Shown here piece by piece: positions 1-64,000 of a stretch of 64,000 nucleotides of DNA. The stretch covers positions 1 through 64,000 of the forward strand of contig JAGWWF010000010.1 in assembly GCA_018970445.1 (NCBI GenBank), in the 5' to 3' direction. Each line of letters begins with the position of its first letter. Position 1 is the stretch's first letter. The stretch is from Alphaproteobacteria bacterium. Lineage in GTDB: Bacteria; Pseudomonadota; Alphaproteobacteria; Sphingomonadales; Sphingomonadaceae. The notes beneath the pieces were generated by a model, which was given only the letters and a program-made list of their open reading frames with translations, was not told where the DNA came from and did no database searches. The position numbers and the translations under genes were made by a program.

Positions 1-1164
1 CAGGGCGGCAATGGCGGCATTATCATAACCCAGGGCGGCAAGCGTCTGCCGGCTGTGCTGCCCCAGATGCGGCGCGGGGCCGGGCGGCGGCAGCGGCGCG
101 CCAAAGCGCGCTGGCGCGCGGGCCTGGCGCACGCGGCCCACGGCTTCTTCATGGGCCACTTCGATACAGATGCCATTGTGCTGCACCTGGGCATCGGCCG
201 GCACATCATCAAGCGCCACCACCGGGCCGCCCACCGCGCCATGGGCAACGAATCCGGCCATCAGTTCGGCACGGCTGCGCCGGGCGATTTCGGCGGAAAC
301 CTGCGGTGCCCATTCGCGCTGGTGCCGGATGCGGCCGGCGGTGGTGGCAAAGCGCGGATCGGCGGCCAGATCCTCGCGCCCCAGGCTGCGGGTGAGGGCC
401 ACGAATTCCGCCGTTTGCAACGCGCCGATCGCCACCTGGCCATCGGCCGCCTTCCACAGCCGCATCTGCGCGCCATATTCGGGCCAGCGTTCCGGCGCGT
501 CGTCCAGAAAGCTATTGTTGTACATGCCATCGGGCCAGTTGAAGGCGATGGCGGCATCCAGCATCGCCACCTCGACCCGTTCGCCGATTGCATCCGCGCC
601 AGTGCGTTCCCGCCGCAGCAGCGCCGCGGTGATCGCCTGCGCCGCGGTCAACGCCGTCACCTTGTCGGCCACCAGATGCCGCACCAGGCCGGGCGTGCCC
701 TCCCGATCAACCTGGGAGGCGGCAATGCCCGACACCGCCTGGATAACCGGATCATAGACGCGCACATTCTGATACGGCCCGTCGGGGCCAAAGCCGGTGA
801 TGCTGCAATAGATGATGCGCGGGTTGAGGCTGCGCACCCGATCCCAATCCAGCCCCAGCCGCGCCATCACGCCGGGGCGGAAATTTTCGATCAGCACATC
901 GGCCGTGGCAATCAGCCGTTCCAGCACCGCCAGCCCATCAGGCGATTTCAGATCCAGGCACAGGCCCTGCTTGCCGCGGTTGACGGCGATGAACATGCTG
1001 GACAGATCGCCCTTCCGCGGCCCCAGCGTGCGCACCGGATCGCCGCCGGGGCTTTCCACCTTGATAACCTCGGCCCCCTGATCGGCCAGCATGGTGGCGG
1101 CCATCGGGCCGGAAACAATCTGCGAGCAATCGACAATGCGATAGCCGGCCAGCGGACCTGTCAT
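1..1164 (-). CDS. CaiB/BaiF family (type III) CoA transferase, 3' end outside window
   Basis: This gene encodes a type III acyl-CoA:carboxylate CoA-transferase. The protein opens MTGPLAGYRIVDCSQIVSG and carries the family landmarks: an AxMLADxGAEVIKVE segment near residues 22-37, an ENFRPGVM segment near residue 93, GFGPDGPY near 124-131, and the ADKVT segment whose Asp167 aligns with the aspartate that forms the acyl intermediate in formyl-CoA transferase. A total of 388 codons are visible without a stop, close to the usual 390-410, so only a few residues should be missing. It starts 9 bp after the stop of the upstream transporter gene on the same strand, which suggests one transcription unit handling an imported carboxylate or carnitine-like acyl compound. 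The substrate cannot be read from the sequence. Confidence 0.85.
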   Translation of the reverse strand, partial: MTGPLAGYRIVDCSQIVSGPMAATMLADQGAEVIKVESPGGDPVRTLGPRKGDLSSMFIAVNRGKQGLCLDLKSPDGLAVLERLIATADVLIENFRPGVMARLGLDWDRVRSLNPRIIYCSITGFGPDGPYQNVRVYDPVIQAVSGIAASQVDREGTPGLVRHLVADKVTALTAAQAITAALLRRERTGADAIGERVEVAMLDAAIAFNWPDGMYNNSFLDDAPERWPEYGAQMRLWKAADGQVAIGALQTAEFVALTRSLGREDLAADPRFATTAGRIRHQREWAPQVSAEIARRSRAELMAGFVAHGAVGGPVVALDDVPADAQVQHNGICIEVAHEEAVGRVRQARAPARFGAPLPPPGPAPHLGQHSRQTLAALGYDNAAIAAL

Positions 1165-1173
1165 GCCTGCCCC

Positions 1174-2757
1174 TCAATCGTGGATGTTGATGTCGCGCGT
1201 GTCCTTCAGGAACAGCAGCATCACGATCAGGCCCACACTCACCACCGCAATCGTGTACCACAGGCCGGCAAACACATCGCCGGTGGACACCACGATATAT
1301 TGCGAGACCACCGGCAGAAACCCGCCGAAATAGCCGGTGCCGATGTGATAGGGCACCGACATGCTGGTATAGCGCACCCGCGCCGGGAACATTTCCACCA
1401 GCAGCGCGGCAATCGGCGCATAGGTCCAGCCGCTGAGCAGCCCGATCGCCATCACCGCCAGCAGCAACTGCCAGGCGACGATGCGGTCGGAATCGGCCTT
1501 TTCCGGCCAGCCCGCCGCATTCAGCGCGGCACCCCATCTGTCCTTGTCAAAGCCTTCCAGATGCGCGCCGGCGACATTCAGGGCCAGGGTGCCGGCATCA
1601 CGCTTGTCATAGGAAACCCCGCGTTTGGTCAGCCATTCCAGCGCCTTGCCGCATTCATATTCCTGTTTCAGGAAGATGTTGTATTCGCACGGCGGCAGAT
1701 CCACCGTGACGGGCGCGGTGGCCATGGCTTCCGAAAGCGCCGGGTTTGCACCCTTGGCCATCAGATCGAAGATGGGGAACAGCGCCACCAGCGTGAGCGC
1801 AAAGCCGGCGCTGAGCACCTGCTTGCGCCCGAAGCGATCCGAAAGCCCGCCAAAATAGATATAGGCCGGGGCCGACACCAGCACCCCCACCGCCAGATAG
1901 AGCAATGCTTGGGTCTCTGGCAGGCGCGCGGTGTTCTGCAGGAAATAAAGCGTGCCGAACTGGCTGGTGTAGAAGATCACCGTGAACCCGGCCGACACCG
2001 CCAGCGCCACCAGCAACCGCCCCTTGTTGCCAGGGGCCGACAGCGCATCCTTGAACGGGTTCTTTGAAACCGTGCCGGCCGATTTCATCTTCTGGAACAC
2101 AGGGCTTTCCGACAGTTTCAGCCGCACCCAGATCGAAATGCCCAGCAGCAGGATGGACACCAGAAACGGCACCCGCCAGCCCCAGGCGGCAAATTCGGCT
2201 TCGGGAATGATCGCCTTGGTGGCCAGCACCACGCCCAGCGTGAGCATGAACCCGCCGGCCGCCGCTGCCTGGATCCAGCTGGTGTAGGCGCCGCGTTTGC
2301 CCTTGGGCGCGTGTTCGGCCACATAAATTGCTGCTCCGCCATATTCACCGCCCAGAGCCAGCCCCTGCAACATCCGCAGGGTGAGCAGCATGATCGGTGC
2401 GGCAATCCCGGCCTGTTCAAAGGTGGGCAGCAGGCCGATGCAGGCGGTGGCCCCGCCCATCATGGCGATGGTGATCAGGAATGTGTATTTGCGCCCCACC
2501 TTGTCGCCGAACCAGCCGAACACCAGCGCGCCCAGCGGCCGGAAGAAAAAGCCGATGGCAAAGGCGAACAGGCTGAACAGCAATTCGGTGGTGGGGTTGC
2601 CGGTGGCAAAGAACAGCTTGCCCAACAGGCTGGCCAGGATGCCATAGAGGAAAAAATCATACCATTCGAACACGGTGCCCAGGCTGCTGGCCAGGATCAC
2701 CAGCCGATCCCGCCTGGGATCGATCACATCGTCGATCGTCTCGTCTGACCCGCCCAA
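1174..2757 (-). CDS. MFS transporter, metabolite:H+ symporter (MHS/ProP-like) type
   Basis: This is an inner-membrane secondary transporter of the major facilitator superfamily, metabolite:H+ symporter branch. The hallmark is the segment SSLGTVFEWYDFFLYG in the first helix, followed by the GRKYTF loop motif and a second GRKQVLSAG motif after helix 8; about twelve hydrophobic helices are visible. An inserted hydrophilic loop of roughly 90 residues between the later helices (around NIFLKQEYECGKALEWL) is larger than in ProP or KgtP. The start chosen is TTG at 2757 because a GGGAGG ribosome binding site lies 7 nt upstream; an in-frame GTG at 2727 is the alternative. The open frame runs further upstream only as the antisense of the divergent oxidoreductase gene. 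It is coupled to the CoA-transferase that follows 9 bp downstream. The substrate, probably a carboxylate or betaine, is inferred. Confidence 0.88.
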   Translation of the reverse strand: MGGSDETIDDVIDPRRDRLVILASSLGTVFEWYDFFLYGILASLLGKLFFATGNPTTELLFSLFAFAIGFFFRPLGALVFGWFGDKVGRKYTFLITIAMMGGATACIGLLPTFEQAGIAAPIMLLTLRMLQGLALGGEYGGAAIYVAEHAPKGKRGAYTSWIQAAAAGGFMLTLGVVLATKAIIPEAEFAAWGWRVPFLVSILLLGISIWVRLKLSESPVFQKMKSAGTVSKNPFKDALSAPGNKGRLLVALAVSAGFTVIFYTSQFGTLYFLQNTARLPETQALLYLAVGVLVSAPAYIYFGGLSDRFGRKQVLSAGFALTLVALFPIFDLMAKGANPALSEAMATAPVTVDLPPCEYNIFLKQEYECGKALEWLTKRGVSYDKRDAGTLALNVAGAHLEGFDKDRWGAALNAAGWPEKADSDRIVAWQLLLAVMAIGLLSGWTYAPIAALLVEMFPARVRYTSMSVPYHIGTGYFGGFLPVVSQYIVVSTGDVFAGLWYTIAVVSVGLIVMLLFLKDTRDINIHD

Positions 2758-2859
2758 GACCCGGCCTCCCCGCCTGTTCCCCAGAACGCCTGTTGCCCCC
2801 GCATAGCGGATGCGGCGGCCGTTGCAATGGGGTGCGGCGGCAGGCAAGGGATATGGACG

Positions 2860-4434
2860 ATGCGATACGACGCGATCATCATCGGCGGCGGCCACAACGG
2901 GCTGGTCACCGCCTTCTATCTCGCCAGGGCCGGCCTGAAGGTGCATGTCTGCGAGGCGCGCGACGTGGTGGGCGGGGCCTGCGTGACGGAAGAATTCGCG
3001 CCCGGCTTCCGCAACAGCACCGCCAGCTACACCGTCTCGCTGCTGCAGGAAAAGGTGATGGCCGACATGCGGCTGGCGGATCACGGTCTGCGCATCGTCT
3101 TGCGCCCCTTGAACAATTTCCTGCCGCTCGACGGCGATTATCTGAAGGTTGGCGCGAGCCAGACGCAGGCCGAGGTGGCACGCTTCAGCGCGAAGGACGC
3201 CGCCGCCCTGCCCGCCTATGATGCGCGGCTGGCATGCGTCGCCGATCAGCTGCGCCGCCTCGCGCTGAAAACGCCGCCGGGGCGCGGGCTGAAGGGGATG
3301 GCCGCGCTGGCGGCGCAAGGCTGGCCGCTGCTGGGCCTGGCCGCCGATGAACAGCGCGACCTGTTCGCCCTGTTCACCCGGTCGGCCCGCGAATTCCTCG
3401 ATGGCTGGTTCGAATCCACGCCGATCAAGGCCGTGCTGGGCTTTGATTCCATCGTCGGCCATTATGCCAGCCCCGACACGCCGGGCAGCGCCTATGTCCT
3501 GCTGCACCATGTCTTTGGCCAGGTGAACGGCGTGAAGGGCGCCTGGGGCCACGCCATCGGCGGCATGGGCGCCATCACCCAGGCCATGGCCAAGGCCTGC
3601 GCCGCCCAAGGCGTCTCCATCGGGCTGGAGGAGCGGGTTGCCCGCGTGAATGTCGTCTCCGGCAGAGCCACCGGCGTCACGCTGGCCGATGGCCGCACGC
3701 TGGACGCGCCGATCATCGCCAGCAACGCCGGCCCCGCCCTCCTGTTCCGCCAGCTCGTGCCCCGCGCCGATGTTCCGGCCGATTTCGCCCGCGCCATGGA
3801 TGGCTATGCCTGCGGTTCCGGCACGTTCCGCATGAATGTCGCGCTGTCGGAATTGCCCGATTTTTCCGTGCTGCCGGGCCCCGGCCCGCATCTGGGGGCC
3901 GGCATCATCATCGCACCCAGTCTGGATTACATGGATCGCGCCTTCACCGATGCGAAAATCCACGGCTGGTCGCGCCAACCCATCGTCGAAATGCTGATCC
4001 CCTCCACGCTTGATGACAGCCTCGCCCCGCCCGGTGCCCATGTCGCCAGCCTGTTCTGCCAGCAGTTCGCGCCAACACTCCCCAAAGGCCAAAGCTGGGA
4101 CGATCACCGCGAGACCGTCGCCGATCTCATCATCGACACCGTCACCGCCCACGCCCCCAATTTCAGGGCCAGCATCCTCGCCCGGCAAATCCACTCGCCG
4201 CTCGATCTGGAACGCAAGTTCGGGCTGGTGGGCGGCGACATCTTCCACGGCCGCATCAGCCTGGATCAACTGTGGGCCGCGCGCCCGGTGCTGGGCCATG
4301 GCGATACCCGCATGCCGATCCGGGGCCTGTATCTGTGCGGCAGCGGCGCACATCCGGGTGGCGGCGTCACCGGCGCGCCCGGCCACAATGCCGCCCGCGA
4401 GATATTGGCCGATCGCCGCTGGCGGCGTGCATAG
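2860..4434 (+). CDS. FAD-dependent oxidoreductase of the phytoene desaturase/PYROXD2 type
   Basis: This is a flavoprotein amine-oxidase/phytoene-desaturase-like enzyme of about 524 residues, closest in appearance to the PYROXD2 family. The N-terminus shows a dinucleotide-binding Rossmann motif, DAIIIGGGHNGLVTA, followed by VCEARDVVGGACVTEE. The C-terminus ends with the second FAD-binding motif, GLYLCGSGAHPGGGVTGAPG. The start at 2860 is preferred over the longer frame at 2827 because the Rossmann strand begins directly after it and AAGGG lies about 9 nt upstream. It is divergent from the transporter gene on its left, with about 100 bp between them. No carotenoid synthesis partners are nearby, so a carotenoid role is not supported. 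Members of this branch are mostly uncharacterised, so the substrate is unknown. Confidence 0.85.
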   Translation: MRYDAIIIGGGHNGLVTAFYLARAGLKVHVCEARDVVGGACVTEEFAPGFRNSTASYTVSLLQEKVMADMRLADHGLRIVLRPLNNFLPLDGDYLKVGASQTQAEVARFSAKDAAALPAYDARLACVADQLRRLALKTPPGRGLKGMAALAAQGWPLLGLAADEQRDLFALFTRSAREFLDGWFESTPIKAVLGFDSIVGHYASPDTPGSAYVLLHHVFGQVNGVKGAWGHAIGGMGAITQAMAKACAAQGVSIGLEERVARVNVVSGRATGVTLADGRTLDAPIIASNAGPALLFRQLVPRADVPADFARAMDGYACGSGTFRMNVALSELPDFSVLPGPGPHLGAGIIIAPSLDYMDRAFTDAKIHGWSRQPIVEMLIPSTLDDSLAPPGAHVASLFCQQFAPTLPKGQSWDDHRETVADLIIDTVTAHAPNFRASILARQIHSPLDLERKFGLVGGDIFHGRISLDQLWAARPVLGHGDTRMPIRGLYLCGSGAHPGGGVTGAPGHNAAREILADRRWRRA

Positions 4435-4480
4435 CTATTCACCCCTGCCCTTCGGCCGCACAACCGCCTAGACTTGGGCC

Positions 4481-6301
4481 ATGACGAATCTGCACCCCAC
4501 CATCGCCCGCGTCACCGACCGCATCATCGAAAAGAGCCGCGCAGGCCGCCGCCGCTATCTCGATCTGATCGCGGCCGAGCGGGACGCCGGCATGGGCCGG
4601 CCGCGCCTGTCCTGCTCCAACCTAGCCCATGGCTTTGCCGGCGCGCTGGAGGATCAGGCGGCGATCAAGGCCGGAAACCGCACCAACATCGGCATCGTCA
4701 CTGCCTTCAACGACATGCTGTCGGCCCACCAGCCCTATGGCCAATATCCGCCGCAGCTCAAGCTGTTTGCCCGCGAAGCCGGGGCGACCGCCCAGGTCGC
4801 CGGCGGCGTGCCGGCGATGTGCGATGGCGTGACACAGGGCCAGGTCGGCATGGAATTGTCGCTGGTCAGCCGCGATACCATCGCGCTGGGCACCGCCGTC
4901 GCGCTGTCACACGGCATGTTCGAAGCGGTGGCCCTGCTGGGCATCTGCGACAAGATCGTGCCCGGCATGCTGATGGGGGCACTGCGCTTTGGCCATCTGC
5001 CCACCTTGTTCATTCCCGCCGGGCCAATGCCATCGGGCCTGCCCAACAAGGAAAAACAGCGCATCCGCCAGCTGGCCGCCGAAGGCAAGGCCAGCCGCGC
5101 CGAGCTGCTGGAATCCGAAAGCGCGTCCTATCACAGCCCCGGCACCTGCACATTCTATGGCACCGCAAATTCCAACCAGATGATGATGGAGGTGATGGGC
5201 CTGCACATTCCCGGCGCCGCCTTCTGCAACCCCGGCACCGGGCTGCGCAACGCCCTCAACCGCGCCGCCATGCACCGGCTGGCCGCCATCGCCATCGGCC
5301 AGAGCGATGAACGGCCGCTGGGCACATGCGTGGATGAACGCGCCATCGTCAACGCCGCGGTGGGCCTGCTGGCCACCGGCGGATCGACCAACCATGCCAT
5401 CCACCTGCCGGCCATCGCGCGCGCCGCCGGCATCGCCATCGACTGGCAGGATTTCGACGAACTGTCGGCCGCGGTGCCGCTGATCGCCCGCGTCTATCCC
5501 GGCGGCGCGGCAGACGTGAACCAGTTCCATGCCGCCGGCGGCATGGCCTTCACCATCGGCACCCTGCTCGATGCCGGCCTGCTGCACGGCGACATCACCA
5601 CCGCCGGCGGCAGCAGCCTGGCCGATTATGCCCGCGATCCGCTGATGGTTGATGGCGAACTGGCCTGGGCCGATGTGCCAGCCAGCCGCGATGAAACCAT
5701 CCTGCGGCCCGTGGCCAACCCGTTCCGCGCCGATGGCGGCATGAAGCTGGTGGCCGGCAATCTGGGCCGCGCCATTTTCAAGACCAGCGCGGTTGACGAG
5801 GAGCGCTGGGTGATCGAGGCCCCGGCCCGCGTGTTCGACAGCCAGGATGCGGTACAGGCCGCGTTCAAGGCCGGCGAACTGGATCGTGATGTGGTGGTGG
5901 TGGTGCGCGGGCAAGGGCCGCAGGCCAACGGCATGCCCGAACTGCACAAGCTGACCCCGCCGCTGGGCGTGTTGCAGGATCGCGGGTTCAAGGTGGCGCT
6001 GGTGACCGATGGCCGCATGTCGGGCGCGTCGGGCAAGGTGCCGGCCGCCATCCATCTGTGCCCGGAAGCGATGGCGGGGGGGCCGATTGCGCGGCTGCGC
6101 AATGATGACATGATCCGCCTGTGCGGGCGGACGGGCCGGCTGGATGTGCTGGCCGATGCGGCCGAATTCGCCGCCCGCCAGGCTCATGCGGTGCCCGCGT
6201 CGCCGGCGGGCACCGCGCGCGAACTGTTCGCCTTCTTCCGCACCGGCAGCGATGATGCCGAAGCCGGGGCCTCGGCCATGCTGACGGCGGCGGGGCTGTA
6301 G
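4481..6301 (+). CDS. edd: Phosphogluconate dehydratase (Entner-Doudoroff)
   Basis: Edd dehydrates 6-phosphogluconate to 2-keto-3-deoxy-6-phosphogluconate in the cytosol, the first committed step of the Entner-Doudoroff pathway, using a labile iron-sulfur cluster. The 606-residue length and the segments [32 protein letters not shown] and [15 protein letters not shown], together with the C-terminal [13 protein letters not shown], distinguish Edd/IlvD-type dehydratases. The [19 protein letters not shown] stretch is typical of Edd rather than IlvD. The cysteines in MCDG and GICD are expected cluster ligands. The gene stands 46 bp after the oxidoreductase gene and is convergent with nrdR. The usual partners zwf, pgl, eda and glk are not in this window. 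Confidence 0.95.
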
Positions 6302-6394
6302 GCCCGATCCCATCCTGGTTGCATGCCTGACCGCGCTCAATGTGCGCCGGGCTGTTGTCAAATTCTCTTGTCGACCCGTTGCAGCGGACTGCGA

Positions 6395-6874
6395 TCAGTC
6401 ACCCTTGGCCACCACGCCGCGAACCGCTGCCGAAAGCCCGCCGACGAAGGTTTCGAAATCGCGGGCTTCGCGAAAATCGCGATAGACGCTGGCAAAACGG
6501 ATATAGGCCACCGGATCAAGGGCTTGCAGGGCCTCCATCACCAGTTCTCCCACCACGCCAACATCGATTTCGGCTTCGCCCAGCGACTCCAGCTGGCGCA
6601 CCACGCCGTTGACCAGCCGTTCGATGCGTTCGGGCTCCACCGGGCGCTTGCGGCAGGCGATCTCGATCGATCGCGCCAGCTTGTCACGCTCGAACGGTTC
6701 CTTGCGGCCGGTCTTCTTGATGATGATCAGCTCGCGCAACTGCACCCGCTCAAAGGTGGTGAAGCGGCCGCCGCAGGCCGGGCACTGCCGGCGGCGGCGG
6801 ATGGCGGCCGAATCTTCGGTCGGCCGGCTGTCCTTCACCTGGGTGTCGTCATGGCCGCAGAACGGGCAGCGCAC
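6395..6874 (-). CDS. nrdR: Transcriptional repressor NrdR
   Basis: NrdR is the nucleotide-sensing repressor of ribonucleotide reductase genes. The 159-residue protein has an N-terminal zinc ribbon with the two cysteine pairs CPFC and CPAC (residues 3-34), a basic segment AAIRRRRQ used for DNA contact, and an ATP-cone domain from about residue 49 beginning [20 protein letters not shown]. It lies 9 bp after the glyA stop, the final gene of an rpiB-glyA-nrdR unit that recurs in alphaproteobacteria. Its predicted targets can be seen in this window: two NrdR boxes upstream of nrdA at 49586-49632. The length and domain order match the family norm, so it should be functional. Confidence 0.96.
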
Positions 6875-6883
6875 CGCCCGGCC

Positions 6884-8185
6884 TTATGAATAGATCGGGA
6901 AGCGCGCGCACAACGCCCGCACCCGCACATTCACCGCGCGTTCCACCTCGCCATTGCCCTCGGCACCATGGGCGGCCAGGCCGTCCAGCACGTCGGCGAT
7001 CATGTCGCCAATGGCCTGGAATTCGGCGATGCCGAAACCGCGGGTGGTGCCGGCCGGGCTGCCGACGCGGATGCCGCTGGTCTGCGTTGGCGGCAGCGGA
7101 TCAAAGGGCACGCCATTCTTGTTGCAGGTGATGCCGGCGCGTTCAAGCGCTTCATCCGCTTGCCTGCCGGTGAGGCCCTTGGGCGACAGATCGATCAGCG
7201 CCAGATGGGTATCGGTGCCACCGGCCACCACGGCGCAGCCGCGCGCCACCAGCCGGGCGGCCAGCGCCTGCGCGTTGGCGATCACGGCGCGGCTGTAATC
7301 CTTGAATTCGGGTTGCAGCGCCTCGCCAAAGGCCACCGCCTTGGCAGCGATCACGTGCATCAGCGGGCCGCCCTGCAGGCCGGGGAACACCGCGCTGTTG
7401 AATTTCTTGCCCAGTTCGGCATCGCGGGACAGGATCATGCCGCCGCGGGGCCCGCGCAGCGTCTTGTGGGTGGTGGTGGTGACAACATCGGCATGCGGGA
7501 TCGGCGATGGGTGCAGGCCAGCGGCCACCAGCCCGGCGAAATGCGCCATGTCGACATGCAGGCGGGCGCCCACCTTGTCGGCAATGGCGCGGAAGCGGGG
7601 GAAATCGATGATCCGCGGATAGGCCGAACCGCCGGCGATGATCAGCACCGGCCTGTGCTCCACGGCCAGACGCTCCACCTCGTCATAATCGATCAGATGG
7701 TCTTCCCGCCGCACGCCATATTGCACGGCGTTGAACCATTTGCCGCTCATCGCCGCCCGGGCGCCGTGGGTGAGGTGGCCGCCGGCATCCAGGCTCATGC
7801 CCAGGATGGTCTCGCCGGGCTTGACCAGCGCCAGCATCACCGCGCCATTGGCCTGCGCCCCCGAATGCGGCTGCACATTGGCATAGGCGGCACCGAACAG
7901 CGCCTTGGCCCGGTCGATGGCCAGTTGTTCAACGATATCAGACGGGTGGCAGCCCTGATAATAACGCTTACCGGGATAGCCTTCGGCATATTTGTTGGTG
8001 AACACGCTGCCTTGCGCTTCCAGCACGGCGCGGCTGACGATGTTTTCCGATGCGATCAGTTCGATCTGGTTCTGCTGGCGGTCAAGCTCGGCCGCGATGG
8101 CCGCGGCAATGGCCGGATCGCTGCCGGCGACCGGTGTGGCGAAAAAGCCATCGGGGCGGGTATCCGCAAGGGGTTGGCTGCTCAT
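6884..8185 (-). CDS. glyA: Serine hydroxymethyltransferase
   Basis: GlyA converts serine and tetrahydrofolate to glycine and 5,10-methylenetetrahydrofolate in the cytosol. It is a PLP fold-type I enzyme and the main source of one-carbon units. The 433-residue protein shows the family sequences [29 protein letters not shown] and [11 protein letters not shown], and the cofactor lysine in [16 protein letters not shown]. Near the C-terminus it has [12 protein letters not shown] and [14 protein letters not shown]. It is located between rpiB (12 bp upstream) and nrdR (9 bp downstream), almost certainly co-transcribed. The pairing with nrdR makes sense because methylene-tetrahydrofolate feeds thymidylate synthesis. 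No riboswitch is visible in the short gap upstream. Confidence 0.97.
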
Positions 8186-8197
8186 CGATGGTCTCCC

Positions 8198-8626
8198 TCA
8201 ACCCAGCTTGGCGACGCGGCCCGCGTGGCGGCCGCCTTCGAAGGGTGTGTTCAGAAATTCGGCCACGCAATCGCGCGCCACTTCGATGCCGATTATCCGG
8301 CTGCCCAGCGCGATGCAATTGGCATCATTGTGCTGGCGGGCCAGCCGCGCCATCAGGCCGCTGGTGACAAGTGCACAACGCACCCCGGCAATGCGGTTGA
8401 CGGCGATGGAAATGCCGATGCCCGAACCGCAGATGGCAATGCCCGTTTCGGCGCGGCCGGCGGCCAGCGCCTCGCCCAGGGCGCAGCCATAATCGGGATA
8501 ATCCACACTGGCTTCGCTGTCGGGGCCCAGATCGATGATCTGGTGGCCGGCCGTGGCCAGATCGGCGGCCAGCGCCGCCTTCAGGGCAAAGCCGGCATGA
8601 TCGGATGCAAGGGCGATGATGGTCAT
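8198..8626 (-). CDS. rpiB: Ribose-5-phosphate isomerase B
   Basis: RpiB interconverts ribose 5-phosphate and ribulose 5-phosphate in the non-oxidative pentose phosphate pathway. The 142-residue protein begins MTIIALASDHAGFALK and carries the catalytic cysteine in GIAICGSGIGISIAVN. It also has the substrate-binding RQHNDANCIALGSR segment and the C-terminal FEGGRHAGRV. The start at 8626 was chosen because the RpiB fold begins exactly there; the longer frame to 8722 adds an unrelated, arginine-rich tail. It heads the rpiB-glyA-nrdR unit. It could isomerise other aldoses such as allose 6-phosphate, but the genomic setting favours the housekeeping role. Confidence 0.95.
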   Translation of the reverse strand: MTIIALASDHAGFALKAALAADLATAGHQIIDLGPDSEASVDYPDYGCALGEALAAGRAETGIAICGSGIGISIAVNRIAGVRCALVTSGLMARLARQHNDANCIALGSRIIGIEVARDCVAEFLNTPFEGGRHAGRVAKLG

Positions 8627-8820
8627 GGGGCGGTCTCGTGCCGCGGCCGGCGGGCCGCGATGCCATTCCCATAACCGGCAGTGCGACTGCGGGCAACGGC
8701 GGCGGGCCGAACCATTGTTCATATTGGTAAATGATTGGTTGTAAGTCCTGCCTGACAGATACGAATCCTAACGAAAATCAACATTATTCAAAATCAATAA
8801 GATAGTCTTAATCACATGAA

Positions 8821-8836
8821 TGGCATGGTTGTTGCA
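8821..8836 (+). promoter_or_regulatory. Sigma-54 (-24/-12) promoter
   Basis: The sequence TGGCAT-GGTTG-TTGCA matches the RpoN consensus TGGCAC-N5-TTGC with one change. GG at 8822-8823 and GC at 8834-8835 are separated by the required 10 nt. It ends 59 bp upstream of the ATG of the PEP-CTERM-type gene, giving a leader of roughly 50 nt. The 100 bp upstream are visibly AT-rich, as expected for activator and IHF binding. The sigma-54 activator PrsR is encoded in this window at 20184-21545. Confidence 0.75.
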
Positions 8837-8895
8837 TCGTTAACGGCGACGCCACGCCTGCGGGGGCGGCGGTCGAACTGAACAGGAGACCCATA

Positions 8896-9726
8896 ATGCG
8901 CAATCTGATGATCATGGCCGGTGTTGCCGCCGCCGCCTTTGCTGTGCCGGCAGCGGCAACCGATGTGACCACCTTTGCCAACTTCTCGGCCAAGGGTGGC
9001 GACACCGCCAACTTCCGTTGGCAGAACGGTGCCAACACCAACAATGTCGCCACCAACCAGGCGAGTGCGCTGCGCTTCAACGCCAGCTTCTTCACCATCG
9101 GCACCAACACCGGCACCACCCCCGGTTCGCGCGAGGTGAAGTTCACCTTCCTGCAAGACAGCCTGAACCCGTTCGTGAACGATCTTTCGGCGTCCTTCAC
9201 CATGAACGGCACCGTCACCGGCACGGTGGCGACGCTGGATGGTTCGCAGATCGTGCAGACCAACCTGAGCGGCAGCTTCTCGTTCACCAACAACACCACC
9301 ATCAACTTCTTCAACCGCACCTTTGCCCCCGGGTCCAACCTGCTGTCGGGGACCTTCTCGCAGGCAACGCTGTCGGGCAACCGCGGTGGCACGTCGGGCG
9401 GTCTGCTGGGCTCCACCCCGCAAACCAGCATCAGCTACACCTCCGACTTCCTCACCTTCGTCGGCGGTTCGGATTATGACATGTCGTTCGGCCTGAACTC
9501 GATCACCACGCAGCTGGTGACCGCGGCCCGTCTGAACAGCTGGAACACCACCGGCACGCCGGATTCGGCGCTGCGCAGCTTCCGCGCGCTGGCCAACGGC
9601 CAGTTCTCGTCCAACCCGGCGCCGATCGCGCAGGTTCCGGAACCGGGCACCTGGGCCATGATGATCGCCGGCATGGGCCTGGTGGGCTTTGCCCGCCGCC
9701 GTCGCACCATCACCGTTGCCGCCTGA
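8896..9726 (+). CDS. Secreted PEPxxWA-CTERM sorting-domain protein
   Basis: This is an exported protein of 276 residues with a Sec-type signal peptide (MRNLMIMAGVAAAAFAVPAAA). The body is rich in Thr, Asn, Ser and Gly, without a recognisable enzyme domain. The C-terminal sorting signal is VPEPGTWAMMIAGMGLVGF followed by ARRRR. In this family the tripartite tail (PEP motif, hydrophobic helix, arginine cluster) is cleaved by an exosortase and the protein goes to the cell surface or exopolysaccharide. An exosortase gene is not in the window. An AGGAG ribosome binding site sits 8 nt before the ATG. The gene is monocistronic, with a sigma-54 promoter in front and a terminator behind, which points to control by PrsK/PrsR. 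The biochemical role of the body is unknown. Confidence 0.88.
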   Translation: MRNLMIMAGVAAAAFAVPAAATDVTTFANFSAKGGDTANFRWQNGANTNNVATNQASALRFNASFFTIGTNTGTTPGSREVKFTFLQDSLNPFVNDLSASFTMNGTVTGTVATLDGSQIVQTNLSGSFSFTNNTTINFFNRTFAPGSNLLSGTFSQATLSGNRGGTSGGLLGSTPQTSISYTSDFLTFVGGSDYDMSFGLNSITTQLVTAARLNSWNTTGTPDSALRSFRALANGQFSSNPAPIAQVPEPGTWAMMIAGMGLVGFARRRRTITVAA

Positions 9727-9754
9727 TCGGCCAACGGCGATCAACACCTGAAGG

Positions 9755-9784
9755 AGGGGCGGCCCGGCGGGTCGCCCCTTTTTT
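9755..9784 (+). terminator. Rho-independent terminator of the PEP-CTERM gene
   Basis: A GC-rich stem (GGGGCG with CGCCCC, nested CCCG/CGGG) is followed by six T residues. It starts 28 bp after the stop of the PEP-CTERM gene, and the convergent gene ends 14 bp beyond. This is one of the clearest terminators in the window. Confidence 0.88.
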
Positions 9785-9798
9785 CATGGGCAATCACT

Positions 9799-10839
9799 TC
9801 ATTCGAAGGTCAGATCGCCGCTGTCCGGCACCTCCAGATGGCGGGCCACATCGGCCTCGCTCACCCCGGCCAGGGTGGCGGGTTGCCATTGCGGGTTGCG
9901 ATCCTTGTCGATCAGCTGGGCGCGGATGCCTTCGAAGAAATCATGGCCGTGGCGGATCTCGCACACCATGCGATATTCAGTGATCAGCGCCTCCTCGATC
10001 GGCACGCCGCGCGCCAGGCGCAGGCCGGCCAGGCTCAACTTGCAGCTGGTGGGCGACATGCGGCGGATGATGGCGGCCTGATCACGGGCCCAGTCGTCGC
10101 CGCCGTCCAGGCTGGCCATGATGTCCTCCATCCGGTCGTGGCCGAAATGGAAATCAATGGCATCGCGATAGGCCGCCAGCGGCGCGATGCCGGCATCCTC
10201 ATCGAAACTGGCCAGCAGCGCATCCAAGGGTTCATGGCTGGTGGCCAGCAGATCGGCCAAGGTGGGCAGGTGCGCCGACGGCACAAAATGGGTGGCGATC
10301 TTGGCATAGCGCAGATCCGCCGCCTTCAACCGCGCCCCGGTCAGCGCCAACCAGGTGCCGATTTCGCCCGGCAGGGCGGCCAGCGCATGGGTGCCACCCA
10401 CATCGGGAATCAGGCCAATGCCGGTTTCCGGCATGGCAAACAGCGTGCGTTCGCTGGCCACCCGATAGCGGCCGTGGATGGACAGGCCAACGCCGCCGCC
10501 CATGGTGATGCCATCGATGATCGCCACCCAGGGTTTTGGCACCCGCGCGATGGCCTGGTTCATGCGATATTCGTCGTGGAAGAAATTTTCCCACAGGGCG
10601 CGGTTCTGCCGGCCTTCGCGGCCCAGCAGGGCCACATCGCCGCCAGCGCAAAAGGCGCGATCCCCGGCGCCGCTGATCACGATGTGCCGCACCGCCGGAT
10701 CGCCGGCCGCATCGATCAGCGCCCGGTGTATGGCCACCGCCATGGCGTGATTGAGCGCGTTCAGCGCCGCCGGCCGGTTCAGCGTGATCCACAGCGCCGC
10801 CCCGCGGGTTTCGAACAGGACTTCGGGTTCGCTGGTCAT
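9799..10839 (-). CDS. Enoyl-CoA hydratase/isomerase family, 3-hydroxyisobutyryl-CoA hydrolase-like
   Basis: This is a crotonase-fold enzyme of 346 residues. Its length and the segments GRYRVASERTLFAMPETGIGLIPDVGGTHALAALPG and ECDFFEGIRAQLIDKD-like tail (here HDFFEGIRAQLIDKD) are those of 3-hydroxyisobutyryl-CoA hydrolase, which releases 3-hydroxyisobutyrate in valine degradation. The oxyanion-hole segments SGAGDRAFCAGGDV and DGITMGGGVGLS are intact, as are the family Glu (PETG) and Asp (IPDVG). It starts within the last codons of the upstream thioesterase gene (4-nt overlap), so the two are translationally coupled. Other valine-pathway genes are absent nearby, so a different beta-hydroxyacyl-CoA substrate cannot be excluded. 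Confidence 0.88.
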   Translation of the reverse strand: MTSEPEVLFETRGAALWITLNRPAALNALNHAMAVAIHRALIDAAGDPAVRHIVISGAGDRAFCAGGDVALLGREGRQNRALWENFFHDEYRMNQAIARVPKPWVAIIDGITMGGGVGLSIHGRYRVASERTLFAMPETGIGLIPDVGGTHALAALPGEIGTWLALTGARLKAADLRYAKIATHFVPSAHLPTLADLLATSHEPLDALLASFDEDAGIAPLAAYRDAIDFHFGHDRMEDIMASLDGGDDWARDQAAIIRRMSPTSCKLSLAGLRLARGVPIEEALITEYRMVCEIRHGHDFFEGIRAQLIDKDRNPQWQPATLAGVSEADVARHLEVPDSGDLTFE

Positions 10840-11288
10840 GTCCGCTCCACCAGGTTGCTGGGGCCGTCCAGATCGATCGGCACGGCCGATGTGGTGAGCC
10901 GGGCCAGCAGCGTGCCCGCCTCGTCAAACAGATCCGCCTCCATGAAGGCGATGCGCTTGCCCAGCTTCAGGCAGCGGCCGGTGGCAAACAGCGGCACGCC
11001 GGCACGGGCGGGGGCAAAGAAGCTGGTTTTCAGCTCGATTGTGGGGATGCCGATGCGCTTGCCCGATTTGATGATGGCGGCAAAGGCGGCGGCATCATCC
11101 AGCATGGCCACCACGATGCCGCCCTGCACATTGCCCATTGGGTTGCGGCAGGCATCGATGGGCTGGAACTTCATCTTCACCCAGCCGGCGGCGCTGTCGA
11201 TCTCCAGTATCTCCTGGCCCAGCAGCGCCGCGGTGGGCGGCACGAACCTGTTCATGCGCGCCATCAGATCTTCATCGTTCAAAGCCAT
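10836..11288 (-). CDS. PaaI-family (hotdog-fold) acyl-CoA thioesterase
   Basis: This 150-residue hotdog-fold protein resembles PaaI/YbgC-type thioesterases that hydrolyse acyl-CoA or aryl-CoA thioesters in the cytosol. The segment NPMGNVQGGIVVAMLDDAAAFA contains the family's G-x-x-x-A-x-x-D/E pattern around the central helix. The second half, TIELKTSFFAPARAGVPL, is the matching strand pair. It overlaps the crotonase gene by 4 nt downstream and follows the murI start region closely upstream (7 bp from the murI stop), giving a murI-thioesterase-hydrolase run on one strand. The natural acyl substrate is unknown; coupling to the crotonase suggests a branched-chain or hydroxyacyl-CoA. Confidence 0.82.
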   Translation of the reverse strand: MALNDEDLMARMNRFVPPTAALLGQEILEIDSAAGWVKMKFQPIDACRNPMGNVQGGIVVAMLDDAAAFAAIIKSGKRIGIPTIELKTSFFAPARAGVPLFATGRCLKLGKRIAFMEADLFDEAGTLLARLTTSAVPIDLDGPSNLVERT

Positions 11289-11295
11289 CGCTGCC

Positions 11296-12072
11296 TCACC
11301 TTGCGATCATCAGGCCATAGCGGTGCAATGCCGGGGCAAGGGCGTCAACCTCGTCATCAGCGCGGGTGAACAGGGCGCAGGCCCGGCCATCGCCCTGCTG
11401 CCCGCGCGGCCCCAGCAGATGCGCCACCCGCCGCGCGATGCCCGGCCCGCCATCCACAAAGGCCAGTTGCGGCGCTGCACTGCGCAATTGCGGCAGCAGC
11501 AGCGGGAAATGCGTGCAGGCCAGCGCCACCACGTCCAGTCGATCCCCGCCCGGTTGCGCCATCAGCCCCGCCAGTTCCGGGGCGATATCGGCCGCCGTCA
11601 CCGGTTGGCCCCGCAGCTGCGCCTCGGCCAGTTCGACCAGCCGGGCGCTGCCGTGCAGCAGCACGGTGCAATCGCCGGCATGATCGGCCGACAGCCGCGC
11701 CACATAGGGTTGGCGCACCGTGGCCAGCGTGCCCAGCACGCCGATCACGCGGCTGCGGGATTGTGCCGCCGCCGGCTTGATCGCCGGCACCGTGCCCACC
11801 AGCGGCACATCCAGCACGGCACGGGCATGGGCCAGCGCGATGGTCGATGCCGTGTTGCAGGCAATCACGATCAGATCGGGTGCCAGCCGTTCGGTCAGCC
11901 GGCCCAGCAGCGCACACACGCGGGTGGCCACCTCCATCTCGGTCTTGGTGCCATAGGGAAAGCCGGCGTTGTCGGCCACATAGACGATATCGATCGCGGG
12001 CAGCGCCGCGCGCACATCATCGAGCACGGACAAGCCGCCCACCCCGGAATCAAGCATCAGCACGCGCGCCAT
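11296..12072 (-). CDS. murI: Glutamate racemase
   Basis: MurI makes D-glutamate for peptidoglycan in the cytosol. The 258-residue protein opens MARVLMLDSGVGGLSVL with the family aspartate (Asp8). It carries both catalytic cysteines: Cys72 in ACNTAS and Cys186 in ACTHFPLL. The start at 12072 places DSGVGG at the canonical position; the longer open frame upstream is the antisense of the divergent acyltransferase gene. The two genes start only about 47 bp apart, so they must share a compact divergent promoter region. The gene is followed at 7 bp by the thioesterase gene. Nothing is missing compared with the family. Confidence 0.95.
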   Translation of the reverse strand: MARVLMLDSGVGGLSVLDDVRAALPAIDIVYVADNAGFPYGTKTEMEVATRVCALLGRLTERLAPDLIVIACNTASTIALAHARAVLDVPLVGTVPAIKPAAAQSRSRVIGVLGTLATVRQPYVARLSADHAGDCTVLLHGSARLVELAEAQLRGQPVTAADIAPELAGLMAQPGGDRLDVVALACTHFPLLLPQLRSAAPQLAFVDGGPGIARRVAHLLGPRGQQGDGRACALFTRADDEVDALAPALHRYGLMIAR

Positions 12073-12119
12073 GATTGGCCTGTAGCGGTGCAGGCGCAGT
12101 TGCGGCAAGAAGGGCGGCG

Positions 12120-13007
12120 ATGGATGCCGCCCCTGCCCCTGAAGACTGGCCCGAAACCTGGCCGCCACCGTTGCCCGATGCCAGCGGCTTTGTCGCGCCA
12201 CCGGTGCCGGGGCCGCTGGGCGCGCTGGCCGCCTTTGGCCGCGCCTGTGCCGGCGATCCGGCCGGGGCGCTGCGGGTTGCGGGGCGGGCGTTGTGGCTGG
12301 TGGCGATTGCCGGCCTGTGCGTGCCGGCCCATGCCCTGTGGCGGCGGCTGGGCTGGCCATCGCCCTGGGCGCGGCGCTTTCTGGGCTGGGGTGCCCGCGC
12401 CTGCGGCATCAGGGTGCGCCGCATCGGCGATCCGGTGGCGCGCGACGTGTTCTACATCGCCAATCACCTCAGCTGGACCGATGCGCTGATCCTGGGCGGA
12501 CAAACCGGCACGGTGTTCGTGGCGCAGGATGGCATCGCCATCTGGCCGGGCCTGGCCTTCATCTGCCGCCAGAACGACACGATCTTCGTCAACCGCAGCG
12601 ACCGCATGGGCGTGCCGGCCCAGATCGCGGCCATGCGCGAGCAGTTCACCCGCCACAGCCGCATCGCGATGTTTCCCGAAGCGACGTGCAGCGATGGCCG
12701 CCGGCTGCTGCCGTTCAAGGCGCCGCTGTTCGCCATGCTCACGCCGCCGCCGCCCGGCGCGCGCATCCAGCCAGTGGTGATCGATTGCGACGAAGCCGGC
12801 CGCAACCTGGCCTGGGTGGGCATGGAAACCGGCGCCGCCAACGCCTGGCGCCTGCTGTCCCACCCCGGCACTTGGAAGGCGCGGGTGCATTTTCTGGAGC
12901 CGTTCAGCCCGGACAATACGCCCGACCGCAAGGCGCTGTCCGCCCGCGCCCGCAGCGCCATCGCGGCGAAACTTTCCGAAACGCTGGGTGGCCGCCCGGT
13001 GGGGTGA
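12120..13007 (+). CDS. Lysophospholipid acyltransferase family protein (PlsC-like)
   Basis: This is a membrane-associated acyltransferase of the PlsC superfamily, 295 residues, probably acting in phospholipid or ornithine-lipid synthesis. The catalytic HX4D box is in IANHLSWTDALIL, the acceptor motif appears as DTIFVNRSDR, and the third motif is MFPEATCSDGRRLLPFK. A hydrophobic stretch before it (ALWLVAIAGLCVPAHALW) can anchor the protein in the inner membrane. The start at 12120 is chosen because GAAGGGCGG lies just upstream, whereas the frame opening at 12075 begins inside the murI start region. It ends 6 bp from the convergent acylase gene. Whether it is the essential PlsC or an accessory acyltransferase cannot be told from one window. 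Confidence 0.88.
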   Translation: MDAAPAPEDWPETWPPPLPDASGFVAPPVPGPLGALAAFGRACAGDPAGALRVAGRALWLVAIAGLCVPAHALWRRLGWPSPWARRFLGWGARACGIRVRRIGDPVARDVFYIANHLSWTDALILGGQTGTVFVAQDGIAIWPGLAFICRQNDTIFVNRSDRMGVPAQIAAMREQFTRHSRIAMFPEATCSDGRRLLPFKAPLFAMLTPPPPGARIQPVVIDCDEAGRNLAWVGMETGAANAWRLLSHPGTWKARVHFLEPFSPDNTPDRKALSARARSAIAAKLSETLGGRPVG

Positions 13008-13013
13008 TCGGCG

Positions 13014-15287
13014 CTATTCGGTGATCGTCAGGCCCGGGCCCAGCCGGGCGGCGGCGATCTCGGCCGGGGTGAACGGCAGGCGGTGCCAGCGTTTGGCGGC
13101 ATATTCCCTGGTCTGGTCACCAAAATGCGGTGATTCCGGATTGGTGGACTGCGAATAGCTGAGCAGCGCATCGGCGACCGGGCCGATGGCATCAAAGCCC
13201 ACCACCTGGATATAGGATGTGCCGTGCACCGGGGTCATGCCGCCCGGCACCACCACCGCCTGCTGCACATTCAGCACGCCCAGTTCGCCATGCGCGCCGT
13301 GGATGGGAATGCGATCGGCACCGCGCTGGGCAAAATGCACATCGCCCCAGCGCGCATCCAGCGCGATGCCTTCCGTGCGCAACCGTTCCACCGCCGCCTT
13401 CAGCGCGGCACGCAGGGTTTCGCCCACCGCGCCATCGGTGATCAGATCGCGCGGCGTGTTCACCGCATCGGCGACATCGAATTTCGTGCGCCAGATTGCC
13501 GGGTTGCCCTCCACCCGGTTCCAGAAGGCGGCAAACAGATAGGCGCCGCGGCTGTCGTTATCGAACCGGCGGTTCCAACCCGCCAGCGCCGTGCAGGCAT
13601 CGGCCAGGCTGGCATCGGCCACGCACAGCGGCAGCAACGCCGGCAGCACCAGATCGGCGGCCAGGCTCTTGTTGGCGAAGGCCATGGTTCTGGCGATGCG
13701 GGCATCCAGCTTGCCGGCGGCCAGCTGCGATTCGATTTCCACCAGGCCCGACCGGGTGCGCAGCGTGCGCAGCGATTGCGCCGGGCCCAATATGGGCGAC
13801 AGCAGGCGATAGGGCGCGCGCGGCGTGTTGAGCCAGTAACTGTCGTTGCTGTTGGCGGCATAATCCGTGCGCGCCACCACCGCCTGATCGGCGGCCGGCA
13901 TCAGGCCGGGGGCCGGCGTGCCCCTGGCCACCTGCCAATCGCAGGCCGCCCGGCTTCCATCCAGCAGCACCAGCCGCGCGCGGGAGGCGAGTAGCGCCCG
14001 GGTGGCCGGCACGGCGCAGCCATCGATGTGCGCCGCCGACACATTGGGCACCGCCGTCACATCGGCCAGCAGGGCATTGCCGGCGCGATCCACCGCGATG
14101 GTATTCACCCACGGAATGCCCAGCGAGGTTTCCACCGCGGCGCGGATGTCTGCCGCGCTTTTCGCCTGGCCGATGGCCAGCCAGGTCGCCAGGCCGCGCT
14201 GGTTGTTGTGATTGGCATCACGGATGGCAAAGGCGTTCTTGCCCGTCCACCCCATCAGTGCCGCCGGCACCACCGTCAGCGCGCCGAACCGGCTGCCATA
14301 AAACGTGCGGGTGACGGGCGGCGTGCCATCGGGCATCGGCACCGTCACTTGCGTTTTCGTCATCTTCACGCTTTTGCCGTCCACCAGATAGGCAGTGGGA
14401 TCGGCGGGATCGAGCGTGAGCTGGAACAAGGTGAAGTGACGCGACGCGGTGACCGTGTGGGTCCACGCCACATCCTTGTTGAAACCCAGCGTGGGCATCG
14501 GCGTGCCGGCCAGGCCGCCGCCCATCACGTCGTACACACCGGGAATGGTGACATGCATTTGCCAGAAGCGGTTGGGCCCGTTCCACGGGAAATGCGGATT
14601 GCCCACCAGCAGGCCGCGCCCATCGCTGGTGACATCACCGCCAAAGGCCCAGCCGTTGCTGCCGATGCCGGTCTCGCCGTCACCGGGCAGCGCCATGGCC
14701 GGTCCGGCGCTGGCAACGGCCTTGGCCGCCGGCGGCGCAGCATTGGCGATGCCGGCGGCCAGCGGCAGCGATCCGGCCAGCAGCATCTGCTTCTCGTTCA
14801 GGCGCAGCATGTCGTCGCGGGTGATGGCGCGCACCCAGGGTTTGCCGCGGCAGGCGGCCGGCACGCCCTGCGGCCCGGCATCGCGCAGGAAGCGGTTGTA
14901 GCCGGCGACATAGCCATCGATCAGATCAACGGCGGCCCGCGGTTGCCGGGCCAGGCCCTTGCGCAGGGCGGCGATGTCGATCTGGCTGCGGAAGAACAGA
15001 TCGGATGCCAGATTGTCGATCGGCTCAAAGGCCACCACCGCCTTGCCCGCCGGGCCGAAATGGCGCGAGCGTTCCCCGTTCACCGTCACATATTCTTCGG
15101 CCAGCAGGCACAGATTGTCCTGGGCATAGGCATAGGCGACGCCATAGGCGGCGCCGCGCCAATCGCTGGCGCTGATGTGCGGAATGCCGAACTGGGTGCG
15201 CACGATGCTGGCAGCATGGCGCGGCGCCGCCTGCGCGCCGGTGGCAACGCCGGCAAGCAGGGCTGCCAGCCACAATGTCCGATGCAT
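13014..15287 (-). CDS. Penicillin acylase family Ntn-hydrolase (AHL-acylase-like)
   Basis: This is a periplasmic N-terminal-nucleophile amidase of 757 residues. It has a signal peptide ending near AQA (residue 20), an alpha-chain region, a spacer, and the expected self-cleavage point before Ser210 in GIGSNGWAFGG, where serine would become the N-terminal nucleophile of the beta chain. VNGERSRHFGPAG and the late HGTSYIQVVGFD segment also fit the family. It looks closer to PvdQ/aculeacin-type acylases, which remove acyl chains from homoserine lactones or lipopeptides, than to penicillin G acylase. The start at 15287 is supported by GGGGAAG 5 nt upstream and by the signal peptide. Substrate use in quorum quenching is an inference; no luxI/luxR genes are in the window. 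Confidence 0.86.
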   Translation of the reverse strand: MHRTLWLAALLAGVATGAQAAPRHAASIVRTQFGIPHISASDWRGAAYGVAYAYAQDNLCLLAEEYVTVNGERSRHFGPAGKAVVAFEPIDNLASDLFFRSQIDIAALRKGLARQPRAAVDLIDGYVAGYNRFLRDAGPQGVPAACRGKPWVRAITRDDMLRLNEKQMLLAGSLPLAAGIANAAPPAAKAVASAGPAMALPGDGETGIGSNGWAFGGDVTSDGRGLLVGNPHFPWNGPNRFWQMHVTIPGVYDVMGGGLAGTPMPTLGFNKDVAWTHTVTASRHFTLFQLTLDPADPTAYLVDGKSVKMTKTQVTVPMPDGTPPVTRTFYGSRFGALTVVPAALMGWTGKNAFAIRDANHNNQRGLATWLAIGQAKSAADIRAAVETSLGIPWVNTIAVDRAGNALLADVTAVPNVSAAHIDGCAVPATRALLASRARLVLLDGSRAACDWQVARGTPAPGLMPAADQAVVARTDYAANSNDSYWLNTPRAPYRLLSPILGPAQSLRTLRTRSGLVEIESQLAAGKLDARIARTMAFANKSLAADLVLPALLPLCVADASLADACTALAGWNRRFDNDSRGAYLFAAFWNRVEGNPAIWRTKFDVADAVNTPRDLITDGAVGETLRAALKAAVERLRTEGIALDARWGDVHFAQRGADRIPIHGAHGELGVLNVQQAVVVPGGMTPVHGTSYIQVVGFDAIGPVADALLSYSQSTNPESPHFGDQTREYAAKRWHRLPFTPAEIAAARLGPGLTITE

Positions 15288-15384
15288 GATCTTCCCCGAT
15301 TTTGCCTGTTGCGACCGAGTGTGGCGCATCTTGCTGCCAGATCAAGCAGATTGCGCCAGCCACACGGCGGCGGACACGCAAATG

Positions 15385-15531
15385 TCAGTCCTTGCCCTCG
15401 GTCGCCTTGGCGGCACCACCGCCAAGCAGCAGGCCGAAGATAATGCCCAGCGCAATCTGATCGAACACGATGCCGAACAACAGGCAGGTGAAGAACAGGG
15501 CGCTGCCGCTGGCCACTTGTTTCTTGTCCAT
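15385..15531 (-). CDS. Small membrane protein, 48 residues
   Basis: This is a short protein starting MDKKQVASGSALFFTCLLFG, with one or two closely spaced hydrophobic segments covering most of its length. It has a glycine-rich turn (GLLLGGGAA) and a charged tail. The start at 15531 is supported by GGAG 8 nt upstream; the longer frame to 15585 has no such site. I do not recognise the family. Small YtxH-like or glycine-rich proteins of this shape are common in sphingomonads. It sits alone between the acylase gene and the divergent hemB. Coding potential is supported by the ribosome binding site and the hydrophobic pattern, but not by any known domain. Confidence 0.55.
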   Translation of the reverse strand: MDKKQVASGSALFFTCLLFGIVFDQIALGIIFGLLLGGGAAKATEGKD

Positions 15532-15626
15532 GGGCGTATCTCCGCTTGCCCTGCGCATTTCGCAAGGGCCGGCGGTGCGCGTCAAGGGCGGTGACAGACA
15601 CGGCCGGGCGGCGTAAAGCCACGGTC

Positions 15627-16616
15627 ATGAGCATGTTTCCGCACACCCGCCTGCGCCGCACCCGCATGACCGCCTGGAGCCGCGATCTGCACCGCGAAAC
15701 CAGCCTGAGCCCGGCCAATCTGATCTGGCCGCTGTTTCCCACCGAAGGCCATGACGAAGCCGTGCCGGTGGCCACCATGCCCGGCGTGTCGCGGTTGAGC
15801 GTCGATCGGCTGGCCAAGGCCGCCAAGGAGGCCGCAGCGCTGGGCATTCCCGCTGTCGCGCTGTTCCCGCACACCCTGCCGGAACGGCGCAGCGAGGATG
15901 CGAAGGAGGCACTGAACCCGGACAATCTGATCTGCCGCGCCATCCGCGCCATCAAGGATGCCGCGCCCGAAATCGGCGTGCTCACCGATGTGGCATTGGA
16001 TCTTTACACCAGCCACGGCCACGATGGGCTGCTCGGCGAGACGGGCGAAATCCTGAACGATGCCACGGTGGAGATGCTGGTGGGCCAGTCGCTGAACCAG
16101 GCCCGCGCCGGTTGCGACATCATCGCCCCATCCGACATGATGGATGGCCGTGTGGCCGCCATCCGCGAAGGGCTGGAAGGCGACGGCTTCCACAACACCC
16201 AGATCATGGCCTATTCGGCCAAATATGCCTCGGCCTTCTATGGCCCCTATCGCGATGCGGTGGGCAGCGGCGGCGTGCTGAAGGGCGACAAGAAAACCTA
16301 TCAGATGGACCCGGCCAACACCCGCGAGGCGCTGCGCGAAGTGGCAATGGACATTGAAGAAGGCGCCGATTCGGTGATGGTGAAGCCGGGCATGCCCTAT
16401 CTGGACATCATCGCACGGCTCCGTGATGCCTTTGATGTGCCGGTGTTCGCCTATCAGGTGAGCGGCGAATATGCGATGCTGGAAGCCGCCATCGCCGCCG
16501 GCGTGCTGGATCGCAGCAAGGGCGTGCTGGAAGCCTTGATGAGCTTCCGCCGCGCCGGCTGTTCGGGCGTGCTGACCTATCACGCGCCATTGGCGGCGCG
16601 CCTGATGGGGGCGTGA
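15627..16616 (+). CDS. hemB: Delta-aminolevulinic acid dehydratase (porphobilinogen synthase)
   Basis: HemB condenses two 5-aminolevulinate molecules to porphobilinogen in tetrapyrrole synthesis. The 329-residue protein has the two active-site lysines, Lys199 in YSAKYASAFYGP and Lys253 in VMVKPGMPYLDI. The metal site segment reads DVALDLYTSHGHDG, lacking the cysteines of zinc enzymes, so this is the magnesium/potassium-dependent type usual in alphaproteobacteria. The start at 15627 gives the canonical N-terminus; ATG at 15633 is also possible. The following gene is an AT-rich insertion beginning 29 bp after the hemB stop, so hemB may be co-transcribed with it and with argC. Confidence 0.96.
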   Translation: MSMFPHTRLRRTRMTAWSRDLHRETSLSPANLIWPLFPTEGHDEAVPVATMPGVSRLSVDRLAKAAKEAAALGIPAVALFPHTLPERRSEDAKEALNPDNLICRAIRAIKDAAPEIGVLTDVALDLYTSHGHDGLLGETGEILNDATVEMLVGQSLNQARAGCDIIAPSDMMDGRVAAIREGLEGDGFHNTQIMAYSAKYASAFYGPYRDAVGSGGVLKGDKKTYQMDPANTREALREVAMDIEEGADSVMVKPGMPYLDIIARLRDAFDVPVFAYQVSGEYAMLEAAIAAGVLDRSKGVLEALMSFRRAGCSGVLTYHAPLAARLMGA

Positions 16617-16645
16617 TGGCCAATTTCTAAGAAGGACACATTTCA

Positions 16646-17455
16646 ATGCCTCAAAAGCAGCCAACACCGAAGAAAAATTCTCCTGAAATCTCTTGGGAAG
16701 AGGCTATCAAGCAAGTTCTTTTAAAAAACAAAAAAGCTCTGAAATATACAGATATTGCTGAACAAATTTCAATGCATGGCTTGAAATCTGTTGCCAACCC
16801 GTCCGCTTCGGTTGCCATCGCGCTGAGCAAATCTATTTCATCAGGAAGTGGTCAATTCGTGAGACTCGGAGGAGGCCTGTACACGTTGACAGACGTGATT
16901 AAAATAAACGATCAACCACCAGAAAAAGACGACACAAGCCAACTACTAGATGATGACGCTGATACTGGTGCATTGAAGGCATTTGGCATGTATTGGCAGC
17001 GAGAAGCTGTAAATTGGGTTACAAAACCAAAACTCCTTGGTCGCCAAAGCGAAGGCGCAACGCCCGTAAACTTCAATGAACAGGTAGGTGTCTATCTTCT
17101 TCACGATAGAGACAGAGTTATTTACGTCGGAAGAGCAAACGATACTCTAGGTGCTCGCTTACTGGCTCACACGACCGACAGGTTAGGAGGTCGCTGGGAT
17201 AGATTTTCGTGGTTTGGCCTGAGAGCTGTCGATGATGGTGGGAAACTTGCTGCTCCATCAACTGCTTGGTCGCACGAAGTTGTGATTGAAACTTTGGAAG
17301 CGCTTCTTATTGAGACAATGGAGCCGCCACTGAACAGAAGGCGCGGCGACAACTTTGCTGCTGTTGAGTATCTCCAAGTTTCTGATCCGTCTATCGAAGA
17401 CAAGAGAACGCTGGCTCTTATAGAAGACCTCAAAAATAGAATGCTGAATAAATGA
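16646..17455 (+). CDS. HARE-HTH / GIY-YIG nuclease fusion protein
   Basis: This is a predicted DNA-targeting nuclease of 269 residues. Residues 16-83 form a HARE-HTH winged-helix domain (start SWEEAIKQVLLKNKKALKY, end FVRLGGGLYTL), a module found in restriction-type enzymes and eukaryotic chromatin proteins. A linker of acidic residues follows. Residues 147-232 look like a GIY-YIG domain: GVYLL at 148-152, IYVGRA at 159-164, Arg171, a helix with Glu219 and the terminal PPLNRR with Asn230. The gene is strikingly AT-rich beside its neighbours, with AAA, AAT and TTT codons, pointing to recent acquisition. AAGGA lies 9 nt before the ATG. Its stop overlaps the argC start by 4 nt. A role as modification-dependent restriction or other defence nuclease is inferred; no methyltransferase is adjacent. 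Confidence 0.78.
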   Translation: MPQKQPTPKKNSPEISWEEAIKQVLLKNKKALKYTDIAEQISMHGLKSVANPSASVAIALSKSISSGSGQFVRLGGGLYTLTDVIKINDQPPEKDDTSQLLDDDADTGALKAFGMYWQREAVNWVTKPKLLGRQSEGATPVNFNEQVGVYLLHDRDRVIYVGRANDTLGARLLAHTTDRLGGRWDRFSWFGLRAVDDGGKLAAPSTAWSHEVVIETLEALLIETMEPPLNRRRGDNFAAVEYLQVSDPSIEDKRTLALIEDLKNRMLNK

Positions 17456-18501
17456 TGCAGGCACAAGAGGATCGGCTTCGCATCGCGGTGTTGGGGGCTT
17501 CGGGCTATACCGGGGCCGATCTGGTGCGGCTGGCGCTGGCCCATCCGCGCATCGAAATCGCGGCGCTGGCCGCCAATGCCAGGGCCGGGCAGACGATGGC
17601 GCAGGTGTGGCCGCATTTTGCCATGTATCCGGGCCTGCCGGCGCTGGTACGGGCTGAAGAGATTGATTTTTCCGCCATCGATGCGGTGTTCGGTTGCCTG
17701 CCGCACGCCGCCTCGGCAGAACTGCTCTCGACCATCACCGGCCCGCGCATCATCGATCTTTCGGCGGATTACCGGCTGAAGGATGCCGCCACCTATGCGG
17801 CCTGGTATGGGGCCAAGCATCCGGCGCCGGCGCTGCTGCCGGATGCCGTCTATGGCCTGACCGAATTTGCCCGCGCGGCGCTGCCCGCCGCGCGCCTTGC
17901 CGCCTGCCCCGGCTGTTATCCCACCGCCGTGCTGCTGGCGCTGCTGCCGCTGGTGGCCGCCCACGCGGTGTCGGCCGACAATATCACCGTCAATGCGCTT
18001 TCGGGCGTGTCTGGCGCTGGCCGCAGCCTGAAGGAAGCGAACCTTTTTGGTGAAGTGGCGGAGGCCGTGCATCCCTATGGCATCGGCCACCATCGCCACA
18101 TGCCGGAAATGGAACAGGAATTGTCGCTGCGCGCCGGGCGGGCCGTGACGATCAGCTTCACGCCGCACCTGATCCCGATGAACCGCGGCGAGTTGGTGAC
18201 CTGCATCGTCGAAACGCCGCACGGCCCGGATTATTTGCGCGAAGTGCTGGCCGACAGATATGCCGACGAACCCTTTGTGCATCTGCTTCCCGCCGGCGTT
18301 GCCCCGGCCACGCGGATGGTGCGCGGTTCCAACCATGTCGTGATCAACGTGTTTGCCGATCGCATCCCCGGCCGCGCCATCGTGATTGCGGCCATCGACA
18401 ATCTGGTGAAGGGGTCCAGCGGCCAGGCCATCCAGAATTTCAACCTGATGTTCGGCCTGCCGGAAACCATGGGGCTGGAACAGGCCCCGCTGTTTCCGTG
18501 A
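17452..18501 (+). CDS. argC: N-acetyl-gamma-glutamyl-phosphate reductase
   Basis: ArgC reduces N-acetylglutamyl phosphate to the semialdehyde with NADPH in arginine biosynthesis. The 349-residue protein shows the NADPH-binding start IAVLGASGYTGADLVRL and the catalytic cysteine Cys155 in ACPGCYPTAVL. Further family segments are NALSGVSGAGRSL, HRHMPEMEQEL and the C-terminal QNFNLMFGLPET. It begins at the first of two adjacent ATGs, overlapping the stop of the foreign nuclease gene by 4 nt, so its translation is now coupled to that gene; ATG at 17455 is equally possible. It runs on by overlaps into a GNAT gene and a gamma-carbonic anhydrase gene. Other arg genes are not in the window. Confidence 0.96.
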   Translation: MMQAQEDRLRIAVLGASGYTGADLVRLALAHPRIEIAALAANARAGQTMAQVWPHFAMYPGLPALVRAEEIDFSAIDAVFGCLPHAASAELLSTITGPRIIDLSADYRLKDAATYAAWYGAKHPAPALLPDAVYGLTEFARAALPAARLAACPGCYPTAVLLALLPLVAAHAVSADNITVNALSGVSGAGRSLKEANLFGEVAEAVHPYGIGHHRHMPEMEQELSLRAGRAVTISFTPHLIPMNRGELVTCIVETPHGPDYLREVLADRYADEPFVHLLPAGVAPATRMVRGSNHVVINVFADRIPGRAIVIAAIDNLVKGSSGQAIQNFNLMFGLPETMGLEQAPLFP

Positions 18502-19022
18502 TCGAAACCGCGCGCCTGATCCTGCGCCCCTGGGTGGAGGCCGATCGCGCGCCCTTTGCCGCCATGGGCCAGGATGCCGAAGTGATGGCACACTTCCCTG
18601 GCCGGCTCAGCCGGGCCGACAGCGATGCCCTGGTGGATCGCATCAGCACCATGATGGCCGATCAGGGCTTTGGCATGTGGGCGGTGGAACGGCGCGACAG
18701 CAGTGAATTCATCGGCTTTTGCGGGCTGAACCGGGTGAACTTCCCCTGCCCGGTCGAAAATGACGTGGAAATCGGCTGGCGGCTGGCGCGCAGCGCCTGG
18801 GGCATGGGCCTTGCCCGCGAGGCGGCGCAGGCCAGCCTGGCCTGGGGCTTTGGCTATGGCCTCAGCCGCATCGTCAGCTTCACGGTGCCGGGCAACGCGC
18901 GCAGCTGGGGCCTGATGCAGCGGCTGGGCATGACGCGCCGCGCCGATCTGGATTTCGATCACCCACGCGTGGCCGCTGGCAGCCGGTTGAGGCCGCACAT
19001 CGTCTATGAGGCGACGGCATGA
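18498..19022 (+). CDS. GNAT family N-acetyltransferase (RimJ/RimL type)
   Basis: This is a cytosolic acetyl-CoA-dependent acetyltransferase of 174 residues. It opens IETARLILRPWVEADRAPF, the standard RimJ/RimL-like beginning. It continues with EIGWRLARSAWGMGLAREA (acetyl-CoA pyrophosphate loop, Q/RxxGxG/A-like) and PGNARSWGLMQRLGMTR (strand-helix of motif B). The GTG start overlaps the argC stop as GTGA, and its own stop overlaps the next gene as ATGA, so translation is coupled across argC, this gene and the carbonic anhydrase. The substrate could be a protein N-terminus, an amino acid or a small amine; the sequence does not decide. Confidence 0.88.
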   Translation: MIETARLILRPWVEADRAPFAAMGQDAEVMAHFPGRLSRADSDALVDRISTMMADQGFGMWAVERRDSSEFIGFCGLNRVNFPCPVENDVEIGWRLARSAWGMGLAREAAQASLAWGFGYGLSRIVSFTVPGNARSWGLMQRLGMTRRADLDFDHPRVAAGSRLRPHIVYEATA

Positions 19023-19531
19023 ACCTTCACCCATTTGGTTCGCAATGGCCGCAGCTTGCCGATGATGTGTATATCGCGCCGGGCGCGCAGATCATCGGCA
19101 AGGTGTCGATCGGGGCCGGCAGTTCGATCTGGTTCAATTGTGTGCTGCGCGGCGATGTTGGCCGCATCAGCGTGGGCGCGCGCAGCAACATCCAGGATGG
19201 CAGCATCGTGCATGTCACCGGCGGGCGCTTCGACACCCACATTGGCGATGACGTGCTGATCGGCCACGGTTGCATCATCCACGGCTGCCGGATCGAAAGC
19301 GGCGCCTTCATCGGCATGGGGGCCGTCGTGCTGGATGGCGCAGTGGTGGAAGGCGCCGCCATGCTGGCGGCCGGTGCCCTGCTCACCCCCGGCAAGCGCG
19401 TGCCGGCCGGGGAATTGTGGGCCGGCCGGCCAGCGACGTTCCTGCGCGCATTGACTGATGCCGAGCAGGCCGCCAACCGGGCCGGGGTCGCAGGTTATGC
19501 CCGGTTGGCGCAGGTGTATCGGGCGGGATAG
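19019..19531 (+). CDS. Gamma-carbonic anhydrase family protein
   Basis: This 170-residue left-handed beta-helix protein of the gamma-carbonic anhydrase (CaiE/PaaY/YrdA) family shows regular hexapeptide repeats (IIGKVSIGAGSSIWFN, ISVGARSNIQDGSIVH, THIGDDVLIGHGCIIHGC). The metal-binding histidines are in VHVTGG-like and GHGCIIHG segments, as in the trimeric enzymes of this fold. It is translationally coupled to the GNAT gene by a 4-nt overlap. Members are often active carbonic anhydrases after oxidation, but some act as acyltransferases or have no measured activity. The bicarbonate link to carbamoyl-phosphate and arginine synthesis is a possible reason for the argC neighbourhood; this is inference. 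Confidence 0.9.
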   Translation: MNLHPFGSQWPQLADDVYIAPGAQIIGKVSIGAGSSIWFNCVLRGDVGRISVGARSNIQDGSIVHVTGGRFDTHIGDDVLIGHGCIIHGCRIESGAFIGMGAVVLDGAVVEGAAMLAAGALLTPGKRVPAGELWAGRPATFLRALTDAEQAANRAGVAGYARLAQVYRAG

Positions 19532-19534
19532 GCG

Positions 19535-19948
19535 CTATTTGTCCGTCCCCTTTGCCTTGCCCCACTGGCGGGCGGCGGTGTAGCCAAGGTAGCCGGTGCC
19601 GAACAAGGCATAGAGCGGTTCGGGCAGGCCATTGAGATAGCGGGTCATGCCTTGGGCGATGTCGTGCGCCATCTGCGGTTGCACCGCCGCGATCAGGCCC
19701 ATCGGGATCGACCACAACAGCAGTGCATACATGACATAGAGGAAGCTGGGCCGGGCCCGGCTGGTCCATGGATCGGCACTGTTTGCCTCGGCCACGATGG
19801 CTGACAATTGCGTGTTCAGCAGTTCCAGTTCCTGGCTGTTCTGCAGTTTGACCAGCTCCAGCTTGGCGGCGTCGCGGGCCTTGGGATCGGGAATGATCTT
19901 GTCGATCAGGCCGGCAATGGGGGCGATCAGGGCATTGAGAACCGACAT
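19535..19948 (-). CDS. Holin of the 3TM gene-transfer-agent type
   Basis: This is a small inner-membrane protein of 137 residues, resembling the GTA-holin 3TM family (phage-type holins linked to lysis for gene-transfer-agent release in alphaproteobacteria). It begins MSVLNALIAPIAGLIDKIIPDP, then has a charged helical region (KARDAAKLELVKLQNSQELELLN). Next comes the hallmark DPWTSRARPSFLYVMYALLL, followed by further hydrophobic segments. The start at 19948 has GGAAAGG about 6 nt upstream. No endolysin, capsid or terminase gene is near, so it is a stand-alone copy beside tRNA-Pro. A role in lysis is inferred from the family only. Confidence 0.8.
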   Translation of the reverse strand: MSVLNALIAPIAGLIDKIIPDPKARDAAKLELVKLQNSQELELLNTQLSAIVAEANSADPWTSRARPSFLYVMYALLLWSIPMGLIAAVQPQMAHDIAQGMTRYLNGLPEPLYALFGTGYLGYTAARQWGKAKGTDK

Positions 19949-20053
19949 GACTATGCCTTTCCGGTGAGTGGAAGGCAAGATTGTAACCAAAAAGGTTCGC
20001 GTAGGACAGACCGGGTGATGTTGCCGGGTGCTGGGGGCTGGATGGAGGAGAAA

Positions 20054-20130
20054 TGGTCGGAGCGACAGGATTCGAACCTGCGACCTCCAGACCCCCAGTC
20101 TGATGCGCTACCAGGCTGCGCTACGCTCCG
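20054..20130 (-). tRNA. tRNA-Pro (anticodon GGG)
   Basis: This is a 77-nt cloverleaf on the minus strand. The acceptor stem CGGAGCG pairs with CGCTCCG. The D-arm is AGCGCAGCCTGGTAGCGC. The anticodon stem TCAGA/TCTGG surrounds the loop CTGGGGG with anticodon GGG, and the T-arm contains GGTTCGAATCC. The discriminator is A and CCA is encoded. The gene is flanked by the holin and prsR genes. Confidence 0.95.
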
Positions 20131-20183
20131 AACCGGGCTGCGGCTTACGGGCTATTGCCCCCATATGCAACAGGCTTGTCATG

Positions 20184-21545
20184 TCAGGCGGCGTTTTCGA
20201 TGCCATATTGTTTCATCAGATCATACAGCGTCGGCCGGCTGACGCCGAGCAGCTTGGCCGTCAGGCTCATGTTGCCGTCGCTGTGCGCCAGCGCGCGGCG
20301 GATGGCCTGGCGATCCGCCGTTTCGCGGGCTGTCTTCAGGCTCAGGGCGGCTTCGTCGATCTTGTTGACCAGATCCAGATCGGCCGCGGTCAGCCGGTTG
20401 CCTTCGGCCATGATCACCGCCCGCTTCATGCGGTTTTCCAGCTCGCGCACATTGCCGGGCCAGGCCCAATCGGCCATGGCGGCGATGGCATCTGGCGTGA
20501 ATCCCTTGAAATCACGTCCATTTTCCCGCGCATAGCGATTGAGGAAATATTGGCCGAGCAGGGCGGCATCGCCGGGGCGATCCTTGAGCGCCGGGATGCG
20601 CACGACGATTTCGGCAAGGCGATAGAAAAGATCCTCGCGGAAGCGGCCGCTGGCCTTCATCTCGTCCAGATTCTGGTGGGTGGCGCACACGATGCGCACA
20701 TCCACCGGAATGGCCTTGCGCCCGCCAACCCGTTCGATCACCCGTTCCTGCAGGAAGCGCAGCAGCTTCACCTGCAGCGGCAGCGGAATATCCCCCACTT
20801 CATCCAGGAACAGGGTGCCGCCCTGGGCCAGTTCGATCTTGCCTTCCTGCATCTTCACCGCACCGGTGAAGGCGCCGCGCTCATGGCCGAACAGTTCGGA
20901 TTCCAGCAGATTTTCGGGAATGGCGGCGCAGTTGATCGCCACGAACGGGCCATTGGCACGGGCCGAGGCATTGTGCAGACCGCGCGCCAGCACCTCCTTG
21001 CCGGTGCCCGACGCGCCCAGCAGCATGACCGAGACATTGGCGGACGCGACGCGTTCGACCATGCGCGCCACCTTGATCATTTCAGGGGACTGGGTGACGA
21101 GGCCGCCCAGCACCTTGTCAACGCCGCTGCCCGATTCGGCGAGTCGACGGTTTTCCGCCTCCAGCGTGGCGACGTGATAGGCCCGGCGCACGATCAGGCC
21201 GAGTTCGTCGATGTCCACCGGCTTGTGATAGAAATCGAACGCCCCCAGCGCGATAGCCCGGCGGGCGCTTTCGCGGGCGCCATGGCCGGATGCGACGATC
21301 ACCTTGGTGGCCGGGCGCATCGCCAATATGGCTTCCAGCGTGGCAAAGCCTTCTGTGACGCCATCGGGATCGGGCGGCAGCCCCAGATCCAGCGTGACCA
21401 CCGCCGGTTGATGGGTGCGCAACGCTTCCAGCGCGGCGTCACGATCCCCGGCGATGATCACCTCCTGGTCTTCGTAACTCCACTTCAGCTGGCGCTGCAG
21501 GCCGGGATCATCCTCCACCACCAGCAGCTTGGGCTTGTCGCTCAC
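20184..21545 (-). CDS. prsR: PEP-CTERM-box response regulator, sigma-54 activator PrsR
   Basis: PrsR is a response regulator of the NtrC type that activates sigma-54 promoters of exopolysaccharide and PEP-CTERM genes. The 453 residues comprise a receiver domain (VVEDDPGL, phosphate-accepting Asp in VTLDLGLPPDPDG), then an AAA+ ATPase, then a Fis-type helix-turn-helix. The AAA+ part has Walker A GASGTGKE, the sigma-54-contacting GAFTGA in ERGAFTGAVK, and Walker B GGTLFLDEVGD; the DNA-binding tail is MSLTAKLLGVSRPTLYDLMKQY. It overlaps the end of prsK by 4 nt and ends 54 bp from tRNA-Pro. A fitting sigma-54 promoter stands before the PEP-CTERM gene at 8896. Confidence 0.93.
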   Translation of the reverse strand: MSDKPKLLVVEDDPGLQRQLKWSYEDQEVIIAGDRDAALEALRTHQPAVVTLDLGLPPDPDGVTEGFATLEAILAMRPATKVIVASGHGARESARRAIALGAFDFYHKPVDIDELGLIVRRAYHVATLEAENRRLAESGSGVDKVLGGLVTQSPEMIKVARMVERVASANVSVMLLGASGTGKEVLARGLHNASARANGPFVAINCAAIPENLLESELFGHERGAFTGAVKMQEGKIELAQGGTLFLDEVGDIPLPLQVKLLRFLQERVIERVGGRKAIPVDVRIVCATHQNLDEMKASGRFREDLFYRLAEIVVRIPALKDRPGDAALLGQYFLNRYARENGRDFKGFTPDAIAAMADWAWPGNVRELENRMKRAVIMAEGNRLTAADLDLVNKIDEAALSLKTARETADRQAIRRALAHSDGNMSLTAKLLGVSRPTLYDLMKQYGIENAA

Positions 21546-23647
21546 GCCTCTCCCCTTTCCAGCTCTGCCATCGCGGGGCCGTGCCCGGCGGCGGGCAGGC
21601 AGATGGTGAAGGTGGTTCCTTCCCCTTCCCGGCTGGCAACGTCAAGCCGCCCGCCATGGGCCCGGGCAATTTCACGCGCCTCATAGGCGCCAATGCCAAA
21701 GCCGCCGGCCTTGGTGGACTGGAAGGGCTGAAACAATTCCTGCCGGATGAAGCGGGCCGACATGCCATGGCCGCGATCGGCAATCGAAACAATCAGTTCG
21801 GTTCCAGACCGGGCGGCATCGATGCGGATCGGCGCACCGGCGGCAGAGGCATCGATGGCGTTCTGCAGCAGATGCGCCAGCATCTGTTCCAGCCGTCCGG
21901 CATTGCCGATCAGCATCAGCGCATCATCATCCTGCGGCAGATGGAGGCTGAGCGCCGGCCAGGCCGGGCCGCGCGACTTGGCGAGCTGGCGCAGCAAGGC
22001 CGCCAGCGACAGCGGCGCATCATCGCCATCGCCGCCGCGCGACCGCTGCGACAGCCAGGCCAGCAGCGCGTTCATCTTGCCGACCGAAACCTTCAGCGTT
22101 TCCACCATGTCGGCGCGGAATTCCGGATTGTCGGCATGGCGTTCGGCATTGCGGGCCAGCAGCGACAACTGGCTGACCAGATTCTTGATATCGTGCAGGA
22201 TGAAGGCAAAGCGGCGGTTGAACTCCTCGAAGCGCCGCGCCTCCTCCAGTGCGGCCTGGCCACTGCTTTCGGCGATATAGCTGCCCACCTGCCGGCCCAG
22301 GGTTTTCAGCAGCTCCTCATCCTCCCAGTTCAGGATGCGCGGCGCCATGCTGCGGCCCACCAGCACCACACCGGCCAGCGTGTCGCGGTTGACCGCCGGC
22401 ACCACCAGCCACAGCCGGCGATCATCCAGCAGCCAGCCCGGCACGGCTGGCGAGCCCGGCACCTCGCCGCTGCGCACCCGATCCAGATCGAGGGCGCGAT
22501 CCTGATCCTGCAACCAGGCCACCAGTGGGCTGTCGATGGCGATTGGTTCCGGTTCGATATGCGCCATTTCCCAGTTGGCCATGGGTTGCAGGCGATCATC
22601 ATCGGGCACCAGCAACCAGCCACCGCGGGCATCCAGCACGCGCGCCAGCGCCTGCACCGCCCGCACCGGCAGCGTGTTGGCATCACCGGGGGCCGAAATG
22701 GTGGCGATGAAGCGCAGCCATTCGGTGCGGTAATCATATTGATAACGATAGAAATTGCGCGCAATGGCCACACGCAGGCGGGCACGGAACCGTTCCGATG
22801 CCAGCACCACGACGCCCAGCAGAATGGTGCCGAACAGGAAGGTGACTTGCAGCAGCGTGCCCCAGTTGCCGCCCACCAGCCGCAGCAGATAGGCCAGCAG
22901 CGACATGGCGATCAGGTAGAAACCGACCCCTGAGAAGGCCACGGTCTGAAACGCGACCGAGCGGGAGACACGGGCCCCCTTCACCAGGCTGTCGCGGGTG
23001 GCGAACACCAGCAGGATGACCAGCAAGGCATTCACCGCGCCGCGGATGTTGTAGAGATCGGTGGAACCGGGCGGCAGCAGGAACGCCAGCGTGTAGAAAT
23101 TCAGATCATAGAGGAACAGCGCCGCCAGCCCGATGGCCAGCAGCCGGAAGCCCGACCGGTCCGCCGGCAGCGAATTGATGTAGAAATTGTGGCTGAGCAC
23201 CACGCCGGTGACCGCAACGGCGATCCGCGTGACCAGAAAGAAGCTGCCAACCGTGCCGCCGGTGCCCAGAAACATGCCTTCGGTGGCACCCGACAGATCG
23301 ATGACCAGCTGCATCGTCATCATAAAGCCAAGCACGCCGCCCACCCAGAAGGATGATCGCGCGTTGCCGTGGCCACCCAGCCATTCCGGCCGCAACGCAT
23401 AGAGCAACAGGCCAATCCAGCTGCCCAGCTTGATGGTCTGCAGCCGGGACAGCCAGGCCGTGGCATCCGGATCGACCAGATAGGCATAGACAAAGGCCGC
23501 CGCCCAGGCCGCCGTGATCAGCGCGGCACCGGCCAGCATCAGGTTGAAGGTGGCGCGCTGGCGCGACAGGGCCGCCACCGCCAGCCCCAGATAGGCGATC
23601 ACCGCCATCAAGTGGCTGAACAGGCCAACTTCGGTCAGCGGGATCAT
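21542..23647 (-). CDS. prsK: PEP-CTERM system sensor histidine kinase PrsK
   Basis: PrsK is the membrane histidine kinase paired with PrsR. The 701-residue protein has an N-terminal membrane region of about eight helices (residues 1-290) and a GAF-like sensor region (about 310-460, with DARGGWLLVPDDDRL). A dimerisation/phosphoacceptor helix follows, with the conserved His in RFAFILHDIKNLVSQLSLL. The HATPase domain ends the protein (GTELIVSIADRGHGMS, GFGIGAYEAREIARAHGG, GEGTTFTICLP). The layout matches the TIGR02916-type kinases. The prsK and prsR frames overlap as ATGA. Exosortase and EPS genes usually found with this pair are not in the window. The stimulus is unknown. Confidence 0.92.
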   Translation of the reverse strand: MIPLTEVGLFSHLMAVIAYLGLAVAALSRQRATFNLMLAGAALITAAWAAAFVYAYLVDPDATAWLSRLQTIKLGSWIGLLLYALRPEWLGGHGNARSSFWVGGVLGFMMTMQLVIDLSGATEGMFLGTGGTVGSFFLVTRIAVAVTGVVLSHNFYINSLPADRSGFRLLAIGLAALFLYDLNFYTLAFLLPPGSTDLYNIRGAVNALLVILLVFATRDSLVKGARVSRSVAFQTVAFSGVGFYLIAMSLLAYLLRLVGGNWGTLLQVTFLFGTILLGVVVLASERFRARLRVAIARNFYRYQYDYRTEWLRFIATISAPGDANTLPVRAVQALARVLDARGGWLLVPDDDRLQPMANWEMAHIEPEPIAIDSPLVAWLQDQDRALDLDRVRSGEVPGSPAVPGWLLDDRRLWLVVPAVNRDTLAGVVLVGRSMAPRILNWEDEELLKTLGRQVGSYIAESSGQAALEEARRFEEFNRRFAFILHDIKNLVSQLSLLARNAERHADNPEFRADMVETLKVSVGKMNALLAWLSQRSRGGDGDDAPLSLAALLRQLAKSRGPAWPALSLHLPQDDDALMLIGNAGRLEQMLAHLLQNAIDASAAGAPIRIDAARSGTELIVSIADRGHGMSARFIRQELFQPFQSTKAGGFGIGAYEAREIARAHGGRLDVASREGEGTTFTICLPAAGHGPAMAELERGEA

Positions 23648-23717
23648 CGCGCCGGCCAGCCTGATGCTGTGCTGATCATCATCATTGCCCCCATCATCAC
23701 GGCAAGTATCGCGCTTG

Positions 23718-23733
23718 CTTGCCGGCTGGCAAG
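23718..23733. promoter_or_regulatory. Inverted repeat in the prsK/marR divergent region
   Basis: The sequence CTTGCC-GGCT-GGCAAG has perfect 6-bp arms. It lies between prsK (start 23647) and the MarR-type gene (start 23812), so it could be an operator for either. The placement in a 164-bp divergent region is the only support. Confidence 0.4.
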
Positions 23734-23791
23734 GCGCATCACGGGCTGCTTTTCATATGATGCGGCTGATCATCGCTGTGATGATGATAAG

Positions 23792-23799
23792 CATATATG
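23792..23799. promoter_or_regulatory. Candidate MarR operator core CATATATG
   Basis: An AT-rich 8-bp palindrome with TAA and TTA flanks lies 13-20 bp upstream of the MarR start at 23812. MarR regulators commonly bind AT-rich palindromes covering their own promoter. The candidate overlaps where a -10 element would be. Confidence 0.35.
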
Positions 23800-23811
23800 T
23801 TAGTTTGCGGG

Positions 23812-24279
23812 ATGATCGAGGTTCAGCACGAGTCGCCGCCGGCCAGCCGCTTTGCCGTGGCCGATACCATCGGGATCCTGGTTTCGGATGCTGCCCGCTT
23901 GCTGCGCCGCCGCTTTGATGCGCGGGCCAGGGCCATCGGCGTGTCGCGCGCGCAATGGCAGGTGCTGATCGCGCTGGCGCGGGTGGAGGGCAGCAGCCAG
24001 GCCGCCCTGGCCGACCGGCTGGAGGTGGAGACGATCACCGTGGGCCGCATGGTGGACCGGCTGGAGGACGCCGGGCTGGTGGAGCGCCGCCCCGATCCGG
24101 CCGATCGCCGCGCCTGGCAATTGTATCTGCGCCCGCGCGCCCATGATCTGCTGAACGATCTGGCGCCGGTGGCCGATGCCGTGCGGGCCGAGATGCTGGC
24201 CGGGCTGGCCGAGGCCGAACAGGCCGAACTGCACCGCCTGCTGGGCCGGTTGCGCGCCAATCTGCTGCGGGAGGGTTGA
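23812..24279 (+). CDS. MarR family transcriptional regulator
   Basis: This winged-helix repressor of 155 residues belongs to the MarR family. Central segments are SRAQWQVLIALARVEGSSQAALADRLEVE and a wing with VERRPDPADRRAWQLYL. The DxRxxxV/L signature is present as DPADRRAWQLYL. ATG at 23812 is preferred over ATG 23797 because the latter lies inside a palindrome upstream. It is the first gene of an emrR-emrA-emrB-like operon and ends 3 bp before the membrane-fusion gene, so it most probably represses its own efflux pump and is released by the pump's substrates. The ligand cannot be deduced. Confidence 0.9.
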   Translation: MIEVQHESPPASRFAVADTIGILVSDAARLLRRRFDARARAIGVSRAQWQVLIALARVEGSSQAALADRLEVETITVGRMVDRLEDAGLVERRPDPADRRAWQLYLRPRAHDLLNDLAPVADAVRAEMLAGLAEAEQAELHRLLGRLRANLLREG

Positions 24280-24282
24280 GCC

Positions 24283-25302
24283 ATGCACGCCAAGATCGAG
24301 CCGCCGCCCGTGCGCAGCCGCTGGCGCACCCGCATCATCATGGCCAGCGTGCCGCTGCTGCTGGGCGCGGCCGGCCTGTATCTGTGGCAGTCCGGCCAGG
24401 GCCAGGTGTCCACCGACAATGCCTATGTGCGCATGGACAAGGTGGCGCTTTCGGCCGACGTGTCGGGCCGGGTTTCCGAAGTGCTGGTGGCCGAGAACAT
24501 GAAGGTGAAGGCCGGGCAGGTGCTGATCCGGCTGGCGCAGCGGCCGTTCCGCATCGCGCTGGATCAGGCCGAGGCCGAGCTGGCCTCCGCGCGGCTGCAG
24601 GTGCAGCAGCTGAAGAGCGGCACGGGTGGCAGCGCTGCCGATGTGACCGGCAAGCGCGAGGCGGTGACTCTGGCCGAAGGTGAGCTGGCCCGCCAGCAGG
24701 AATTGATCCAGCGCGGCTTTGCCACCCGCGCGCGGCTGCAGCAGGCGCAATATGATGCCGCCAACGCGCGGGCCGAGCTGGCGCGGGCGCTGGCCGATGA
24801 TGCCCGCGCCCGCGAGGCGGCGGGCCGCAGCATCGCGGTGGAAAGCCACCCGCTGGTGCTGGCCGCCACCGCCCGGCGGGACCGGGCGGCGCTGGATCTG
24901 GAACGCAGCATGATCCGCGCGCCGGCCGATGGCATCGTCACCCAGACCAGCCGGGTGCTGCGCGGCCAGGCCATCGTGCAGGGCGTGGCCACGATGAGCC
25001 TGATGGTGACGGGCAGCGCCTTTGTGGAAGCCAATTTCAAGGAAACCGAACTGCGCGACATGCGCGTGGGCCAGCCGGCCGAAGTGCGGCTGGACGCCTT
25101 TGCCGATCGGCCGCTGCGCGGCCGGGTGGAGAGCATCGGGGCCGGCACCGGGGCGGAATTTTCGGTGCTGCCGGCCCAGAATGCCACCGGCAACTGGGTG
25201 AAGGTGGTGCAGCGCGTGCCGGTGCGGATCCGGCTGCAACCGCGCGACGATGTGCCGTTGATCGCCGGGCTTTCGGCCGAAGTAAAGGTGATCACACGGT
25301 GA
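24283..25302 (+). CDS. HlyD/EmrA-type periplasmic adaptor (membrane fusion protein)
   Basis: This 339-residue periplasmic adaptor connects an inner-membrane pump to an outer-membrane channel. A single N-terminal membrane anchor (IIMASVPLLLGAAGLYLW) is followed by the EmrA-like start STDNAYVRMDKVALSADVSGRVSEVLV. A lipoyl-type half-motif comes next, then a coiled-coil hairpin (residues about 95-200) and the returning RAPADGIVTQTSRVLRGQ lipoyl half. The final beta-barrel contains FVEANFKETELRDMRVGQ. It lies between the MarR gene and the DHA2 pump gene, overlapping the latter by 4 nt (GTGA). No outer-membrane factor is in the operon, so a shared TolC-like channel is likely. Confidence 0.92.
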   Translation: MHAKIEPPPVRSRWRTRIIMASVPLLLGAAGLYLWQSGQGQVSTDNAYVRMDKVALSADVSGRVSEVLVAENMKVKAGQVLIRLAQRPFRIALDQAEAELASARLQVQQLKSGTGGSAADVTGKREAVTLAEGELARQQELIQRGFATRARLQQAQYDAANARAELARALADDARAREAAGRSIAVESHPLVLAATARRDRAALDLERSMIRAPADGIVTQTSRVLRGQAIVQGVATMSLMVTGSAFVEANFKETELRDMRVGQPAEVRLDAFADRPLRGRVESIGAGTGAEFSVLPAQNATGNWVKVVQRVPVRIRLQPRDDVPLIAGLSAEVKVITR

Positions 25303-26819
25303 GCGCCGCAGCGGCCGCCCCCCCGACATCGCCGCTGGTGGTGACGGCGGTGGTGATGCTGGGCAGTTTCATGACCATCCTGGATTCCACCATCGCCAAT
25401 GTCGCGCTGCCGCACATGCAGCCCAGCCTGAACGCGGCGGCCGACAGCGTGACCTGGGTGCTGACCAGCTATATCGTGGCCACCGCGGTGGCGACGCCGC
25501 TCACCGGCTGGCTGTCGGCGCGACTGGGCCGGCGCACGCTGTTCCTGTGGTCGGTGGCGGGTTTCACGCTGTTTTCGGTGCTGTGCGGACTGGCCGGCAG
25601 CCTGACCGAAATGGTGATCTGGCGCATGTTGCAGGGCGCGGCCGGCGCGTTTCTGGCACCGCTGGGCCAGGCCTATGTGCTGGATGTGTGGCCGCCGGCC
25701 AAACATGGCCCGGCCATGGCCTGGTGGGGCGTGGGCGTGATGGTGGGGCCGATCCTGGGCCCGGTGGTGGGCGGCTGGCTGACCGACAGTTTCGATTGGC
25801 GCTGGGTGTTCCTGATCAACCTGCCCTTTGGCCTGATCTGCTTTGCCTGGGCGGCCGCCGTGCTGCCAGAACCGAACCTGCCGGCGCGCCGCTTTGATCT
25901 GACCGGCTTTGCCATGCTGGCGCTGGGCATGGCGGCGCTGCAAATGGGGCTGGATCGCGGCCAGCAGCTGGACTGGCTGGAAAGCTGGGAGGTGCGCATC
26001 GAATTCGGCCTGGCGCTGGCCGGGCTGTGGGCCTTTGGCGTGCATGCCGTGAACACGCCGGGCGCCATCATCGATCGGCAGCTGTTGACCGACCGCAACG
26101 CCATGACCGGCATGTTGTTCATCACCATGGTCGGCTTTCTGCTGGTGGCCACCACCGCGCTGCTGCCCACCATGGTGCAGACGATGTTCGGTTATCCGGT
26201 GGTGGCGGCGGGTGAACTGATGATGCCGCGCGGCATCGGCATGATGATCGCCATGATGTCGGCCGGGCAATTGCTGGGGCGCGGGGTGGATCCGCGCCTG
26301 ATGCTGGGCACCGGTTTCACCCTCACCGGCATGGCGCTGTGGGGGATGAGCCTGTTTTCGCCGCAACAGGGGGCATTGCCGTTCATCACCACCGGATTCG
26401 TGCAGGGGCTGGGCCTGGGGCTGGTGTTCGTGCCACTGAACACCATCGCCTTTTCCAGCCTGCCCATGGCGCTGCGCACCGATGCCTCGGCCATCTTCAT
26501 GCTGCTGCGCAACATCGGCGGTTCGATCGGCATCAGCCTGGCCGTGGCCCTGCTGGAACGCCAGTCACAGGTGAGCCACGCCGATCTGGGCAGCGGCATC
26601 ACGCCCTTTTCCCAGCCCTGGGCCGATCCGGCCACCCTGGGCGCGGCCGGCCTGGGCAGCGTGGTGGCGGCGCTGGATGGCGCGGTCAGCCGCCAGGCGC
26701 TGATGATCGCCTATATCGACGTGTTCCGCGCCATGGCGATCATGGCGCTGGCCATGCTGTTGCTGCTGCCGATCCTGAAACGCGCCAAGCCGGCCCCGCC
26801 GGTGCATTTGCCGGAATGA
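25299..26819 (+). CDS. DHA2 family MFS multidrug efflux pump (EmrB-like)
   Basis: This is an inner-membrane drug:H+ antiporter of the 14-helix DHA2 family, 506 residues, with EmrB as the best-known relative. Family motifs are LDSTIANVALPHMQPSL in the first helix, GWLSARLGRRTLFL (motif A) and GPILGPVVGGWLTD (motif C). The start is GTG overlapping the adaptor stop. The stop is followed 2 bp later by a hairpin. With the preceding MarR regulator and EmrA-like adaptor it forms a complete inducible tripartite export operon apart from the outer-membrane channel. Likely substrates are hydrophobic uncouplers or antibiotics by analogy only. Confidence 0.92.
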   Translation: MSAAAAAPPTSPLVVTAVVMLGSFMTILDSTIANVALPHMQPSLNAAADSVTWVLTSYIVATAVATPLTGWLSARLGRRTLFLWSVAGFTLFSVLCGLAGSLTEMVIWRMLQGAAGAFLAPLGQAYVLDVWPPAKHGPAMAWWGVGVMVGPILGPVVGGWLTDSFDWRWVFLINLPFGLICFAWAAAVLPEPNLPARRFDLTGFAMLALGMAALQMGLDRGQQLDWLESWEVRIEFGLALAGLWAFGVHAVNTPGAIIDRQLLTDRNAMTGMLFITMVGFLLVATTALLPTMVQTMFGYPVVAAGELMMPRGIGMMIAMMSAGQLLGRGVDPRLMLGTGFTLTGMALWGMSLFSPQQGALPFITTGFVQGLGLGLVFVPLNTIAFSSLPMALRTDASAIFMLLRNIGGSIGISLAVALLERQSQVSHADLGSGITPFSQPWADPATLGAAGLGSVVAALDGAVSRQALMIAYIDVFRAMAIMALAMLLLLPILKRAKPAPPVHLPE

Positions 26820-26820
26820 T

Positions 26821-26839
26821 CCTCTCCCAAAGGGGGAGG
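26821..26839 (+). terminator. Hairpin after the efflux operon
   Basis: CCTCTCCC-AAA-GGGGGAGG forms a short GC-rich hairpin 2 bp after the pump stop, in the convergent gap before the next minus-strand gene. There is no T-run, so it may be a 3' stabilising structure rather than a strong terminator. Confidence 0.5.
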
Positions 26840-26869
26840 TGCCCGCAGAGCGAAAGGCGGAGGATAAGT

Positions 26870-27235
26870 TCAGGGCGGGGTCAGGCCGATCAGCCGCATC
26901 ACCACGGCTTCCACCAGCATCACCGCCAGCCACCACGAACAGGCCCTGCCGATGCGTTGCCAACGCTGGCCGGCCAGATGCAGCGAGGTGGCCAGCGCCG
27001 GCACCACGAAGCCGGCCCAGATCACCACGGCCGAACCGATCGTCATCACCCAGACCGGGGCCCTGGGCGGGGCCAGGATCAGCGCGCCGGCCAGGATGGC
27101 CCCCAGCCAGCCGGCCGAGACCAGCGCGATGATCCAGCCGCCCAGTCCCCTGGGCCGATCGATGAACTGGGCCAGCGCCAGGCCCAGCAGCGTGGCGATG
27201 CCGATCGGAATGGCGTTGACGACGATATAGATCAT
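26870..27235 (-). CDS. Four-helix integral membrane protein, DUF1761-like
   Basis: This is a 121-residue inner-membrane protein with four hydrophobic segments, starting MIYIVVNAIPIGIATLLGL. Its third segment, WAGFVVPALATSLHLAGQRW, and the fourth, WWLAVMLVEAVVMRLIGL, resemble the pattern of DUF1761 proteins. I cannot confirm the family by eye. The start at 27235 is chosen because the longer frame to 27313 enters the divergent epimerase gene. No good ribosome binding site is present. It is convergent with the efflux operon and divergent from methylmalonyl-CoA epimerase. The function is unknown. Confidence 0.6.
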   Translation of the reverse strand: MIYIVVNAIPIGIATLLGLALAQFIDRPRGLGGWIIALVSAGWLGAILAGALILAPPRAPVWVMTIGSAVVIWAGFVVPALATSLHLAGQRWQRIGRACSWWLAVMLVEAVVMRLIGLTPP

Positions 27236-27297
27236 CGTGCCAGCTTGCCGGCTTTTGCTGGCCATGCAAGGGGCGGCACGCTGAAGGAGGAGATGAC

Positions 27298-27741
27298 ATG
27301 AGCGAACTGCCACCCCTGTTGCTGGGCCGCCTGAACCATGTTGGCATCGCCTGCCCGTCGATCGATGCGGCGGTGGCCATGTATGGCCGGCTGTTTGGCG
27401 CGACCCTTTCCACCCCGGCCTTCGATCTGCCGGCGCAAGGGGTGCGGGTGGCCTTCATCGATGTCGCCAACAGCCAGCTGGAACTGATCGAGCCGCTGGG
27501 CGCCGACAGCCCCATCCACGGATTTCTGAAGAAGAACCCCAGCGGCGGGCAGCATCATGTGTGTTTCGAGGTGAAGGACATCATCGCGGCGCGCGATGCG
27601 ATGCGGGAACGCGGGGCAACCGTGCTGGGCACCGGTGAACCCAGGATGGGCGCCCACGGCGTGCCGGTGATCTTTGTCCACCCGCGCGATACCGGCGGCG
27701 TGCTGGTGGAATTGATGCAGGAGCCGGAAGGGGCGCATTGA
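27298..27741 (+). CDS. mce: Methylmalonyl-CoA epimerase
   Basis: This enzyme interconverts (2S)- and (2R)-methylmalonyl-CoA in propionyl-CoA and odd-chain/branched-chain catabolism. The 147-residue protein is a vicinal-oxygen-chelate fold with two beta-alpha-beta-beta-beta halves. Metal ligands are seen in LNHVGIACPS (His), SQLELIEP (Glu), SGGQHHVCFEV (His) and VLVELMQEP (Glu). AAGGAGG lies just upstream of the ATG at 27298. The mutase and propionyl-CoA carboxylase genes are not in the window. A stem-loop follows the stop. The length and all ligand positions match the family, so the assignment is firm. Confidence 0.92.
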   Translation: MSELPPLLLGRLNHVGIACPSIDAAVAMYGRLFGATLSTPAFDLPAQGVRVAFIDVANSQLELIEPLGADSPIHGFLKKNPSGGQHHVCFEVKDIIAARDAMRERGATVLGTGEPRMGAHGVPVIFVHPRDTGGVLVELMQEPEGAH

Positions 27742-27752
27742 AGGACGGAAGT

Positions 27753-27795
27753 CCCCACCACCAACCCCTCCCGCTTGCGGGGGGGGGGTGGTGGG
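27753..27795. terminator. Hairpin between convergent mce and DUF883-like genes
   Basis: CCCACCACC pairs with GGTGGTGGG, with an inner CCCGC/GCGGG arm, leaving a long G-tract on one side. It lies in the convergent gap and could end transcription from both sides. No T-run is visible on the plus strand. Confidence 0.5.
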
Positions 27796-27818
27796 CCTCG
27801 CAGCCTGCGCCCGCCGGC

Positions 27819-28163
27819 TCAATCCTTCTTGCGGCCGCTGAGCAGCCAGCCGACCACGAAGCCCAGCGCGATGCCGGCACCCAGCGCCGCCAGCGGCTGT
27901 TCCTGCACGGTGGTGCGCACCTTGGCGGTGCCCTCTTCGGCCACCTTCTGGGCGCGCTCCTTGACTTCGCGGGCCTTTTCCGGGGCGACTTCGGCCAGTT
28001 CCTTCGCCTTGGCGGCGGCCTTGTCATAGGCGGCGGCGGCGGCATCCTTGGCCTTGGCCATGGCCTTGTCGGCCTGGTCCTTCAGATCGGCCTTGATCTT
28101 GTCCAGCTTGCCGGCGGCGGCATCGGCCGCTTCGGTGGTGGTGATGGCGGTTTCGTCCGACAT
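27819..28163 (-). CDS. YqjD/ElaB (DUF883)-like tail-anchored protein
   Basis: This 114-residue protein has a long Ala/Lys/Glu-rich amphipathic helix (residues about 10-85, for example KIKADLKDQADKAMAKAKDAA). A single C-terminal membrane segment, PLAALGAGIALGFVVGWLL, ends in GRKKD. In Escherichia coli proteins of this shape (YqjD, ElaB) sit in the inner membrane by the C-terminal anchor, bind ribosomes in stationary phase and are stress-induced. The ribosome binding site AAAGGA is 7 nt before the ATG. The low-complexity helix resembles LEA-type stress proteins as well. The family call is by architecture, so ribosome binding is only inferred. Confidence 0.7.
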   Translation of the reverse strand: MSDETAITTTEAADAAAGKLDKIKADLKDQADKAMAKAKDAAAAAYDKAAAKAKELAEVAPEKAREVKERAQKVAEEGTAKVRTTVQEQPLAALGAGIALGFVVGWLLSGRKKD

Positions 28164-28244
28164 GGCAGGTCCTTTCGCGGGGGGTCAACACCTCCAACCT
28201 AATGCGCCACTGGCCTGATTTGAAGTGCGTCCTATACCGATAAA

Positions 28245-28652
28245 TCAGTCGTCGGTCGAAACCTTGCCACGGCCGGCCTTGACGGTGGCCCGCACCGCCT
28301 TGCCGGCCAGCCGGCGCTGTTTCGATCCCAGCGTGGGCCGCGTTGCCCGCCGGATGATCGGCCGGATGCAGGCCCTGGCCACCATCTCGTCCAGCCGGGC
28401 GCGGGCATCGGCGCGGTTCTGCGGCTGATCGCGGAAGCGGTTGGCGGTGATGACGATCACGCCATCGGCCGTCGCCTTGCGGCCGGCCAGCTTGAGCAGC
28501 CGCTCGCGCACATCATCGGGCAGGCTGGGCGACCGCGCGGCATCAAAGCGCAGCTGCACCGCCGATGACACCTTGTTGACATTCTGGCCGCCCGGCCCGC
28601 TGGCGCGGACGAATGTTTCTTCAAGTTCGTCATCCGGGATTAAAAGCGCCAT
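28245..28652 (-). CDS. arfB: Alternative ribosome-rescue factor ArfB (class I release factor-like)
   Basis: ArfB (YaeJ/ICT1 type) hydrolyses peptidyl-tRNA on ribosomes stalled at mRNA ends. The 135-residue protein starts MALLIPDDELEETFVRASGPGGQNVNKVSSAVQLRFD, containing the catalytic GGQ motif. It ends with a lysine/arginine-rich tail (GSKQRRLAGKAVRATVKAGRGK) that inserts in the mRNA channel. There is no stop-codon-recognition domain, which separates it from PrfA/PrfB. ATG 28652 is preferred; ATG 28664 would add four residues. The frame further upstream is antisense. It is divergent from the GST gene with about 30 bp between starts. Confidence 0.92.
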   Translation of the reverse strand: MALLIPDDELEETFVRASGPGGQNVNKVSSAVQLRFDAARSPSLPDDVRERLLKLAGRKATADGVIVITANRFRDQPQNRADARARLDEMVARACIRPIIRRATRPTLGSKQRRLAGKAVRATVKAGRGKVSTDD

Positions 28653-28682
28653 GATGGGGCCCATAACCGATTCGGGGGGAAA

Positions 28683-29324
28683 ATGGCCATGATCATCGTG
28701 CATCATCTGAACAACAGCCGGTCGCAGCGCATCCTGTGGCTGCTGGAGGAACTGGGCACGCCGTATGAAATTCGCCATTACGCCCGCGATGCCGTCACCA
28801 ACCTGGCCCCGCTGGAATTGAAGGCCATCCACCCGCTGGGCAAATCGCCGGTGCTGGAAGCCGATGGCAAGATCATCTTTGAATCGGCCGCCATCACCGA
28901 TTGGATCATCCGCCATCACGGGGCTGGCCGCTTCATGCCCTCGCCCGGGACAGACGCGCACGAGGATTATCTGATGTGGCTGCATTTTGCCGAAGGTTCG
29001 GCGATGACGCCCTTTCTGCTGGCGCTGTACACCGCGCGGCTGGGCGATGCGGCCGCCCCGCTCACGCCGCGCATCCAGGAACAGATTGGCAGCCACGTCG
29101 CCTATTTCAGCCAGTGCCTGGGCGGCAACGACTGGCTGGTGAACAATGAACTGTCGGGCGCCGACGTGATGATGAGCTTCATCGCCGAGATTGCCACCAT
29201 GCAGGGGCTGGGGGCGCATTTCCCCAATCTGGCCGCCTATGCCCGTCGCATCCAGTCCCGCCCGGCGTGGATCGCGGCGGCCGACAAGACCGAGCCCTAT
29301 AATTTCCGGCTGCCGCCGGCCTGA
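28683..29324 (+). CDS. Glutathione S-transferase family protein
   Basis: This is a cytosolic GST of 213 residues. The N-terminal thioredoxin-fold domain begins IIVHHLNNSRSQRILWLLEELGTPYEI and contains the glutathione gamma-glutamyl site HPLGKSPVLEADGKIIFESAAI with cis-Pro. The C-terminal helical domain runs from about residue 90 and ends RIQSRPAWIAAADKTEPYNF. The serine in NNSRSQR is the probable activating residue. ATG 28683 has a G-rich stretch 4 nt upstream, while ATG 28689 is spaced better; both are possible. Its last 28 bp overlap the 3' end of the convergent EamA gene. The substrate is unknown. Confidence 0.9.
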   Translation: MAMIIVHHLNNSRSQRILWLLEELGTPYEIRHYARDAVTNLAPLELKAIHPLGKSPVLEADGKIIFESAAITDWIIRHHGAGRFMPSPGTDAHEDYLMWLHFAEGSAMTPFLLALYTARLGDAAAPLTPRIQEQIGSHVAYFSQCLGGNDWLVNNELSGADVMMSFIAEIATMQGLGAHFPNLAAYARRIQSRPAWIAAADKTEPYNFRLPPA

Positions 29325-30190
29325 CGGGTTGCCAGCAGGTTGATCGCCAGCCCGCCGATGATCAGCGCGGCGGCCAGCAGTTTCCACGCCGGCAGCGCTT
29401 CGCCCAGCCAGAGCGCGGTGGAGGCCATGCCGAACACCGGCACCAGCAGCGAGGTGGGCGCAACGCTGGTGGCCGGATAGCGGGCCAGCAGCCAGCCCCA
29501 GGCGCCATAGCCGAACAAGGTGTTGCCCACCGCCTGCCAGGCCACCGCCGCCCAGATCGCCGGGGTGGTGGCAGCAAGCGCCGCGTTGATCGCCGGCCAG
29601 CCTTCGAACCACAGCGCAAGGCCCGCCAGCGGCGGCACGGCGAACAGCGATGACCAGGTGATGAAGCCCAGCATGTCCACCTTGCCGGCGGCACGCTGGG
29701 CCATGTTGCCCAGGCTCCAGCCAAGGGCCGCGCCCAGCACCAGGGCGATACCAGTGATCGTCACCTCGCCGCCGGTGTGGCCGGCAATCACCGCCACGCC
29801 GGCCAACGCCAGGGCGAGCGCGCCATATTGCAGGGGCTTGAGCCGTTCGCCGCTGGTGAACATCGCCATGGCGATGGTGAACACCACCTGGGATTGCACC
29901 AGCAGGCTGGCCAGGCCGGCGGCGATGTGGCCGCTGATGGCGATGAACAACAGGCCGAACTGGCCCACGCCGATGGCGATGCCGTAACCGGCCACGATGC
30001 GCCACGGCACCTGCGGCCGGCGCACGAAGAAGATCAGCGGGAACACCACCGCGGCAAAGCGCAACGTGGCGAACAGCAAGGGTGGCAGCGCGTGCAGCGT
30101 GGCGCCGATCACGGCGAAATTGCTGCCCCACACCATCACCACCGCCAGCGCCAGCCCCAGCGCCCGGGCAGACAGGCCGGCACCGTTCAT
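29297..30190 (-). CDS. EamA/DMT family exporter
   Basis: This is an inner-membrane transporter of the drug/metabolite transporter superfamily, 297 residues with ten predicted helices in two EamA repeats. Examples are MVWGSNFAVIGATLHALPPLLFA in the first repeat and GAALGWSLGNMAQRAAG and FGYGAWGWLLARYPATSVAPTSLLVPVFG in the second. The last segment, SVAPTSLLVPVFG...LGE, is typical of YdcZ/RhaT-like amino-acid or metabolite exporters. The start overlaps the stop of the upstream MFS gene by 4 nt, so the two exporters are co-expressed. Its 3' end overlaps the convergent GST gene. The substrate is unknown. Confidence 0.9.
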   Translation of the reverse strand: MNGAGLSARALGLALAVVMVWGSNFAVIGATLHALPPLLFATLRFAAVVFPLIFFVRRPQVPWRIVAGYGIAIGVGQFGLLFIAISGHIAAGLASLLVQSQVVFTIAMAMFTSGERLKPLQYGALALALAGVAVIAGHTGGEVTITGIALVLGAALGWSLGNMAQRAAGKVDMLGFITWSSLFAVPPLAGLALWFEGWPAINAALAATTPAIWAAVAWQAVGNTLFGYGAWGWLLARYPATSVAPTSLLVPVFGMASTALWLGEALPAWKLLAAALIIGGLAINLLATRQAGGSRKL

Positions 30191-31380
30191 CGCGGTTTGG
30201 CCAGGCCGTGATAGGCCATGGCGGCCACCAGCAGGGCCACAGCGATATTGGCCGCCATCGGCAGCGCCGTGCCATCGTGCAGCGCCGCCGCCAGCGCCGA
30301 GGCCAGCGCGCCGACGGCAAAATTCACCCCGCCCATCAGCCCGGAAATCGCCCCGGCCCGCAAGGGATCGACATTCAGCGCCCCGGCCGACGCATTGGCG
30401 GCAATCAGCCCGTTTGACGACAGTGCCAGAAACAGCGCCGGAAAGATGACAAGGAACGGCGCATCGACCAGCGCAGCCGCCAGCAGCACCGCGCCAGCCA
30501 GCGCCGCCCCGATGCTGGCCGCGCCCAGCACCTTGTCGGGCGTAGTGCGGCGCAGCAGCAGCCGGTTGATCTGGCTAGCCCCGACAATGCCGACAGCGAA
30601 CAGGGCAAAGATCAGGCCGAACTCGCCTTCGCCAAAGCCCCAGATGTTGATCACCAGATCGGCCGATCCGGCGATATAGGAAAACAGCGTCGCGCCATTG
30701 GCCGCGCCGACCAGCAGATAGCCGACCAGCCGGCGGTGGCGCAGCAACACGGCATAGCCGGCCAGCACCGAGGTGGCGGCCGCCGTGGCGGCCGTGGCGG
30801 CCGACCGGCTTTCATCCAGCCGCCACCAGACCGCCGCTGCAATGGCGATGCCGATGCCGATGAAGACCTGGAACACCGCATGCCAGCCGGCCGCCGCGGC
30901 GATCCAGCCGCCGATGGTGGGTGCCAGCAGCGGCGCAATCGCCAGCACCAGCATCAACAGGCTGAAAATGCGAGCCGAATCGCGATGATCATAGCGATCG
31001 CGCACGATGGCGCGGCACGTCACCATGGCGGCACAACAGCCCAGCGCCTGAAAGAAGCGGCCGGCCACCAGCGCCTCGATGGTGGGGGCCAGCGCGCAGG
31101 CCAGGCTGGCCAGCACATAAACGGCGCAGCCCAGCAAGATCGCCGGCCGCCGCCCGATCCGATCCGACAGCGGGCCAAAGAACAATTGCCCCACCGCCAT
31201 CCCCACCAGAAAGGTGGACATGGTGAGCTGCACAGCGGCGGCAGACACGGCATAATCGCGCGCAATCGCCGGCAGCGTGGGCAGATAGAGATCGATGGTG
31301 ACGGCGCCAAAGGCGGTCAGGCTGCCCAGCAGCAATATTTCTCCCAAAGAGGGGCTGCGGGAGGCGGTTGGGGCGTGCAC
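30187..31380 (-). CDS. Bcr/CflA family multidrug efflux MFS transporter
   Basis: This is an inner-membrane drug:H+ antiporter of the DHA1 Bcr/CflA type, 397 residues and twelve helices. Diagnostic segments are DLYLPTLPAIARDYAVSAAAVQLTMSTFLVGMAVGQLFFGPLSDRIGRRPAIL at the N-terminus, in which the Bcr-specific YLPTLP and the motif A GPLSDRIGRR are clear. GAGALNVDPLRAGAISGLMG-like sequence lies in the C-terminal half. It is the first gene of a two-exporter unit with the EamA gene (ATGA overlap). Known relatives export bicyclomycin, sulfonamides or chloramphenicol. What this one exports is not decided by sequence. Confidence 0.9.
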   Translation of the reverse strand: MHAPTASRSPSLGEILLLGSLTAFGAVTIDLYLPTLPAIARDYAVSAAAVQLTMSTFLVGMAVGQLFFGPLSDRIGRRPAILLGCAVYVLASLACALAPTIEALVAGRFFQALGCCAAMVTCRAIVRDRYDHRDSARIFSLLMLVLAIAPLLAPTIGGWIAAAAGWHAVFQVFIGIGIAIAAAVWWRLDESRSAATAATAAATSVLAGYAVLLRHRRLVGYLLVGAANGATLFSYIAGSADLVINIWGFGEGEFGLIFALFAVGIVGASQINRLLLRRTTPDKVLGAASIGAALAGAVLLAAALVDAPFLVIFPALFLALSSNGLIAANASAGALNVDPLRAGAISGLMGGVNFAVGALASALAAALHDGTALPMAANIAVALLVAAMAYHGLAKPR

Positions 31381-31436
31381 GCAGGCCGTGTAGGCGGGCC
31401 GCCAGCAGAAGGAAAGCGCACGTTTGGCGCAGGCGC

Positions 31437-31832
31437 TCAGGCGAAGGGATTGCGGATGGTCAGGCCGTTATCGACGACCATGCCGTCAGACAGATCTTCA
31501 CTGTAAAAGATTGTACAACCGGCCGATATGGCGGCAGCGAGCAGCATGGCATCATAGATAGGCAGTTGATAGCGCTCGGCGATGCGCATGCCCTCCAGAT
31601 GCACGGCCAGCGTGAGCGGCACCGGCACCTCATGCTGCGCGTGCAGCAGCATCAGCGCCTCGTTGAGCGCTGGCCAGGCCAGCTTGAATTTCCGGCGCAG
31701 GACGTTGGCAAACTCGTTCAAGCTTTGCACACCGATGCGATTGCCGGCACTGATGAGCTTGCCGGCACAGTCAGCCTTTGGGTCATCGCCAAAGGCATAG
31801 ATCAGTATATTGGTATCGATGAAGCCGTTCAC
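31437..31832 (-). CDS. vapC: PIN-domain toxin (VapC type)
   Basis: This is a predicted PIN-domain endoribonuclease toxin of 131 residues. Acidic metal-site residues are Asp6 in FIDTNILIYAF, Glu near NEFANVL, Asp in LPIYDAMLLAAAISAGC and Asp in FYSEDLSDG, the usual four-residue set. It overlaps the AbrB-type antitoxin gene by 4 nt (ATGA), the standard antitoxin-first arrangement. VapC relatives cut initiator tRNA or other RNAs when the antitoxin is lost. Codon use is less GC-rich than in the surrounding exporters, which fits a mobile module. A shared promoter lies upstream of vapB. Confidence 0.88.
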   Translation of the reverse strand: MNGFIDTNILIYAFGDDPKADCAGKLISAGNRIGVQSLNEFANVLRRKFKLAWPALNEALMLLHAQHEVPVPLTLAVHLEGMRIAERYQLPIYDAMLLAAAISAGCTIFYSEDLSDGMVVDNGLTIRNPFA

Positions 31833-32077
31833 AGCAACCTGTCAGCGCCGTTCATTTCCTCACGCGTCATCTTCCAGCTGCCATCGGCAGGCAGACGCAG
31901 GCCAACAGCCTTCATGCGCGCCACCAACTCCTCGGGGGTCAATCGACGGGCCAATTCGGCGCGGTGATCATCGAGCGCCCGAAGCTCCACCTCGTCGCCC
32001 TCCTTCAGGCCCAAGGCACGAGCGACGTCAACCGGGATACGAACGGCGAGGCTGTTGCCCCATTTGGAAATCTGCAT
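31829..32077 (-). CDS. vapB: AbrB/MazE-like antitoxin (VapB type)
   Basis: This 82-residue antitoxin has an N-terminal swapped-hairpin AbrB DNA-binding domain, MQISKWGNSLAVRIPVDVARALGLKEGDEVELR. It has a C-terminal tail that should wrap the PIN toxin (LTPEELVARMKAVGLRLPADGSWKMTREEMN). It precedes vapC with a 4-nt overlap and is expected to autorepress the operon. About 150 bp of AT-rich DNA upstream (32078-32226) holds the promoter; TATACAAT on the minus strand is a reasonable -10 element. No clear long palindrome was found there. Confidence 0.88.
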   Translation of the reverse strand: MQISKWGNSLAVRIPVDVARALGLKEGDEVELRALDDHRAELARRLTPEELVARMKAVGLRLPADGSWKMTREEMNGADRLL

Positions 32078-32226
32078 GGCAGCAAGACCAATGTTTATCT
32101 AGTGGGGACATTGTATATCATTATGCAGGCCGTGTCTATCCTCCCACATGGTACCGGCGCAACGGCGCGAAACTGTCAACAATATGCCTGATCCACGCAA
32201 TTTTTTACAAACTGAAAAAGGATAAT

Positions 32227-32730
32227 TCAGCCGATATCAACGCGAGCCAAACTGATCAATCTGTCCAAAAGTGGCTCCATAAGAAGCTCAGCTTCTCTTT
32301 CGAGAGCAAAGCGTTCTTCCAAGAGTTCGGCTTGGCGTTCGCTTCCCACATTCGATCGTTGACCTGCTTCAAATAGGCGCAAAATCCTGAAAAATATCGA
32401 ACAACATTTCGATATGTCAGTATGTACAGCTTCAGGGAAAATCAAACGAATATGTTGAGATATTCTATACAGTGACATCGTCTGGTCAAAATTAAGTCGG
32501 TTTGAGGCCGACCATGCGAACCAAAGCTCTTCAAATTCGACAATCAGCGATTTTCGGTCTTGCAGCAGATCGACCCGAATAGTCTGCAAAGCCAACTCGG
32601 TCTGTCGTTTCAATATCTTGGTTTGCCTGCTTGCTACCCAGGTTGCTGACGCAACGGCCACAAATCCGGTCGCAAGCGTTGCAATCGCTCCCCAGTCAAC
32701 TTCATACATGAAGTTAGGCGGCCAACTCAC
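32227..32730 (-). CDS. AT-rich hypothetical membrane-anchored coiled-coil protein
   Basis: This is a 167-residue protein of unknown function. An N-terminal membrane segment ([20 protein letters not shown]) is followed by a basic stretch and a helical cytoplasmic part ([24 protein letters not shown]). A long helical region rich in Leu, Glu and Arg ends it. The shape (TLATG...[11 protein letters not shown]) recurs in short proteins of accessory islands, but I know no assigned function. The GTG start overlaps the dxs stop as GTGA; ATG at 32709 is an alternative and would give 160 residues. Base composition is clearly AT-richer than in dxs, so it looks acquired, together with the adjacent vapBC. 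Confidence 0.6.
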
Positions 32731-34658
32731 GCCCGTGCTGCGTCCTCGTCCACCGCGTTCACGCTGTTGTGGCGCAGGGCATCCAGCACGCAGCGCACGA
32801 TGCCGGCGGCATCCAGCCCGGCTTCGGCATATTGCTTCGCCGGGGCATCATGATCCTGATAGATATCCGGCAGGCGCAGGGTGCGCAGCTTCAGGCCGGC
32901 ATCGAGCAGGCCTTCATCGCTGGCCAGGGTGAGCACATGGCCGCCAAAGCCGCCGATGGCGCCTTCCTCGATCGTCACCAGCACATCATGGGTGGCGGCC
33001 AGCTTGCGGATCAGCGCCATGTCCAGCGGCTTGGCAAAGCGCATGTCGGCCACCGTGGTCGAAAGCCCCTTGGCATCCAGCGTGTCGGCAGCGGCCAGCG
33101 CTTCGGCCAGCCGGGTGCCGAGCGACAGGATCGCCACCTTGCTGCCCAGCCGCACGATGCGGCCCTTGCCGATTTCCAGCCGTGTGCGGGTGGCCGGAAT
33201 GGCCACGCCAGTGCCTTCGCCGCGCGGATAGCGCAGGGCAATCGGGCCGCTGTCGTGCATGGCCGCGGTGTGCACCATGTCGGCCAGTTCGGCCTCGTCT
33301 GCCGCCGCCATCACCACCATGTTGGGCAGGGTGGCCAGATAGGTGATGTCGAACGAACCGGCGTGCGTCGCGCCATCGGCGCCCACCAGGCCGGCGCGAT
33401 CGATGGCAAAGCGCACCGGCAGATTTTGCAGCGCCACATCATGCACCACCTGATCATAGGCGCGTTGCAGGAAGGTGGAATAGATGGCGCAGAACGGCCG
33501 CATGCCCTGCGCGGCCAGGCCGGCGGCAAAGGTGACGCCATGCTGTTCGGCAATGCCGACATCGAAGGCCTTGTCGGGGAAAGCCTTGGCGAACCGGTCC
33601 ACCCCGGTGCCGCTGGGCATGGCCGCGGTGATGGCGCAGATGGTGGGATCGCGCTTCGCTTCCTCGATCAGCATGTCGCCAAAGACATTCTGATAGGCGG
33701 GGGCCTTGGGCGCGGCCTTGTGCTGGGTGCCCGACACCACGTCGAATTTCACCACGCCATGATATTTGTCGGCACTGGCTTCGGCCGGGGCATAGCCCTT
33801 GCCCTTCTGCGTGACGACATGGATCAGCATCGGGCCTTCGGCGGCATCGCGGACATTTTCCAGCACCGGCAGCAGATGATCGAGATTGTGGCCATCGATC
33901 GGGCCGACATAATAAAAGCCCAGTTCTTCAAACAGGGTGCCGCCGCCCTGGGCCAGGCCGCGGGCATACTCGTCCACGCGCGCCGCTGCCTTCTGCAACG
34001 GCGGCGGCAGCATCCGGCCGGAAATCTGCTTGAGATATTCACGCAGTTCCAGGAACTTGCGGCTGGACAGCAGCCGCGACAGATAGGACGACAGCGCCCC
34101 CACCGGCGGGGCGATCGACATGTCGTTGTCGTTCAGGATGACGATCAGGCGGTTGCCCGCCTGCCGCGCATTGTTCATCGCTTCATAGGCCATGCCGGCC
34201 GACATCGAGCCATCGCCGATCACCGCAATGCCGCGGCCCGGCTTGTTCATCATCTTGTTGGCAACGGCAAAGCCCAGCGCCGCCGAGATGGAGGTGCTGC
34301 TGTGCGCGGCGCCGAACGGATCATATTCGCTCTCGCTGCGCTTGGTGAAGCCCGAAAGCCCGCCGCCCTGGCGCAGGGTGCGGATGCGGTCGCGCCGGCC
34401 GGTGATGATTTTGTGCGGATAGGCCTGGTGGCCGACATCCCACACCAGTTTGTCGTCCGGCGTGTTGAACACATAATGCAGCGCCACGGTCAGTTCGACC
34501 ACGCCAAGGCCGGAGCCGAGATGGCCACCGGTGTAGGACACGGCATGGATCATTTCCTGGCGCAGTTCATCGGCCAGTTGTCGCAATTGCCCAGGCTCCA
34601 GCTTGCGCAGGTCAGACGGAATGTTGACCTGGTCGAGGAGCGGGGTTTCAAGCTTCAT
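32727..34658 (-). CDS. dxs: 1-deoxy-D-xylulose-5-phosphate synthase
   Basis: Dxs condenses pyruvate and glyceraldehyde 3-phosphate to 1-deoxyxylulose 5-phosphate, the first step of the MEP isoprenoid pathway. It is a thiamine diphosphate enzyme of 643 residues. The N-terminus [26 protein letters not shown] is characteristic. Other hallmarks are [24 protein letters not shown], the ThDP motif [17 protein letters not shown]...NDNDMSI, and the transketolase-like [15 protein letters not shown]. Its stop overlaps the start of the AT-rich hypothetical gene. Upstream of the ATG are a perfect 16-bp palindrome and an 8-bp direct repeat that may be regulatory. The assignment is secure. Confidence 0.97.
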
Positions 34659-34684
34659 CAGAACGGCTCGCCTGTCTGGATACT

Positions 34685-34700
34685 TAAGGGGTTCCCCTTA
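34685..34700. promoter_or_regulatory. 16-bp palindrome in the dxs leader
   Basis: TAAGGGG-TT-CCCCTTA has perfect 7-bp arms and lies 27-42 nt upstream of the dxs start codon. It could be an operator or a small leader hairpin. I do not recognise the cognate regulator. Confidence 0.45.
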
Positions 34701-34716
34701 GCGATCTTGGCAGCGC

Positions 34717-34736
34717 CTGTCATCAAAACTGTCATC
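34717..34736. repeat. 8-bp direct repeat upstream of dxs
   Basis: CTGTCATC occurs twice, separated by AAAA (12-bp period), 59-78 nt upstream of dxs and just upstream of the 16-bp palindrome. Tandem sites of this type suit binding of a regulator to one DNA face. The function is unknown. Confidence 0.4.
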
Positions 34737-34779
34737 CTTGATTGACACAGGGCCAATCCGGCCGATCAAACCCTTGCAA

Positions 34780-35247
34780 TCAAACGCAATTGGCGCACAC
34801 ACCGCGCACCTCGATCACCGGGCGCACCGGGCGGAAGCCGGTGGCCGCCGCCGCTGCGCGGACATCGCCGGTGATGCGATCATCATCGACATGAGTCGCC
34901 CCGCCGCAGCGATCACAGACCAGGAAGATGCAATCGTGCGGGCAATCGGGATGGACATTGGCAATGAAGGCATTGGCGCTTTCCACCCGCGCCGCGACAT
35001 TGCTGGCCACGAACAGATCAAGGATGCGATAGACGCTGTTGGCCGCGATGCGACGGCCCGCCGCCGCCGACACCGCATCGGTGACATCATAGGCCGAAAC
35101 CGGCCGGTCAAAGCCGGAGAGCGCGGCAAAGACCTGGGCGCGCAGCGGCGTCCATTGTTCGCCCACCGCCAGCAGCCGCCCCCGGGCGGCCGCGGCCAGA
35201 TCATCGCGGCTGTGATGCTGGCCGTGGCTGTGCATTGCGGAACCCAT
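34780..35247 (-). CDS. zur: Fur family transcriptional regulator, Zur-like
   Basis: This is a metal-responsive repressor of the Fur family, 155 residues. After a histidine-rich start (MHSHGQHHSRDD) comes the winged helix: WTPLRAQVFAALSGFDRPVSAYDVTDAV, then ANSVYRILDLFVASNVAARVES. The dimerisation domain has the structural zinc cysteines in CDRCGG and CANC at the extreme C-terminus. The metal-sensing pattern HPDCPHDCIFLVCDRCGG resembles Zur more than Fur. ATG 35247 or 35235 may be the start. The neighbour is a MerC-family gene with a zinc-box-like palindrome across its start, a pairing common in alphaproteobacteria, which supports zinc control. Confidence 0.8.
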   Translation of the reverse strand: MGSAMHSHGQHHSRDDLAAAARGRLLAVGEQWTPLRAQVFAALSGFDRPVSAYDVTDAVSAAAGRRIAANSVYRILDLFVASNVAARVESANAFIANVHPDCPHDCIFLVCDRCGGATHVDDDRITGDVRAAAAATGFRPVRPVIEVRGVCANCV

Positions 35248-35291
35248 GCGCCATTATCAGCCGTGCGGCGGCCGTGTGCAAGATGCCCGCC

Positions 35292-35669
35292 TCATGCGCG
35301 GCGCAACGCCTTGAGATTGCGCCAATGCGCGATGGCCAGCATCGAGACGCCGGCCATCGACACCAGCATTTCCAGCACATCGCCATGCGCCACCAGCAAC
35401 GATGCCACCATGACCAGCAGGCCCAGCAGCCCCAGCATGGCGATGGTGGCCTGGCCATGCCGACGCCAGCCTCGCCACAACGCCACCGCCGCCAGCGGCA
35501 TCGCCAGCGCCAGCCCCACCACATGCACACGATGATCCAGCCAATCCCCGGTGAGCGCAAACAGCGTGAGCAGCACGAATCCGGCCATGCAGTGCAGCAG
35601 GCACAGGCCCGACAGGCCGATGGCCAGGCGATCGAGCAGGGAAGAGGGCGGCGAGGCCATGATCGGCAT
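35292..35669 (-). CDS. MerC-domain integral membrane protein
   Basis: This is an inner-membrane protein of about 125 residues with four helices, resembling MerC. The segment LDRLAIGLSGLCLLHCMAGFVLL carries the paired cysteines of the first helix. Two more helices (VHVVGLALAMPLAAVALWRGW and TIAMLGLLGLLVMVASLLVAHG) and the ending VSMLAIAHWRNLKALRR follow. MerC was described as a mercuric-ion uptake protein, but chromosomal copies beside Zur are thought to serve other metal traffic. ATG 35669 overlaps a Zur-box-like palindrome; ATG 35660 would avoid this. No mer operon is present. The promoter region continues toward the IS1595 element on the right. Confidence 0.78.
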   Translation of the reverse strand: MPIMASPPSSLLDRLAIGLSGLCLLHCMAGFVLLTLFALTGDWLDHRVHVVGLALAMPLAAVALWRGWRRHGQATIAMLGLLGLLVMVASLLVAHGDVLEMLVSMAGVSMLAIAHWRNLKALRRA

Positions 35670-35683
35670 GTAACATTATCACA
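35669..35683. promoter_or_regulatory. Zur-box-like palindrome over the MerC start
   Basis: TGTAACA-T-TATCACA is an imperfect 7-1-7 palindrome (five of seven arm positions match) resembling alphaproteobacterial Zur sites of the GTTATA..TATAAC kind. It touches the first possible start codon of the MerC-like gene, which sits next to the Zur-like regulator gene. Confidence 0.45.
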
Positions 35684-35752
35684 TTCCGGCGGCAAGCCCT
35701 GCGACACGCGGCAGTGTCGAAAATATTTTACATGCAGTGGCGAATCGGCTAC

Positions 35753-35794
35753 ATATGTAGAAGATTTTGGGGTGTATCCCCCTTGCATACGTAG
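35753..35794 (+). repeat. Left inverted repeat of the IS1595-type element
   Basis: This 42-nt end has a GGGGTGTATCCCC core able to form its own small hairpin. Its inner part contains the TTGCAT -35 element of the transposase promoter. Confidence 0.88.
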
Positions 35795-35811
35795 AACGGA
35801 TGCGGTATAAA
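35783..35811 (+). promoter_or_regulatory. Transposase promoter inside the IS left end
   Basis: TTGCAT at 35783-35788 and TATAAA at 35806-35811 are separated by exactly 17 nt. Transcription should start at about 35818-35819, on or next to the ATG at 35819, so the transposase mRNA would be leaderless or nearly so. Confidence 0.6.
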
Positions 35812-35818
35812 ATGGGGC

Positions 35819-36697
35819 ATGACGAAGCCCCTCACCACCCGCGAATTTTTCAAGCAGTTTCCCGATGACGAAACCTGCCTGAACCACCTGTTTGATGTTC
35901 GCTTTGGACACGGCCACACTTGCCCAAAATGCGAGCGCCCTTCGAACTGGTATCGCATCAAGGCGGAGCGGGCTTATTCGTGCCAGTGGTGCGGCCACCA
36001 CCTGCACCCCACCGTGGGCACCCCGTTCGAACAGACCCGGACGCCGCTGCAACTGTGGTTCTATGCCATCCACCTGTTCACCACCACGCGCCATGGTGTG
36101 AGCGCCAAGGAATTGCAGCGCCAGCTTGGCGTCACTTACAAGACCGCTTGGCGCATTGGCCACGAAATCCGCCAGCATATGGCCGCCGTTGATGGCGACG
36201 GCGAACTGGGTGGCGAAGGCCAAGTTGTCGAGATCGATGAAACCTTCGTGGGCGGCTATCGCAAGGGAGGGCAAGGCGGCAAGGGCAAAGCTGTGGTGTT
36301 TGGTGCCATGGAGCGTGACGGCGAACTGGTGGCCTCTGTGGTTCCGGATCGCCGCGCCAACACCCTGCTGCCCATCATTGCCGAAACCGTGGAAGCCGGC
36401 GCGGAAATCCACACCGATGAAAACCACGCCTATCGCGTGCTGGGTGGCATGGGCTTTGACCACAAGGCCGTGAACCACGCGCGCGGCGAATATGCCACCA
36501 AGGCCGGCGTGACGGTCAACGGCATCGAGAATTTCTGGAGCCACCTCAAGCGCTCCATCGGCGGCACCCACACCAGCGTGAGCCCCAAGCACCTGCAACG
36601 CTACGTCAAGGAGTTCGAGTTCCGCTTCAATCGTCGGAACGTGCCGGCTTCGATGTTCGCTTCACTGATTTCGGAGTTTCCGCAAGACGGCGAGTGA
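35819..36697 (+). CDS. IS1595-family transposase
   Basis: This is a DDE-type transposase of 292 residues. It has an N-terminal zinc ribbon (CPKC at about residues 38-41 and CQWC at about 58-61) and the IS1595 family segment TPFEQTRTPLQLWFYAIHLF. The catalytic core has Asp in VVEIDETFVGG, Asp in IHTDENHAYRVLG, and the DDN/E-K segment NGIENFWSHLKRSIGGTHTSVSPKHLQRYVKEFEFRFN. No frameshift or stop is seen, so it should be active. GGGG lies 1-4 nt before the ATG, too close for a normal ribosome binding site, which fits leaderless initiation. Its last 70 bp overlap an antisense passenger gene. Confidence 0.95.
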   Translation: MTKPLTTREFFKQFPDDETCLNHLFDVRFGHGHTCPKCERPSNWYRIKAERAYSCQWCGHHLHPTVGTPFEQTRTPLQLWFYAIHLFTTTRHGVSAKELQRQLGVTYKTAWRIGHEIRQHMAAVDGDGELGGEGQVVEIDETFVGGYRKGGQGGKGKAVVFGAMERDGELVASVVPDRRANTLLPIIAETVEAGAEIHTDENHAYRVLGGMGFDHKAVNHARGEYATKAGVTVNGIENFWSHLKRSIGGTHTSVSPKHLQRYVKEFEFRFNRRNVPASMFASLISEFPQDGE

Positions 36698-36803
36698 GAT
36701 CGGCGGCCTTGTCGGCATCGCCATCGGGCGCGCCTTCGGCTTCGCGTTCTTTGATGAAGCCTTCAAGGTTGCCGTCGGCCAAAGCCTTACGCAGTGTTGT
36801 CAT
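36627..36803 (-). CDS. Small IS passenger protein, 58 residues
   Basis: This short gene on the minus strand encodes a 58-residue hydrophilic protein starting MTTLRKALADGNLEGFIKER, with an acidic middle (EAEGAPDGDADKAADL) and a basic tail ending KPARSDD. Its ATG overlaps the stop of the preceding passenger gene (TGATG), so it is translationally coupled. Its 3' 71 bp lie antisense to the end of the transposase gene. The first part (LRKALADGNLEGFIKERE...GD) resembles small proteins often annotated beside IS1595 transposases in alphaproteobacteria; I know no function. Clean coupling and amphipathic sequence support it being real. Confidence 0.65.
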   Translation of the reverse strand: MTTLRKALADGNLEGFIKEREAEGAPDGDADKAADLTRRLAETPKSVKRTSKPARSDD

Positions 36804-37249
36804 CACTTCGCCGCCAGAGAGGAGATAACATCAACGATCTGCCAGCCGTAGGCAAAAACGCCCACAAAGAAGCCGGCCAAGGCGATCCCGGTGCCGATCA
36901 CATAGGTTTTTCCGCTTGCGGCCGCCGCCTTGGCCTCGCTTACTTCTGTAGAAATTTTGCCAATATCAACCGAGAGCGTGCTAATAGAGGCCCCAACAAG
37001 CTTAATTTCGCCCATCAATTGAGCAAACTTCGTATCTGTTCGCGCTTCAACAGCCTCCATTTTGGCATCAATTAGACGTTCATCATACGCCATCACGCCC
37101 TCCGTCGCCTTTGATACCTTTGGATCAATATAAGCTGATTTTTGGTTGGTAACAGGTGCCGCCGCTTGAAAGGTGTTTGATGCGCCCAGTGCCGCGACGG
37201 CTGAGAACGCATACCCAAACGAAGAAAGTCTAGGACGAGCTTCAGGCAT
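36803..37249 (-). CDS. IS passenger: membrane-anchored helical protein
   Basis: This 148-residue protein of unknown function is carried by the IS1595 element. The middle (residues about 50-110) is a long helix with heptad-like spacing (DERLIDAKMEAVEARTDTKFAQLMGEIKLV...LSVDIGKISTEVSEAKAAA). A C-terminal membrane segment, YVIGTGIALAGFFVGVFAYG, follows, with a short tail. This bundle-plus-tail-anchor shape resembles small phage or plasmid membrane proteins with a coiled coil facing the cytoplasm. Its start overlaps the end of the preceding passenger gene by 8 bp and its stop overlaps the next start. Base composition is lower in GC than the chromosome. Confidence 0.7.
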   Translation of the reverse strand: MPEARPRLSSFGYAFSAVAALGASNTFQAAAPVTNQKSAYIDPKVSKATEGVMAYDERLIDAKMEAVEARTDTKFAQLMGEIKLVGASISTLSVDIGKISTEVSEAKAAAASGKTYVIGTGIALAGFFVGVFAYGWQIVDVISSLAAK

Positions 37250-37514
37250 CTTTCATGCTGTCCAAAACTTGGCCAAGTGCCTTGTGAAGTTCTTTTGCGG
37301 CGGCCACTGGCATGGCAACGCTGGATACATTTCGGATAAGTGCAACCATTTGACCAGACGAATCTAGCCCGGCCGTCTGCTCTCGAAAAACAATCAAAAA
37401 ATGATCGACGTTGCCAAAAATTTGCGCACCCGTCGTCCAGAGTCGGGGCACGTCGTATCCAAGCTGCGCGTCGAACGGGCGCGTGTCGGGCAACTCTTGC
37501 AAAGTTTCGGCCAC
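37242..37514 (-). CDS. IS passenger: small beta-rich protein, possibly DUF3467-like
   Basis: This is a 90-residue cytosolic protein, first gene of the passenger operon. The GTG start at 37514 has GGGGA 6 nt upstream. The pattern PRLWTTGAQIFGNVDHFLIVFRE...MVALIRNVSSVAMPVAAAKELHKALGQVLD (two strands, a loop, a strand, then a C-terminal helix) resembles DUF3467 proteins, but I hold this loosely. A promoter with TTGCAT, 17 nt and TAGGAT stands 31-59 bp upstream. The function is unknown; the consistent operon order suggests that the three passenger proteins act together. Confidence 0.68.
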   Translation of the reverse strand: MAETLQELPDTRPFDAQLGYDVPRLWTTGAQIFGNVDHFLIVFREQTAGLDSSGQMVALIRNVSSVAMPVAAAKELHKALGQVLDSMKDA

Positions 37515-37544
37515 TTGAAATCCCCACGTTACACCTACTGCTTA

Positions 37545-37573
37545 ATCCTAGCGCGCGCTGACAAATCATGCAA
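37545..37573 (-). promoter_or_regulatory. Passenger operon promoter near the IS right end
   Basis: On the minus strand, TTGCAT (37573-37568) and TAGGAT (37550-37545) are 17 nt apart, the same architecture as the transposase promoter at the other end. It predicts a leader of about 24 nt before the GTG at 37514. Confidence 0.5.
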
Positions 37574-37615
37574 CTACCTATGCGAAGGGGATAAACCCCA
37601 AGATTTTCGACATAT
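37574..37615 (-). repeat. Right inverted repeat of the IS1595-type element
   Basis: This is the 42-nt mirror of the left end (35 of 42 identities). Its outer edge lies 18 bp before the preferred start codon of the DUF2178-type gene. Confidence 0.88.
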
Positions 37616-37632
37616 CGGACAGGATGCAGCCA

Positions 37633-38058
37633 ATGATCAATATGTCGTTGCGGGAAAAATCCGGCTGGGCGATGGGCGCCCTGATGATCGCCATGGCGGC
37701 CTGGTATTTCGGCCGCCTGGGCACGGCAGCGTGGCAGCCGGGCGGCGCGCTGCCGGTGGGCACGCTGATCGCCTATCTGTTCCTCACCATCGCCGGCAGC
37801 ATATTGGTGCAAGCGGTGCTGGCCATCATCAACCGGGGCGAGGCGAACCACCCCGCCGATGAGCGCGAGACCGCCGCCGCCACCCGCGCCGTGGCCTGGG
37901 CCGGCCATGTGCTGACCATGGTGCTGGTGTCGGCACTGCTGTGGTTCATGGGCCATGGCGACGGCCTGATGCTGTTCCATTCCCTGTTTGCCGGCCTGCT
38001 GGCCAGCCAGGCCGTGGTGCATCTGGGCACGGCCTGGCTGCTGCGGCGGGGATTCTGA
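37633..38058 (+). CDS. DUF2178-like integral membrane protein
   Basis: This is an inner-membrane protein of about 141 residues with four hydrophobic segments (for example GALMIAMAAWYFGRL, GTLIAYLFLTIAGSILVQAVLAII and AGHVLTMVLVSALLWFMG). The cytoplasmic loop NHPADERETAAATRAVAW matches the DER..A pattern of DUF2178 proteins. ATG 37633 is preferred because AGGA lies 8 nt upstream; ATG 37624 and 37642 are alternatives. It overlaps the following XRE gene by one base (TGATG). This membrane-protein/HTH pair is widespread and the pair partner probably regulates it. The IS1595 element sits directly upstream, so the native promoter has probably been displaced. Confidence 0.75.
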   Translation: MINMSLREKSGWAMGALMIAMAAWYFGRLGTAAWQPGGALPVGTLIAYLFLTIAGSILVQAVLAIINRGEANHPADERETAAATRAVAWAGHVLTMVLVSALLWFMGHGDGLMLFHSLFAGLLASQAVVHLGTAWLLRRGF

Positions 38059-38267
38059 TGCCGCCGCCCATCGGCAATCGCGTGCGCGGCTTGCGCGAAG
38101 CGCACGGCAATGTGAGCCAGGCCCAGCTGGGCGAGGCCATCGGCGTGACGCGTCACACCATCATCGCCATCGAACAGGGCAAATATTCCCCCAGCCTGGA
38201 AAGCGCCTTTCGCATCGCGCGCTTCTTCGGCGTGGGGGTGGAGGATGTGTTCAGCTGGCACGGCTGA
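38058..38267 (+). CDS. Small XRE-family helix-turn-helix regulator
   Basis: This 69-residue DNA-binding protein is made almost entirely of one Cro/CI-type helix-turn-helix domain (NRVRGLREAHGNVSQAQLGEAIGVTRHTIIAIEQGKYSPSLESAFRIARFFGVGVEDVFSW). The VTRHTIIAIEQGKYSPSL segment and the F.W ending are typical of YozG/YgzD-like regulators found beside DUF2178-type membrane proteins. Its start codon overlaps the membrane gene's stop. Autoregulation of the pair is likely, but its operator would have been separated from the operon by the IS. Confidence 0.88.
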   Translation: MPPPIGNRVRGLREAHGNVSQAQLGEAIGVTRHTIIAIEQGKYSPSLESAFRIARFFGVGVEDVFSWHG

Positions 38268-38322
38268 GGGCCGAGTGCCGCAGCCGCTGGCCAGCCGGCC
38301 GCCTTGCCGTTACACCGCCGCC

Positions 38323-39348
38323 ATGGCCAGCCTTGCCGTCTCCCTGCCCCGATCCGATTCCCGGCCCCGCGCCCTCGCGCTGTGGCTGCTGGGCATTGCA
38401 GTGCTGGTGTTTGCCATGGTGGTGGTGGGCGGCATCACCAGGCTGACCGAATCCGGCCTGTCGATCACCCGCTGGGATGTGGTGTCGGGCACATTGCCGC
38501 CGCTCAGTGAAGCGGAATGGCAGCGGCAGTTCGCGCTGTATCAGCAATCCAGCCAGTATCAGTTGATGAACCGCGGCATGAGCCTGGCAGACTTCAAGGG
38601 CATCTTCTTCTGGGAATATGTGCATCGGCTGCTGGGCCGGCTGGTCGGGCTGGCCTTTGCGCTGCCGCTGGCCTGGTTCTGGCTGAGGCGGCAGATTCCG
38701 GGCGGGTACAAGCCGCGGCTGCTGGCCCTGTTTGCGCTGGGCGGGCTGCAAGGCGCCATCGGCTGGTGGATGGTGGCATCGGGCCTGGTCGATCGCACCG
38801 AAGTGGCGCCGGAACGGCTGGCCGTGCATCTGGGCAACGCGCTGATCATCATGGCCGGCTGTCTCTGGACGGCGCTGGATCTGATCGATGGCGATGCGCC
38901 CCGGCAGGATCGCCCGCACGCCTGGGTGGGGCCGGTGGCGGCGCTGCTCGGCGTGCAGATCGTCTGGGGCGCCTTCACCGCCGGCTTGCGCGCCGGTCTG
39001 GCCAGCGACACCTGGCCGCTGATGTTCGGCATGATCGTGCCCGACGGGATATTGGCGACCGCGCGCGCTGCCATCGCCGATCCGGTGAGCGTGCAGTTCA
39101 TCCACCGCAGCCTGGCCTATGGCGTGGCCGCGGCCATCGCGCTGGTGGCGTGGCGCTTGTGGCGGGCGGGTGCCGGGGTGCGGGCGCTGGCGCTGGGCGG
39201 GCTGGTGCTGGCGCAATTCGCGCTCGGCGTACTGGTGATCATCAACCAGGTGCCGATTCCATTGGGCGTGGCGCACCAGGGCGTGGCCGCGCTGCTGGTG
39301 GCCGCCACCGTGTGGGCCGCCCACTGGAGCAGGAGAGGCCGGGCATGA
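38323..39348 (+). CDS. ctaA: Heme A synthase (CtaA/COX15)
   Basis: CtaA oxidises heme O to heme A in the inner membrane for aa3-type cytochrome oxidase. The 341-residue protein has eight helices and the COX15-type motifs GGITRLTESGLSITRWDVVSGTLPP. Heme-ligand histidines are in EYVHRLLGRLVGL, RLAVHLGNALII, VQFIHRSLAYG and GVAHQGVAAL. The start at 38323 gives the family N-terminus; the frame opening at 38245 adds an unrelated arginine-rich segment. It overlaps the DUF2237 gene by 4 nt. Cytochrome oxidase structural genes are not in the window. The length and histidines are all intact. Confidence 0.95.
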   Translation: MASLAVSLPRSDSRPRALALWLLGIAVLVFAMVVVGGITRLTESGLSITRWDVVSGTLPPLSEAEWQRQFALYQQSSQYQLMNRGMSLADFKGIFFWEYVHRLLGRLVGLAFALPLAWFWLRRQIPGGYKPRLLALFALGGLQGAIGWWMVASGLVDRTEVAPERLAVHLGNALIIMAGCLWTALDLIDGDAPRQDRPHAWVGPVAALLGVQIVWGAFTAGLRAGLASDTWPLMFGMIVPDGILATARAAIADPVSVQFIHRSLAYGVAAAIALVAWRLWRAGAGVRALALGGLVLAQFALGVLVIINQVPIPLGVAHQGVAALLVAATVWAAHWSRRGRA

Positions 39349-39704
39349 CCGCAAGAAATGTGCTGGGCGGCGCGCTCGCCCCCTGTTCGATGGACCCGCT
39401 GACCGGCTGGTATCGCGACGGCTGCTGCAACACCGATGCGGCCGATCGCGGCCTGCACACGGTGTGCGCGGTGGTGACGGAGGAGTTTCTGGCGTTCAGC
39501 CGGTCGGTGGGCAATGATCTGTCCACCCCGCGGCCCGAATATGGCTTTCCCGGCCTGAAGCCTGGTGACCGCTGGTGCCTGTGCGCCGGCCGCTGGGAAG
39601 AAGCCCGCATCGCCGGATTCGCGCCGGAGGTGGTGCTGGAAGCCACCCACGAAAAGACCCTGGAGGTGACCATGCTGGGCCATCTTCAGGCCCACGCCGT
39701 GTGA
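39345..39704 (+). CDS. DUF2237 family protein
   Basis: This 119-residue cytosolic protein belongs to the DUF2237 (COG3651) family, recognised by NVLGGALAPCSMDPLTGWYRDGCCNT, GLHTVCAVVTEEFLAFS, GNDLSTPRPEYGFPGLKPGDRWCLCAGRW and a conserved C-terminal helix. It is rich in cysteine (six in the first 80 residues), suggesting metal or redox chemistry, but no function is established. It starts within the ctaA stop (ATGA) and its own stop overlaps the NUDIX gene start (GTGA). The three genes are therefore translationally chained. Confidence 0.9.
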   Translation: MTARNVLGGALAPCSMDPLTGWYRDGCCNTDAADRGLHTVCAVVTEEFLAFSRSVGNDLSTPRPEYGFPGLKPGDRWCLCAGRWEEARIAGFAPEVVLEATHEKTLEVTMLGHLQAHAV

Positions 39705-40126
39705 TCCATCCCTGGGACGGCAGCGATTTCGCCGGGGCCAAGCTGGCGGCGCTGATCGATGGCCGCATTCTCACCTATCGCCGCGATGTGAAACCCGGCA
39801 TCCCCTGGCCCGGCCTGATCGACCTGCCCGGCGGCGGCCGCGAGGGCGATGAAAGCCCGGCGGCGTGCGTGTGCCGCGAACTGGCCGAAGAGTTTGGCAT
39901 CGACCTGCCGGAAGCCCGCATCTGGTGGGCAAGGCCATTCCCCGCGATGGACACACCAGGACGCACCGGCTGGTTCCTCGCCGCCACACTCACCCCGGCC
40001 GACGTGGCCGCCATCCGCTTCGGCGATGAAGGCCACAGCCCGCAACTGCTTGGCACAGCGGCGTTTCTGGCCGCGCCCGATGCCATCGCGCCCCTGCAGG
40101 CCCGGCTGCGGCTGGTGCTGGCATGA
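39701..40126 (+). CDS. NUDIX hydrolase
   Basis: This 141-residue hydrolase of nucleoside-diphosphate-linked compounds has a perfect Nudix box: G-x5-E-x7-RE-x2-EE-x-G read in GGREGDESPAACVCRELAEEFGI. The GTG start overlaps the DUF2237 stop. It precedes the box with DVKPGIPWPGLIDLPGG, which resembles ADP-ribose or NADH-type enzymes, but the substrate cannot be read. It ends the ctaA-DUF2237-nudix chain; the ribosomal protein operon follows after about 190 bp with its own promoter. Confidence 0.92.
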   Translation: MIHPWDGSDFAGAKLAALIDGRILTYRRDVKPGIPWPGLIDLPGGGREGDESPAACVCRELAEEFGIDLPEARIWWARPFPAMDTPGRTGWFLAATLTPADVAAIRFGDEGHSPQLLGTAAFLAAPDAIAPLQARLRLVLA

Positions 40127-40185
40127 GCCTGTTTCGCCCGGCAGGCGGGCGCAACCCTGCTGCGGGCAATCGTCGCTGAAATACA

Positions 40186-40199
40186 GGTATCATGATACC
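40186..40199. promoter_or_regulatory. 14-bp perfect palindrome upstream of the rplM promoter
   Basis: GGTATCATGATACC is a perfect 14-bp palindrome, 24 bp upstream of the rplM -35 element. Its position suits an activator or a transcription-repair/stringency-linked site; no regulator is recognised. Confidence 0.4.
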
Positions 40200-40222
40200 C
40201 TATTCCAAAGCGCCGGATTTTC

Positions 40223-40251
40223 TTGACGGAAAACCGCGTTTGCGCGATACG
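40223..40251 (+). promoter_or_regulatory. rplM-rpsI promoter
   Basis: TTGACG at 40223-40228 and GATACG at 40246-40251 are spaced by 17 nt, giving a leader of about 55 nt before the rplM ATG at 40314. The strong -35 with a weak GC-rich -10 and discriminator is usual for ribosomal operons of alphaproteobacteria. Confidence 0.55.
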
Positions 40252-40313
40252 GCGGCCGTCGCCGGGGCCGTTGCGCCCCGGCTGCTGCATTTTAGCCAAA
40301 TGGAATCAACGCC

Positions 40314-40790
40314 ATGCTCACCCGTACCACCGCATCGGCCAAACCGGCCGAAGTTGAAAAGAAGTGGGTGCTGATCGATGCCGAAGGGCTCGTGGTCGGC
40401 CGCCTCGCCTCCATCATTGCGAACCGCCTGCGCGGCAAGCACAAGGCCAACTACACGCCCCACGTCGATTGCGGTGACAATATCATCGTCATCAACGCCG
40501 ACAAGGTGCGCTTCACCGGCAAGAAGGCCACCGACAAGCGTTATTATCGCCACACCGGCCACCCCGGCGGCATCAAGGAAACCAGCCCGGCCAAGATCCT
40601 GGACGGCCGTTTCCCGGAGCGCGTGCTGATCAAGGCCGTGGAACGCATGGTGCCGCGCGGCCCGCTCGGCCGTGACCAGATGCGCAACCTGCGCGTGTTT
40701 GCCGGCACGGAACATCCGCACGTGGCCCAGCAGCCCGAGCTTCTCGACGTCGCATCGATGAACCGCAAGAACACCACCATCGCTGGTTGA
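40314..40790 (+). CDS. rplM: 50S ribosomal protein L13
   Basis: L13 binds 23S rRNA early in large-subunit assembly. The 158-residue protein shows the family segments [61 protein letters not shown] and [29 protein letters not shown]. It is followed 11 bp later by rpsI, the conserved rplM-rpsI operon. The C-terminal extension beyond [15 protein letters not shown] is that of alphaproteobacterial L13. In some bacteria L13 autoregulates this operon by its leader mRNA; the leader here is short and I see no clear mimic of the rRNA site. Confidence 0.98.
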
Positions 40791-40801
40791 GGAAACAGAC
40801 A

Positions 40802-41311
40802 ATGACCGACAATCGCCAGTCGCTGGCCGACCTCGCCGGCATGGATGCCGACACCCCCGCCAACACTGCCCACACCGGTGGTGGCGGCCCGCCCGCCCCG
40901 CTGCGGGAACAGGAAATCGATGCCCAGGGCCGCGCCTATGCCACCGGCAAGCGCAAGAACGCCATCGCCCGCGTGTGGCTGAAGCCCGGCAGCGGCAAGA
41001 TCACGGTGAATGGCCGCGATCAGACCGTCTATTTCGCCCGCCCCTCGCTCCGCCTGGTCATCAACCAGCCGTTCGACGTGGCCGAACGCCGCGATCAATA
41101 TGACGTGGTGTGCACCGTTGTCGGTGGCGGGCTTTCGGGCCAGGCCGGCGCCGTGAAGCACGGCATCGCCCAGGCGCTGACCAAGTATGAACCGATCTTG
41201 CGCACCCCGGTGAAGCAGGCCGGCTTCCTCACCCGCGATCCGCGCGTGGTCGAACGCAAGAAGTACGGCAAGGCCAAGGCCCGCCGCAGCTTCCAGTTCA
41301 GCAAGCGCTGA
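40802..41311 (+). CDS. rpsI: 30S ribosomal protein S9
   Basis: S9 sits in the head of the small subunit, and its C-terminal tail reaches the P-site tRNA. The 169-residue protein has an N-terminal low-complexity extension of about 40 residues ([19 protein letters not shown]) before the conserved domain starting [25 protein letters not shown]. It ends with the basic [22 protein letters not shown], the invariant SKR terminus. Such an extension is common in alphaproteobacteria. ATG 40802 follows GAGGAAACAGACA, giving a GAGG ribosome binding site. It is coupled to rplM, 11 bp upstream. Confidence 0.97.
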
Positions 41312-41351
41312 TTCGCAACCGCCCGCGCCGCGGGCGGGCACCAGACGCAGC

Positions 41352-41382
41352 GACGCCGGTGCAGCCCTGCTGCGCCGGCGTC
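41352..41382 (+). terminator. Stem-loop after rpsI
   Basis: GACGCCGGTGCA and the facing TGCGCCGGCGTC form a strong hairpin followed by TTGC. A second GC-rich palindrome (CCGCCCGCG / GCGGGCGG) lies just before it at 41320-41338. Together they probably end the ribosomal operon, though there is no proper U-run. Confidence 0.55.
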
Positions 41383-41479
41383 TTGCTGTGCCCCCCATTC
41401 GGCCGCCAGCTGTTTTGCATATTTTTCAATCTGGTAACCTGTCCAGGTCGAAACCCGGATTGTGCAACTTACATTGGAG

Positions 41480-41494
41480 TATTTTAGTAAAATA
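41480..41494. promoter_or_regulatory. AT-rich palindrome upstream of the second PEP-CTERM gene
   Basis: TATTTTA-G-TAAAATA has perfect 7-bp arms, in a strongly AT-rich leader. A possible housekeeping promoter (TTGACA at 41508-41513, 17 nt, TTTGAA at 41531-41536) lies just downstream, so the palindrome is placed as an upstream activator or silencer site. No GG-N10-GC sigma-54 signature was found here. Confidence 0.45.
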
Positions 41495-41565
41495 TTTACG
41501 AAAATCTTTGACAAGCCCAACAGGGTGCGGTTTGAACGGCCGGCAACGCACCCAGGGGTATCAAC

Positions 41566-42462
41566 ATGGCTCGCTCGCTTCTCGTCCTCACCGCCGCATC
41601 GCTGCTGGCAACGCCCGCCTTCGCCGTTCGGCATGTCGTCAGCCTCGCCGGTGTGGTGGGCGGTGAAGCCGCCGATCAACGCTATGAATTTGCCGGGGAT
41701 TTCCTGCAAACCCATTATGGCCTGACCACGGCCACCGGTTCGCCCCTCTCTTACCTGCCGCCACTGGAACGCGCGGTGGCCGAAGTGCGCAGCCCCGGCA
41801 GCGGCCGCACCCGCGGGCTGCATCGCCCCACGATGGCCACCGGCACACCGGTTGCCGATGGCGGCACCGGCGTCACCAGCGCACTCACCAACGTCGGCTC
41901 CATCGCCCGCAGCGCTGGCCAGGGTACGCTGGGCAGCGATGTCAGCCGCGCCTGGGTTGATGATCACGTCATAGGCTTTGTGCTCAGCCGCACCGGCAAC
42001 ACCGTCACCTACAGCATGGCCAACGGCACCGCGGGCCAGCCCGACGATGTGTGGCGCTTCACCGCGCAATCGGTGGCCGAAATCAACGCCCTGCAGATCC
42101 GCATCCGCTCGGCCGGCAGCAACCGGGTCAGCCTGTCCAACGCCGTGCTCACCCTGAACAACCGGCCTTACAATCTGGGCTGCACCACGCCGGCCAACTG
42201 CGGTCGTGGCCTCACCGGGGCCTTTTCGGCCAACGCCGGCGATGTGCACATCAGCCTGTTCGACCGGCTGATCGGCGATTTCAGCCTGGCCGGCAACTGG
42301 ACCTTCGATCTGGCCGGGGGACGCGCCAGCAACAATGCCCAGATCAAGCTGCTCAGCGTGCCGGTGGCCGCGGTGCCCGAACCGTCAAGCTGGGCCCTGC
42401 TGATCGCCGGCTTTGGCCTGATCGGCGCCAGCCTGCGCCGCCGCCGGCTGCAGGTGGCCTGA
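41566..42462 (+). CDS. Secreted PEPxxWA-CTERM sorting-domain protein
   Basis: This is an exported protein of 298 residues with a signal peptide (ARSLLVLTAASLLATPAFA). The body has no enzyme domain I recognise; it is Thr/Ser/Gly/Asn-rich, with a two-cysteine loop (CTTPANCG). The exosortase-type tail reads VPEPSSWALLIAGFGLIGA followed by SLRRRR. It differs in sequence from the other PEP-CTERM protein at 8896 and, unlike it, has no visible sigma-54 promoter. It is monocistronic, between rpsI and the DsbD-like gene. A role at the cell surface or in the matrix is expected from the sorting signal only. Confidence 0.85.
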   Translation: MARSLLVLTAASLLATPAFAVRHVVSLAGVVGGEAADQRYEFAGDFLQTHYGLTTATGSPLSYLPPLERAVAEVRSPGSGRTRGLHRPTMATGTPVADGGTGVTSALTNVGSIARSAGQGTLGSDVSRAWVDDHVIGFVLSRTGNTVTYSMANGTAGQPDDVWRFTAQSVAEINALQIRIRSAGSNRVSLSNAVLTLNNRPYNLGCTTPANCGRGLTGAFSANAGDVHISLFDRLIGDFSLAGNWTFDLAGGRASNNAQIKLLSVPVAAVPEPSSWALLIAGFGLIGASLRRRRLQVA

Positions 42463-42538
42463 ACCGGCACGGCCGCTGCCCTGCGGCCAAGCGGCACCGG
42501 GCTTCCCGGTGGGGCGCGTTGCTGGCATAGGGCAGCGC

Positions 42539-44611
42539 ATGATCCGTTCATTCCTTGCTGCACTGGCGCTGCTGTTCGCGCCGTTCATGGCCACCGCCCA
42601 ATCGGTGAGCGACCAGCCCCACACCCGCGTGGAGCTGGTCGCCGCCAGCACCCGCCCGGCGCCGGGCCAGATGCTGGACATCGGCATCGAGCTGACACCC
42701 CGCGCTGGCTGGCACACCTACTGGAAGAATCCCGGCGACGCCGGTGCCCCCACCCGCGTGGCCTGGGCGCTGCCGGCCGGCACGCCGGCCCCGGCCGATC
42801 TCAACTATCCGGTGCCCGGCACGCTGGTTGTGTCCGGCCTGATGAACCATGTCTATGAAAAGGCCAACATGCTCACCACCCGCATCGCCGTGCCGGCAGG
42901 GCTGGCGGCGGGCAGCGCCTTTCCGGTGCAGGTGCAGGTGGATTGGCTGGTGTGCAGCCACGAACAATGTGTGCCCGAATCCGCCACGCTGAACCTGCCG
43001 CTGGTGATTGGCGATGGCGCGGCCGATGCCGCCATGGGCGCCCGGCTGATCGCGGCGGCCGCCGCCCTGCCCAGGCCGCTGGCCGCTGCCGCCACCTGGG
43101 CCAGGCAAGGCAAGCGCTTTGTGCTGGCGGTGCCGCTGGCCGGGCTGGACAAGGTGAAATCGGCCTGGTTCTTCCCGGATGGTGACATGGTGATCAACCA
43201 TGTCACCCCGCAGCAGGTAACGATCGCCGGCGATGCGCTGCGCATCGAAACCGATGCCAACGCCCCGGACGGCGCGGTGACGGGCGTACTGCGGGTGGAG
43301 ATGGCCGGCGAGGCGCCGATGGGCTTTGCCATCACCGCCAGCCGCGGCAATGTCCCCGCCGCGGGTGTTGCACCGGGCGGCGGTGCCGCTGGTGCGGGCG
43401 GCGGCGGCGAACCGGGCCTGCCCCTGGTGCTGCTCGGCGCGGTGCTGGGCGGCCTCATCCTCAATGTCATGCCCTGTGTGTTTCCGATCCTGTCCTTGAA
43501 GGCGCTGGCGCTGGCCAAGGGCAATGTCGATGCCGGCCAGGCCCGCGGCGAGGCGCTGGCCTACACCGCCGGGGTCGTGCTGGTCGTCACCGCGCTGGGC
43601 GGGGTGGTGCTGGCGCTGCGTGCCGCCGGCAGCCAGGTCGGCTGGGCCTTCCAGTTGCAGGATCCGCGCGTCATCGCCTTCCTGCTGCTGCTCGTCACCG
43701 GCATCGCGCTCAACCTGGCCGGGCTGTTCGAAATCACCCTCACCACCGGCAATCTGGGCCAGGGCAAGGCCCGCGAAGGCGGCCTGTCGGGCAGCTTCTT
43801 CACCGGCGCGCTCGCCGCCTTTGTGGCCACGCCCTGCACTGGCCCGTTCATGGCCGGGGCGCTGGGCGCGGCGCTGGTGCTGCCCACCGTGCAGGCCCTT
43901 TCGGTCTTTGCCGGGCTGGGCTTTGGCCTCGCCCTGCCGTTTCTGTTGATCGGCTTCGTGCCGGCGCTGCGCCGCCGCCTGCCCCGGCCCGGCGCCTGGA
44001 TGGTGCGGCTGCGCGCCATCTTGTCGGTGCCGATGTTCCTCACCGCGCTGGCGCTGGCCTGGGTGCTGGGCCAGCAGCTGGGGGTGGATGGCATGACGAT
44101 CGGCCTGGCCGGCACACTGGTGTTCGGCCTGGCCCTGTGGTGGCTGGGCGCCCGCCAGCACGGCGGCAAGGGCCTGGCCGTTCCCGCCACGCTCAGTCTG
44201 GCCACGCTGGTGGCTGCCGTGATCCTGATGCCCACCACGGCCCCGGCCGCCGCCGGGGCCACCACCGCCGCCAGCGAGCTGAACGCGGTGAAATTCACCC
44301 CCGCCGCGCTGGCCGAACTGCGCGCAGCAGGCAAGCCGGTGTTCCTGTTCATGACCGCCGATTGGTGCCTCACCTGCAAGGTCAATGAAAAGGGCGCCAT
44401 GGCCGATGCGCGGGTGGCCGAAGCCTTCAAGGCCAAGGGCATCACCGTGATGGAAGGCGACTGGACCCGATCCGATCCTGCCATTTCCGCCTGGCTGGCC
44501 GAACACAAGCGCGCCGGCGTGCCGGTCTATGTCTATTATGATGCAAGCGGCGGCGAAACCGAACTGCCGCAGATCCTCACTGCCGACATGTTGACCAGCC
44601 TGAAAGCCTGA
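42539..44611 (+). CDS. DsbD/ScsB-like thiol:disulfide interchange protein
   Basis: This is an inner-membrane reductant conductor of 690 residues that passes electrons from cytosolic thioredoxin to the periplasm. Order of parts: signal peptide; periplasmic DsbD-alpha-like domain with HTYWKNPGDAGAPT and the cysteines of VCSHEQCVPES; eight-helix core with its cysteines in LNVMPCVFPILSLKAL and VATPCTGPFMAGALG; C-terminal thioredoxin-like domain with the CxxC in TADWCLTCKVNEKGA. The alpha-domain type (WKNPGDAG) is that of ScsB rather than classical DsbD. The start at 42539 precedes the signal peptide. A secreted thioredoxin-fold gene follows 3 bp later and is the likely partner. Confidence 0.92.
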   Translation: MIRSFLAALALLFAPFMATAQSVSDQPHTRVELVAASTRPAPGQMLDIGIELTPRAGWHTYWKNPGDAGAPTRVAWALPAGTPAPADLNYPVPGTLVVSGLMNHVYEKANMLTTRIAVPAGLAAGSAFPVQVQVDWLVCSHEQCVPESATLNLPLVIGDGAADAAMGARLIAAAAALPRPLAAAATWARQGKRFVLAVPLAGLDKVKSAWFFPDGDMVINHVTPQQVTIAGDALRIETDANAPDGAVTGVLRVEMAGEAPMGFAITASRGNVPAAGVAPGGGAAGAGGGGEPGLPLVLLGAVLGGLILNVMPCVFPILSLKALALAKGNVDAGQARGEALAYTAGVVLVVTALGGVVLALRAAGSQVGWAFQLQDPRVIAFLLLLVTGIALNLAGLFEITLTTGNLGQGKAREGGLSGSFFTGALAAFVATPCTGPFMAGALGAALVLPTVQALSVFAGLGFGLALPFLLIGFVPALRRRLPRPGAWMVRLRAILSVPMFLTALALAWVLGQQLGVDGMTIGLAGTLVFGLALWWLGARQHGGKGLAVPATLSLATLVAAVILMPTTAPAAAGATTAASELNAVKFTPAALAELRAAGKPVFLFMTADWCLTCKVNEKGAMADARVAEAFKAKGITVMEGDWTRSDPAISAWLAEHKRAGVPVYVYYDASGGETELPQILTADMLTSLKA

Positions 44612-44614
44612 ACC

Positions 44615-45211
44615 ATGCGCGCTGCCCTTGTTGCCTTCGCCCTGATCGCCGCGCCCGCCGTGGCCCAACCGATCAATGGCCTGCCCGCCCCGGAATTCAC
44701 CGCCACCGATGCCAATGGCAAATCGGTTTCCCTGCGCGATTTGCGCGGCAAGACCGTGGTGCTGGAATGGACCAACAGCGGCTGCCCGTTCGTGCGTGCC
44801 CATTATGACAGCGGCACCATGCAGGCCCGCCAGCGCGAGGCCCGCGCGGCCGGCGTGGTGTGGCTTTCGATCAACAGCGGTGCGCCGGGCAAGCAGGGCC
44901 ATGTCACCGGCCCCGCCGCCCGCGCCGAGATCGCCGCCAACAAGGCCGCCCCCAGCCATTATCTGCTCGATGCCGATGGCCTCATCGGCCGGCTCTATGC
45001 CGCCAAGACCACGCCGCACATGTTCGTCATCCGCCCCGATGGCACGCTTGCCTATCAGGGCGCCATCGACGACAGGCCCACCGCCATCGAAGCCGACGCC
45101 AGGGCCGCCACGCCCTGGGCGCTGAACGCCATGAAGGCCGTGCTCGCCGGCAAAGCCCCCGCCCCGGCCATCACCCGGCCCTATGGCTGCTCGGTCAAAT
45201 ACGCCGGATAG
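44615..45211 (+). CDS. Secreted thioredoxin-fold (redoxin) protein
   Basis: This is a periplasmic AhpC/TSA-type thioredoxin-fold protein of 198 residues. It has a signal peptide (MRAALVAFALIAAPAVA), the beginning of the fold in PAPEFTATDANGKSVSLRDLRGKTVVLEWTN, and a single active cysteine in the SGCPFVRAHYDS motif instead of CxxC. Proteins with NSGCPFVxxHY are widespread but biochemically undefined; a peroxidase-like or thiol-accepting role is likely. The C-terminus (RPYGCSVKYAG) has one more cysteine that could resolve a disulfide. It directly follows the DsbD/ScsB-like reductase, its probable electron donor. Confidence 0.88.
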   Translation: MRAALVAFALIAAPAVAQPINGLPAPEFTATDANGKSVSLRDLRGKTVVLEWTNSGCPFVRAHYDSGTMQARQREARAAGVVWLSINSGAPGKQGHVTGPAARAEIAANKAAPSHYLLDADGLIGRLYAAKTTPHMFVIRPDGTLAYQGAIDDRPTAIEADARAATPWALNAMKAVLAGKAPAPAITRPYGCSVKYAG

Positions 45212-45234
45212 GCCTTAGGCTCGGCGGGCAAGGC

Positions 45235-45438
45235 CTGGCCGCCACGGTTGATCTGGCCGTCACCCCGCTCGATGGCGCCGGCAATGGCGACCGGGTCTCC
45301 ATCGGCTGGCGGGCGCAAAGCCGGGTCGGCGATGCCCTAGTGTCCTATCTGGGGGTGGACCGGTTCCGCATCGTCAACGGCATGGCGGTGGAAGAACAGG
45401 TGATCTTCGATCCAACGGTGCTGCAACCGGCCGACTGA
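45235..45438 (+). pseudogene. Remnant of a SnoaL/NTF2-like protein, 5' part missing
   Basis: An open stretch without an ATG, GTG or TTG start (only CTG at 45235) encodes GNGDRVSIGWRAQSR...YLGVDRFRIVNGMAVEEQVIFDPTVL. This is the last two-thirds of a SnoaL-like/NTF2-fold domain (G-DRV-x-W, Y-G-D-FR-x-G-x-VEE, F-x-x). The first strands and helices are absent, and the preceding bases are the redoxin gene. It is best read as a decayed fragment, or less likely a very short gene with an unusual start. It ends 16 bp before the ccdB end, so insertion of the toxin-antitoxin pair may be connected with the truncation. Confidence 0.5.
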
Positions 45439-45454
45439 ACCAGCGGCCACGCCT

Positions 45455-45754
45455 TCAATAGCCGCTGATCAGCATGTCGAGCGCGTTGATGATCGCCACT
45501 TCTTCGTGCGCCAGCGACGCCATCACCGGCCCGCAATCGCGCAATTGCAGCACCGCGGCAAACTGCGTGACCATCACATATCGGGTGCCCGCCACATCAA
45601 ACACCGGATTCAGCCGGCGCGCCGGCCGTGGTGCCTGTGCCGGCACCTGCAACGGCACCACCAAGCGCGTGTTGAGGTAATTCAACAGATTGGACTGGCA
45701 ATCCAGCAACAGATTGCCGTCGCCAACGCCGCGATACACATCAAACCGCGCCAT
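45455..45754 (-). CDS. ccdB: CcdB-type toxin
   Basis: This is a gyrase-targeting toxin of the CcdB family by similarity, 99 residues: MARFDVYRG...LLDCQSNLLNYLNTRLVVPL, then PVFDVAGTRYVMVTQFAAVLQLRDCG and the C-terminal helix AIINALDMLISGY. In CcdB the last residues (W-G-I in the plasmid protein) contact gyrase A; here the end is SGY, so target affinity may differ. Its ATG overlaps the stop of the antitoxin gene (TGATG). It is convergent with the SnoaL remnant. It is a chromosomal rather than plasmid setting, so the role may be stress- or mobile-element-related. Confidence 0.88.
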   Translation of the reverse strand: MARFDVYRGVGDGNLLLDCQSNLLNYLNTRLVVPLQVPAQAPRPARRLNPVFDVAGTRYVMVTQFAAVLQLRDCGPVMASLAHEEVAIINALDMLISGY

Positions 45755-45990
45755 CAGAACTGGCGGAATCGCGCCAGCGGCAACCCATGCGCCTCGACAT
45801 GGGCATTGGACGATTCCAGCGCCGCCCGATTTTCGTCCAGCCAGCGCTCCGCTCGTTGCTTGGCCACCTGCTGGGCAATGCCCTGCTCACACGCCTGCGA
45901 CAGGTTGATGCCCAGGCTCCGGGCTTCCTCCACCAGCGCCCGATCCAGCGACACATTGGTCGCCTTGCGCACCGTCACTCCCGCCGCCAT
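45754..45990 (-). CDS. ccdA: CcdA-type antitoxin
   Basis: This is a CcdA-like antitoxin of 78 residues. The N-terminal ribbon-helix-helix DNA-binding part reads TVRKATNVSLDRALVEEARSLGINLSQACEQGI, and the C-terminal toxin-wrapping tail reads AERWLDENRAALESSNAHVEAHGLPLARFRQF, typical of CcdA (the WL.EN..A...N..VE..GLPL pattern). The start at 45990 is chosen because GGAGG lies 5 nt upstream; ATG 46008 is a longer possibility. It precedes ccdB with a one-base overlap and should autoregulate the pair. Confidence 0.9.
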   Translation of the reverse strand: MAAGVTVRKATNVSLDRALVEEARSLGINLSQACEQGIAQQVAKQRAERWLDENRAALESSNAHVEAHGLPLARFRQF

Positions 45991-46082
45991 GCGCGCCTCC
46001 ATGTGCATGTTTCATGCGCATGATAGCATCGGCCGCGCCGGTGGCAAGCCGGCCGGTTGTCGGCATGAACCCAGGTCGAAAA

Positions 46083-46130
46083 CGAAAAAGGCGCCCGTTA
46101 CCCCGGCCTGCGCCGGGGTAACGGGCGCCT
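46083..46130 (-). terminator. Strong terminator of the nrdB transcript
   Basis: A 19-bp perfect stem (AGGCGCCCGTTACCCCGGC with its complement, 4-nt loop) lies 11 bp beyond the nrdB stop. On the minus strand it is followed by five T residues (TTTTTCG). It also insulates nrdB from ccdA, which is read in the same direction further downstream. Confidence 0.9.
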
Positions 46131-46140
46131 GTTCTGCACC

Positions 46141-47193
46141 TTACTCCGCCGCCACGCCCAGCAGGCCGCCCTGGCGGTCGTCCACGTTGGCCGGGGCGGT
46201 TTCGCTCAGCGCCTTGGCGGCCTTGCGGCTGTCAAAGGCGGTCCACACCTCGTTCCAGTCGCCCTTGGTGGCAGCCTTTGAATATTCCGTCGCGCGGGCT
46301 TCGAAGAAATTGGCGTGTTCGACGCCGTTGAGCAGCGGGGTGAGCCAGGGCAGCGGGTGATCCTCGATCATGTAGATCGGCGCCAGGCCCAGCTGCTTGA
46401 GCCGCCAATCGGCGATGTAGCGGACATAGCGCTTGATGTCCTTGGGCGTCATGCCGCTCACCGGGCCCTGTTCGAAGGCCAGATCGATGAAGGCATCTTC
46501 CAGCCGCACCGTGCGCTGGCAGACATCGGCGATATCATCGCGGATGCGGGCGGTGAGCACGCCGGTTTCGGCGCAGAAGGCGTGGAACAGCTTGACGATG
46601 CCTTCGCAGTGCAGCGATTCATCGCGCACCGACCAGGAAACGATCTGGCCCATGCCCTTCATCTTGTTGAAGCGCGGGAAGTTCATCAGCATCGCGAAGC
46701 TGGCGAACAGTTGCAGGCCTTCGGTGAAGCCGCCGAACATGGCCAGCGTCTTGGCAATATCCTCGTTGCTGCCCACGCCGAACGTGTTCATGTAATCATG
46801 CTTGTCGCGCATTTCCTTGTAGTTGAGGAAGGCGCTATATTCGCTTTCGGGCATGCCGATCGTATCGAGCAGATGGCTGTAGGCCGCGATGTGGATGGTT
46901 TCCATGTTGCTGAAACTGGTCAGCATCATCTTCACTTCGGTCGGCTTGAACACGCTGCCATATTTGTCGTGATAACAATCCTGCACCTCCACGTCCGCCT
47001 GGGTGAAGAAGCGGAAGATCTGGGTCAGCAGGTTGCGCTCGTGATCGGTCAGCTTTTGCGCCCAGTCACGGCAATCCTCGCCCAGCGGCACCTCTTCGGG
47101 CATCCAGTGGATCTGCTGCTGGCGTTTCCAGAAATCATAAGCCCAGGGATACTCGAACGGCTTGTAGCTCTTGGAGGCTTGCAGAAGGGGCAT
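46141..47193 (-). CDS. nrdB: Ribonucleoside-diphosphate reductase, beta subunit
   Basis: NrdB is the di-iron tyrosyl-radical subunit of class I ribonucleotide reductase. The 350-residue protein has the iron ligands Asp67 in FFTQADVEVQDCY, Glu98 and His101 in METIHIAAYSHL, and the second set near DESLHCEG. The radical tyrosine is Tyr105 in AAYSHLLDT. The C-terminus (TAPANVDDRQGGLLGVAAE) is the flexible tail docking on NrdA. No ATP-cone is present at the N-terminus. The gene follows nrdA after 311 bp containing long hairpins, rather than the close spacing usual for nrdAB, and is followed by a strong terminator. Regulation by NrdR through boxes upstream of nrdA is likely. Confidence 0.95.
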   Translation of the reverse strand: MPLLQASKSYKPFEYPWAYDFWKRQQQIHWMPEEVPLGEDCRDWAQKLTDHERNLLTQIFRFFTQADVEVQDCYHDKYGSVFKPTEVKMMLTSFSNMETIHIAAYSHLLDTIGMPESEYSAFLNYKEMRDKHDYMNTFGVGSNEDIAKTLAMFGGFTEGLQLFASFAMLMNFPRFNKMKGMGQIVSWSVRDESLHCEGIVKLFHAFCAETGVLTARIRDDIADVCQRTVRLEDAFIDLAFEQGPVSGMTPKDIKRYVRYIADWRLKQLGLAPIYMIEDHPLPWLTPLLNGVEHANFFEARATEYSKAATKGDWNEVWTAFDSRKAAKALSETAPANVDDRQGGLLGVAAE

Positions 47194-47246
47194 GACGGCT
47201 GTTCCTGATGAAATTCAACAATGTGAGATGAAAGACGCGATTGGGA

Positions 47247-47290
47247 GGGGGATTGGGCCATGGGTCGTGGATGCCATGGCCCAATCCCCC
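47247..47290. promoter_or_regulatory. 17-bp inverted repeat between nrdA and nrdB
   Basis: GGGGGATTGGGCCATGG (47247-47263) and its exact complement (47274-47290) surround a 10-nt loop. In the mRNA it would form a very stable hairpin 54-97 nt upstream of the nrdB start, suited to attenuation, RNA processing or a stability boundary between the two subunits. Confidence 0.6.
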
Positions 47291-47297
47291 GGTCCCT

Positions 47298-47321
47298 CCG
47301 GCCGGGCAGCAACCCGGCCGG
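47298..47321. repeat. Second hairpin in the nrdA-nrdB gap
   Basis: CCGGCCGGG-CAGCAA-CCCGGCCGG has perfect 9-bp arms and adjoins the longer inverted repeat. Beyond it the gap also has a GCCGTGCC / GGCACGGC pair further left of nrdA's end. No open reading frame of note is seen in this 311-bp gap. Confidence 0.55.
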
Positions 47322-47504
47322 TGCGCTGCCCAGCGTGACGGCCGGGCAAGGGGGTTTGCCGGTGGATACCGGCGTGACGTCGAACGGGTTTCGAACAAGC
47401 CTCTGGCCCGGCAAAGCCGTGCCGACGGCTCGCCCGAACCCGCCGGCCGGGCACGGCGCCGACTCTGTTCGCAGCGTTGCACGCTGCTCGCAGGCGGCTT
47501 GGCC

Positions 47505-49460
47505 TTACTGACATGCCAGGCATTCATCATAATCGCGGCGTTCCACCTGGATCACCGGCGCTTCGGCGGTGTTATCCGCCTCCACCCCGCCGGCGAAACC
47601 GGCGCGCTGCACGCTCATCGAACGCAGATAATAGAGGGATTTGATGCCCAGTTCCCAGGCGCGATAATGGAGCATGAGCAGATCCCATTTTTCCACATCG
47701 GCCGGAATGAACAGGTTCAGGCTTTGCGCCTGATCGATGAACGGCGTGCGATCGGCGGCCAGTTCGATCAGCCAGCGCTGATCGATTTCAAAGGCAGTGC
47801 GATAGGTGGCCTTCTCATCCGGGGTCAGGAACTCCAGATGCTGCACCGAACCGCCGCGTTCCAATATGCTGTTCCACACCGCGTCGCTGTTCTTCGCCTT
47901 GGCGATCAGCAGCTTTTCCAGATAGGGATTCTTGACGACAAAGCTGCCCGACAGCGTCTTGTGGGTATAGACATTGGCCGGGATGGGTTCGACACAGGCC
48001 GAGGTGCCGCCGCAGATGATGGAAATGCTGGCGGTGGGCGCGATCGCCATCTTGCAGCTGAACCGCTCCATCACCCCCATGTCGGCGGCATCCGGGCACG
48101 GGCCACGTTCGGCGGCCAGCGTCATCGACGCCTGATCGACCTGCGCGCGGATATGCTTGAAGATCTTCATGTTCCAGGATTTCGCCGGCGCGCTTTCAAA
48201 CGGCAGGCCGCGCGCCTGAAAGAAACTGTGCAGGCCCATCACGCCCAGGCCCACCGAGCGTTCGCGCATTGCGGCATAGGCGGCGCGCTGCATGGCCGGT
48301 TCGGCGCGATCGATATAATCCTGCAGCACATTGTCGAGGAAGCGCATGCAATCCTCGATGAACTGCGGGTGGCCGTGCCATTCATCCCAGGTTTCGATGT
48401 TGAGCGACGACAGGCAGCACACCGCGGTGCGATCCTGGCCCAGATGATCCGGCCCGGTGGGCAGGGTGATTTCCGAACACAGGTTGGACGTCGACACCTT
48501 CAGCCCCAGATCGCGCTGGTGCTTGGGCATGGTGCGGTTCACCTCGTCGATGAAGATGATATAGGGCTCGCCGGTGGCCAGCCGGGTTTCCACCAGCTTG
48601 GTGAACAGGCCGCGGGCATCGACCTCGGCGCGCTTCTCGCCCGTCTTGGGGCTGACCAGATCGAATTTCGTGCCATCGCGCACCGCCGCCATGAAGGCAT
48701 CGGTGACCAACACGCCATGGTGCAGATTGAGCGCCTTGCGGTTGAAATCGCCCGACGGCTTGCGGATTTCCAGAAACTCCTCGATCTCCGGGTGGGAAAT
48801 GTCGAGATAGCAGGCGGCCGAACCGCGGCGCAGGCTGCCCTGGCTGATGGCGAGCGTGAGGCTGTCCATCACGCGCACGAACGGGATGATGCCGCTGGTC
48901 TTGCCGTTCAGGCCCACCGGCTCGCCAATGCCGCGCACCCGGCCCCAATAGGTGCCGATGCCGCCCCCGCGCGACGCCAGCCAGACATTCTCGTTCCAGG
49001 TGCCGACAATGCCTTCCAGACTGTCGGAGACGCTGTTCAGATAGCAGCTAATCGGCAGACCGCGGCCGGTGCCGCCGTTCGAAAGCACCGGGGTGGCCGG
49101 CATGAACCACAGCCGGCTGATATAGTCATACAGGCGCTGGGCGTGATCGGCATCGTCGGCATAGGCCGCCGCAACGCGGGCGAACAGATCCTGATAGGAT
49201 TCGCCGGGCAGCAGATAGCGATCGTCCAGCGTGTCCTTGCCGAAATCGGTTAGCAGCGCGTCGCGGCCGCGATCCACCGTCACAGGGAATTTCCACGGCA
49301 GGATCTCGCTGGTGCCCAGCGCCTCGCGCGGCCGGGCGGCCGCCGCCGATGCCGCCGCCAGCACGCCCTGGGCCAGGCTGGCCGCCAGCGCCTCGCCGCC
49401 GGTATCGGCGCGATCTTCGGTCAGGGCGGCGTTGCTGTCAGTCATTCGAAACTCGCTCAT
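47505..49460 (-). CDS. nrdA: Ribonucleoside-diphosphate reductase, alpha subunit
   Basis: NrdA is the catalytic subunit of class I ribonucleotide reductase, reducing ribonucleoside diphosphates. The 651-residue protein carries MPATPVLSNGGTGRGLPISCYLNS, NLCSEITLPTG with an active-site cysteine, ASRGGGIGTYWG, and the C-terminal CLAC redox pair in YDECLACQ that relays electrons from thioredoxin. The N-terminal 40 residues before LPWKFPVTVDRGRDALLTDFG are Ala-rich and do not form an ATP-cone, so dATP overall-activity control seems absent. Start candidates are ATG 49460 and 49445. Two NrdR boxes lie 126-172 bp upstream. Confidence 0.95.
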   Translation of the reverse strand: MSEFRMTDSNAALTEDRADTGGEALAASLAQGVLAAASAAAARPREALGTSEILPWKFPVTVDRGRDALLTDFGKDTLDDRYLLPGESYQDLFARVAAAYADDADHAQRLYDYISRLWFMPATPVLSNGGTGRGLPISCYLNSVSDSLEGIVGTWNENVWLASRGGGIGTYWGRVRGIGEPVGLNGKTSGIIPFVRVMDSLTLAISQGSLRRGSAACYLDISHPEIEEFLEIRKPSGDFNRKALNLHHGVLVTDAFMAAVRDGTKFDLVSPKTGEKRAEVDARGLFTKLVETRLATGEPYIIFIDEVNRTMPKHQRDLGLKVSTSNLCSEITLPTGPDHLGQDRTAVCCLSSLNIETWDEWHGHPQFIEDCMRFLDNVLQDYIDRAEPAMQRAAYAAMRERSVGLGVMGLHSFFQARGLPFESAPAKSWNMKIFKHIRAQVDQASMTLAAERGPCPDAADMGVMERFSCKMAIAPTASISIICGGTSACVEPIPANVYTHKTLSGSFVVKNPYLEKLLIAKAKNSDAVWNSILERGGSVQHLEFLTPDEKATYRTAFEIDQRWLIELAADRTPFIDQAQSLNLFIPADVEKWDLLMLHYRAWELGIKSLYYLRSMSVQRAGFAGGVEADNTAEAPVIQVERRDYDECLACQ

Positions 49461-49585
49461 GTCATTTGCCCCATAGCATAGAGGCGGAACAAACCGGGGT
49501 CACGCCTGTTTGTTGCCGCAGCAACAACTGTCCCCGATATCCACAGCAATCCGGCCCGATTGCTGCACGGCCCCCGCCCCTGCAA

Positions 49586-49601
49586 CCACCACAACTTGTG
49601 T
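49586..49601 (-). promoter_or_regulatory. NrdR box 2 upstream of nrdA
   Basis: On the minus strand, ACACAAGTTGTGGTGG matches the 16-bp NrdR consensus ACACWATATWTWGTGT at 11 positions, including the outer ACACWA and GTG. Its distance to the other box (starts 31 bp apart) equals three helical turns, as in known NrdR-controlled promoters. Confidence 0.7.
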
Positions 49602-49616
49602 CTGATCGCCAGTATC

Positions 49617-49632
49617 ACACCAGCAATAGTGC
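49617..49632 (-). promoter_or_regulatory. NrdR box 1 upstream of nrdA
   Basis: On the minus strand, GCACTATTGCTGGTGT agrees with the NrdR consensus at 11 of 16 positions, with CACTA and GTGT conserved. A -35-like TTGCGC lies just upstream, so the box would cover the -10 region (CACTAT). NrdR itself is encoded at 6395-6874. Confidence 0.7.
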
Positions 49633-49868
49633 CATAGCCGCATTTGTGCGCAAGCCCATTGTTTGCTTGACGTGCCCCGAAACGGTTGAATCGGCGCACG
49701 ATTCATCCACAGGCGGCGGCGGCGGCCATGCGCAATCAAGGGCTTGGCCAGCGGGGCTGAAAAACCGCCGCAACCACGGCCGAACTTTACGCTGCGCGCT
49801 GGCCGGCCTATCACTGGGATCATCAGCAGTTGGCCGCGCACCGCGCCGCCGTTGAAGGAGCCAAGAAC

Positions 49869-51389
49869 ATGACCCTGATCCGCGAGGACGATGTCATCAC
49901 CTCCGTGGCCGATGCGCTGCAATATATCAGCTATTTCCACCCGATGGACTATATCCGCGCGCTGGGCCGGGCCTGGGAACTGGAACAGTCCCCGGCAGCG
50001 AAGGACGCCATCGCCCAGATCCTCACCAACAGCCGGATGTGTGCGCAAGGCCATCGCCCGATCTGCCAGGACACCGGCATCGTGGTCGCCTTTGTGAAGA
50101 TCGGTATGAACGTGCGCTGGCAAGCCACGAAAACCGTTCAGGAAATGGTGAACGAAGGCGTGCGCCGCGCCTATCTGCATCCGGAAAACAAGTTGCGCGC
50201 CTCCATCGTGGCCGATCCGGCCTTCACCCGCGTCAACACCCGCGACAACACGCCGGCGGTGGTCCATATCGAGATGGTGCCGGGCGACCATGTCGAGATC
50301 ATCGTTTCGGCCAAGGGCGGCGGCAGCGAGAACAAGGCGAAATTCGCCATGCTGAACCCGTCCGATTCCATCCGCGACTGGGTGGTGAACACCGTGCCGC
50401 TGATGGGTGCCGGCTGGTGCCCGCCCGGCATGCTGGGCATCGGCATCGGCGGTTCGGCGGAAAAGGCCATGCTGCTGGCCAAGGAGTCGCTGATGGACCC
50501 GATCGACATGGCCGAACTGAAGGCGCGCGGGCCCAGTTCACCGATCGAGGAGCTGCGCATCGAGCTGCATGATGCGGTGAATGATCTGGGCATCGGCGCG
50601 CAAGGGCTGGGCGGGCTTTCCACCGTGCTGGACGTGAAGATCCTGGACACGCCCACCCACGCCGCCTCCAAGCCGATCGCCATGATCCCCAATTGTGCTG
50701 CCACGCGGCACGCGCATTTCACCCTCACCGGCAATGGCCCGGCCTATCTGGAGCCGCCCAGGCTGGACGACTGGCCGCAGGTGAACTGGACCCCGGATGC
50801 CGCATCAAAGCCGGTCAATCTCGACACGCTCACCCCGGCCGAAGTGGCCAGCTGGCAACCCGGCGACCGGCTGCTGCTGTCGGGCAAGATGCTCACCGGC
50901 CGCGATGCCGCGCACAAGCGCATGGTGGACATGCTGGCGCGCGGCGAGACGCTGCCGGTCGATTTCACCAACCGCGTCATCTATTATGTCGGCCCGGTCG
51001 ATCCGGTGCGCGATGAGGTGGTCGGCCCCGCCGGCCCCACCACGGCCACCCGCATGGACAAGTTCACCGAAACCATGCTGGCGCAAACCGGCCTGATCGC
51101 CATGATCGGCAAGGCCGAACGTGGGCCCACCGGGATCGAGGCGATTGCCCGCCACAAGGCCGCCTATCTGATGGCGGTGGGCGGTGCGGCCTATCTGGTG
51201 TCCAAGGCGATTCTGGGCGCCCGCGTGCTGGCCTTCGAGGATCTGGGCATGGAGGCCATTTACGAATTCGAGGTGAAGGACATGCCGGTGACGGTGGCGG
51301 TTGATTCGCACGGCACCAGCGTGCACAAATCCGGCCCGGCCGATTGGCGCGAACGCATCGCCGCCGCCCGCGCCAAACAGCCGGCGTGA
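49869..51389 (+). CDS. fumA: Class I fumarate hydratase
   Basis: This is an iron-sulfur fumarase of the tricarboxylic acid cycle (fumarate to malate), class I, 506 residues. The N-terminal catalytic domain (about 1-280) has the cluster cysteine in RPICQDTGIVVAFVKIG and the segments IVSAKGGGSENKAKFAML and GIGIGGSAEKAMLLAKESL. The PNCAATRHAHFTLTG region is consistent with the other ligands. The C-terminal domain contains GDRLLLSGKMLTGRDAAHKRM, typical of the fused class I enzyme. The start at 49869 has AAGGAG 9 nt upstream; the longer frame from 49830 is not needed. It is divergent from nrdA. Confidence 0.95.
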   Translation: MTLIREDDVITSVADALQYISYFHPMDYIRALGRAWELEQSPAAKDAIAQILTNSRMCAQGHRPICQDTGIVVAFVKIGMNVRWQATKTVQEMVNEGVRRAYLHPENKLRASIVADPAFTRVNTRDNTPAVVHIEMVPGDHVEIIVSAKGGGSENKAKFAMLNPSDSIRDWVVNTVPLMGAGWCPPGMLGIGIGGSAEKAMLLAKESLMDPIDMAELKARGPSSPIEELRIELHDAVNDLGIGAQGLGGLSTVLDVKILDTPTHAASKPIAMIPNCAATRHAHFTLTGNGPAYLEPPRLDDWPQVNWTPDAASKPVNLDTLTPAEVASWQPGDRLLLSGKMLTGRDAAHKRMVDMLARGETLPVDFTNRVIYYVGPVDPVRDEVVGPAGPTTATRMDKFTETMLAQTGLIAMIGKAERGPTGIEAIARHKAAYLMAVGGAAYLVSKAILGARVLAFEDLGMEAIYEFEVKDMPVTVAVDSHGTSVHKSGPADWRERIAAARAKQPA

Positions 51390-51408
51390 GCCGCCGCAGG
51401 AGGACAGG

Positions 51409-51858
51409 ATGAGCGCTTCGATCAGGCTTGTGATTGCCGCCCTGCTGGCCGGGCTGGCGGCACCGGCGCTGGCCGGCGCGACGGCGCCGCAGCTGGCACC
51501 CATGGCCGAGACGATCATCGCGCTGGCCGTGGCCGAAGCCCGCTGCACCGGCGCCGATCGCGCCACCGTGGCCCGCCATCGCCCGCAGGTGCTGCGCCAG
51601 CGCGCGGCGCAGCTGCGGCAGATCGGCCGGCAGATGGCCGCGCACTATCAACAGGCCCATGGCCCGGCCTGGGCCGCAGCCCTGCATGAAGACATGGTGG
51701 CAGCGCGCACCCGGTTCGAAACCCGGGCCGATCAGGGCCAGTTCTGCCAGGACAGCGCCCGCCAGGCCCGCCGGCTTGCGGCCGCACCGGATTTCGGTTC
51801 CGGCGCGTTTCGCGGCATGGATGTCGAGATGGACATGCTGATGCTGGCCGCGCGCTGA
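51409..51858 (+). CDS. Secreted hypothetical protein with two conserved cysteines (paralog A)
   Basis: This periplasmic protein of 149 residues with a signal peptide (SASIRLVIAALLAGLAAPALA) has an all-helical mature part. Cysteines lie in EARCTGAD and GQFCQDSARQ. AGGAGGA is 6 nt before the ATG. The mature part has the layout of the lipoprotein gene on the other side of the HAD gene: Cys, then about 40 residues, an H/Y-Q..GPA pattern, D-x-x-x-x-R-x, and FC-x-x-A/D-R near the end. The two look like diverged paralogs. The family is unnamed to me. It follows fumA by 19 bp on the same strand, so co-transcription is likely. Function unknown. Confidence 0.75.
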   Translation: MSASIRLVIAALLAGLAAPALAGATAPQLAPMAETIIALAVAEARCTGADRATVARHRPQVLRQRAAQLRQIGRQMAAHYQQAHGPAWAAALHEDMVAARTRFETRADQGQFCQDSARQARRLAAAPDFGSGAFRGMDVEMDMLMLAAR

Positions 51859-51912
51859 GGCCACGCCCCGCCGGCTTGCGCCGCGCGGCACATCCCGGCA
51901 TGGGCCGGGGCG

Positions 51913-52575
51913 ATGATCACCACCCGCCCCGCCGCCGTCCTGTTCGACATGGATGGCCTGTTGCTGGATACCGAACGGCTGATACAGGCCGCGATGATGG
52001 CCGAAATGGCGGCGCTGGGCTTTGGCTTTGCGCCGGCCGATTATGCCGAACTGATCGGCCGGCCCGAACCGGCCAGCCGGGCGATCATGCAGGCACGCTT
52101 TGGCCCCGGGCTGGATTATGATGCGATGCGCGCGGCGGTGCGCCAGCGCATCCGTGATGAATGGGGGCCGCTGCGACCGCTGAAGGCCGGCGCGGCCGAT
52201 CTGCTGGCGCAACTGAACGCCGCCGGCATCCTCTGCGCGGTGGCGACCAGTTCGGAACAGGCCCTGGCCCGCAGCCTGCTGGGGCCAGTGGGGCTGCTGG
52301 ATGGCTTTGCCGCCATCATCGGCTGCGATGATGTGGCCCAGGGCAAGCCGCACCCCGCCCCCTATCTGGCCGCCGCCGCCCGGCTGGGCGTCGATCCCGC
52401 CCGCTGCCTGGCGCTGGAAGACAGCCACAATGGCGTGATTTCGGCCCATGGTGCCGGCTGCCAGGTGGTGATGGTGCCCGATCTGCTGCCGGCAACCCCC
52501 GCCATCCGCGCGCGGCTGCTGGCGGTGGCACCCGATCTGGCCACGGTGGGCCGCTGGCTGGCCGCCGCCGCTTGA
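51913..52575 (+). CDS. HAD superfamily hydrolase (phosphoglucomutase-like, IA-v3)
   Basis: This 220-residue haloacid-dehalogenase-type phosphatase has all four motifs: the nucleophile DMDGLLLDTE, the helical cap, VATSSEQ (motif II Ser), GKPHPAPYL (motif III Lys) and LEDSHNGVISAHGAG (motif IV acidic pair). The ED-S-x-x-G pattern and cap size resemble beta-phosphoglucomutase-like and sugar-phosphate phosphatases. The substrate is not decided. It lies 54 bp after the two-Cys protein gene. Its 3' 260 bp are antisense to an open extension of the minus-strand lipoprotein gene. Confidence 0.9.
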   Translation: MITTRPAAVLFDMDGLLLDTERLIQAAMMAEMAALGFGFAPADYAELIGRPEPASRAIMQARFGPGLDYDAMRAAVRQRIRDEWGPLRPLKAGAADLLAQLNAAGILCAVATSSEQALARSLLGPVGLLDGFAAIIGCDDVAQGKPHPAPYLAAAARLGVDPARCLALEDSHNGVISAHGAGCQVVMVPDLLPATPAIRARLLAVAPDLATVGRWLAAAA

Positions 52576-53143
52576 CGCCACCGGCCGCTCGTGGCGGCCT
52601 GATCGATCGGTTGGTACCGGCGCGCAGCAGGTCCGCTGCGCCCGATTCCAGCGCCGCCAGGGCCCGGCCGGCGCTGCGGGCCAGCATGTCCGATGGCATG
52701 GCAACGGCATCCCCCAGGATGCGCCGGGCCATCAGGCAGAAGCGCTGTCGATCGGGCCGGCTGGCAAAGCCGTTGTACAGCCGGGTCATGTCGGCATCAT
52801 GGCGCGCGGCGGCGGCCGGGCCGTGCATGACGCGATACCGATCCTGTTCGGCGGCATAGGCCCGGTTCAACAGATCGCGGTGGGTGTTCAGCATCTGGTT
52901 GTAACTGCCGGTCAACGCGGCATCATTGCAGATCAGGGCGGCCACATTCAGGCCGCCGCGCAGCGCCCACATGATCCGGGCGCTGGCCGCTTCGGCCGGC
53001 GCAACCTGTGCGGGCGCGGCCGGTGCTGCCGGCGGCGCCGGGGTGAAGGCCACCGGCTGCGGTGGCGCATCGTTCACGGTGCAGCCCCCGATCGCCACAC
53101 CCGCTGCCACCAGCAGCAACCGCACCATGTGGCCCGGCTTCAT
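52316..53143 (-). CDS. Lipoprotein with two conserved cysteines (paralog B), run-on 3' end
   Basis: This is a predicted secreted lipoprotein: MKPGHMVRLLLVAAGVAIGGC has a lipobox (AIGGC) followed by a Pro/Ala linker. The helical domain has LICNDAALTGSYNQMLNTHRDLL, YRVMHGPAAAARHDADMTRLYNGFAS and RFCLMARR. Layout and cysteine spacing match the secreted protein at 51409, so they are probable paralogs. AGGA lies 7 nt before ATG 53143. The domain seems complete by about 52600, but the frame stays open for a further 90 codons antisense to the HAD gene, rich in Arg and Pro. This suggests loss of a natural stop or a frameshift near 52580-52610. Function unknown. Confidence 0.65.
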   Translation of the reverse strand: MKPGHMVRLLLVAAGVAIGGCTVNDAPPQPVAFTPAPPAAPAAPAQVAPAEAASARIMWALRGGLNVAALICNDAALTGSYNQMLNTHRDLLNRAYAAEQDRYRVMHGPAAAARHDADMTRLYNGFASRPDRQRFCLMARRILGDAVAMPSDMLARSAGRALAALESGAADLLRAGTNRSIRPPRAAGGVKRRRPASGPPWPDRVPPPAAARGWRGLPAADRAPSPPGSRHHGPKSRHCGCLPAPGSGRDRRPAGRRRPDRGRGAACPGPHHRSR

Positions 53144-53243
53144 CATCATGTCCTGCGCTCCCGCCCGATTCCTCACGGGCCAATGAAGCGCAAACGGGCT
53201 TGCTGCCAACTGAATGGCAATGGCTGCTTCATCCTGCCTCAGA

Positions 53244-54518
53244 TCAGCGTCCCAGCGCTGCCACCAGCGCGTCATAGGCCGGGATCGTCACCCCCATGTT
53301 GCCGCGGTTGCTGGCCACCGGATGGCTGCCCAACCGCGCGATCACCACGCCGGCCGCGCGATCGATATAGATGCCCTGGCCATGCACGCCCAGTGCCATG
53401 GCCTGGCCGCCGGCGCGGTGCCACCACTGGCTGGCATAGCTGCCATCGGGATTGCCGGGATAGGCGACATGGGCAAAGGCCGCCGGATCGCCGCCGCGAA
53501 ACAGGCGTGCCACCACCGCTTCGGGCACGATCTGCGCGCCGTGCCAGCGCCCGCCCAGCCGCAGCATTTCGCCCAGCCGCGCGATGTCGCGCAACGATGC
53601 CATCAGGCCGCCGCCGCCAAAGGCGGTGCCCAGCCGATCCACAGCGATGGCGGCATCGCATTCCATGCCCATCGGTTGCCAGAAATGATCGCGGATCAGC
53701 GCGGCCAACGGCTGGCCGCTGGCGCGTTCCACCAGCCATTGCAGGGCGCTGGTGTTGGGCGTGCGATAGACAAAATCGCCGCCATGCGCCGCCGTCTGCC
53801 CCAGGCTGGCAACAAAGGCGAAATGGCCATCGGGGCCATCATGATCGGCGTGGCGCGGCATCCAGCCGCCGGCCAGGCTCATGCGCTGCACATCGGTCAG
53901 CCCGGTGTGGCCGGCCACATAATCCTCGCTGAAGGCGAGGCCGGTGCGCATGTCGAGGATCTGGCGCAGCGTGGCGTTGCCCAGGCCCGAACCGGCCAGT
54001 TCCGGCACGATCTGCGCGGCCAGGGCGTGTTCCTGCAACTGCCCGGTTTCGATCAGCATTTCGGCCAGCAGCCCGACCAGGCTTTTCGTGACGGAAAACA
54101 ATATATGCTGCGTATCGGGGCGCGTCACGCCGAACCAGCGTTCATGCACCACAGTGCCATGGTGCAGCACCAGTATCGCATCGGTGTAGGTGGCGGCCAG
54201 CGATTCCCGCCAGGTCATGGCTGCGCCGTCCAGCGTGGTCAGCACCACATCATCCAGATCGTCGCGCAGCGCCAGTGGCAGCGGGCTGATCGCACCGGCG
54301 CGCGGGATGCCGGCGGTGGGCACCAGCATGCGCATGTTTGAAAAGCCCCAGCGCCACTGCGGAAAGCGCCACATGCTGCCATCATCCCAGCGCACCTGCG
54401 CCGATGCCGGCGGCGGTGATCCGGCCATCCAGCCCAGCGCGGCCGGATCGCTGCTGGCGGCATCGGCGCTGCCGCCATGGGCAAAGCCGGCGACATGGGT
54501 GGATGCGGTGTGGTTCAT
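53244..54518 (-). CDS. NylB-like serine hydrolase (beta-lactamase fold)
   Basis: This is a serine hydrolase of the penicillin-binding/class C beta-lactamase fold, 424 residues. The nucleophile motif SxxK is in LFSVTKSLVGLLAE and the second motif Tyr-x-x-Asn in FVYRTPNTSALQW. The third (H/K-x-G) is represented by GVHGQGIY. The N-terminal stretch DGSMWRFPQWRWGFSNMRMLVPTAGIPR is the signature of 6-aminohexanoate-dimer hydrolase (NylB) relatives. These cleave small amides or esters; activity on nylon oligomers cannot be assumed. No signal peptide is seen. It sits alone on the minus strand and is divergent from the RidA-like gene. Confidence 0.88.
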   Translation of the reverse strand: MNHTASTHVAGFAHGGSADAASSDPAALGWMAGSPPPASAQVRWDDGSMWRFPQWRWGFSNMRMLVPTAGIPRAGAISPLPLALRDDLDDVVLTTLDGAAMTWRESLAATYTDAILVLHHGTVVHERWFGVTRPDTQHILFSVTKSLVGLLAEMLIETGQLQEHALAAQIVPELAGSGLGNATLRQILDMRTGLAFSEDYVAGHTGLTDVQRMSLAGGWMPRHADHDGPDGHFAFVASLGQTAAHGGDFVYRTPNTSALQWLVERASGQPLAALIRDHFWQPMGMECDAAIAVDRLGTAFGGGGLMASLRDIARLGEMLRLGGRWHGAQIVPEAVVARLFRGGDPAAFAHVAYPGNPDGSYASQWWHRAGGQAMALGVHGQGIYIDRAAGVVIARLGSHPVASNRGNMGVTIPAYDALVAALGR

Positions 54519-54612
54519 GCGCGCGTGCCGGCCAGCCCGGCCGGCCCTCCCCTTGGTCTTGTCTGCCTGCGATGCTAGGCCGGTGCATCACCGCCGGCAA
54601 GGAGGCCCCAAC

Positions 54613-55116
54613 ATGCGCGCTGCCCTCATCCTCACCGCCCTGCTGCTGGCAGCGCCAGCGCTGGCGGCAACGCCGGAACAGCGGCTGGCCGCCGCCGGGC
54701 TGGCGCTGCCGCCCCCCAATGCGCCGATCGGCCTGTATGTGCCCACCGCGCGCGTGGGCAAATTGCTGTTCCTGGCCGGCCACACCGAATGCCCGATCAA
54801 GGCCAGCGGCAAGCTGGGCGCCAGCATGGACGTGGCCGCCGGCAAGGCCAATGCCGCCAGCGTGGCGCTGTGCATGCTGGCCAGCCTGAAGGCGCAGCTG
54901 GGCGAGCTTTCGCGCGTGAAGCGCGTGGTGCGGGTGATGGGGCTGGTGAACAGCACGCCCGAATTCACCGATCACCCGGCAGTGATGAACGGCTTTTCCG
55001 AAGTGATGGTGACGGCCTTTGGCGATGCCGGCAAGGCCCCGCGCACCGCTGCCGGCGCCGCCAGCCTGCCGCGCGGCATCCCGGTGGAGGTGGAAGCGAT
55101 CGTGGAGCTGAAATGA
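54613..55116 (+). CDS. Exported RidA/YjgF-family protein
   Basis: This is a RidA-fold protein of 167 residues with an N-terminal signal peptide (MRAALILTALLLAAPALA), unusual for the mostly cytosolic family. The core segments GKLLFLAGHTECPIKASGKLG, SVALCMLASLKAQLGELSRVKRVVRVMG and PVEVEAIVELK fit the YjgF_YER057c_UK114_like_1 subgroup, which lacks the imine-hydrolysing arginine of RidA. GGAGG is 8 nt before the ATG. The stop overlaps the flavin-protein gene start by 4 nt. A periplasmic binding or hydrolase role is conceivable, but nothing in the sequence specifies it. Confidence 0.85.
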   Translation: MRAALILTALLLAAPALAATPEQRLAAAGLALPPPNAPIGLYVPTARVGKLLFLAGHTECPIKASGKLGASMDVAAGKANAASVALCMLASLKAQLGELSRVKRVVRVMGLVNSTPEFTDHPAVMNGFSEVMVTAFGDAGKAPRTAAGAASLPRGIPVEVEAIVELK

Positions 55117-55703
55117 GCGAAGACCTGCCCGAGATATTAGCCCAGGCCTGGCGCCTGCTGGTGCGCGGCGGGGTGGATCGCAGAAGCCCGCTGCACACGC
55201 CGGCCGTGTGCAGCGTGGATGGCGACGGCCTGCCGCAGGCGCGGGTGATGGTGCTGCGCCAGGCCGATCCGGTGGCCGCCACCCTGCGCTTCCACACCGA
55301 TGCGCGCAGCCCCAAGGTGGCGCAGCTGGATGGCCGGCCGGTCAGCGTGCTGGCCTATCACGCGCAAGAGAATATCCAGTTGCGCCTGGCCGGCACCGCC
55401 CGCATCGGCCGGGATGATGCGGTGGTGGATGGCATCTGGGCCACTTCCACCACCTTTGCCCGTCGCTGTTATCTGGCCCAGGCGGCCCCCGGCACGCCGC
55501 TGCCCGGCCCGGCATCGGGCCTGCCGGCCTGGATCGAAGGCCAGCAGCCCACCGAAACGCAGGTCGCCCCGGCGCGGGGCAATTTCGCCGTGCTGTGGGT
55601 GGATGTGACGGCGATGGACTGGCTGCACCTGGCCAACAGCGGCCATCGCCGGGCGGTGTTCCGCAGCGCAGATGGCTGGGCGGGGGAATGGCGGGTGCCC
55701 TAG
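55113..55703 (+). CDS. Pyridoxamine 5'-phosphate oxidase-like FMN-binding protein
   Basis: This flavin-binding split-barrel protein of 196 residues has the family segments HTPAVCSVDGDGLPQARVMVLRQAD, LRFHTDARSPKVAQL and an FMN-binding strand pair IQLRLAGTARIG. The C-terminal VLWVDVTAMDWLHLANSGHRRAVFR corresponds to the domain found in Alr4036-type enzymes rather than true PdxH. It is coupled to the RidA-like gene (ATGA). The stop codon TAG shares the tetranucleotide CTAG with the stop of the convergent brnA gene. The oxidised substrate is unknown. Confidence 0.85.
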   Translation: MSEDLPEILAQAWRLLVRGGVDRRSPLHTPAVCSVDGDGLPQARVMVLRQADPVAATLRFHTDARSPKVAQLDGRPVSVLAYHAQENIQLRLAGTARIGRDDAVVDGIWATSTTFARRCYLAQAAPGTPLPGPASGLPAWIEGQQPTETQVAPARGNFAVLWVDVTAMDWLHLANSGHRRAVFRSADGWAGEWRVP

Positions 55704-55960
55704 GTGCCAATCGCCTTGCGCAGTATCGCATTGATGCGGCTCTGCCAGCCCGGTCCTTCGGCCCGTAAACGCGCCAGCACATCGGCATCCAGGCGAATAG
55801 TCACCTGCTGCTTGGGCGCATTGCCCTGCGGCGGCCGCCCGGCGCGACGATAGGTGCCGGTCGCCGGTTTGACGATCTTGCCATCCACCCGCCATTCGCC
55901 ACGTTCGGCAATGTCGCGCGTGATGATCGGCGCATCATCCGGGTCTTGCCAGTCCGACAT
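55700..55960 (-). CDS. brnA: BrnA-type antitoxin
   Basis: This 86-residue antitoxin is of the BrnA family. The N-terminus (SDWQDPDDAPIITRDIAERGEWRVDGKIVKPA) is the conserved toxin-binding region. The C-terminus (KQQVTIRLDADVLARLRAEGPGWQSRINAILRKAI) is the ribbon-helix-helix that binds the operon's promoter. It overlaps the brnT end by 26 bp (toxin gene first, as in all brnTA operons). Its stop is shared through CTAG with the convergent flavin-protein gene. It should repress the pair with BrnT as co-repressor. Confidence 0.92.
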   Translation of the reverse strand: MSDWQDPDDAPIITRDIAERGEWRVDGKIVKPATGTYRRAGRPPQGNAPKQQVTIRLDADVLARLRAEGPGWQSRINAILRKAIGT

Positions 55961-56210
55961 CGCGCACCTCCTCATCATGCATGTGGCGCATCGAGATGAT
56001 CCGCCGCTTCTCGCCTCGTTGTGTCCACACCATTGCCACCGCCCGGCCGGCGATCCAGCCATAGGCAAGCCAGCGCGGCTCGCCATAATCCCGGCGATCA
56101 TCGCGCAGCGTCACGCTGGTGCCGGAAAACAGCCGCGGCGGATCGTGAAAATCAAGACCACGGTTTGCAAGCGTCTGGGCACGGTTGCCATCGTCATACT
56201 CGATATCCAC
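55935..56210 (-). CDS. brnT: BrnT-type ribonuclease toxin
   Basis: BrnT is a small RelE-like mRNA-cleaving toxin. The 91-residue protein begins IEYDDGNRAQTLANRGLDFHDPPRLFSG, with the family DxxK-like NRxxxxxRGLDF pattern. It then has TLRDDRRDYGEPRWLAYGWIAGRAVAMVWTQRGEKRRIISMRHM, in which the RG..RRIISMR catalytic region is intact. It is the first gene of the brnTA operon, antitoxin second with a 26-bp overlap. The 214 bp upstream (56211-56424) hold several GC hairpins plus an AT-rich one, and probably the brnTA promoter near AATTATGTCGTTACATTA. Confidence 0.92.
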   Translation of the reverse strand: MDIEYDDGNRAQTLANRGLDFHDPPRLFSGTSVTLRDDRRDYGEPRWLAYGWIAGRAVAMVWTQRGEKRRIISMRHMHDEEVRDVGLARPG

Positions 56211-56392
56211 GCCTGAAATTATGTCGTTACATTATTGCCCACGTCAAGAGGGCGCGGCCGGCGGCAAAGCCGCCGAGTCCGCTCCAAAAGAAGAAAAAGA
56301 GAAGGAAGGCAGAGCGTGGCGGAGCCACGCCGTCGAAGCTGTTCTGCCGGGCTGATGCCCGACAGCCAGCCCGGCCGCCCTTGATCGAGTCC

Positions 56393-56417
56393 GAAATTAT
56401 CGCTGAGCGATAATTTC
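56393..56417. terminator. AT-rich hairpin beyond ettA
   Basis: GAAATTATCGCT-G-AGCGATAATTTC has 12-bp perfect arms around one base, 8 bp after the ettA stop. It lacks a T-run on the minus strand but is close enough to ettA to end its mRNA. In the same region GCGTGGC/GCCACGC and GGCGGC/GCCGCC stems are also present. Confidence 0.5.
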
Positions 56418-56424
56418 TGGCCGA

Positions 56425-58104
<1,680 letters not shown>

Positions 58105-58219
58105 CGGGGCGGCTCCAGGGCAGAATCGGCGGATTGCGGATGCCGCCGGGCTGTAGCGGATCGAGGGCCGTTGTTCAAACCGCCGCGCCGCGATAGGCTG
58201 ACGCAAAGGGAGGCAAGCC

Positions 58220-59926
58220 ATGCACAAGATGATGATCGCGGCCGCGACCGGCCTGATGGCCAGCGCGGCCGCCGCCACCGATTTTCGGATCACCCTGCCG
58301 GCCACGGGCGTGGACGCCAGCACCGATGGCCGCATCATCCTGATCATAACCCCCGATGCCACGAAGGAACCACGCTTCCAGGTCAAGCTGGGGGCGGATG
58401 CCCCGCAGGTGCTGGGCATCAATGTCGATGGCCTGAAACCCGGTGGCAGCGCCATGATCGGCGGCCAGGTGCTGGGCTATCCGGCCGAACGCCTGGCCCA
58501 GGTGCCGGCCGGCAGCTACATGGTGCAGGCGGTGCTGCACAAATATCAGACATTCACGCTGGCCAGCGGCCACAGGGTGAAATTGCCGGCAGCGCGCGGG
58601 GCCGGGCAGAACTGGCGGGCGGAACCGGGCAACATCATTTCACAGCCCGTCAAGGTGGATTTCGATCCGGCCAGCAAGGCCGTCGTCACCATCCCGCTGA
58701 CCTCGGTGATCCCGCCGGTGGAACAGCCCAAGGACAGCGAATACATCCGCCATTTCAGGATCAGATCGGAACGCCTGTCGAAATTCTGGGGCACCGACAT
58801 GTTCATCACCGGCCATGTGCTGGTGCCACGGGATTTCGACAAGCACCCGGAAGCGCGCTATCCACTGATCATCAACCACGGCCATTTCCCGGCCGATTTC
58901 AGCGGGTTCCGTGACCTCCCGCCCGATCCGAACCTGCCCTGCAAGCCCGAACCGCGCTTTGCCGAACCCTGCTACAACCGCATTGTCGAACAGGAGGCGT
59001 TCGATTTCTACAAGCGCTGGACGTCGGACAATTTCCCCCGCTTCCTGATTGTCGAGATCGACCACAGCAATCCCTATTATGACGACAGCTATGCGGTGAA
59101 TTCGGCCAATCTGGGCCCTTATGGCGATGCCATCATGAAGGAATTCGTGCCGGCGCTGGAGGCTCGCTATCGCGGCCTGGGCCAGGGCTGGGCGCGCTTC
59201 ACCTATGGCGGTTCCACCGGCGGGTGGGAGGCGCTGGCGGTGCAGATGTTCTATCCCGATGATTTCAACGGCGCCTTTGCCGCCTGCCCCGATCCCATTG
59301 ATTTCCGCCAATATACCACGATCGACCTTTACAAGGACCGGAACGCCTTCTGGCGCGAAGGCCCGTTCGGCCGGGTGCCGCGCCCGGCGCACCGCAATTA
59401 TCTGGGCCATGTCGATTACACCATGGAACAGGAACAGCGCCTGGAACTGGTGCTGGGCGACAAGTCGCGTTCCGGCCAGCAATGGGATATCTGGGAGGCG
59501 GTCTATTCCCCGCAAGGCGCCGATGGCTATCCGCAGCGCATCTTTGACAAGCGCACCGGCGTGATCGATCCCAAGGTGGCGGCGCACTGGCGGGAGAATT
59601 ATGATCTGGTCCACATCATGAAGCGGGACTGGAAGACGCTGGGGCCGAAAATCCGCGACAAGGTCTTCCTCTATGTGGGAGACATGGACAATTATTATCT
59701 CAACAACGCCGTCTATCTGGCCGAGGATTTCCTGAAAGTCGCCGATCCGCCGTTCCTGGGCGAAATCGCCTATGGCGACCGCGCCGAACATTGCTGGAAC
59801 GGCGATCCCACCCAGCCCAACAAGATCAGCCGCCTGCGCTATCACACAATGTATGTGGACAAGATATTGAAGCGCATCGAGGCCGCCGCACCCAAGGGGG
59901 CCGACCTGACGAGCTGGCGTTACTGA
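58220..59926 (+). CDS. Secreted putative esterase (alpha/beta hydrolase-like)
   Basis: This is an exported protein of 568 residues. The signal peptide (HKMMIAAATGLMASAAAA) is followed by an N-terminal region of beta strands (residues 20-180). A C-terminal putative-esterase domain follows: YPLIINHGHFPAD (strand and oxyanion region), FPRFLIVEIDHSNPYYDDSYAVNS, and a nucleophile elbow FTYGGSTGGWEALAV with Ser in GGSTGG. An aspartate in LYVGDMDNYYLN and a histidine in GDRAEHCWN are plausible triad partners. AGGGAGG is near the ATG. Its stop overlaps the following small gene start (TGATG). The substrate is unknown; feruloyl or cephalosporin-like esters would be guesses. Confidence 0.75.
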   Translation: MHKMMIAAATGLMASAAAATDFRITLPATGVDASTDGRIILIITPDATKEPRFQVKLGADAPQVLGINVDGLKPGGSAMIGGQVLGYPAERLAQVPAGSYMVQAVLHKYQTFTLASGHRVKLPAARGAGQNWRAEPGNIISQPVKVDFDPASKAVVTIPLTSVIPPVEQPKDSEYIRHFRIRSERLSKFWGTDMFITGHVLVPRDFDKHPEARYPLIINHGHFPADFSGFRDLPPDPNLPCKPEPRFAEPCYNRIVEQEAFDFYKRWTSDNFPRFLIVEIDHSNPYYDDSYAVNSANLGPYGDAIMKEFVPALEARYRGLGQGWARFTYGGSTGGWEALAVQMFYPDDFNGAFAACPDPIDFRQYTTIDLYKDRNAFWREGPFGRVPRPAHRNYLGHVDYTMEQEQRLELVLGDKSRSGQQWDIWEAVYSPQGADGYPQRIFDKRTGVIDPKVAAHWRENYDLVHIMKRDWKTLGPKIRDKVFLYVGDMDNYYLNNAVYLAEDFLKVADPPFLGEIAYGDRAEHCWNGDPTQPNKISRLRYHTMYVDKILKRIEAAAPKGADLTSWRY

Positions 59927-60222
59927 TGAAGCGCCAGCCGCCGGCCCGCACGCCCACGGCCGAACTGCCGATGAAGGGCCTGTATCGCGTGCAATGGACG
60001 CAGATGGGCTTTGCCTTTGGCCTGCCGCTGCTGTTGTGGTTGCTGCCCTGGCCGCAGCCGCTGTGGCTGCTCACCTATCTGCTGCCGGCGCTGACCATGG
60101 CGATCAATCTGGCCACCATCGCCTTCATCAAGTGCCCGGCCTGCGGCAAGCGGTTGATGATGAAGGGCCTGATCATCATGCCCCGCCACAAATGCCCGCA
60201 TTGCCGCGAACGGGTGGCCTGA
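59926..60222 (+). CDS. Small membrane protein with C-terminal zinc ribbon
   Basis: This 98-residue protein has two hydrophobic segments (MGFAFGLPLLLWLLPW and LWLLTYLLPALTMAINLATIAF). A cytoplasmic zinc ribbon follows, with the pairs CPAC and CPHC, 18 residues apart (KCPACGKRLMMKGLIIMPRHKCPHC). The ATG is fused to the esterase stop as TGATG, so the two are co-translated. I do not recognise a family. The ribbon resembles those of DUF983 or membrane-linked zinc proteins, but the length does not match. It ends 8 bp before the convergent recG end. Confidence 0.7.
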   Translation: MKRQPPARTPTAELPMKGLYRVQWTQMGFAFGLPLLLWLLPWPQPLWLLTYLLPALTMAINLATIAFIKCPACGKRLMMKGLIIMPRHKCPHCRERVA

Positions 60223-60230
60223 ACCGATCC

Positions 60231-62288
60231 TCACCCGCCGCGCAGCAGGGCAACGCCGGCATCGCGATCGAACAGATAGAGCAGCAGGCGCGCCGCCTGG
60301 CCGCGCGGGCCATCCAGCCCGCCATCGCGATCCAGCAGCAGCCGCGCATCGGCGCGGGCCATGCCCACCAGCTGCTGCACGCGCCCCGGGTCGGCAAAGC
60401 GGAACGCCGCCTCCCCCGATTGGCGGCTGCCCAGTATCTCGCCCGGCCCGCGCAGTTCCAGATCCGCTTCGGCGATGCGAAAACCGTCATTGGTCTCGCG
60501 CATCAGCTTCAGCCGGTTGCGCGCGGTTTCCGACAATTCCTCGCCGCGCAGCAGCAGGCACACCGAACGCCCGCTGCCCCGCCCGACCCGACCACGCAGC
60601 TGGTGCAGCTGCGCCAGGCCGAAGCGCTCCGCCGCCTCGATGATCATCAGCGTGGCATTGGGCACATCCACCCCCACCTCGATCACCGTGGTCGCCACCA
60701 GCAGGCCCAGCCGCCCGGCGGCGAAATCGGCCATCACCGCATCCTTTTCGGCCGCCTTCAGCTGGCCATGCACCAGGCCCACCCGGCCTTCACCCAGCCG
60801 CGCCTTCAGCAAGGCGGCGCGCGTGGTGGCCGCCGCCTCGTCCGCGTCCTGCGTGCCCTCCACCAGCGGGCACACCCAATAGGCCTGGCCGCCGCCATCC
60901 AGATGCCGCGCCAGCCCGGCGATCAGTTCGTCCAGCCGTTCTGCCCCCATGACCCGCGTGTCGATCGGCTGCCGGCCGGGCGGGCGTTCATCGATCAGGC
61001 TCTGGTCCATCTCGCCAAAGCGGGTGAGCGCCAGGCTGCGCGGGATGGGCGTGGCGGTCATCGCCAGCACATGCGGCGGGGTGCGGCCCTTGGCGGCCAG
61101 CAGCAGCCGCTGCGCCACGCCGAAACGATGCTGTTCATCAACCACCACCAGGCCCAGATCGTGATAATCCACCGTTTCCTGGAAGATGGCGTGGGTGCCC
61201 ACCAACAGATCGATGCGCCCGGCGGCCAGATCGGCCAGCAGCACCTCGCGCACGCGGCCCTTGTCCCGCCCCGTCAACAGGGCGATGCGGATGCCCAGCC
61301 CCTGGGCCAGGGCGCCCAGCGTGGCGTGGTGCTGGCGCGCCAGTATTTCGGTGGGGGCCAGCAGGGCGGCCTGCGCGCCCGATTCGATGGCTGCAAGGGC
61401 GGCAAACAGCGCCACCAGCGTCTTGCCCGATCCCACATCGCCCTGCACCAGCCGCAGCATGGGTTCGGGCTGCGCCATGTCGCCCAATATCTCGCCGATC
61501 ACGCGGGTCTGTGCCCCGGTCAGCGGCCAGGGCAGCCGGCCGCGCAGCTGTTCGGCCAGCCGGCCGGTGCCCGGCAGCACCCGGCCGCGGCGGCTGCGCG
61601 CCCGCGCCCGCACCAGCATCAGCGCCAGTTGGTTGGCCAGCAGCTCGTCATAGGCCAGCCGGTCGCGGCCGGGCTCCATCCGGTGCGCTGCCTGCAAGCT
61701 CTCGGCAAAGCCGGCCCAGCCGTGGCGGGCCAGCACGCTGGGTTCGATCCATTCGGGCAGCGCCGGCAGGCGGGCCAGCGCCTCGGCCACCAATTGCCCC
61801 ATGCGCCGGTTCGTTACCCCTTCGGTCAACGGGTAGACGGCCTCGCGCGGCTGTGCCGGCGGGCCCGCATCCATCGCCGCCACCTCGGCATGGGCGATCT
61901 GCAGGGTCTGGCCATAACGATCCAGCTTGCCGGTGATGCGCTTTTCCACGCCCAGGGGCAGGCGCGTCTGTGCCCAGCTGGCCGTCTGCCCGAAATAGAT
62001 CAGATCCACCCACTGGCCGCCGCGATCCACCGCCGCCACCCTGAGCGGGCTGCGCGGGCCGCCGCGATCATGCCGCACCGGGGTGAGCGGCACGATCACC
62101 GGCTGGCCCACCAGCGTTTCGTCCAGCCGCTCCACCGCCTGCCGTTCGATCATCATCACCGGCAGGTGGAAGGCCAGATCGATCACCCGCGTGATCTTCA
62201 GCCGCGCCAATTGCCGCACCTGCGCCGTTCCAACCCCCTTCAGGGCCGCGACATCGGCGAACAATGGGTTGAGCAGGGCGGGACGCAT
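60231..62288 (-). CDS. recG: ATP-dependent DNA helicase RecG
   Basis: RecG remodels stalled replication forks and Holliday junctions. The 685-residue protein has the N-terminal wedge/OB domain (start MRPALLNPLFADVAALKGVGTAQ, wedge about 60-150). Two helicase domains follow, with Walker A in VQGDVGSGKT, the DEQH box in VVVDEQHRFGV, TATPIPRSLAL (motif III), HGQLKAAEKD and the QLRGRVGRG motif VI. The start at 62288 is followed directly by the conserved N-terminus; the open frame upstream is antisense to sdhE. It is divergent from sdhE-mfd, which keeps two DNA-repair genes side by side. Confidence 0.96.
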   Translation of the reverse strand: MRPALLNPLFADVAALKGVGTAQVRQLARLKITRVIDLAFHLPVMMIERQAVERLDETLVGQPVIVPLTPVRHDRGGPRSPLRVAAVDRGGQWVDLIYFGQTASWAQTRLPLGVEKRITGKLDRYGQTLQIAHAEVAAMDAGPPAQPREAVYPLTEGVTNRRMGQLVAEALARLPALPEWIEPSVLARHGWAGFAESLQAAHRMEPGRDRLAYDELLANQLALMLVRARARSRRGRVLPGTGRLAEQLRGRLPWPLTGAQTRVIGEILGDMAQPEPMLRLVQGDVGSGKTLVALFAALAAIESGAQAALLAPTEILARQHHATLGALAQGLGIRIALLTGRDKGRVREVLLADLAAGRIDLLVGTHAIFQETVDYHDLGLVVVDEQHRFGVAQRLLLAAKGRTPPHVLAMTATPIPRSLALTRFGEMDQSLIDERPPGRQPIDTRVMGAERLDELIAGLARHLDGGGQAYWVCPLVEGTQDADEAAATTRAALLKARLGEGRVGLVHGQLKAAEKDAVMADFAAGRLGLLVATTVIEVGVDVPNATLMIIEAAERFGLAQLHQLRGRVGRGSGRSVCLLLRGEELSETARNRLKLMRETNDGFRIAEADLELRGPGEILGSRQSGEAAFRFADPGRVQQLVGMARADARLLLDRDGGLDGPRGQAARLLLYLFDRDAGVALLRGG

Positions 62289-62366
62289 GATAGAGACGAT
62301 CCATACACCCGCGCCGGCCGTTTGAAACGCCCGGCGCGGCATCGGCATTTGTGAAAAAGGCGCGCC

Positions 62367-62651
62367 ATGAACGACAATCAGCCTGACGATCTGGCCCTGC
62401 GCCTGCGCCGCGCCAAATATCGGGCCTGGCATCGCGGCACCAAGGAGGCCGATCTGGTGGTCGGCGGCTTTTTCGACAGGCACCACGCCGGCTGGGACGA
62501 CGCCGCCATGGCCTGGTTCGAAATCATCCTGCAGGAACAGGATGTCGACATTTTGGCCTGGGCGTTCGGCACCGCGCCGCCGCCGCCGCATCTGGCCGGG
62601 CCGTGGATGCAGGCGCTGATGCAGCTGGATTTCGTCGAGATCACGCGCTGA
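62367..62651 (+). CDS. sdhE: FAD assembly factor SdhE
   Basis: SdhE helps attach FAD covalently to the succinate dehydrogenase flavoprotein. The 94-residue helical protein has the conserved RRAKYRAWHRGTKEADLVVGGFF, in which RGTKE corresponds to the flavinylation RGxxE motif. It then has WFEIILQEQDVDILAWAFG. It stands immediately before mfd (4 bp gap between stop and start) and divergently from recG; sdhE-mfd next to recG is a conserved alphaproteobacterial order. Length and motif match the family; the proline run near APPPPPHL is a lineage-specific loop. Confidence 0.9.
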   Translation: MNDNQPDDLALRLRRAKYRAWHRGTKEADLVVGGFFDRHHAGWDDAAMAWFEIILQEQDVDILAWAFGTAPPPPHLAGPWMQALMQLDFVEITR

Positions 62652-62655
62652 CGCG

Positions 62656-64000
62656 ATGATCGATCCGGTTCGTCTGGCCACGGCGTCGCGCCCGCTCACC
62701 CTTGCCCGCTGCGGCGAAGGCTATCTGCCTTGGCTGATGACCGATCTGGCGCGCGCGGCAGCCGGTACGGCCAACCGCGCCCGGGCCTGGTTCATCGCGG
62801 CCGACGAGGCGCAAGCCCGCAGCCTGGCCGAAGCAGCCAGCTATTTCGCGCCGGAACTGGCGGTGGTGCTGCTGCCGGCGTGGGATTGCCTGCCCTATGA
62901 TCGCGCCTCGCCATCGCTGAAGGCGGCATCGGATCGCGTGGCGGCGCTGGCCGCGCTGGCCGAACCGCCGGCGGGCGCGCAGCTGGTAGTCACCACCGTC
63001 AATGCCATCACCCAGCGCTGCCTGCCGCGGGCGCGCATTGCCAGCCTGTCGGCCCGGTTGCAGCCCGGCAGCCGCATCGATCGCAATGCCCTGGCGCTGA
63101 AACTGGCGGCCAATGGCTATGTGCGGGTGGATACGGTGGTGGAACCGGGCGAATATGCCCTGCGCGGCGGCCTGGTCGATGTGATGCCATCGGGTGCCGA
63201 TTTCGGCCTGCGGCTGGATTTCTTCGGCGACGAGATTGAAAGCATCCGCCGCTTCGATCCCGCCAGCCAGCGCAGCCTGGGCCCGGCCGACGGGTTTGCG
63301 CTGCTACCCGTGTCCGAAGTGCTGCTGGACGAAGCACGCATCAAGGCCTTTCGCGCCGGCTGGCTGGCCCGCTTTGGCGCCACCGCCACTGCCGATCCGC
63401 TGTATGAGGCGATTTCCGATGGCCGCCGGCTGGCCGGCATGGAACATTGGCTGCCACTGTTCGAACCCGATCTGGTGACGCTGTTCGACTGGCTGGGCGA
63501 AGATGACGTGCTGGTGAAGGGCGCCGGGGTCGACAAGGCCGCGGCCGACCGTTTCGATGCCATCGCCGATTATCACGACAATCGCACCGCCGCGCTCAGC
63601 GCCAAGAAGGGCAGTTACCGGCCGCTGCCGCCCGATGCGCTGTATCTGGCCCCGGCCGATTGGGCGGCACGTCTGGCCGCGCACCGCGCCCACACCGCCA
63701 GCCCGCACGCCGTGCCCGATGGCACGTTGAATGCAGTGGATTGCGATGCGGTGCCGGCGCGCGATTTCGCGCCCGAACGCGTGGGCCAGGCCAATGGCGG
63801 CCCGCCGGTCTATGCCGCGATCCGCGCCCATGTCGAGCAGGCCCGCGCCGCCGGCGACCGCGTGATCCTGGCCAGCTATTCCGCCGGCGCGCGCGAGCGG
63901 CTGGGCGGCCTGTTGCTTGATGAAGGCGTCGCCCGCCTGGCCCAGGCCGATCACTGGCAGGCGGCGCTGGGCCTGGCCGCCGCCGGCCAGATCGTGCTGA
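62656..64000 (+). CDS. mfd: Transcription-repair coupling factor Mfd, 3' end outside window
   Basis: Mfd removes stalled RNA polymerase and recruits UvrA at DNA damage. Only the first 448 residues of an expected 1150 or so are in the window. They cover the UvrB-homology module: LARCGEGYLPWLMTDLARAA, VVLLPAWDCLPYDRASPS, LVVTTVNAITQRCLPR, then VEPGEYALRGGLVDVMPSGADFGLRLDFFGDEIESIRRFDPASQRS. The polymerase-interaction and helicase parts lie beyond the end. ATG 62656 starts 4 bp after the sdhE stop. No disruption is visible in the part present. Confidence 0.95.
   Translation, partial: MIDPVRLATASRPLTLARCGEGYLPWLMTDLARAAAGTANRARAWFIAADEAQARSLAEAASYFAPELAVVLLPAWDCLPYDRASPSLKAASDRVAALAALAEPPAGAQLVVTTVNAITQRCLPRARIASLSARLQPGSRIDRNALALKLAANGYVRVDTVVEPGEYALRGGLVDVMPSGADFGLRLDFFGDEIESIRRFDPASQRSLGPADGFALLPVSEVLLDEARIKAFRAGWLARFGATATADPLYEAISDGRRLAGMEHWLPLFEPDLVTLFDWLGEDDVLVKGAGVDKAAADRFDAIADYHDNRTAALSAKKGSYRPLPPDALYLAPADWAARLAAHRAHTASPHAVPDGTLNAVDCDAVPARDFAPERVGQANGGPPVYAAIRAHVEQARAAGDRVILASYSAGARERLGGLLLDEGVARLAQADHWQAALGLAAAGQIVL

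Follow-up and report, generated by a model that had tools for sequence, protein, structure and literature searches.

What does a lone AT-rich gene do between two housekeeping genes, and how did it come to lie there? The question is raised by a 269-aa ORF between hemB and argC on contig JAGWWF010000010.1, within a stretch of 64,000 nucleotides that was analyzed as a whole and is called the window here. A preliminary description, made from the sequence, read the product as a HARE-HTH domain joined to a GIY-YIG nuclease and put it forward as a candidate for an undescribed defense element. We have examined the insertion, the protein, its relatives and their genomic surroundings, and weigh the resulting explanations against each other.

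An AT-rich gene at the hemB/argC junction

The nuclease gene stands apart from its surroundings in base composition: its GC content is 45.4% (39% at third codon positions, GC3), against 65.7% (GC3 81%) for the hemB ORF and 65.6% (GC3 79%) for argC. Across 2107 sliding 810-bp segments (step 30), the lowest GC of the whole stretch falls on this gene, and segments clear of it have a mean GC of 66.0% (sd 3.9). The features of the locus are collected in Table 1.

Table 1. Coordinates of the features at the hemB/argC locus, as positions in the window
Feature	Position	Strand	Evidence and remarks
hemB (delta-aminolevulinic acid dehydratase)	15627..16616	+	ALAD PF00490, E 4e-133; start picked by eye from the N-termini of relatives; stop TGA 16614-16616 forms the left boundary of the empty site
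Remnant of the ancestral argC start	16616..16630	+	ATG GCC AAT TTC TAA, 4 codons; from sequence; relatives read TGATGG and then argC
Shine-Dalgarno-like purine-rich AAGAAGGA	16629..16636	+	Inside the insert, 9 nt 5' of the nuclease ATG; putative, read from sequence
HARE-HTH/GIY-YIG nuclease gene	16646..17455	+	269-aa ORF, ATG start
HARE-HTH winged-helix domain	16688..16894	+	About residues 15-83; PF05066 at 16-82; H1/H5-like fold
Flexible linker	16901..16960	+	About residues 86-105; pLDDT below 50 at 90-104
GIY-YIG nuclease domain (assigned by signature)	16961..17452	+	Residues 106-269: G148-V-Y150, Y160-V-G162, R171, H175, RWDRFSWFG 183-191, E218, N230
argC	17452..18501	+	Semialdhyde_dh families, best E 1.7e-54; starts at ATGATG overlapping the nuclease stop

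Comparison within the genus offers a view of the site without the gene. Both hemB and argC were matched in all 24 genus genomes examined, some of the matches being partial, and in 4 of the 23 other genomes (L117, L118, L120 and L122, belonging to G001, G011, G003 and G020, respectively) the two are joined directly via TGATG with nothing between them. In the other genomes of the genus they lie further apart or are not both on one stretch compared, so adjacency of hemB and argC is not universal in the genus. The window retains the TGATGG of the empty site and diverges from the relatives at 16620, within the remnant of the old argC start; after four codons follow TAA, AAGAAGGA and then the foreign gene, which puts the insertion only a few bases from the start codon that argC once used. 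Relative to the empty site of the four relatives, the gene is an insertion at the hemB/argC junction. At its other end, the nuclease TGA (17453-17455) and the argC ATG (17452-17454) overlap as ATGA. The preliminary description had set the gene between hemB and argC, far more AT-rich than both and with its stop overlapping the argC start as ATGA; the empty site in four relatives, the 45.4% against about 66% GC and the sequence of the overlap bear it out on these points.

No long direct repeat flanks the insert, the best being 8 nt long and within the gene. The one tRNA found, a tRNA-Pro at 20054, is not at the insertion, and Rfam gave no match there. When we looked for a promoter of the gene's own, the sole plus-strand site between 16300 and 17900 was a 9/12 match inside the gene at 16878, which is not decisive. 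Our literature search found no paper on insertion of a single gene into a housekeeping operon.

Two further AT-rich regions were seen. In another species of the genus (G015; L090/L121), an unrelated AT-rich ORF of 167 aa directly follows the hemB stop (L090, 442-942, plus strand); its first 450 bp have 37-49% GC, and it matched neither Pfam at E 0.001 nor PADLOC at E 1. It may be that foreign single genes insert repeatedly at the 3' end of hemB. Within the window, the most AT-rich segments after the nuclease gene (about 50% GC) start from about 31.8 kb. Judged by eye only, a PIN-domain toxin-like ORF (31437-31832) and an AbrB/MazE-like antitoxin ORF (31829-32077) overlap on the minus strand (31437-32077 together), and the AT-rich region also holds an unnamed 167-aa ORF at 32227-32730.

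Domain architecture of the protein

The predicted full-length model has a mean pLDDT of 87 and a pTM of 0.63 and consists of two domains joined by a disordered linker (residues 90-104). Foldseek found nothing in the PDB for it at E 0.001 or lower.

The N-terminal domain matches PF05066 (HARE-HTH) at residues 16-82 with E 1.6e-9 and 38.5 bits, above the cut-off of 25.9, and the same match is present in 68 of the 69 aligned family members (E up to 0.01). The Pfam name of this family contains 'restriction endonuclease HTH'; HARE is named after HB1 and ASXL. Residues 14-83 of the model superpose on the globular domains of histones H1/H5 (chains 9ipu_I, 5nl0_Z, 4qlc_U, 6la2_S and 1hst_A; VIA Z 9.9-10.3, rmsd 1.5-2.2 over 66-70 residues). 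The domain model also resembles DNA-binding Z-alpha winged helices. Among the fold matches is the RNA polymerase delta subunit (2m4k), a similar fold without modification reading.

The C-terminal half has a weaker profile match. PF20815 (GIY-YIG) aligns at residues 141-179 with E 0.0023 and 18.3 bits, under its cut-off of 22.4, and PF01541 is not listed for the window's protein at E up to 1; among the 69 members these two families match 8 and 3, respectively (E up to 0.01). The GIY...YIG, Arg, Glu, Asn signature is nonetheless present in order (G148-V-Y150, Y160-V-G162, R171, E218, N230), with variation at the I/V sites. In GIY-YIG nucleases the residues of this signature have a catalytic role. 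G148, Y160, G162, R171, H175, E218 and R231 are invariant in all 69 aligned rows and Y150 and N230 in 68 of them; the block RWDRFSWFG is likewise invariant in the aligned homologues. In a separate alignment of the nuclease domain (A3), 27 columns are invariant across 68 rows despite differing hosts and insertion sites.

Modelled alone, the C-terminal domain reaches a pLDDT of 90 and a pTM of 0.83. The first Foldseek row for it is the N-domain of UvrC (1yd6, probability 0.91, E 0.062). VIA gives low scores for UvrC (Z 3.9), T4 EndoII (3.6), Hpy188I (3.1) and Eco29kI (2.2), and the absence of a family from its lists is no evidence that the likeness is absent. Above UvrC stand the N-domain of a plant glutaredoxin (2lwf, Z 4.6, rmsd 9.6), which we take to be a GIY-YIG domain as well, and two RimK chains (4.3 and 4.2). 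When PDB sequences were searched with a profile, UvrC came up at E 0.2, together with two designed repeat proteins. Since fold comparison is weak by itself, the assignment rests on the residue signature: near-invariant in 69 relatives, it identifies the C-terminal half as a GIY-YIG nuclease domain that scores below the Pfam cut-off.

The domain order given in the preliminary description thus stands, its HARE-HTH at residues 16-83 through a profile match above cut-off and its GIY-YIG domain through the family-wide signature. The profile check it had proposed gave the first of the two domains, with PF20815 below cut-off and PF01541 absent. As for the residues it had named for mutation, Arg171 is invariant; residue 219 is an alanine, and the invariant glutamate is E218.

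Distribution and descent of the family

Scanning a collection of species genomes, we found at least 211 stretches encoding relatives; the number is a lower bound because exact peptide patterns were used. Of these, 80 loci were kept. Nine have no start codon at the match (L007, L008, L018, L022, L036, L039, L060, L062 and L079), and L033, L054 and L073 were also set aside, which leaves an alignment (A1) of 68 loci and the window, 69 rows in all; A3 comprises 67 loci and the window, L029 being left out. According to the records, the rows come from 17 named phyla, including Pseudomonadota and one archaeal record, with four rows bearing no phylum. Among the copies set aside from A1, L073 proved intact. 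Broken copies also occur: L033 has an internal stop, L054 a frame shift and L146 one TGA, consistent with gene turnover or with assembly errors.

At close range the gene is rare. With the window's protein as query, one of 118 related genomes matches, its own, and no other genome of the same genus does; the family profile matches 8 of the 397 genomes of the taxonomic family and 10 of the 398 of the phylum, its own among them, some of the matches covering only the nuclease part or fragments. The expectation that the gene is present in some strains only is borne out by these counts, and presence throughout the order with matched base composition is not what we find. Low GC is common in the protein family: compared with its flanks, the gene has less GC in 59 of the 68 loci of the alignment, by at least 5 points in 49.

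On the tree, the phylum label changes at least 30 times, against a least possible 16 and a mean of 34.7 after shuffling, and none of 200 shuffles was as low; the phyla therefore show some clustering together with some mixing. Actinomycetota fall together on one side of a branch. The window falls within a set of eight rows (support 99) that are Pseudomonadota where named and mostly alphaproteobacterial, so some of the family's history did not involve hopping between phyla. Among the pairs that join two phyla are L066 (Methanoperedens) with L076 (Bacteroidota), at support 100, and the well-supported L038 (Thermotoga) with L046 (Caldiserica). Single pairs of this kind are no proof, since a bin may contain stray contigs and since long branches come together at these points; joined long branches were flagged around L066, and the N-terminus of L011, on a long branch, is possibly misaligned.

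Genomic neighborhoods and mobile DNA

With heuristic gene calls reaching up to 5 kb on each side (many contigs were shorter), no neighbor cluster recurred in more than 4 of the 80 loci, and the nuclease therefore seems to work alone. The commonest Pfam families of the flanking ORFs are metabolic and not defensive, and no methyltransferase is among them (commonest 25 of 185 families, from 150 ORFs). Enrichment in defense islands was considered and rejected, since defense genes near family members are scattered: among 150 of the 151 flanking ORFs selected, 50 PADLOC families were matched at E 1e-10, and each of the best 25 of the 50 occurs in one member, in a survey confined to the flanks of family members. 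By our own reading, one cluster of three loci (L003, L044 and L072) has a type I modification methylase-like gene within 5 kb, and in L072 the nuclease gene begins 2 nt after an ORF that resembles a type I restriction subunit. In the window the neighbors are hemB and argC, in agreement with the earlier statement that the gene has no methyltransferase partner.

Tight packing is found elsewhere. In L001 the start of the gene overlaps the preceding gene, whose product has succinate dehydrogenase flavoprotein domains, by 4 nt, and in L004 the following VWA/CoxE gene starts in a 1-nt overlap with the nuclease gene. Operon-tight insertion as a rule of the family was considered and rejected, placement being tight in 5 of 64 loci upstream and 7 of 63 downstream.

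Carriage as phage or prophage cargo was also rejected: two exact peptide patterns, scanned against the 2.9 million contigs of IMG/VR, yielded one relative. Two phage records match the nuclease part only, and two plasmid records match, one of them across half of the protein. On the 8.9-kb plasmid pDMC2 of Solidesulfovibrio magneticus (L108, 2303-3055), a relative with 37% identity over 91% of the query is annotated merely as an HTH domain-containing protein. In two loci from the same family of genomes as the window (L154 and L155), the GIY-YIG part alone (query 110-237) lies near a large serine recombinase-like ORF, which suggests mobile-element carriage of the nuclease without HARE-HTH.

Methyltransferases of the carriers

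If the protein responds to modified DNA, the methylation of its hosts bears on what it could tolerate. In the window's own genome neither a C5 nor a D12 methyltransferase was matched, and there are four N6_N4_Mtase matches, one of which is presumably CcrM-like, judging by sequence; its DNA is thus probably marked with m6A or m4C. Carriers were surveyed at 50 of the 80 loci, selected on contig size whatever the completeness of the genomes, and were set against 14 well-known, unmatched control genomes. On this basis a C5 methyltransferase occurs in 22 of 49 carriers and 10 of 14 controls, and a D12 methyltransferase in 23 of 50 carriers (the window's own genome among those without) and 4 of 14 controls.

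Generic m5C or m6A is disfavored as a trigger because carriers often have C5 or D12 methyltransferases. A nuclease triggered by any m5C or m6A would attack many of its own hosts, which favors a narrower signal; the most plausible trigger would be either hypermodified cytosine in phage DNA or methylation confined to a narrow context.

Proposed function

A reader-like DNA-binding domain joined to a nuclease, the want of a recurrent partner and the patchy presence together resemble solo modification-dependent restriction enzymes. Our best explanation is accordingly that the gene is foreign, acquired horizontally, and encodes a single-gene, modification-dependent (type IV-like) restriction nuclease; we put the probability of this reading at roughly 0.6, with the activity itself being a prediction. 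The winged helix of the HARE-HTH would dock on duplex DNA and sense a non-self base modification, and the GIY-YIG domain, borne on its linker, would then cleave that DNA close by, using one metal ion (Y150/Y160, R171, H175 and E218). Host DNA without the mark would be spared; no methyltransferase partner would then be needed, and the gene could travel alone. An effect against phages carrying the mark would be expected. On landing at the hemB/argC junction, the gene may have inherited the translational coupling that the hemB-argC overlap used to provide, and its expression would be coupled likewise.

The same observations can be read otherwise. A selfish, free-standing homing-type endonuclease, cutting the empty hemB/argC junction and copied in by repair, would also appear as a single AT-rich gene, precisely inserted in an operon and patchily present. 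GIY-YIG is a common fold among homing nucleases, the overlaps of 4 nt in L001 and 1 nt in L004 repeat the tight placement, and the GIY-YIG-only L154 and L155 seem, by our own reading, to lie near a serine recombinase. However, homing predicts one shared site in related copies, and the neighborhoods share none beyond 4 of 80 loci; tight placement is the exception on either side; the junction is directly joined and lacks the gene in the four relatives of the genus; and the nuclease domain stays conserved although the sites differ. To our knowledge, moreover, HARE-HTH is not a homing specificity domain. We regard homing as unlikely.

A conventional sequence- or structure-specific nuclease for repair or branch resolution (UvrC- or Slx1-like), in which HARE-HTH merely adds DNA affinity, would fit with UvrC heading the Foldseek matches of the nuclease domain and with the resemblance of HARE to histone H1, a non-specific DNA binder. 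It is an improbable reading of a gene so patchily present, as the counts above for related genomes, the family and the phylum show, in which phyla are mixed on the tree and to which no repair genes are linked in the recurrent-neighbor test.

The nuclease might also restrict or abort infection independently of modification, staying inactive until triggered by, for example, phage proteins or DNA ends. Carriers tolerate common methylations, as this would allow, and the nuclease domain is weakly similar to the phage-defense candidate PDC-S14 of PADLOC (12 of 68 members for its commonest model; best E for any model 3.2e-5) and, in one member, to UzuA. The window's own protein matches neither PDC-S14 nor any other PADLOC family. 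Against such a mechanism speak the reader-like DNA-binding domain in 68 of 69 members and the lack of a recurrently linked partner or control gene, and we consider it very unlikely.

Modification-dependent restriction by a single protein therefore remains the reading we prefer for the window's gene. More tentatively, and at somewhat less than even odds, the relatives as a whole could be a widespread one-gene restriction family whose HARE-HTH reads phage base hypermodification, whose members travel by themselves among bacteria and into at least one archaeal record, and which can enter a housekeeping operon while keeping its overlap. If the restriction reading is right, type IV restriction gains a widespread single-gene family with no name in PADLOC as it was searched here, and the locus illustrates how such a gene can join an operon and leave its coupling intact.

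Comparison with known systems

In the accessible parts of the literature, fusions of HARE-HTH to nucleases are discussed for Dnd and BREX neighborhoods (PMC10853773, PMC12839542), where the domain is proposed to discriminate modified DNA (PMC10853773). The window's protein shares the joining of HARE-HTH to a nuclease with these fusions; they have the REase fold and belong to multi-gene systems, whereas it carries a predicted GIY-YIG domain and is solo. Views on the target of HARE-HTH differ: PMC11037411 mentions proposals for both adenine methylation and cytosine modification and, citing Aravind and Iyer 2012, holds HARE-HTH to be distinct from the DpnI-like winged helix by an extra helix and likelier to sense cytosine modification, while PMC8885841 lists it as a 6mA reader. 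With a compact 269-aa nuclease carrying its own HARE-HTH, this question of recognition becomes a cleavage assay, in which cutting would report directly on the mark that the domain reads.

For the nuclease half, UvrC, T4 EndoII, Hpy188I and Eco29kI share the GIY-YIG core fold with the model at the low VIA scores given above. The 'endonuclease II' of Synechococcus phage Yong-M2-251 has the same nuclease domain, with RWDRFSWFG and an E218-type glutamate (hhalign 99.7%, 36% identity), which further supports the GIY-YIG assignment. Unlike the window's protein, it is phage-borne, 164 aa long and without HARE-HTH, and E223 is not kept.

Closest in plan are Ahi29725I and Apa233I, type IV enzymes that likewise combine a winged helix (wH) and a GIY-YIG nuclease in one protein. 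As described in the accessible part of PMC11037411, they cut Dam-methylated DNA at a variable distance outside the site, Ahi29725I cutting Dam-methylated but not unmethylated lambda DNA, and methyltransferase genes are reported to be rare beside wH-GIY-YIG fusions; the gene studied here likewise has none next to it. Their reader is a DpnI-like winged helix sensing Gm6ATC, whereas that of the window's protein scores as HARE-HTH, a difference drawn by comparing descriptions (PMC11037411). By analogy of architecture, the m6A-dependent Ahi29725I is the nearest tested analogue.

The word 'undescribed' in the preliminary description thus holds in part. Our literature search, with subscription papers largely outside its reach, found no account of a HARE-HTH/GIY-YIG protein; the wH-GIY-YIG plan has been characterized (PMC11037411) and HARE-nuclease fusions have been discussed (PMC10853773, PMC12839542), as far as the accessible parts of these papers go. 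In plan, the HARE-HTH/GIY-YIG protein repeats the wH-GIY-YIG arrangement with another winged helix.
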